Shown piece after piece: positions 1 through 20,525 of a DNA stretch of 20,525 nucleotides. The translations under genes and the position numbers were made by a program. The notes beneath the pieces are model-generated. The model was given only the letters and a program-made list of their open reading frames with translations. It was not told the origin of the DNA and searched no databases. Source of the DNA: a virus. Location: positions 1-20,525 of the IMG/VR virus record IMGVR_UViG_3300046010_012328; one strand, written 5' to 3'. The first letter of the stretch is position 1, and each line of letters begins with the position of its first letter.

Positions 1-1
1 T

Positions 2-1357
2 CCTAATAAAGATTCTACAAACCAACAATTTTCAGGTAATAATAAATACTATATATATAGATCAGGTGAATATGCTACTCCTATTTTATATTCACAAACC
101 GGAAGTGACTCAGGGAGGATAGGTATATTGAATTTTACACAAACTCCAACTGTTGTTACAATAACTAATGATTGCCAAACCTCCGTTTTAGCACTTACTT
201 CTTCTCTATATAATTCTCTATACAAAATATATTCAGGCTCAATCACTTCAAGTAATCCAATTTCCCCAAATGATCTTGGTACCCCATGGATTCCTATGGT
301 ATGGAATAGTAGTTCATTTATATCTGCTAATCCTGCATCTTCTAACTATAGTCCATTAGCAGCGGGTAGTGTTTTATTTAGATCAAGCTCAGTTACAAAT
401 TTAAACAATGGAGAATCTATAAAATACGGATGGTTTTTATTAGGAACAACATCTACATATTTAGTTAATGCTAATGTAAAATTAAAAATCAAAACTAATC
501 CTAATATTCCCCAAACTATATCTGGAGGAAAATTATCATTTGTTTTTTATAAAAAAGATCTTTCATCTCCTCCAACTAATCTTTATCCATTCTTCGATGC
601 AGATTTTTCTTATAATTCTGTTTTTAAATTCGTCTCATATAATGTATCTTTATCCCCAGGAAATGCAAATATATATGATATAGAATTTGACTCGGATCTT
701 TTTGAACCATTTACTGACATCGAAGATTTATCGGTATTAGCTAAATTTGATTTTAATATGGATATTTCTTCTTTATCCCCCTTTTCAGAACCATATTTTC
801 TTATAGAAGGAGGTGCATTTTCTTTAATTCAAACTCCTTCTCCAAATAATCAAAGTATTTCATATTCTGATGCAGCCTATATTCTCAGCATTACAGACCA
901 TTCTAATCCAAATTATTCTTTAATTACATTTAATAGTAGTTTTTCTTTAGTTTATAATAAATTATATCCCCAACTATCTGGATCAGGATATGATCCCACA
1001 ATATACCCATTTAAAATCCTCCCTGAATCCCCAGATACTTTACCTTCATCAGAATTTGAAATTAGATTCGCAGCTAATGAAAATCTAGTTTTTCCCATAT
1101 TACAATCTTATTTTAATAATTTAGGAAGATTAGTTTTAAAAGTATATAGAAATAATACTTCATTATCATCATTAAATAATACTCTAAGACAATCATTTTT
1201 AATTAGACGTTGGATTCCAAGAGCAGGATACATATATTTAAATGTTGCGGCTGATTTAGGTGCAGGTATAGTAAAACCTGAATTTATAACAGACGAAATA
1301 CAAGCTAAATTACCTGAAATAGTTAAAGATTTAACAGATAAAGGTTTAATTACTTAA
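2..1357 (+). CDS. Virion structural protein, 5'-truncated by window edge
   Basis: The reading frame is open from base 2 to the TAA at 1355-1357, so the gene begins before the window. The TTG at 128 is only an internal codon, and about 42 in-frame codons precede it without a stop. The visible part is about 451 residues, rich in Ser, Asn, Thr, Tyr and Pro and poor in charged residues, with many alternating hydrophobic/polar stretches. That composition is typical of beta-rich phage tail, baseplate or fibre proteins. No catalytic motif is visible. The last 30 residues are more helical and charged (…PEFITDEIQAKLPEIVKDL…). It sits directly upstream of three further structural-looking genes. The virion role is inferred from composition and neighbours; the exact position in the particle cannot be told. 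It has no signal peptide or membrane segment in the visible part. Confidence 0.7.
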   Translation, partial: PNKDSTNQQFSGNNKYYIYRSGEYATPILYSQTGSDSGRIGILNFTQTPTVVTITNDCQTSVLALTSSLYNSLYKIYSGSITSSNPISPNDLGTPWIPMVWNSSSFISANPASSNYSPLAAGSVLFRSSSVTNLNNGESIKYGWFLLGTTSTYLVNANVKLKIKTNPNIPQTISGGKLSFVFYKKDLSSPPTNLYPFFDADFSYNSVFKFVSYNVSLSPGNANIYDIEFDSDLFEPFTDIEDLSVLAKFDFNMDISSLSPFSEPYFLIEGGAFSLIQTPSPNNQSISYSDAAYILSITDHSNPNYSLITFNSSFSLVYNKLYPQLSGSGYDPTIYPFKILPESPDTLPSSEFEIRFAANENLVFPILQSYFNNLGRLVLKVYRNNTSLSSLNNTLRQSFLIRRWIPRAGYIYLNVAADLGAGIVKPEFITDEIQAKLPEIVKDLTDKGLIT

Positions 1358-1365
1358 AATTAATC

Positions 1366-1380
1366 ATATTTATAATAAAA
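1366..1380 (+). promoter_or_regulatory. Putative phage promoter, TATTTATAATAAAA type
   Basis: The 15-base string ATATTTATAATAAAA lies in the 33-base gap before the gene at 1391. The identical string recurs at 11366-11380, and close variants occur at 17776-17790 and 19801-19814. In each case it is 10-16 bases upstream of an ATG at the start of a gene block. It contains a TATAAT hexamer (1371-1376) but has no visible -35 box. It does not match the Bacteroidota TAnnTTTG box. Promoter function is inferred from recurrence and position. Confidence 0.55.
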
Positions 1381-1390
1381 TAAAAAACAA

Positions 1391-2044
1391 ATGGGATATT
1401 TAAATAATAGCGTTATAACAGTAGACGCAATTTTAACTACAAAAGGAAGACAGTTATTAGCACAAAATGATGGTTCTTTTCGAATTACTCAATTCGCACT
1501 AGCAGATGATGAAATTGACTATACAATGTATAATCCCAATCACCCATCTGGATCTTCATATTACGGTGAAGCAATTCTAAATATGCCTCTATTAGAAGCA
1601 TTTCCTTTAGAAACTCAAATTATGAAGTATAAATTAGTTACTTTACCTAGAGGAACAGCCAAATTACCCATATTATCTATTCCCCCAATTATTGCTCAGG
1701 CTCAAGGTTCATCTTATTCTATTACTCCTCAAACATTAAATTATTTTGGAGGAAATACATTTGAATCTGCAGGATATACTTTTACTACTTCTGATGTGCG
1801 TTTATTTAGTACATTTGAAGGAGTAGGTATTAATACAACTTCTGCTCAAACATTAAATTCTACAACTACATTAGGTACTAGTGTTTCTAAAACAGTTATA
1901 GGTACATCTTTGAATATGAGATTTACTACTGTTAATACATTATTTGGAACTAATAATAATAAATTATATGCTACATTAACTGTAGAAGGTAGAGATAGCG
2001 GAGCAAGAGTAACAATTCCAGTAGAAGTAACAAAAGCATCATAA
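1391..2044 (+). CDS. Conserved phage virion protein (unknown position)
   Basis: A 217-residue protein starting at an ATG 10 bases after a putative promoter. The N-terminal 45 residues carry a recognisable phage signature: a stretch like AILTTKGRQLLA, then FRITQFALADDEIDY (residues about 14-45). I associate this with structural proteins of T4-like marine phages, from memory and without a database check. The middle third is Pro/Leu-rich, and the C-terminal half is Thr/Ser/Asn-rich with alternating beta-like residues ending in a compact Ig-like pattern (YATLTVEGRDSGARVTIPVEV). There is no signal peptide or enzyme motif. It is followed after 18 bases by another structural gene. The function within the particle (tail, baseplate or neck) is unknown. 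Confidence 0.7.
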   Translation: MGYLNNSVITVDAILTTKGRQLLAQNDGSFRITQFALADDEIDYTMYNPNHPSGSSYYGEAILNMPLLEAFPLETQIMKYKLVTLPRGTAKLPILSIPPIIAQAQGSSYSITPQTLNYFGGNTFESAGYTFTTSDVRLFSTFEGVGINTTSAQTLNSTTTLGTSVSKTVIGTSLNMRFTTVNTLFGTNNNKLYATLTVEGRDSGARVTIPVEVTKAS

Positions 2045-2062
2045 AAAATAATATAAAAATAT

Positions 2063-3082
2063 ATGTCATTTAATCGTTTAGCACCTGAAGATTTTGTAGT
2101 AAGTTCTGACTCAATTACATCCACATTATGGTCAGGTGGAGCAGTAACCTTAACAAGTTTCTTTACCTCATCAAACCAACAAGCTGGATCATCGGGAGAT
2201 TTTTATTTAAATATCTACCAATCCAATCCTATTTCTGCAGCCGATGCCGAAGTACAATTTGCTATTGCTTATGGTAATAAACAAGGAAGTGGAAGTTCTT
2301 GGTATAATGGAGCGGTACCGGGTGCTTCTCCCACTAGAACTACTTATGGTCAATATAGAACATTAGTTCTAGGAGATGAAAATACAGATTTTGTTTTTGG
2401 AAATATCACAGCATCTGAATTTTGGGCAATTTCAATTGATAGAACTCGCTATAAACAATCATTATTTCCTGGTTCAATGACACTACTACTTTCAGGATCT
2501 GGAGGAGTAATATCATTAACAGATAATAGTCAATATGCTATCTCTACTATATTTAATGATGCTGGACGAGTTTTTCAATTAGTTAGTGGATCAGCAGGAA
2601 CTCTTTATTCAGGTTCAGGAGTAGATGCAAATGGATTTAGTCCTTCATCAGGATCATATGGATATTTCCTCCCAGATATTGGAACAATTATATTAAATCC
2701 ACTTGCATTATCTGAATCTATTCATTTGTCTCCTAATAGATCTTCAAATTCAAATGGAGATAATTACCAAAGATTATATAGCGCTATTAGTTCATCAAAT
2801 GCCTCATTTTTTCAATTAAATAGTCAAGAAACAATTTCATCTGATTATATATTCGTTAGAGTTAGAAATGCTGAACTTAACTACTCACAAAATCCTAGTT
2901 ATATTTCTGGAAGTACAGGTGAGCTAATTTATAATTCATTTATAAACAACCCACAAACATTTCCAACAACAATTGGTTTATATAACGACAACAACGAATT
3001 ACTAGCTGTTGCTAAACTTTCAAGACCACTATTAAAAGATTTCACAAAAGAAGCACTAGTAAGAGTTAAATTAGATTTCTAA
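2063..3082 (+). CDS. Virion structural protein with shared C-terminal module
   Basis: A 339-residue protein, Ser/Gly/Asn/Tyr-rich and beta-like, with no catalytic motif. It contains many short Gly-Ser runs (SGSGG, SGSAG, SGSGV). The last 70 residues contain a module (VRNAELN…NPSYISGS…TTIGLYNDNNELLAVAKLSRPL) that is repeated at the end of the next protein, so the two share a paralogous C-terminal domain. From family knowledge this module occurs in virion proteins of T4-like marine phages, probably baseplate or tail. It is preceded by an A/T-only leader without a ribosome binding site and ends 5 bases before the next ATG. The structural role is inferred from composition, module sharing and neighbours. 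Confidence 0.7.
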   Translation: MSFNRLAPEDFVVSSDSITSTLWSGGAVTLTSFFTSSNQQAGSSGDFYLNIYQSNPISAADAEVQFAIAYGNKQGSGSSWYNGAVPGASPTRTTYGQYRTLVLGDENTDFVFGNITASEFWAISIDRTRYKQSLFPGSMTLLLSGSGGVISLTDNSQYAISTIFNDAGRVFQLVSGSAGTLYSGSGVDANGFSPSSGSYGYFLPDIGTIILNPLALSESIHLSPNRSSNSNGDNYQRLYSAISSSNASFFQLNSQETISSDYIFVRVRNAELNYSQNPSYISGSTGELIYNSFINNPQTFPTTIGLYNDNNELLAVAKLSRPLLKDFTKEALVRVKLDF

Positions 3083-3087
3083 AATCA

Positions 3088-4008
3088 ATGAGCGCTTACA
3101 AGCAACTTTTAACTTCTGATATAATTGTTACTCCATTTGAGGTAAGCAAAGAGTTTACCTTTAATGGAGGCAGTTCTTTAGTTGATCCAAACGTAGGAAT
3201 AGATAGACTATTAGGCCAAAATATAGTTGGAACTTTATTTAATCCCTTATCTGATCCTACCACAGGAAATTTAGGAACCCAATATCGAAGATTAGTTTAT
3301 AGTTCAATCAAGGAACTCTACTATTCAAATTATTTAAGTTCTAGTTATGGAGATACAGTTAATCAACCAATTTTAATCCCAGGTAGAGATGAAGAAGGAA
3401 ATCGATTTGTAGGTTCTACAAATAATCCACAATTCGATAACTATCTTCAAACCACCCTTACCTATCCAAAATTTTTTCCAACTTCGTCTGGAGCATATGT
3501 GGGAGTTATTTCAATCCCTGCTCGTTTATTTGGAGATTATATTAAACCAAATACATTTAATTTTAAAGCAGGACCAAATTCTTTAGCAGATGATGGAGAA
3601 GGAAATATATTACTTAATGGAGACTCAATAATAGGAAATATATTTTATCCTCATGGGGTTATTACTATAACTTCTTCTTCATTTGGTGTTATAAATTCAT
3701 TTATATCAAATGCTGATGTAACTTGTTCATTTAACAGTTCATATAAAATTTATGAAACACAATATAAATGTACAATTAGAGAAAACGAATATAATTTAAC
3801 TTTAAATCCAAGTATTATATCAGGTAGCAATTCAGCTAGTTTAGGTATCCCATATGGATTTATAACTGAATCGTATTTTTCACCTTATATTACTACAGTT
3901 GGACTATATGATGAACAGCAAAATCTATTAGCAATAGGTAAATTAGCACAACCATTACCTTCATCCCCAACAACAGATACAACAATATTGATTAACATAG
4001 ATAGATAA
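3088..4008 (+). CDS. Virion structural protein, paralogous C-terminus to upstream gene
   Basis: A 306-residue protein of structural composition. The N-terminal part contains an ordered Tyr/Asn/Ser-rich segment (TQYRRLVYSSIKELYYSNYLSSS) typical of phage baseplate- or tail-type proteins. The C-terminal 75 residues match the module of the upstream protein (NPSIISGS … TTVGLYDEQQNLLAIGKLAQPL). Identity outside this module appears low, so the pair probably shares one assembly domain on different bodies. The stop TAA overlaps the next ATG (TAATG at 4006-4010), which links translation of this virion gene to the GIY-YIG gene behind it. Exact placement in the particle is not known. Confidence 0.7.
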   Translation: MSAYKQLLTSDIIVTPFEVSKEFTFNGGSSLVDPNVGIDRLLGQNIVGTLFNPLSDPTTGNLGTQYRRLVYSSIKELYYSNYLSSSYGDTVNQPILIPGRDEEGNRFVGSTNNPQFDNYLQTTLTYPKFFPTSSGAYVGVISIPARLFGDYIKPNTFNFKAGPNSLADDGEGNILLNGDSIIGNIFYPHGVITITSSSFGVINSFISNADVTCSFNSSYKIYETQYKCTIRENEYNLTLNPSIISGSNSASLGIPYGFITESYFSPYITTVGLYDEQQNLLAIGKLAQPLPSSPTTDTTILINIDR

Positions 4009-4448
4009 TGTGGTTATACGAAAATAAAGTTATAGATAAAATAGAAGATTTTAAAGAAGGAACATTTGGTTTTGTTTATAAAATTACTAACAACGAAACA
4101 GGTAAATTTTACATTGGTAAAAAACAATTGATTTCAAAAACTAATGTTAAATTAGGTAAGAAAGAAAAAGCAGCTCTTCCAACTCAACGTGGTAGAACTC
4201 CAACTAAAAAATTAGTAGTTAAAGAAGCAGATTGGCAAAACTATTGGGGCAGTAATAAACCATTACTCGAAGAAATAAAATCTTCAAATAAAGATAAATT
4301 TACAAGGGAAATACTAATAGTATGTTCCAGTAAAAAACTCCTAACATATTGGGAAGCAGCATATCAAATGAAACTAGATGTATTATTAATAGACAGCTAT
4401 AATGATACCATCTTAGGACATTATTATAAGAAAGACTTTTCAAACTAG
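4008..4448 (+). CDS. GIY-YIG family nuclease
   Basis: A 146-residue protein. Residues about 22-40 form a GIY-YIG core in the variant form FVYKITN…GKFYIGKK. A conserved second block follows around residues 74-106 (WQNYWGSNKPLLEEI … REIL), as in phage-encoded small GIY-YIG proteins. The C-terminal part contains a Glu in YWEAAYQ (residues about 110-117) that may be the metal-binding Glu. There is no NUMOD or other DNA-binding tail, unlike the second GIY-YIG protein at 17795. The start overlaps the upstream stop (TAATG). Such proteins can be Seg-like homing nucleases or resident repair/processing nucleases. The tight translational coupling, lack of a DNA-recognition tail and position at the head of a primase/nuclease cluster make a resident function at least as likely. 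Confidence 0.75.
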   Translation: MWLYENKVIDKIEDFKEGTFGFVYKITNNETGKFYIGKKQLISKTNVKLGKKEKAALPTQRGRTPTKKLVVKEADWQNYWGSNKPLLEEIKSSNKDKFTREILIVCSSKKLLTYWEAAYQMKLDVLLIDSYNDTILGHYYKKDFSN

Positions 4449-4467
4449 GATATCCAAGATATCCTTT
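4447..4467 (+). terminator. Perfect 8-bp hairpin after GIY-YIG gene
   Basis: AGGATATC (4447-4454) and GATATCCT (4458-4465) form a perfect inverted repeat with a CAA loop, starting inside the stop codon and followed by TTTATA. The stem is AT-rich and the T-run is short, so this would be a weak rho-independent terminator. It could instead be an operator or an RNA-stability element between the structural block and the primase gene. Confidence 0.4.
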
Positions 4468-4483
4468 ATATATTAAACAAGTT

Positions 4484-5419
4484 ATGGAAAATACTGCGTT
4501 AATATATTTGATTGATTCAATTTTAGGTAAGAGTAAATCCACATCTAAAGGTAATAGAGCGTATCATTGTCCTGAATGTAAACACCATAAGTTAAAACTC
4601 GAAGTTAATTTAGATGAAACATCTCCACATTTCCAATCATATAATTGTTGGACGTGTGGTTTTAAGGGTAAAAAATTAACAACTTTATTTAAAAAAACAG
4701 AAGCGGATTTCGACAAAGTAAACCAATTAAAACTATTAGTTAAATCTATTCCAAAAGATTTTGAAGGAAAAGTAGTTGAAAGTAAAAAAGCAATACTACC
4801 TAAAGAATTTATTTCATTAATTAATCCTCCAAGTAGTTTAACAGCAAAACACGCTTTACACTACTTAAAAACTCGAAATATAACTAAAGAGGATATAATT
4901 AAATACAATATAGGATATTGTGAGTTTGGGAATTATTCAAACATGATTATTATCCCTTCATACAACTCAGAAGGAAATCTAAATTATTTCACTTCCAGAA
5001 ATTTCAATAAAAATTCTACCATCAAATATAAAAATCCAGATGTATCAAGAGATATAATTGGGTTAGAATTATTTATAAATTGGAATACACCAATTACATT
5101 ATGTGAGGGAATGTTTGATGCCATTGCTATTAAACGAAATGCTATTCCATTACTTGGAAAAACCATTCAAAATAGCTTAATGAAAAAAATAATCAATTCC
5201 TCAGTACAAAAAATATACATTGCACTAGATAAAGACGCCATTAAACAAGCGTTAAATTTCTGTGAAACATTGATGAACGAAGGTAAAGAAGTTTATTTAG
5301 TTGATATTGACGATAAGGATCCAAGTGATATGGGATTCGTTAAGTTCACTAACCTAATTCAAAATACGTTTCCGTTAACTTTCTCAAACTTACTTGAGAA
5401 AAAACTCCAAACAATATGA
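4484..5419 (+). CDS. DNA primase (DnaG-type, zinc finger + Toprim)
   Basis: A 311-residue protein that synthesises RNA primers for lagging-strand replication. A zinc finger is visible as C29-x2-C32 and C55-x2-C58 (HCPEC … CWTCG). The Toprim domain shows the catalytic Glu in CEGMFDA (E208) and the metal-binding DxD in ALDKDA (D249, D251), followed by the typical DKDPSDMG segment near the C-terminus. It is much shorter than bacterial DnaG and has no helicase domain, so it is a stand-alone phage primase of the size expected for T4 gp61-like enzymes, with the helicase presumably encoded elsewhere. The ATG at 4484 lies 36 bases after the upstream stop with no ribosome binding site. Its TGA overlaps the next ATG, coupling it to the nuclease gene. 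Confidence 0.88.
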   Translation: MENTALIYLIDSILGKSKSTSKGNRAYHCPECKHHKLKLEVNLDETSPHFQSYNCWTCGFKGKKLTTLFKKTEADFDKVNQLKLLVKSIPKDFEGKVVESKKAILPKEFISLINPPSSLTAKHALHYLKTRNITKEDIIKYNIGYCEFGNYSNMIIIPSYNSEGNLNYFTSRNFNKNSTIKYKNPDVSRDIIGLELFINWNTPITLCEGMFDAIAIKRNAIPLLGKTIQNSLMKKIINSSVQKIYIALDKDAIKQALNFCETLMNEGKEVYLVDIDDKDPSDMGFVKFTNLIQNTFPLTFSNLLEKKLQTI

Positions 5420-6186
5420 GTAAAATTAAGCATTCACATGGTCGAATTTTAGAAATATCTGACGACCATAAACAGATTACTTTACCAGATTCTAGATATT
5501 ATAGAAGAAATGGCGAATATTACCCTTCAGTAACGTATGTGTTAAATTTATATCCTAAAGGAAAATTTTTTGAAGATTGGTTAAAAAAAGTAGGTTACGC
5601 TTCTGAACATATTGTTAAAAAAGCAGCAGAAGAAGGTACTCAAGTACATGAATTATGTGAAGCATATTTAAATGGAGAAGAATTATATTTTTTATCTCCA
5701 GTAGGTAAACCTCAATATCCATCAAATGTATGGCAGATGTTTTTACATTTTGTAGATTTTTGGGAAGAATTATCACCAAAATTAATTGAAACTGAAGTAC
5801 ATTTATTTTCACAAGAACTTAAAGTAGCAGGAACCTGCGATTTAATTGTTGAAATAAACGATGAATTGTGGTTATTGGACATCAAAACATCCAACCATAT
5901 ACATTCAACATATGAACTTCAAACCGCAGTTTATGGCCAATGTTATCTAGAGTGTTTTGGTAAAAAGATAGATAGATATGGAGTGCTATGGGTAAAGTCA
6001 AACAAACGTAAAGCCGCAAAAAACAAAATGCAAGGTAAAGGATGGGAAATTTTAGAATCAGAAAGAACATTTGAACAAAATATTGACATATTTAAAACCG
6101 TTAAAAAATTGTTTGATTTAGAAAATCCAACTTCATCCCCATCATTCGAATCATTTAGAACCACTGCAAAACGAAAAGATATATAA
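5416..6186 (+). CDS. PD-(D/E)XK superfamily exonuclease (RecB/Cas4-like)
   Basis: A 256-residue nuclease of the RecB/Cas4-like branch. Visible motifs are GTQVH (H78), a Glu in IETEVHLF, GTCDLI (catalytic D142), LLDIKTS (D155, K157) and ELQTAVYG (Q169), in the order expected for PD-(D/E)XK exonucleases. No Cys cluster for an Fe-S centre is visible, unlike true Cas4. It probably processes DNA ends in replication or recombination. Translation is coupled to the primase upstream through an ATGA overlap, which supports a replication/repair role. The gene ends at TAA 6184-6186, directly before a putative promoter. Confidence 0.85.
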   Translation: MSKIKHSHGRILEISDDHKQITLPDSRYYRRNGEYYPSVTYVLNLYPKGKFFEDWLKKVGYASEHIVKKAAEEGTQVHELCEAYLNGEELYFLSPVGKPQYPSNVWQMFLHFVDFWEELSPKLIETEVHLFSQELKVAGTCDLIVEINDELWLLDIKTSNHIHSTYELQTAVYGQCYLECFGKKIDRYGVLWVKSNKRKAAKNKMQGKGWEILESERTFEQNIDIFKTVKKLFDLENPTSSPSFESFRTTAKRKDI

Positions 6187-6200
6187 TATTTATAATGAGA
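6186..6200 (+). promoter_or_regulatory. Putative promoter, variant of the TATTTATAAT element
   Basis: TATTTATAAT (6187-6196) matches the first ten bases of the repeated promoter-like element but then continues GAGAGAG instead of AAAA. It lies just after the nuclease stop and about 45 bases before the ATG at 6242, giving this transcript a longer leader than at the other sites. The GAGAGAG run could be a ribosome binding site only for a start much closer than 6242, and none is visible there. Confidence 0.4.
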
Positions 6201-6241
6201 GAGAATTGGGATTCCTAAATTCTTTTTCGTATATTGATATT

Positions 6242-7039
6242 ATGATAAAACTTACTCAACTATTACAAGAAGCACTTTCCAATCCAAAAGCTATAATCAT
6301 GGCCGGAGGTGCATCCGTAGGTAAATCTACGGTACTCAAATCGATTGATCCTATAATTAAGGATTTTGACAATCTAAACGCAGATAAATATGTTGAAGAT
6401 AAAGATTCCCCAATGTATGGGAATTTAGCTGCTGCGGCTTCTCAAGTAAAAAAACAAGATTTACCAAATGCTATAAAAAATCAAAAGAATCTTGTTTACG
6501 ATACTACTGCAGCTAATTTATCTACTTTACAACCAATTCTAGATGAATTAAACAGTAATGGGTATGAAACCATGATGATTATGGTTTATGCCCATCCTAT
6601 TGTTTCATTTTTAAGAAACTTTAAGCGTGAACGTAAAGTACCAGCAGTTGGCGTTTTAGGAACATGGGCTAATGTATATAATTTATTAGACGAATATAAA
6701 AATATATTCGGTGATAAATTCGTATTAGTAAATTCTCCATCTGGACCTGAAGAACAAAAAGAAATAGCCAATTTTGAACAAGCATATCAAGATGGTAAAC
6801 TACCAGAATATTTTAATAATTTATTATCTACAGGAGAATTCGCTTCTACTTTTAAAAAAGACGATTCAACTTTGTCTCCTGAAGAAAAAGTAAAAAGAGA
6901 AAAACAAAGAGAAGCTACTCGTAAAACATTAGAAAAAAATATTGAAAAAATTGCTACCACATATGGGGATATTCAATCTAAATTAGACCCAATTGATAGT
7001 AAAGAGTTGCCTAATATTGTTAAAAACTTTGTTAAATGA
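6242..7039 (+). CDS. Zeta-toxin-like P-loop kinase
   Basis: A 265-residue protein from the ATG at 6242. An in-frame TTG at 6206 would add 12 residues, but the ATG is preferred because it places the N-terminus in register with the MxxxxQLLQE-type leader seen in neighbouring proteins. Walker A is GGASVGKST (G22-T30). It is followed by an NADKY segment with a likely catalytic Asp, and a lid-like Arg-rich stretch (FLRNFKRERK) with a conserved LGTWANVYNLLDEY after it. The fold is that of zeta toxin/polynucleotide-kinase-like enzymes, which phosphorylate small sugars, nucleotides or nucleic-acid ends. There is no epsilon-antitoxin gene beside it, so a classical toxin-antitoxin role is unlikely. The substrate is unknown. 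The C-terminal third is a charged helical region. Its TGA overlaps the next ATG (ATGA). Confidence 0.72.
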   Translation: MIKLTQLLQEALSNPKAIIMAGGASVGKSTVLKSIDPIIKDFDNLNADKYVEDKDSPMYGNLAAAASQVKKQDLPNAIKNQKNLVYDTTAANLSTLQPILDELNSNGYETMMIMVYAHPIVSFLRNFKRERKVPAVGVLGTWANVYNLLDEYKNIFGDKFVLVNSPSGPEEQKEIANFEQAYQDGKLPEYFNNLLSTGEFASTFKKDDSTLSPEEKVKREKQREATRKTLEKNIEKIATTYGDIQSKLDPIDSKELPNIVKNFVK

Positions 7040-8982
7040 ATTTTTTAGTTAGAGAACTTATACAACCCATATTAGAGGATTTTCAAATTGAAATGCCTCA
7101 ATCTAATGAGGTAGTAGCTTTGTTTGGTGGTGGTTTTAAACCACCCACAAAAGGACATTTTGATGTTGTTAAGCAAACACTCAAAGATTACCCAAATATA
7201 ACTGAATTCCAAATAGTAATAGGAGGAGGTACTCGAGATGGTATTACTCCCGAAATGTCTATGAAAATTTGGGAAACATATAAGCCATTACTTTCAGATA
7301 AAATAAAGTTAATTTCATCTGTATCTCCACTTACATATATTAAAGACTATATTAAGGAAAATCCAAATACAGAAATATATACAATAGTAGGTGCTAGAGA
7401 AGGTGATGAACAGGATGCTAAAGATTTTGAACAACGTAAAGCCTTATATAAAAAACATAGTGATAATGTTAATGTTATAAAATCAGAAAGTGAAAATGGC
7501 ATTAGTGGAACTAAAGCACGTAAAACATTATCTAATAATGATTTTGAAGCATTTATAAATTATTTACCCAGTGAACTAGATCCTGCTGCTCAACAACAAG
7601 TATGGAGTATTTTAGGTAAAGAAAAAATTGAAGAAATGTCTCAAGTGGCTATTCAATCAGTTGAAGATTTTGCTGATAAGGAATTAAATCCATTGGATAT
7701 AGAATTTACAAGCCATTTCTTTGATAGATTAGTAGATCCTAGGAATATTAAGCCTATTTCATCAGCTGAACTTATTGGATTTTTTAAGCGCTTAGCTAAA
7801 AAGAAAAAGCAATTATTTGATTTTCTTTCTAAATATAAAGAAATAGTAGCTACAGATAACCGTACAGATATTAATATACCATTAGTGAAGCAATCAAATA
7901 CTGCTATTGCTAAAACTATAATGCGTAAGAAAGATTTCAAAACACCTGATCCTAAAATTGAATTTAGTGAGAGTTTAAATGAAAGTGTAAATGATTCATT
8001 TGATGATGCTTTAAATTCATTAATTAGATATATGGTTGATCAAGGTATGGATATTCAACCATTACCCACGTTAAAAATCATAGATAATGATGTAGAAAAC
8101 GCTAATAACGTTTTAGGTAAAACGGCGTATTATGATCCAAATAATTGTTCTATAACGCTTTATACGCTGAATAGACATCCAAAAGATATATTACGCTCAT
8201 TTTCTCATGAAATGATTCATCGTATTCAAGATAACGAAGGTAGATTAACAAATATTAATACTACTAATACTAATGAAGATGGTGATTTACCTGAATTAGA
8301 AAGAGAAGCATATTTAAAAGGAAACATGACATTCAGAAATTGGGAAGATTCAATTAAAAATCAAAAATATATTAGAGAATATAAAGAGTATGCTTTAAAT
8401 GAATTATTTGAAAAAGATCTTCCTAATATTAAAAAGATATCACCTACTAAATATATTGTAGGTAATGAAGATGATATCGAAGCAGAATATTTTTTCAAAA
8501 TAGAATTCGATATTTTTGATGAAAACCCAACCCCAAATAATTGGTCAGTTAATTGGAGATTTACTGATAATAATCAAAATACATCACCTGAAGCTTGGAA
8601 ACAAGTAACTGCTACCTCATTTAAAGTATTAAATGATTTTATTCAAGACAAAAAACCAAAATCAATTACAATATCTGGCAATACTGAGGCTAAAACTAAC
8701 ATATACAAATCGGAATCATTTCTAAAAAAACTAGAAACATTATTTAATAATCAATATAAGATAGATAATAGTAATGAAGATAAAATAGTTATAAATCTAA
8801 TTGAAAATATTTCCCAATCCAATGTCCAAAAACGTATGGATACATTAAATGAGTCTTATGAACAAGCTTTAGATTATTGGCAAAATGGAGATTTAAATTC
8901 TAAAAGTAAAATAGAACGTTGGAATGCTATTAAACGTAAAATAGAAAGAGAAGTTTTACAAGAAATTTATCAAATTAAATGA
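7036..8982 (+). CDS. Nucleotidyltransferase–metallopeptidase multidomain fusion
   Basis: A 648-residue mosaic. Residues about 25-190 form a cytidylyltransferase/NMNAT-like nucleotidyltransferase with GGFKPPTKGH (33-41, the HxGH-type site) and ISGTKAR (156-162, the ISSTxxR-type site). Residues about 215-310 are an unknown domain (SHFFDRLVDPRN … INIPLV … AKTIMRK). Residues about 335-455 are a zinc metallopeptidase-like domain with HEMIH (391-395) and a downstream ELEREAYLKGN where E422 or E424 could be the third ligand. Residues about 475-600 form a further alpha/beta domain with FKVLNDFIQDKKPKSITISG, which I recognise loosely as a recurrent phage domain. The C-terminus is Lys/Glu-rich and helical. 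The N-terminus MNFLVRELIQPILED resembles the shared leader. No frameshift breaks it. Whether it remains one chain or is cut into separate enzymes is open. Confidence 0.75.
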   Translation: MNFLVRELIQPILEDFQIEMPQSNEVVALFGGGFKPPTKGHFDVVKQTLKDYPNITEFQIVIGGGTRDGITPEMSMKIWETYKPLLSDKIKLISSVSPLTYIKDYIKENPNTEIYTIVGAREGDEQDAKDFEQRKALYKKHSDNVNVIKSESENGISGTKARKTLSNNDFEAFINYLPSELDPAAQQQVWSILGKEKIEEMSQVAIQSVEDFADKELNPLDIEFTSHFFDRLVDPRNIKPISSAELIGFFKRLAKKKKQLFDFLSKYKEIVATDNRTDINIPLVKQSNTAIAKTIMRKKDFKTPDPKIEFSESLNESVNDSFDDALNSLIRYMVDQGMDIQPLPTLKIIDNDVENANNVLGKTAYYDPNNCSITLYTLNRHPKDILRSFSHEMIHRIQDNEGRLTNINTTNTNEDGDLPELEREAYLKGNMTFRNWEDSIKNQKYIREYKEYALNELFEKDLPNIKKISPTKYIVGNEDDIEAEYFFKIEFDIFDENPTPNNWSVNWRFTDNNQNTSPEAWKQVTATSFKVLNDFIQDKKPKSITISGNTEAKTNIYKSESFLKKLETLFNNQYKIDNSNEDKIVINLIENISQSNVQKRMDTLNESYEQALDYWQNGDLNSKSKIERWNAIKRKIEREVLQEIYQIK

Positions 8983-9515
8983 AATATAAATTAACAGATA
9001 TATATAAACAAATTAGAGAAGAGGAAACAGCAGCTCAAGTATCACAATATAAAATATTTTGTGATATGGATGGTGTACTATGTGATTTTGATAGACGATT
9101 TGAACAATTTGGAGGAATGTCTCCTAAAGAATACGAATCAAAATATGGTATTAAAGAATTTTGGGAACTTATAGATAAAAAAATAGGTGTTCAATTTTGG
9201 TCTAAAATGCCATGGATGTCGGATGGTAAACAACTTTGGGACTATATTAAAAAATACAATCCATCTTTACTTTCAGCTCCATCCAGAGAAGCATCTTCTC
9301 GCTATGGAAAACATTTATGGGTAAAAGAAAATATACCTGGAACTAAATTGATTTTAGCAAATAGAGAAAAGAAAAAAAATTATTCTGGAAAAAATCAAAT
9401 ACTTATCGACGACCGCCCTGATAATATTAATGAATGGAAGGCAGCAGGAGGTATAGGTATTTTACATACTTCAACATCAAACACAATTAACGAATTAAAG
9501 CAACTAGGATTATGA
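8979..9515 (+). CDS. HAD-family 5'(3')-deoxyribonucleotidase-like phosphatase
   Basis: A 178-residue HAD hydrolase. Motif I is DMDGVLCDF (D29 nucleophile, D31 acid/base), followed by the FW…W…M cap signature (FWELIDKK…FWSKMPWM) of the NT5C/5'(3')-nucleotidase branch. Motif II is the Ser in LLSAPS, motif III is a Lys in LANREKKKNYS, and motif IV is LIDDRPDN. It would dephosphorylate nucleoside monophosphates, so a role in phage nucleotide pools is likely. The first 20 residues before the HAD core (MKYKLTDIYKQIREEE) are an extension not needed for the fold and resemble the leader on other proteins here. The start is fixed by the ATGA overlap with the upstream gene; its own TGA overlaps the next start. 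Confidence 0.8.
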   Translation: MKYKLTDIYKQIREEETAAQVSQYKIFCDMDGVLCDFDRRFEQFGGMSPKEYESKYGIKEFWELIDKKIGVQFWSKMPWMSDGKQLWDYIKKYNPSLLSAPSREASSRYGKHLWVKENIPGTKLILANREKKKNYSGKNQILIDDRPDNINEWKAAGGIGILHTSTSNTINELKQLGL

Positions 9516-10162
9516 AATACCAATATAAATTAGTAAAAGAAAATGAAGGTGAAGAAGAAGTTAGTGGATTAAAAGGAATACAATCCCAGAATGAATTAGT
9601 ATTAACAGCCTTAGAAGGACGTACTGCTAAAGAACTTCTTGATATCATTAATGATCCTGCTAACTTAGATAAAGTATATGCTAAAGAAGCTTCTGGATTG
9701 AAAGATATCAAAATTAAAGTATTTGGTGATATGCCTAATGCTCGCTATAGATTAAATGATAATATTGCTATATATAAGGAAAATGGTACTTCTCTTTATT
9801 CCAAAATAGAAAATGCAGTTGGTGCAAAATTTGATAGAAAAGGAGCCGAAATTAATAAAGATAAAGCAGGTAACATTCGATTTATTTTTCCTAAAAATAA
9901 CAAATACAATGTAGATTTAGTAGAAAAGTATTTTAATACTATGGACAGTGGTGAAAAAGCTAAAAAAGCCGATTTACGACCTAAAGAAGTAGATGAACTT
10001 ACATTAAGATTTCCATTAAGTGATGGTCCAACTCTTAGAAAAATATTAGATAATGCTAATTTAGAATCAGGTAAAGATTATAAGTTGGGCAAGCAAGAAG
10101 CAATAAAAGAAGATTTACGCAGTTTAGTTAAAAAAGAAATTACAAAGTTTTATAAAAAATAA
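9512..10162 (+). CDS. Unknown phage protein, charged, alpha/beta
   Basis: A 216-residue protein that I do not recognise. It begins with a short acidic segment (KENEGEEEV) and then a helical and mixed alpha/beta body with many Lys, Asp and Asn residues. A plausible compact domain spans residues about 65-135 (IKIKVFGDMPNARYRLND … NIRFIFPKNNKYNVDLV). The C-terminus DLRSLVKKEITKFYKK is an amphipathic Lys-rich helix resembling the ELRQLIRE leader, but at the other end of the protein. There are no Cys motifs, membrane segments or enzyme signatures. It is coupled to the nucleotidase upstream through an ATGA overlap and separated from the zinc-ribbon gene by 3 bases, so it is co-expressed with the accessory enzyme block. 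Confidence 0.6.
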   Translation: MKYQYKLVKENEGEEEVSGLKGIQSQNELVLTALEGRTAKELLDIINDPANLDKVYAKEASGLKDIKIKVFGDMPNARYRLNDNIAIYKENGTSLYSKIENAVGAKFDRKGAEINKDKAGNIRFIFPKNNKYNVDLVEKYFNTMDSGEKAKKADLRPKEVDELTLRFPLSDGPTLRKILDNANLESGKDYKLGKQEAIKEDLRSLVKKEITKFYKK

Positions 10163-10165
10163 TTT

Positions 10166-10735
10166 ATGTCAGAGAACGTTTTAAAAAAGGATTTCAAACA
10201 GAAAGATGTTCAACGTCTTCGTAATCTTGTTCAAGGCAAGTACGGAGAAAGAACTACTGTGGGAATCGGTTATGAGAAGAAAAAAAGTTTTCATGATGAA
10301 GGAGATGTGTGGGAAGAAGATGGTAGACAATGGACCATCAAAAATGGCATTAGGCAAAATCTTACTAAATTAGATAAAGCAAAGAAATCAGTAACTTTGC
10401 CGCTTTTTTGTCCTTGTTGCTCTAATTTAATGAAAAATAAATTCGATAAACTATTTTATATTCAATATAATAGATGCTTCAATTGTCAAATTGACTTTGA
10501 AACAGATATTCGTAAAATGGGATTATGGGAAGAATATGAAAAAAATATCATCAATTCAGATGTAGATCATCTTATTAAAGATTATAATGTTTGGATGGAT
10601 GAAGTTATCAATGGTTCAAATGAAAGTTTTATCACTGAAGCCGGAGATATTGAAAAATGGGATGGCTCAGCAAAGAAAAAGTTGTTAGAAAATAAAGAAG
10701 AAACAATTAAATATTTGCAAACCTTAAAACGATGA
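10166..10735 (+). CDS. Zinc-ribbon phage protein
   Basis: A 189-residue protein with a four-Cys zinc ribbon: C82-P-C84-C85 and C104-F-N-C107, the two knuckles separated by about 20 residues. Ahead of it is a strongly patterned segment (GDVWEEDGRQWTIKNGIRQN, residues about 47-66) and then TKLDKAKK. Behind it is KMGLWEEYEKNIINSDVDH and a helical C-terminus. I recall the GDVWEEDG…WTIKNGI signature as conserved in T4-like marine phages, without a known function. Zinc binding is supported by the Cys spacing. A role in nucleic-acid binding, transcription or particle assembly would be inference only. The ATG follows the upstream TAA by 3 bases, and the TGA is 4 bases before the next gene. Confidence 0.7.
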   Translation: MSENVLKKDFKQKDVQRLRNLVQGKYGERTTVGIGYEKKKSFHDEGDVWEEDGRQWTIKNGIRQNLTKLDKAKKSVTLPLFCPCCSNLMKNKFDKLFYIQYNRCFNCQIDFETDIRKMGLWEEYEKNIINSDVDHLIKDYNVWMDEVINGSNESFITEAGDIEKWDGSAKKKLLENKEETIKYLQTLKR

Positions 10736-10739
10736 AACC

Positions 10740-11360
10740 ATGGTCCCAGTTCCAATTTATCTAACAGTTGTAACAGCACTAATAACAGCAATTTTTGGTC
10801 CTATTATTGTAGAATGGGTTAAATCCCGATTCTTTAAACCTAATAAAGATGCATTAGGTGAATCTATTGATACAGATGAAAAAATAGACCACCAGTTAGA
10901 AATCTTAATGAATGAACTAAATTGTGATAGAATGTGCATTTCCCAATTCCATAATGGGGGACATTTTTATCCTACAGGAAAATCAATTAAGAAATTTAGT
11001 ATTTTTTATGAACGGACTACAAATAGGACTGCAACAATAAAAGATACATTTCAAAATATTCCTGTATCTTTATTTCCTAAGGCATTTTCCTTATTATATA
11101 GAGACGGAGAAATTATAGTTCCTAACACTAATGAAAGTACGGTAGATTGTGGTTTATTTCAAGTTAATGGAAAATCATATAAAACTAAATCGTTCTATGT
11201 TTTTTCCATAAAAGATATAAATAACAATTTTATAGGTTCTTTAACTATTTCATATTATGGTAAGAAACATTCCTTTACTCAAGAAGAATGGATATTAGTA
11301 AGACAGAAAATAGGCGTAATAGGAGCAATTTTAACTGACTACTTGCACGGAAAAAGATAA
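10740..11360 (+). CDS. Membrane-anchored GAF-like protein
   Basis: A 206-residue protein. Residues about 5-27 (IYLTVVTALITAIFGPIIVEWV) form one uncleaved transmembrane anchor followed by Lys/Arg, predicting a cytoplasmic C-terminal domain. Residues about 45-200 resemble a GAF-type sensor fold: a helix (LEILMNELNCDRMCISQFHNG), then beta strands with the HNGGHFYPTGKSIKKFS stretch, and a final beta strand/helix (IGSLTISYYGKKHSFTQEEWILVRQKIG). No histidine kinase, cyclase or phosphodiesterase output domain is attached. A small membrane-tethered GAF protein could sense a host metabolite or second messenger, or act on the host envelope. The start is the ATG at 10740, because the ATG at 10732 is in another frame. 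It ends a block and is followed by a promoter-like element. Confidence 0.65.
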   Translation: MVPVPIYLTVVTALITAIFGPIIVEWVKSRFFKPNKDALGESIDTDEKIDHQLEILMNELNCDRMCISQFHNGGHFYPTGKSIKKFSIFYERTTNRTATIKDTFQNIPVSLFPKAFSLLYRDGEIIVPNTNESTVDCGLFQVNGKSYKTKSFYVFSIKDINNNFIGSLTISYYGKKHSFTQEEWILVRQKIGVIGAILTDYLHGKR

Positions 11361-11365
11361 ACGCA

Positions 11366-11380
11366 ATATTTATAATAAAA
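11366..11380 (+). promoter_or_regulatory. Putative phage promoter, exact copy of the 1366 element
   Basis: ATATTTATAATAAAA is identical over 15 bases to the element at 1366-1380 and lies 10 bases before the ATG at 11390, in a 29-base gap. The next gene has no ribosome binding site (leader TATACTATAATG). Recurrence at the same distance from a start codon supports promoter function. Confidence 0.55.
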
Positions 11381-11389
11381 TATACTATA

Positions 11390-11794
11390 ATGAATAATTC
11401 ATTTGAACATATGCAAAAATTAGCTTTTGGTAAAATTATTACTGGGGCTGAAAAAGAAGTTTTAACTGAGAATGCACTTAAAGCTAAAATTAAAGAATTA
11501 GTCCATTCATCTTTAGGTGAAGCTAAGAAAAAGAAAAAAGATGCAGATGTAGCTCCTCAAGAAGATATAGATCTAGAAATGGATGCTACTGAAGAAATGC
11601 CTGAGGATACTATGGCCCCTGAACCAACAGATGGAGCAGATATTGATCCAACAGTTAAATCAATCCAGGACTCACTTCAAAAAGCATATGCTTTAGCCCA
11701 ACAATTAGGCGATGAAAAATTAGCAACCCAAATAGGTAATACACTTACTATGTTACTTAGAGATCAAGTATTAGGTCTTAATAAACAACAATAA
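11390..11794 (+). CDS. Acidic small phage protein with MQKLA motif
   Basis: A 134-residue protein in three parts. Residues 4-22 contain SFEHMQKLAFGKIITGAEK, a form of the MQKLAGIIT motif that ends two other proteins in the window. Residues 26-50 are a Lys-rich helix (ALKAKIKELVHSSLGEAKKKKKD) resembling the ELRQLIRE leader. Residues 52-88 are a disordered acidic stretch (Asp/Glu/Pro/Met-rich). A C-terminal amphipathic helix follows (SIQDSLQKAYALAQQLGDEKLATQIGNTLTMLL). No enzyme motif is present. The layout of peptide tags, acidic linker and helical end suggests a scaffold-like, internal head or adaptor protein, but this is inference. Confidence 0.6.
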   Translation: MNNSFEHMQKLAFGKIITGAEKEVLTENALKAKIKELVHSSLGEAKKKKKDADVAPQEDIDLEMDATEEMPEDTMAPEPTDGADIDPTVKSIQDSLQKAYALAQQLGDEKLATQIGNTLTMLLRDQVLGLNKQQ

Positions 11795-11814
11795 ATAAAC
11801 AAATAAATAAACAA
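11791..11814 (+). repeat. Perfect 12-bp tandem duplication
   Basis: ATAAATAAACAA occurs twice back to back (11791-11802 and 11803-11814), starting inside the stop codon of the acidic protein gene. It forms most of the A-rich leader of the H1-like gene at 11827. It may be simple slippage, or it may extend an unstructured A-rich leader that aids initiation without a Shine-Dalgarno sequence. Confidence 0.7.
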
Positions 11815-11826
11815 AAACAAACATTT

Positions 11827-12000
11827 ATGAATTCACAAGAACTATTTGAACAAATTAGTGGGTTATTCGAAACAGCAAAAGAAAACCATGCTGAAACAAC
11901 TAAAGCCGCTAAAGGTAGAGCACGCAAAGCACTTTCCGAAATGAAAAAACTTATTGCTGCTTACAACAAAGCTTCTGTTGCCGAAGTAAAAGCAAAGTAA
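11827..12000 (+). CDS. Histone H1-like (Hc1-type) DNA-binding protein
   Basis: A 57-residue protein, ATG at 11827 and TAA ending at 12000. The layout is an acidic helical N-terminus (ELFEQISGLFETAKEN), a basic core K26-K41 (KAAKGRARKALSEMKK) and a helical tail. This matches my memory of the small histone-H1-like (Hc1) proteins of Bacteroidota, which are about 58 residues with a KAAGxRxRKxLxxLK core. Such proteins bind and compact DNA. In a phage it could condense packaged DNA or coat host or phage DNA. It lies between an acidic protein and an unknown phage gene with a 1-base gap to the latter, so it is part of the operon. The family assignment rests on pattern memory. The alternative is a small coiled-coil protein of similar composition. 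Confidence 0.65.
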   Translation: MNSQELFEQISGLFETAKENHAETTKAAKGRARKALSEMKKLIAAYNKASVAEVKAK

Positions 12001-12001
12001 A

Positions 12002-12463
12002 ATGGCACAACTTACCCCAAGAGAACTAGCAATCAAAAATCAACTCTATAATCAATATAAACAAAACAAAAATGAGTTTATAAAAGATTATGGGTCCGAT
12101 GCTGAGCGAGTTATGTTGGGGAGAGCAATTAAATTAGCAAAATCAATGGCTGCAAAAGACGACAAACAAAAAATTAAGGAAATGATTAAAAAGGCCCTTC
12201 AAGGGCCTATTTCCGAAACTGAAGAAATCAATTCAATTGAGTATATACAAAATCGTAGACCAATTGAAAGTAATCCTGAAGATGTAATTAAGTTGGATGT
12301 TCCATTACTTATTCGTATAATGGAATACGCTAGAGAAGATGCTAAAACAGATATGGATTTACATTTTGCTGCTGAAAACATGATTCAATTATCAAAAGCA
12401 AACAGAATTCTCAATATGGGGGATTATGAAAGCATTGTTTCTCCATACGTAAAAATTGATTAA
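12002..12463 (+). CDS. Unknown conserved phage protein, two helical modules
   Basis: A 153-residue all-helical protein with two parts. Residues 1-65 (ELAIKNQLYNQYKQNKNEFI … AIKLAKSMAAK … KQKIKEMIKKALQG) form a basic helical module. Residues about 98-150 form a second module with the striking stretch DVPLLIRIMEYAREDAKTDM followed by DLHFAAENMI. I recall this second stretch as common in uncharacterised marine phage proteins. The linker ISETEEINSIEYIQNRRP is flexible. A GC-rich hairpin lies in the DNA exactly at the end of the first module. There are no catalytic motifs. The start at 12002 is 1 base after the stop of the H1-like gene. A structural or DNA-associated role is possible but not shown. 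Confidence 0.62.
   Translation: MAQLTPRELAIKNQLYNQYKQNKNEFIKDYGSDAERVMLGRAIKLAKSMAAKDDKQKIKEMIKKALQGPISETEEINSIEYIQNRRPIESNPEDVIKLDVPLLIRIMEYAREDAKTDMDLHFAAENMIQLSKANRILNMGDYESIVSPYVKID
12192..12208 (+). other. GC-rich hairpin inside coding sequence
   Basis: AGGCCCT (12192-12198) and AGGGCCT (12202-12208) form a perfect 7-bp stem with a TCA loop, followed by ATTTCC. It is by far the most GC-rich short stretch in this AT-rich gene and encodes the junction KALQGPISE between two protein modules. It may attenuate transcription or pause translation at a domain boundary. Confidence 0.5.
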
Positions 12464-12464
12464 A

Positions 12465-12959
12465 ATGACTAAAAACGAGTTTAGAGATAGAATTAAATCT
12501 TTAGTTAAACAAGTATATTCAGGCGCAACCAAATCAACAGAAGTAGATTTAGATGAACCCGATATTGTATCTTTAGATACAACTCGTTTTCCAGTATTAG
12601 TTAAATTTCCAACACTTAGAGATACCATTATTAAATTATTAACAGATCAATACGATTTGTTTTTAAAAGACATTGAATGGGTAGCACCTCGTCCTACTAC
12701 ATTTCGTATTGTGTTAGCAAACGATCAAGTATTTTACTTGATATTCACTGACAGAACATGGATTGGTAAAGTAGAAGGTAAAAAATATTACTTATTAAAC
12801 ATAAGTGAAGAACAAAATTGTGTTGAATCTATAGCTAGAATATTATCTTACGGTGCTAAAGTAGTAGTAGATACTCCAACTGAAACACCAGTACCTGAAA
12901 CCCCAGCAGAAGAGCCAGCACCTGAAACACCTGCTGAAGAAACACCACCAACAGCATAA
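12465..12959 (+). CDS. Unknown conserved phage protein with Pro/Glu-rich tail
   Basis: A 164-residue protein from the ATG at 12465. An in-frame TTG at 12456 lies inside the upstream gene and is less likely. Residues 1-20 (TKNEFRDRIKSLVKQVYSG) form a basic amphipathic helix. Residues about 40-130 form one alpha/beta domain with the pattern RFPVLVKFPTLRDTIIKLL, then DIEWVAPRPTTFRIVLANDQ and a FYLIFTDRTW strand, which I recall as conserved in T4-like marine phages without a function. The C-terminal 28 residues are low-complexity Pro/Glu/Thr repeats (ETPAEE units), probably a disordered acidic linker or tail. There is no enzyme motif. The TAA overlaps the next ATG (TAATG). Confidence 0.62.
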   Translation: MTKNEFRDRIKSLVKQVYSGATKSTEVDLDEPDIVSLDTTRFPVLVKFPTLRDTIIKLLTDQYDLFLKDIEWVAPRPTTFRIVLANDQVFYLIFTDRTWIGKVEGKKYYLLNISEEQNCVESIARILSYGAKVVVDTPTETPVPETPAEEPAPETPAEETPPTA

Positions 12960-14095
12960 TGGATATTTTAGAAAAATTTTTACATAGTGTAGCTTACAAA
13001 TTCCCCAAAGGATATCCTGACATGAATAATGAGCAGGATATCAATCTTTTAGCTAGTTTATTAGAAGGATTAGGAATTGACTTAAGTGAAGATAAATCTT
13101 CTGACAGACAAGAAGCTAAAGAAATTTTAAAAAGAGAATTAGATTTAACAGATCAAGACTTTAAAGATAGCGGATTGCAATTTTATGTTCTAGTACCTGG
13201 AAATCAAAGACTATCATTTGTAGATAAAATTGAAAATATAGATACAGGAACAGATAAAAAATTTGAATATAATTCAACACCATCTGCATTCTCATCCTTA
13301 GGTTATTTTATGTATGGTAGTGTAAAGTTTGGAATTAAACCAGGTGAAAAACAAGGTGGAAAATCCGCAGGTTTAGATAATGAAGATAATTTTGTTAGTA
13401 TTATTAACTCATTATTAGAAGATGGTCCTAAAGATATAAAAATAACAGATGGTGAAAATACAGTAGTATATAAAAATATTACTCAAGCTATGGCTACTGG
13501 TAGATCAGTTTCTGATTACTCTAAATCTGATGTTAATTTTTATGATGGTGAAACTGATAAGGGTGGTTTATCTTTGAAAAAAGAAAATGCAATATATTGG
13601 GAATCGTCTGATGTCAGATTTAAAAATGAAGTAAGTAACTTAGTCAAAGCTATTACTAGTGGTAAATTAGGTGATGAAATATCTTATATTCCATATACTG
13701 ATATCAGAGGAAATACAGATCCAGGTATTATTAAAATGTATAATAAGAAAGAAAATAAACCAATTGCGGGTATTATAGTAAAAGATTTACCCCAACAAGA
13801 TATACAACAAGTTATTTTCGGTAATGATAATGTACCAGTAGCTGTTGCTACTTGGAGATCAAGTGATTTTACTGTTGAAGAAGATACAATTGTAGTTAAA
13901 GCTAAAAAGTTATATACTACATTAAAAGATATTGAAAAAGATAAATCACTTCCCGTATTGAATATCAGACATGATAAAACAAGAAGATCATCAAAAGGGT
14001 TAAGAGCTTTATTACAAACTGAAAAATCTTTATATAAGGATGAATCTCTAAAGGGCAACAATGTTGAACTTTCATATAACAAAATAATGTCATAA
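12959..14095 (+). CDS. Unknown phage protein with possible nuclease-like core
   Basis: A 378-residue protein. The N-terminus is helical (DILEKFLHSVAYKF) and acidic up to residue about 60. The central part contains D191-V-N-F … G-L-S-L-K207-K … YWES (213-216). This D-x(15)-K spacing, with a conserved-looking KKENAIYWES block, recalls PD-(D/E)XK-like restriction-endonuclease folds in other phage proteins, although the usual D/E before x-K is replaced by Ser. The C-terminal half has alternating strands (AGIIVKDLPQQDIQQVIFG … VPVAVATWRSSDFTVEEDTIVV) ending in a basic region (HDKTRRSSKGLRALL). The start overlaps the upstream stop. Its function is not established; a nuclease fold is only a lead. 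Confidence 0.6.
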   Translation: MDILEKFLHSVAYKFPKGYPDMNNEQDINLLASLLEGLGIDLSEDKSSDRQEAKEILKRELDLTDQDFKDSGLQFYVLVPGNQRLSFVDKIENIDTGTDKKFEYNSTPSAFSSLGYFMYGSVKFGIKPGEKQGGKSAGLDNEDNFVSIINSLLEDGPKDIKITDGENTVVYKNITQAMATGRSVSDYSKSDVNFYDGETDKGGLSLKKENAIYWESSDVRFKNEVSNLVKAITSGKLGDEISYIPYTDIRGNTDPGIIKMYNKKENKPIAGIIVKDLPQQDIQQVIFGNDNVPVAVATWRSSDFTVEEDTIVVKAKKLYTTLKDIEKDKSLPVLNIRHDKTRRSSKGLRALLQTEKSLYKDESLKGNNVELSYNKIMS

Positions 14096-14106
14096 TATTT
14101 ATTGGT

Positions 14107-14814
14107 ATGGAACGTATTAAACAACTTATTCGAGAAGTACTTTCTACCCCACCCAAGAAGGAATCATGTAACTGCGGTTGCCATTCTTGTAAAAATGTAG
14201 GAAACAAAGGCCCAGTCTTAAACGAAAGCTTAAATGCTAAAATCGTAATGACTGAAAACATGCAATATCATGTTACTAATAAATTACCACTTACAGAAAA
14301 TACATTTCGTTACGGATCCCAAGCATTCTTAGATTTATGGGCTGAAGCTCGTTACTTATATTCTCGTAATGCTATTCACGTAAATGATGACGATAAAGAA
14401 ATTTTACTTGAAACTAATTTAGGTGAATATGGAATGTATGAAGGTAAAAAAGTAGCATTAGATATGCCTATGTTAGAAGATGATTCACTAGCGGCTGATG
14501 AAGAAGAAATAGCTGACGAACCTATATCTGAAACTGATAAAAAGAAAAATCCACCAATTGGAAAACCAAAACGTGGTGGCTCTAAAAAGTTTTATGTGTA
14601 TGTTAGAAATAAAGGTAAAATTAAAAAAGTTAGTTTTGGAGATACAACAGGACTATCAGCTAAAATAAACAATCCTCAAGCACGTAAAGCATTTGCTGCT
14701 CGTCATGATTGTAAAAATAAAACAGATAGAACAAAAGCATCATATTGGAGCTGTCGCTTACCTAGATATGCTAAATTATTAGGATTAAAATCATCATTTT
14801 CAGGATTTTGGTAA
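14107..14814 (+). CDS. Phage protein with Cys cluster and conserved C-terminal domain
   Basis: A 235-residue protein. Residues 1-12 (MERIKQLIREVL) are a clear copy of the shared leader. A Cys cluster follows at residues 21-28 (CNCGCHSC), possibly a metal site. Residues about 40-140 carry MYEGKKVALDMPMLE and an acidic linker. Residues about 159-235 form a compact basic domain (KKFYVYVRNKGKIKKVSFGD … FAARHDC … ASYWSCRLPRYAKLLGL). From memory, that domain recurs in proteins of T4-like marine phages, including head-associated ones. The likely role is virion-associated, possibly internal or at the capsid. The start is 11 bases after the upstream stop, and the sequence TATTTATTGGT between them is a degenerate form of the promoter-like element. 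Confidence 0.65.
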   Translation: MERIKQLIREVLSTPPKKESCNCGCHSCKNVGNKGPVLNESLNAKIVMTENMQYHVTNKLPLTENTFRYGSQAFLDLWAEARYLYSRNAIHVNDDDKEILLETNLGEYGMYEGKKVALDMPMLEDDSLAADEEEIADEPISETDKKKNPPIGKPKRGGSKKFYVYVRNKGKIKKVSFGDTTGLSAKINNPQARKAFAARHDCKNKTDRTKASYWSCRLPRYAKLLGLKSSFSGFW

Positions 14815-14815
14815 T

Positions 14816-15193
14816 ATGAAACTATTAGAACTTAGACAACTTATTCAAGAAGAACTACGTATAGTACGTGAGAGTTCTGCTTCAAAACTTTATAAAGTAG
14901 AAGGACTATTAGTAACAAATACTGATAAGAAAACCCAATCCCAAATAATTTCAGATATCAGATCAATCCCAGGCATCACAACAGTAGATGCTCAGGAATA
15001 TGTTCCTCGTTTACCTAAAAAAGGATACACATACGATAGACTAACTGTCAAGGTCGACCCATACCCATACATTAAAAAAGACGGTAAATTTGATATAGAA
15101 ACGATTAAACAAGTAATCGCAAGTATTGGTGGTATTAAAGGAATAGTTAAATTTAGAGTTGATAACCCTCAATTAATCAACATTGGGATATGA
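14816..15193 (+). CDS. Small ferredoxin-like-fold phage protein with leader peptide
   Basis: A 125-residue protein. The first 18 residues (KLLELRQLIQEELRIVR) are one of the clearest copies of the leader helix. Residues about 25-115 show a beta-alpha-beta-beta-alpha-beta pattern: YKVEGLLVTNT, KTQSQIISDIRSIPGITTVDAQE, YDRLTVKVDPYPY, DIETIKQVIASIGGIKGI, VKFRVD. This fits a ferredoxin-like (ACT/RRM-like) fold, which I recall from other small phage proteins of unknown function. There are no catalytic residues or Cys motifs. It is coupled to the next gene by an ATGA overlap. The fold call is from pattern reading only. Confidence 0.62.
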   Translation: MKLLELRQLIQEELRIVRESSASKLYKVEGLLVTNTDKKTQSQIISDIRSIPGITTVDAQEYVPRLPKKGYTYDRLTVKVDPYPYIKKDGKFDIETIKQVIASIGGIKGIVKFRVDNPQLINIGI

Positions 15194-16269
15194 TTAGCCT
15201 AATTGAATTACTAAAAAATATTCTTCTAGAAGAAAAAACAAAACGTGACAGATGTTTACGTATTGCTGATCGCAAATTTGATAAACCATCTGCTTATAAA
15301 TCAGGTGCTGTAGTTAGATGTCGTCAAGGTAGTATTTGGAAAAATTTAAAAGAAGAAGAACAATTAGATGAAAGTAAACAGGTAGGAACAATCTATCATT
15401 ATACTACCTTCAACTCCGGATTAAAAATACTACAATCTAATCAACTTAAATCTGGAGAAACAGCTGATAGTACAAAATCAAAGCCAGTATTTGCAATATC
15501 ATTCACTAGAGATAAAAGATTTCACGATAATCATGTAGTTGGATTTGAAGAATCTAGTTTTGGTAATAAACCACAATTACGATTTACAATTGATGGAAAT
15601 AAACTTAGTAATAGATATAGTGTACAACCCTATTCACAGCAAGGTGCTTTTAGTAAGGATAGAAAGGATTTTGAAGCAGAGGAAAGAGTAATTTCTGATA
15701 AAATGTTCACAATACCATTATCTGATTACTTGATTAGTATTGATTTATTAATAGAATATAAGAAACCCTCTAAGAACTCTGATTGGATGGATGAGATCAA
15801 TTATGAAGAGTATGCACCATTAAGAGCTAAAATTATTAAATTCGCACAAGATAAAAACATACCTATTAACTTAATAGTTAATAAAAATGGTGATCCATGG
15901 CCCGATAAAGCTAAAAAAACTATTATACAAAAAATACTTAATTGGTTTAGAATAAAAGAAGCTGACGACCCACAAGCAGGTAAAGCTGCTCCTTACGGCT
16001 CAGGCTATTCTAAATTAAAAGACATTATTAGAGAAATTATACAAGAGGACGAATCACTCCGCAAATGGTTCAAGCGTTCAGGTACACCTGGTAAAAAAGG
16101 TGGATGGGTAGATTGTAATGCACCAATTAGAAAAGATGGTGAAATAACAGGATATAAAGCGTGTGGTAGAGAAAAAGGAGAAAAACGCTCAAAATATCCT
16201 TCATGTCGTCCTACAGCCGCAAAATGTAAAACACCTGGAAAAGGCAAGAAATGGGGAAAAACAAAATGA
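15190..16269 (+). CDS. ADP-ribosyltransferase-like multidomain protein
   Basis: A 359-residue mosaic. Residues 1-14 (MISLIELLKNILLE) form a leader-like helix. Residues about 18-52 are a basic module (RDRCLRIADRKFDKPSAYKS … VVRCRQGSIWK). Residues about 66-200 resemble an ADP-ribosyltransferase-type fold: IYHYTT (68-73), ISFTRD (103-108), a beta strand LRFTIDGNKLS, and EAEERVI (162-168) carrying candidate catalytic Glu residues. Residues 273-287 (YSKLKDIIREIIQED) are an internal copy of the leader. Residues about 289-359 are a Lys/Arg/Cys-rich domain (LRKWFKRSG … GWVDCNAPI … YKACGREKGEKRSKYPSCRP), similar to DUF5872-type phage domains. The ART assignment is tentative. The arrangement resembles a precursor that could be cut between domains. 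Confidence 0.6.
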   Translation: MISLIELLKNILLEEKTKRDRCLRIADRKFDKPSAYKSGAVVRCRQGSIWKNLKEEEQLDESKQVGTIYHYTTFNSGLKILQSNQLKSGETADSTKSKPVFAISFTRDKRFHDNHVVGFEESSFGNKPQLRFTIDGNKLSNRYSVQPYSQQGAFSKDRKDFEAEERVISDKMFTIPLSDYLISIDLLIEYKKPSKNSDWMDEINYEEYAPLRAKIIKFAQDKNIPINLIVNKNGDPWPDKAKKTIIQKILNWFRIKEADDPQAGKAAPYGSGYSKLKDIIREIIQEDESLRKWFKRSGTPGKKGGWVDCNAPIRKDGEITGYKACGREKGEKRSKYPSCRPTAAKCKTPGKGKKWGKTK

Positions 16270-16276
16270 TAAATAT

Positions 16277-16714
16277 ATGGATAACTTTGATTTAAGAAAA
16301 TATTTAGCCGAAGGTAAATTATATGAAGCAGTTATGGCTTGTCCTTTACCTACTCAAAATCTAGAACTAAATACTAAAAATAGAGACTCAGCTATTAAAG
16401 CAGATTATATTAAATATGGTCCTTTAAATGTTGATGAACCTGGAGATTACTGGGATGAATTAGCAGAACATTGGGATACAACAGTTGAAGCAGCTCAACA
16501 ATCTTTATGTGGTAATTGTGCCGCATTTGATATTTCTCCTAGAATGGAAGATTGTATGCCTGGGTCGCTATCTGATGACGATGGTAAATTAGGATACTGT
16601 TGGATGCATAGTTTTAAATGCCATTCAGCTCGTACTTGCAGAACATGGGCTAAAGGTGGTCCTATAGTTAAAGATAGTATATCTTATGATTGGCAAGAAC
16701 GCAAAGGAGAATGA
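16277..16714 (+). CDS. Cys-rich phage protein with leader peptide
   Basis: A 145-residue protein from the ATG at 16277. A longer start at 16163 would overlap the upstream gene by over 100 bases and is rejected. The N-terminus MDNFDLRKYLAEGKLYEA closely resembles a T4-style capsid-targeting peptide with an LAE|G protease site. The central region is acidic and Trp-rich (YWDELAEHWDTT). The C-terminal third has six Cys: CGNC, EDC, GYC, FKC and RTC, with His and Trp between them (YCWMHSFKCHSARTCRTW). This pattern suggests a zinc or Fe-S site, or disulfides in a virion protein. I recall similar small proteins in marine phages but no function. The TGA overlaps the next ATG. Confidence 0.65.
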   Translation: MDNFDLRKYLAEGKLYEAVMACPLPTQNLELNTKNRDSAIKADYIKYGPLNVDEPGDYWDELAEHWDTTVEAAQQSLCGNCAAFDISPRMEDCMPGSLSDDDGKLGYCWMHSFKCHSARTCRTWAKGGPIVKDSISYDWQERKGE

Positions 16715-16968
16715 CCCCATATACCGACATAGAAGTTACAGATACTTATATTGTTCGTGAATTTAACGAAAATATAGATCCAATCGAATTAATGTGGCAT
16801 CGTGACAATGAAGACAGAACATTAGAAATAGTTGGTGAAACAAATTGGAGAATACAATTAGACAATAAATTGCCAATCTTACTAGAAAATCATATATTTA
16901 TACCAAAACACGAATGGCATCGTGTTATTAAAGGAACCGGAACATTAAAATTAAAAATATACAAATGA
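16711..16968 (+). CDS. Small cupin-like phage protein
   Basis: An 85-residue protein from the ATG at 16711, which overlaps the upstream TGA (ATGA). An upstream TTG at 16690 is possible but unnecessary. The sequence is beta-rich with a cupin-like order of features: LMWHRDNEDRTLEIV, then WRIQLDNKLPILL, then IFIPKHEWHRVIKGTG and LKLKIYK. Two His in WHR contexts (about residues 29 and 70) and Glu/Gln between them could bind a metal. It is much shorter than enzymatic cupins, about one barrel. I recall close relatives as conserved small proteins of T4-like marine phages. Role unknown. It ends in another ATGA overlap with the next gene. Confidence 0.68.
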   Translation: MTPYTDIEVTDTYIVREFNENIDPIELMWHRDNEDRTLEIVGETNWRIQLDNKLPILLENHIFIPKHEWHRVIKGTGTLKLKIYK

Positions 16969-17627
16969 AATCAACTGAATTAAGACAACTTATCCGCGAA
17001 TCAATTAATGAATATATTAGTGAAATTGACGATGCAGGAAATGTGGCTGCTTTAGAAGCCAAAATGAATAAAACTCAAGAAGCAATTGAACTTCGTGAGA
17101 AAAAAATAACTATGGATGGTTTAGATGAAGCTTATCATGATATGCTTGATAAAGGCAAAATGAAAGAACTTGGTAACGAAGTTAAAGCATTGAAAAAAAG
17201 TTTAGCTAAATATGAAAAACAATTAGATAAACTTAAATCAAAAGGTACTAAAACTGAAAAAGCTGAAGATAAAGAAATTGTTGATGAAGTTGAAATTGAT
17301 GAAACATTTCCTGAATCTGGATCTCAATTAGAAGAAAATGAAGGTAGTGATCTTAATTCAATGTCTGATTATGATCTAATGTCTTATGCCGAAGATGAAG
17401 GTATGGAAGACATGATTGTAAGAGATGGTGAAGGTGGATTAGCTAACCGTGAAGAAATCATCGCTGCACTTTCAGAAGGCAGTAATTTACCTTCTGCTCC
17501 TTCTCATGAAGAAACTGATGCTAATCAAGTTTATGAAATGTTAACCATGCAAAAAAGAGCAGGTATTATTACTGAATCTCAATATAAAGCTAAAGTAGAA
17601 GAAGCAAGAAAATCATCTAAAAAGTAA
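16965..17627 (+). CDS. Coiled-coil phage protein with tags at both ends
   Basis: A 220-residue, very charged protein. Residues 1-20 (MKSTELRQLIRESINEYISE) are the type example of the leader in this window. Residues about 25-90 form a Lys/Glu coiled coil (LEAKMNKTQEAIELREKKI … VKALKKSLAKYEKQLDKLKSK). Residues 95-165 are acidic and disordered, with a MSDYDLMSYAEDEGMEDMI stretch. The C-terminus M195-QKRAGIITESQYKAKVEEA is a full copy of the MQKLAGIIT motif. No enzyme motif is present. Tags at both ends and a coiled coil fit a scaffold-like or internal head protein. It is the last gene of a coupled run and is followed by a strong terminator. Confidence 0.65.
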   Translation: MKSTELRQLIRESINEYISEIDDAGNVAALEAKMNKTQEAIELREKKITMDGLDEAYHDMLDKGKMKELGNEVKALKKSLAKYEKQLDKLKSKGTKTEKAEDKEIVDEVEIDETFPESGSQLEENEGSDLNSMSDYDLMSYAEDEGMEDMIVRDGEGGLANREEIIAALSEGSNLPSAPSHEETDANQVYEMLTMQKRAGIITESQYKAKVEEARKSSKK

Positions 17628-17681
17628 CATATAGACCGATTCATAGCCGATCGCTCGAAAGAGACAAAACATCATGGATCT

Positions 17682-17713
17682 GTGGCCCATTTTTCGAAAG
17701 AAAGGTGGGCCAC
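17682..17713 (+). terminator. Strong rho-independent terminator with GAAA tetraloop
   Basis: The arm GTGGCCCATTTTTC (17682-17695) pairs over all 14 positions (two G·T wobbles) with GAAAGGTGGGCCAC (17700-17713), capped by a GAAA tetraloop (17696-17699). TTTAATT follows. This is the most stable hairpin I found in the window. It ends the long operon that finishes with the coiled-coil protein. Confidence 0.85.
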
Positions 17714-17775
17714 TTTAATTGGGATTTCAAAATAAAAAATTTTATATTAGGGGGATGGTCTGATGGAAGTTTACC

Positions 17776-17790
17776 ATATGTATAATAAAA
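17776..17790 (+). promoter_or_regulatory. Putative promoter for homing endonuclease
   Basis: ATATGTATAATAAAA differs by one base from the exact copies at 1366 and 11366. It lies just after a strong terminator and 4 bases before the ATG at 17795, so it gives the endonuclease gene its own transcription start with an extremely short leader. Confidence 0.5.
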
Positions 17791-17794
17791 CAAC

Positions 17795-18400
17795 ATGACT
17801 AAAATTTACATATTAGAAAGAAATGGAGTTCCGTTTTATGTAGGTAAAACATTACAAGAAATAAAAGAACGCTTTCATACTCATGGTATTAAAAAAGAAA
17901 ATAGTGAAATAATTGAAATTGATTGCGTTGATGATAAAGAATGGAGATTTTGGGAATCATGGTATATTGAATTATTTAAAGTATGGGGATTTGGATTAGA
18001 AAATAAGAATAGTGGAGGAGGAGGAAGAGGACCAGGATGGGTATCATTGCCGGAGCGTGGAATAAAAATAAGTAAAACATTAAAAGAAAGAAATCATTCA
18101 CAATATTATACAGACGAAGTAAGACAAAAAATGTCTATTCCTCAAAAGGGAAAATCAAAACCATTTACTAAAGAACATAAAGAAAATATTTCAAAAGCCA
18201 ATTTAGAATCAAAAGGTAAAGTAGTAGAATGTTATGGTTTAGATGGGAAATTTATAAAAGAGTTTAATTGCTTAAGAGAAGCCAAAATTTGGATTACAGA
18301 AGAAAAATCTATATATTCACCTAATATTGATAAACAAATAAAAGACTGCTGTAATGGTCGTCAAAAAACATGTCATGGATACAAATTTAAATATAAATAA
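17795..18400 (+). CDS. GIY-YIG homing endonuclease with NUMOD and IENR1-like tail
   Basis: A 201-residue free-standing homing endonuclease. The GIY-YIG core is in the N-terminus (KIYILERNGVPFYVGKT, residues 3-19), with R26 in the EIKERFHTHG helix and a candidate metal-binding Glu in FWESWYIELF. Residues about 104-135 match NUMOD3-type DNA-binding motifs (DEVRQKMSIPQKGKSKPFT … EHKENISKA). Residues about 143-201 look like an IENR1/NUMOD1 module (VVECYGLDGKFIKEF … IKDCCNGRQKTCHGYKFKYK). These enzymes cut a specific site in a relative lacking the gene and spread by repair. The gene is flanked upstream by a terminator and its own promoter-like element and downstream by a 4-base gap to the FAD gene. 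This fits an inserted mobile gene. Confidence 0.85.
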   Translation: MTKIYILERNGVPFYVGKTLQEIKERFHTHGIKKENSEIIEIDCVDDKEWRFWESWYIELFKVWGFGLENKNSGGGGRGPGWVSLPERGIKISKTLKERNHSQYYTDEVRQKMSIPQKGKSKPFTKEHKENISKANLESKGKVVECYGLDGKFIKEFNCLREAKIWITEEKSIYSPNIDKQIKDCCNGRQKTCHGYKFKYK

Positions 18401-18404
18401 TCAA

Positions 18405-19781
18405 ATGGAAAAAAAGAAAATTGTAGTAGTTGGAGGCGGAGTCTCAGGAATATGTGCTATTACTAAACTAGTAGATAATGGATATCCCGGAGAACTAATT
18501 ACAGTTATTGATAAAGGTAGCGATCCATACGTTCGTAAACCTGAAGAAGTAATGACTGGATTCATGGGTTGTGGTCTATGGAGCGATGGTAAACTTACCT
18601 ACCACACAGCAATTGGAGGAGTATTATCTAAATACTGTGGTGAAGAAAAAGCAATGGAGTTAATGGACCAAGTTATTCAAATGGTAACTAGATTCCATCC
18701 AGATCCTTCCCAAATTATGAAATCGGATCCTCAAGCAGAACCTGACTTTATTAAACCCCATTTTGGTCTCCGTTTATTTCCAGTATACCACATAGGTACC
18801 GATTATTTACATGAAATAGGAAAACGTTGGTATGACTATCTTGTAAGTAAGGGTGTGAATTTTTTATGGGAAACTGAAGTAAAAAATATAAATTTTGAAA
18901 CTAATTATATAACTTATTCTTATAATGAAGATAATAAAGAATGGCATAATGCAATCTTTGGAGATACTATAATATTTGCAGTAGGTAAATCAGGTATTGA
19001 CTTTGGTAAACAACTAGCAGATGATTATAAATTACCTACAGAACCTAAATCAGTACAAATAGGTGTACGCTTTGAAGCACCACAAAAATATTTTCAAAAA
19101 TTAATTGATGTATCATACGATTTTAAATTATACCAAAAATTCGATAACGTATCTCTACGTTCATTTTGTACAAATAATAATGCAGCTTATGTGGCTGTTG
19201 AGAACACTTATGGGGATGTAAGTTATAATGGACATGCTAAAAAAGGAGAAGAATATCGTAATGATATGACTAACTTTGGTATTCTAATGGAAATTAAAGG
19301 TATTGAAGATCCATTTGAATGGAGTAGAGAAGTAGTAAATGCATGTAATATAATTGATAATCAAACAGAAGAAAAATTAGGAGGAATATATTATTCTCCA
19401 AACCAAACTAGACAACCATCAAATACATCAGAAGGAGAAATAGTTAAATCTCAAGCAATACCAGAAGAAGTATTACCTTTAATAAGATCAATATTTGGTG
19501 GGTATTTTGAATATATTGAAAATTTCATTGACCAAATGAATGAAGTATTTGAATTTGGAGATGATTGGGGAATGTATATCCCAGAAGTAAAATATCTATC
19601 TCCTGAACCTTTAGTTGATTATACCAACTTAGCATTAACTGAGTATCCAAATGTGCATTTTGTAGGAGATGCCTTAAGTGCACGTGGTATTACAGTAAGT
19701 GGAGCACATGGAATTTATGTTGCAGAAGATTTATTGCAACATAAACTTGATGAATATCCGGATTTCATAGAACACTATTAA
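18405..19781 (+). CDS. FAD-dependent dehydrogenase/oxidoreductase
   Basis: A 458-residue flavoprotein from the ATG at 18405. A longer frame from 18354 overlaps the endonuclease and lacks support. The FAD-binding Rossmann motif is V9-GGGVSG (residues 9-15), followed by a conserved GFMGCGLWSDGKLTYH stretch near residues 52-68. That stretch resembles the GFGGAGAFSDGKL motif of the COG2509-type FAD-dependent dehydrogenases. The C-terminal FAD-contact segment is HFVGDALSARGITVSGAHGI (about residues 418-437). There are no membrane segments or signal peptide, so it is a soluble cytoplasmic or virion-contained redox enzyme. The substrate is unknown. Such enzymes are uncommon in phages, so it counts as an auxiliary metabolic gene. 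It has no visible ribosome binding site. Confidence 0.82.
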   Translation: MEKKKIVVVGGGVSGICAITKLVDNGYPGELITVIDKGSDPYVRKPEEVMTGFMGCGLWSDGKLTYHTAIGGVLSKYCGEEKAMELMDQVIQMVTRFHPDPSQIMKSDPQAEPDFIKPHFGLRLFPVYHIGTDYLHEIGKRWYDYLVSKGVNFLWETEVKNINFETNYITYSYNEDNKEWHNAIFGDTIIFAVGKSGIDFGKQLADDYKLPTEPKSVQIGVRFEAPQKYFQKLIDVSYDFKLYQKFDNVSLRSFCTNNNAAYVAVENTYGDVSYNGHAKKGEEYRNDMTNFGILMEIKGIEDPFEWSREVVNACNIIDNQTEEKLGGIYYSPNQTRQPSNTSEGEIVKSQAIPEEVLPLIRSIFGGYFEYIENFIDQMNEVFEFGDDWGMYIPEVKYLSPEPLVDYTNLALTEYPNVHFVGDALSARGITVSGAHGIYVAEDLLQHKLDEYPDFIEHY

Positions 19782-19800
19782 ACTTTGTCATAGTTTAATA
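19776..19800 (+). terminator. AT-rich 9-bp hairpin at end of FAD gene
   Basis: TATTAAACT (19776-19784) and AGTTTAATA (19792-19800) form a perfect inverted repeat with a 7-base loop. The stop codon lies in the left arm. It is not GC-rich, so termination would be weak. It abuts the promoter-like element at 19801 and could serve as a boundary or operator. Confidence 0.4.
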
Positions 19801-19814
19801 TATGTATAACAAAA
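19801..19814 (+). promoter_or_regulatory. Putative phage promoter, TATGTATAACAAAA
   Basis: TATGTATAACAAAA fits the consensus TATnTATAAyAAAA drawn from the copies at 1366, 11366 and 17776. It is 16 bases before the ATG at 19831 in a 49-base gap. It would start the transcript of the DNA-binding-like gene. Confidence 0.5.
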
Positions 19815-19830
19815 ACATATTTAAAACTCA

Positions 19831-20499
19831 ATGGAATTAAGAAAATACATCCGCGAAATGGTTGAGGCTGAGCTTGATGAAATGGCTCGTATCTCAACAA
19901 ACATCAAAATTGGTGATCCTGAAAAAGCAGCTATCGCAAAAGAATTATATGCTGGAACTTGGTACGGCGATATGATTGACTATGTTGAAGAATCAGGAGC
20001 TACTGGCATTCCCCAACCTGAACTAGCAAGAATGTTAGGAAAATCAGGACAACAGGCTATCAATCCTAAAGTTAGGGATTTTCTTGAATCAAACATTTTC
20101 ACTAAAGGTGAATTGTCTATTCCTAAACAGGAAAAACCAGAAGCTAGTGGTATTAAAGGTCGTCCAACTTCCGAAAAAACATTAATGGCTAAGGACGTTA
20201 ATTCTAAGATGGAAGCAGATGGTAACTACGAACCAACAGAAGATGAATTAGCAATGTTAGGAGCTGAGTTTGTTGAAAAACTTAGAGCACGTGTTAAAGG
20301 TACTTTAAGACGCGGTCGTCCTGCAATGCCTTCTAAAGCAAAAGATGGTATGATGGCAGCTATGAAAAATATGGCTAATGCTGAAGATACAGATATGGAT
20401 GGAGATGTTGATGACGAGGATTTAGATGATATTGCTGAATCAACTTCAATTAATGAATCATTTACTCGCATGCAAAAATTAGCAGGTATTATTAAGTAA
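19831..20499 (+). CDS. Putative DNA-binding phage protein with leader, AT-hook cores and EF-hand-like loop
   Basis: A 222-residue protein. Residues 1-12 (MELRKYIREMVE) are the leader. Residues about 26-88 form a helical domain that could be winged-helix-like (AAIAKELYAGTWYGDMIDYV … IPQPELARMLGKSGQQAINP). Two GRP cores in basic or flexible surroundings, KGRP (109-112) and RRGRP (160-164), are AT-hook-like. Residues 186-197 (DTDMDGDVDDED) have acidic residues at positions 1, 3, 5 and 12 of a calcium-binding loop as in EF-hands or dockerins. The C-terminus FTRMQKLAGIIK (211-222) is the second shared motif. The combination suggests a DNA-associated, possibly head-internal protein. DNA and calcium binding are inferences. 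Confidence 0.65.
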   Translation: MELRKYIREMVEAELDEMARISTNIKIGDPEKAAIAKELYAGTWYGDMIDYVEESGATGIPQPELARMLGKSGQQAINPKVRDFLESNIFTKGELSIPKQEKPEASGIKGRPTSEKTLMAKDVNSKMEADGNYEPTEDELAMLGAEFVEKLRARVKGTLRRGRPAMPSKAKDGMMAAMKNMANAEDTDMDGDVDDEDLDDIAESTSINESFTRMQKLAGIIK

Positions 20500-20525
20500 A
20501 TTATATTAAACAAATTTTAAATTGT

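Follow-up and report, generated by a model that had tools for sequence, protein, structure and literature searches.

Locus and phage affiliation

The window, i.e. the whole stretch of DNA analysed (20,525 nucleotides; IMG/VR virus record IMGVR_UViG_3300046010_012328), contains on its plus strand an ORF of 648 amino acids (7036–8982), termed P0001, the start of which overlaps the stop codon of the upstream gene in a shared ATGA. The encoded protein harbours the motifs GGFKPPTKGH (aa 32–41), ISGTKAR (aa 156–162), HEMIH (aa 391–395) and ELEREAY (aa 420–426). A previous sequence-only reading of the window had described this ORF as a four-part fusion. The ORF proved to be real: its motifs are conserved in homologues and not due to chance, and complete as well as partial homologues were detected on many independent viral contigs. 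The division into four parts was likewise correct; overlooked were an N-terminal tag (aa 1–14) and [LI]xE sites at the domain junctions.

Tail-type genes as well as genes for a DnaG-like primase and an exonuclease-like protein are located upstream of P0001. The adjoining upstream gene (6242–7039, plus strand) encodes a zeta-toxin-type P-loop kinase (Zeta_toxin, E 2e-12) with the N-terminal tag MIKLTQLLQE (6242–6271), and the downstream gene (8979–9515, plus strand) an NT5C-type 5'-nucleotidase (phrog_2643, E 7e-30; NT5C, E 4e-6) with the tag MKYKLTDIYKQIRE, which by eye ends in I-R-E. Two further ORFs (4008–4448 and 17795–18400) resemble GIY-YIG proteins by eye only and probably encode homing-type endonucleases.

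By gene content the phage is a member of the T4 superfamily, since near relatives carry T4 gp23 (major capsid protein) and gp21 (prohead protease). The latter is encoded in 7 of 8 relatives and gp23 in 4 of 5, and both are present on the contig coding for an 81%-identical P0001 protein; the window itself lacks the length to accommodate gp21. The same gene order (primase, exonuclease, hypothetical protein, nucleotidyltransferase fusion, NT5C nucleotidase) is displayed by the isolate Flavobacterium phage immuto (host LMO8), whose P0001 homologue is annotated as NMN adenylyltransferase. Since relatives also occur in Flavobacteriales and Winogradskyella genome bins, besides the syntenic immuto, the host of the P0001 phage probably belongs to the Flavobacteriia.

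Domain composition of P0001

The first enzymatic domain (aa 15–200; 7078–7635, plus strand) carries GGFKPPTKGH and ISGTKAR, is covered by an AlphaFold2 model of aa 1–318, computed from an alignment with 13 homologues (pLDDT 85), and ends at the predicted site I-E-E200. Adenylyltransferases fill the VIA and Foldseek match lists for this model, with aa 25–198 matching phosphopantetheine (CoaD/PPAT) and nicotinate mononucleotide (NadD) adenylyltransferases at Z up to 17.5 (CoaD/PPAT: Z 17, rmsd 2.3–2.6 Å, about 150 residues aligned). Residues G32, F34, P36, P37, G40, H41 and R162 are invariant in the 13 homologues, 8 of which yield the Pfam match CTP_transf_like. The domain thus combines the Rossmann-type fold and the conserved (H/T)xGH and ISxTxxR motifs of the HxGH nucleotidylyl/adenylyltransferases, as does CoaD or NadD, whereas it is only about 15% identical to these enzymes and embedded in a phage polyprotein. 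The nucleotidyltransferase proposed from GGFKPPTKGH and ISGTKAR is hence borne out by fold and invariant motif residues; the cytidylyltransferase option considered along with it is not indicated, the nearest folds being the CoaD/NadD adenylyltransferases. If injected, the adenylyltransferase could play a role in NAD or CoA metabolism, and putatively it could counter NAD-depleting defences.

The second domain (aa 201–316, EFTSHFFDR...IMRKKDFKT; 7636–7983, plus strand), ending at the predicted site L-N-E316, had been considered unknown. It is indeed a separate domain but not a wholly unknown one, as aa 200–310 weakly match T4 RegB (REGB_T4, E 4e-4; 20.8 bits, below the Pfam cut-off of 27 bits), besides phrog_23027 (E 5e-11). 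RegB-like domains of this kind were detected in dozens of phages, standalone or within other fusions. The likeness to the T4 endoribonuclease centres on H48-x-L-x-R, with which H227 (H227-F-F-D-R) would align in the weak alignment; the domain differs from RegB in its C-terminal half (KTIMRKKDFK) and apparently in the second catalytic histidine, no His being present at the H68 position in 12 RegB-like sequences, again as judged from a weak alignment. An assignment to RegB proper was dropped, the profile comparison being too weak (hhalign probability 1%) and the Pfam cut-off missed; a sequence search for a solved structure of this domain retrieved none. The RegB-like domain could cleave mRNA in the host.

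The third domain (aa 317–459, including a linker; 7984–8412, plus strand) ends at the predicted sites L-N-E456 and L-F-E459 and represents a putative zincin metallopeptidase. Its HEMIH motif (8206–8220) is followed by E422 and E424 (8299–8307); the HExxH residues, Q398 and both glutamates are invariant in 8 homologues, with identities down to 55% over the peptidase region. Fold comparison (AlphaFold2 and VIA-align) of aa ~317–440 retrieved Wss1, IrrE/PprI and other zincins at Z 7–8, and since no PDB match was obtained for this region by sequence, the assignment rests on motif and fold. The zincin-like peptidase deduced earlier from HEMIH and the downstream Glu was to be abandoned if the model lacked zincin helix geometry or if close homologues had lost the catalytic residues. 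In the model HEMIH lies within one helix and the glutamate on the following one, as in zincins, and HEMIH and ExEA are retained in all 8 homologues. The domain could attack host proteins or complete processing. In four relatives (L009, L013, L020 and L119), the chain contains, further towards its end, another zincin motif that differs from the first (HEITH..., HEIEHLTQ..., HELEHLTQ...).

The C-terminal domain (aa 460–648; 8413–8982 including the stop codon, plus strand) weakly matches DUF6934 (E 9e-5, as good as 4e-7 in homologues). Its model, of modest pLDDT, resembles GNAT folds at Z ~7, tied with the DNase I-like domain of RNase E, so that the GNAT-like reading is a weak one. Standalone versions with their own tag are encoded in L016, L018 and L222.

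Mosaic architecture among relatives

The four domains are combined into 13 architectures across relatives and occur separately or in other order, a point that the sequence-only reading had put up for checking. Nucleotidyltransferase–peptidase is the commonest order among loci that were partly retrieved with the peptidase as query; the RegB-like and C-terminal domains are variably present, RegB following the peptidase in some phages. With at least two different enzymatic domains in mosaic arrangement and a zincin-like metallopeptidase domain, the P0001 group displays two features of polyvalent proteins. In L130, L145, L153 and L119, a Pol-beta-like minimal nucleotidyltransferase occupies the N-terminal ~300 aa (MSG..GG.RI) and is fused before the adenylyltransferase; it shows a GS...DxD pattern by eye, and the tag and [LI]xE sites are retained between both nucleotidyltransferases.

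N-terminal tags

The predicted capsid-targeting propeptide of P0001 (aa 1–14, MNFLVRELIQPILE; 7036–7077, plus strand) would be removed by a cut after E14 (I-L-E). It is modelled as a helix (aa 3–15) preceding the enzyme and deviates from the common form in being four residues longer than that of T4 (L4, E14) and in having Pro in place of a hydrophobic residue. Among 39 redundancy-reduced N-termini of the P0001 family, 34 carry [LI]xE at residues 9–17 (shuffled: 12.5, maximum 23). The tag is modular and absent from several homologues with the same enzymes (L013, L020, L024 and L227).

Interior windows and shuffled N-termini served as controls for a general tag rule (hydrophobic-x-x-hydrophobic-[LIF]-x-E, the Glu lying at residue 8–15). 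Matches are over-represented at N-termini in each of the six records tested, e.g., in the window (7 of 25 ORFs; shuffled mean 1.0, maximum 4), in G001 (19 of 124; shuffled 2.2, maximum 6) and in G003 (12 of 104; shuffled 1.7, maximum 7), with 0–4 matches in interior windows. Further tagged ORFs of the window, all on the plus strand, are located at 14107–14814 (MERIKQLIRE), 14816–15193 (MKLLELRQLIQE), 15190–16269 (MISLIELLKNILLE), 16277–16714 (MDNFDLRKYLAE), 16965–17627 (MKSTELRQLIRE; additionally with a C-terminal MQKRAGIITE motif found by motif scan) and 19831–20499 (MELRKYIRE). For two genes the longest-ORF starts (6206 versus 6242 and 16163 versus 16277) were judged too far upstream because of the tag position, the tagged ATG being the likely start. 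Hydrophobic residues at 4 and 7, [LIF] at 8 and E10 are kept in 37 of 37 distinct kinases adjoining P0001-type genes, a number that reflects conservation and not 37 events, because the kinases are homologous.

In phage T4, the first ten residues of the internal protein IPIII suffice for capsid targeting; positions 4 and 7 of this capsid-targeting sequence serve targeting and positions 8 and 10 processing, so that both functions are separable, and gp21 cleaves after L/I-x-E (PMC9026906). It is precisely these four positions that the neighbour kinases retain. The rule and a profile, both built from the marine phages without T4, were applied to 241 T4 ORFs. The strict rule selected three of them (ipII, ipIII and gp24), all gp21 substrates, and the profile placed gp2, ipII, ipIII, gp22, gp24, inh and Alt among the top 11, while ipI was missed. 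Of these, gp22, gp24, the internal proteins and Alt are named as gp21-processed in the T4 record and a review (PMC9026906).

A second recurrent peptide, RMQ[KQ]LAG[IL]I.E, lies close to the N- or the C-terminal end of unrelated ORFs and usually ends in [LI]xE (window 17549–17610 and 20470–20496; G003 40593 and 44397; G002 13456; L119 11675); one such ORF sits between the gp21 and gp22 genes. With 7 occurrences in the window against an expectation of 7.7, the T4 late promoter TATAAATA shows no surplus there. In G006 (the L037 record) it is strongly biased to the coding strand (21 versus 3), and one copy lies 43 bases ahead of a tagged gene at 94454, with a tagged nucleotidyltransferase–RegB gene downstream; this placement is suggestive only.

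Sites at domain junctions

The junctions of P0001 carry I-E-E200, L-N-E316, L-N-E456 and L-F-E459. Across the family, [LI]xE was found in 49 of 57 redundancy-reduced inter-domain linkers (shuffled mean 18.6, maximum 29 in 1000), counts that are not independent because the linkers belong to related proteins, and that concern a short motif. For 49% of linker Glu the residue at -2 is L or I, versus 11% inside domains and a proteome baseline of 12–22%. At the other offsets from -6 to +6 of linker Glu, L/I amounts to 6–21%; helix periodicity is an unlikely cause, because the peak is confined to -2. A few [LI]xE motifs lie within the P0001 domains as well, and outside linkers tagged proteins as a class are not enriched in internal [LI]xE.

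Where a domain stands alone, the end of its tag coincides with the boundary marked by the linker site in the fused form. This applies to the RegB-like domain (standalone MKSFKYLRE/EIS, fused DYLKE/EIT; the slash marks the boundary), the peptidase (MIKLSSLLSE/IYAEPSKF and TPIEE/MYAEPSKF) and the C-terminal domain (RILE/MFDKPLPNI and ELFE/KDLPNI), LFEKDLP being retained at the peptidase/C-domain junction of fused homologues. Fused chains may retain an entire tag, as in S[LLE]ANALVRELLLPL[LFE]QASNP and in proteins fused behind the Pol-beta-like nucleotidyltransferase, and a neighbouring protein of immuto begins with M-GGNVF where tagged relatives have ...NE/GGNVF.

Predicted packaging and processing

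Taken from these sequence patterns, P0001 is probably an effector polyprotein that a T4-superfamily phage packages in its head, cuts with the head protease and injects. The N-terminal peptide (aa 1–14) would dock the protein onto the prohead scaffold, just as T4 internal proteins are docked by their capsid-targeting sequence, and a gp21-type prohead protease would cleave after [L/I]-x-E, so that the tag is lost at E14 and the domains come apart at E200, E316 and E456/E459. The freed adenylyltransferase, RegB-like, zincin and DUF6934/GNAT-like domains would be retained in the head and then pass into the host along with the DNA, together with tagged neighbours (zeta-type kinase, 5'-nucleotidase and others), and may act on host nucleotide metabolism, RNA, proteins or defences ahead of any phage gene expression. 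The repeated LLE/ILE in the gp23 pro-region of these phages agrees with such a cleavage specificity. In addition, a conserved protein of 284–286 aa from the head cluster (M[LK]IKHSKFKNTG...; G002 17059–17919, G003 48792–49646, G004 88327–89181) contains [LI]xE strongly in excess (13 of 22 Glu, 14 of 24 and 17 of 28, respectively) and may belong to the scaffold core and be degraded by gp21. A search of the open-access literature retrieved neither direct virion proteomics for phiM12, immuto or Melnitz nor virion proteomics or expression data for any relative.

The sequence-only reading had raised both joint delivery of the enzymes and a self-processing precursor. The former agrees with the T4-type capsid-targeting tag and with the gp21-type protease encoded in relatives; of the latter, the precursor stands, while the likely cutter would be the head protease, the consensus of which is present at the junctions, rather than or besides the zincin. 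That the protein is packaged and injected but its domains are freed by the built-in zincin has a small yet appreciable chance. Such self-cleavage was proposed for zincin-containing phage polyvalent proteins by Iyer et al. 2017 (PMC5512222), and the zincin is the most constant partner, albeit among loci partly fetched by the peptidase query; however, the junction signature is of the gp21 type, is likewise present in the peptidase-less nucleotidyltransferase–RegB proteins L042 and L062, and recurs in the N-terminal tags of unrelated neighbours.

An ordinary, unpackaged intracellular multidomain enzyme, e.g., of NAD or nucleotide metabolism, with tags and sites as fusion relics or coincidence, appears unlikely. 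The nucleotide enzymes encoded by neighbouring genes, the annotation of the immuto homologue and the lack of the tag in some homologues would fit, but numerous unrelated ORFs have the tag in common, which carries over to T4 head proteins, and the -2 enrichment in linkers lies far above the proteome baseline. Very improbable is an uncut multienzyme docked by its tag to the scaffold or another virion part, which the separability of targeting and processing positions in T4 would allow, as [LI]xE is conserved exactly at domain borders and depleted within domains.

Relation to known systems and implications

A head-packaged, protease-cut P0001, as the best reading, extends both T4 internal proteins and polyvalent proteins. 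It shares with IPI, IPII, IPIII and Alt an N-terminal peptide that ends in [LI]xE and the occurrence in phages with a gp21-type protease; hydrophobic residues at 4 and 7, [LI] at 8 and E10, as in the T4 form, are seen in the tags of the neighbour kinases ([LIF] at 8), P0001 itself having L4 and a longer tag with E14; the rule derived from the marine tags, moreover, picks IPII and IPIII in T4. In contrast to the T4 proteins, which are small and cut N-terminally (Alt also C-terminally), the P0001 type comprises three or four enzyme domains per chain with sites between them, and whereas packaging is demonstrated for T4 internal proteins, it is predicted for the P0001 group. Polyvalent proteins (Iyer et al. 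2017, PMC5512222) are likewise multidomain proteins of the injected type with zincin, RegB/BECR-like and nucleotidyltransferase-type parts in mosaic order, to which P0001 adds a HIGH-type adenylyltransferase core, a T4-type targeting tag and prohead-protease sites at the junctions. By analogy, the best precedent for a possible role against defences is the inhibition of type IV restriction enzymes by injected T4 internal proteins (PMC12373910). T-even internal proteins were earlier found by their signal sequence (Repoila et al. 1994, as cited in PMC12373910); no description of marine T4-like phages with tagged multidomain proteins turned up in the open-access literature.

On balance we lean towards a general scheme in which marine T4-like phages of Bacteroidota, and probably those of other hosts, pack tagged enzymes and polyproteins that are released by the head-maturation protease, the capsid protease doubling as polyprotein processor for a swappable injected arsenal. 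If true, genome text alone would suffice for a simple sequence rule to flag numerous candidate injected proteins, mostly labelled "hypothetical" at present, in the abundant uncultured phages of the sea. Head-maturation proteases would gain a second role in cleaving effector polyproteins, and the free reshuffling of domains in these fusions would be explained.
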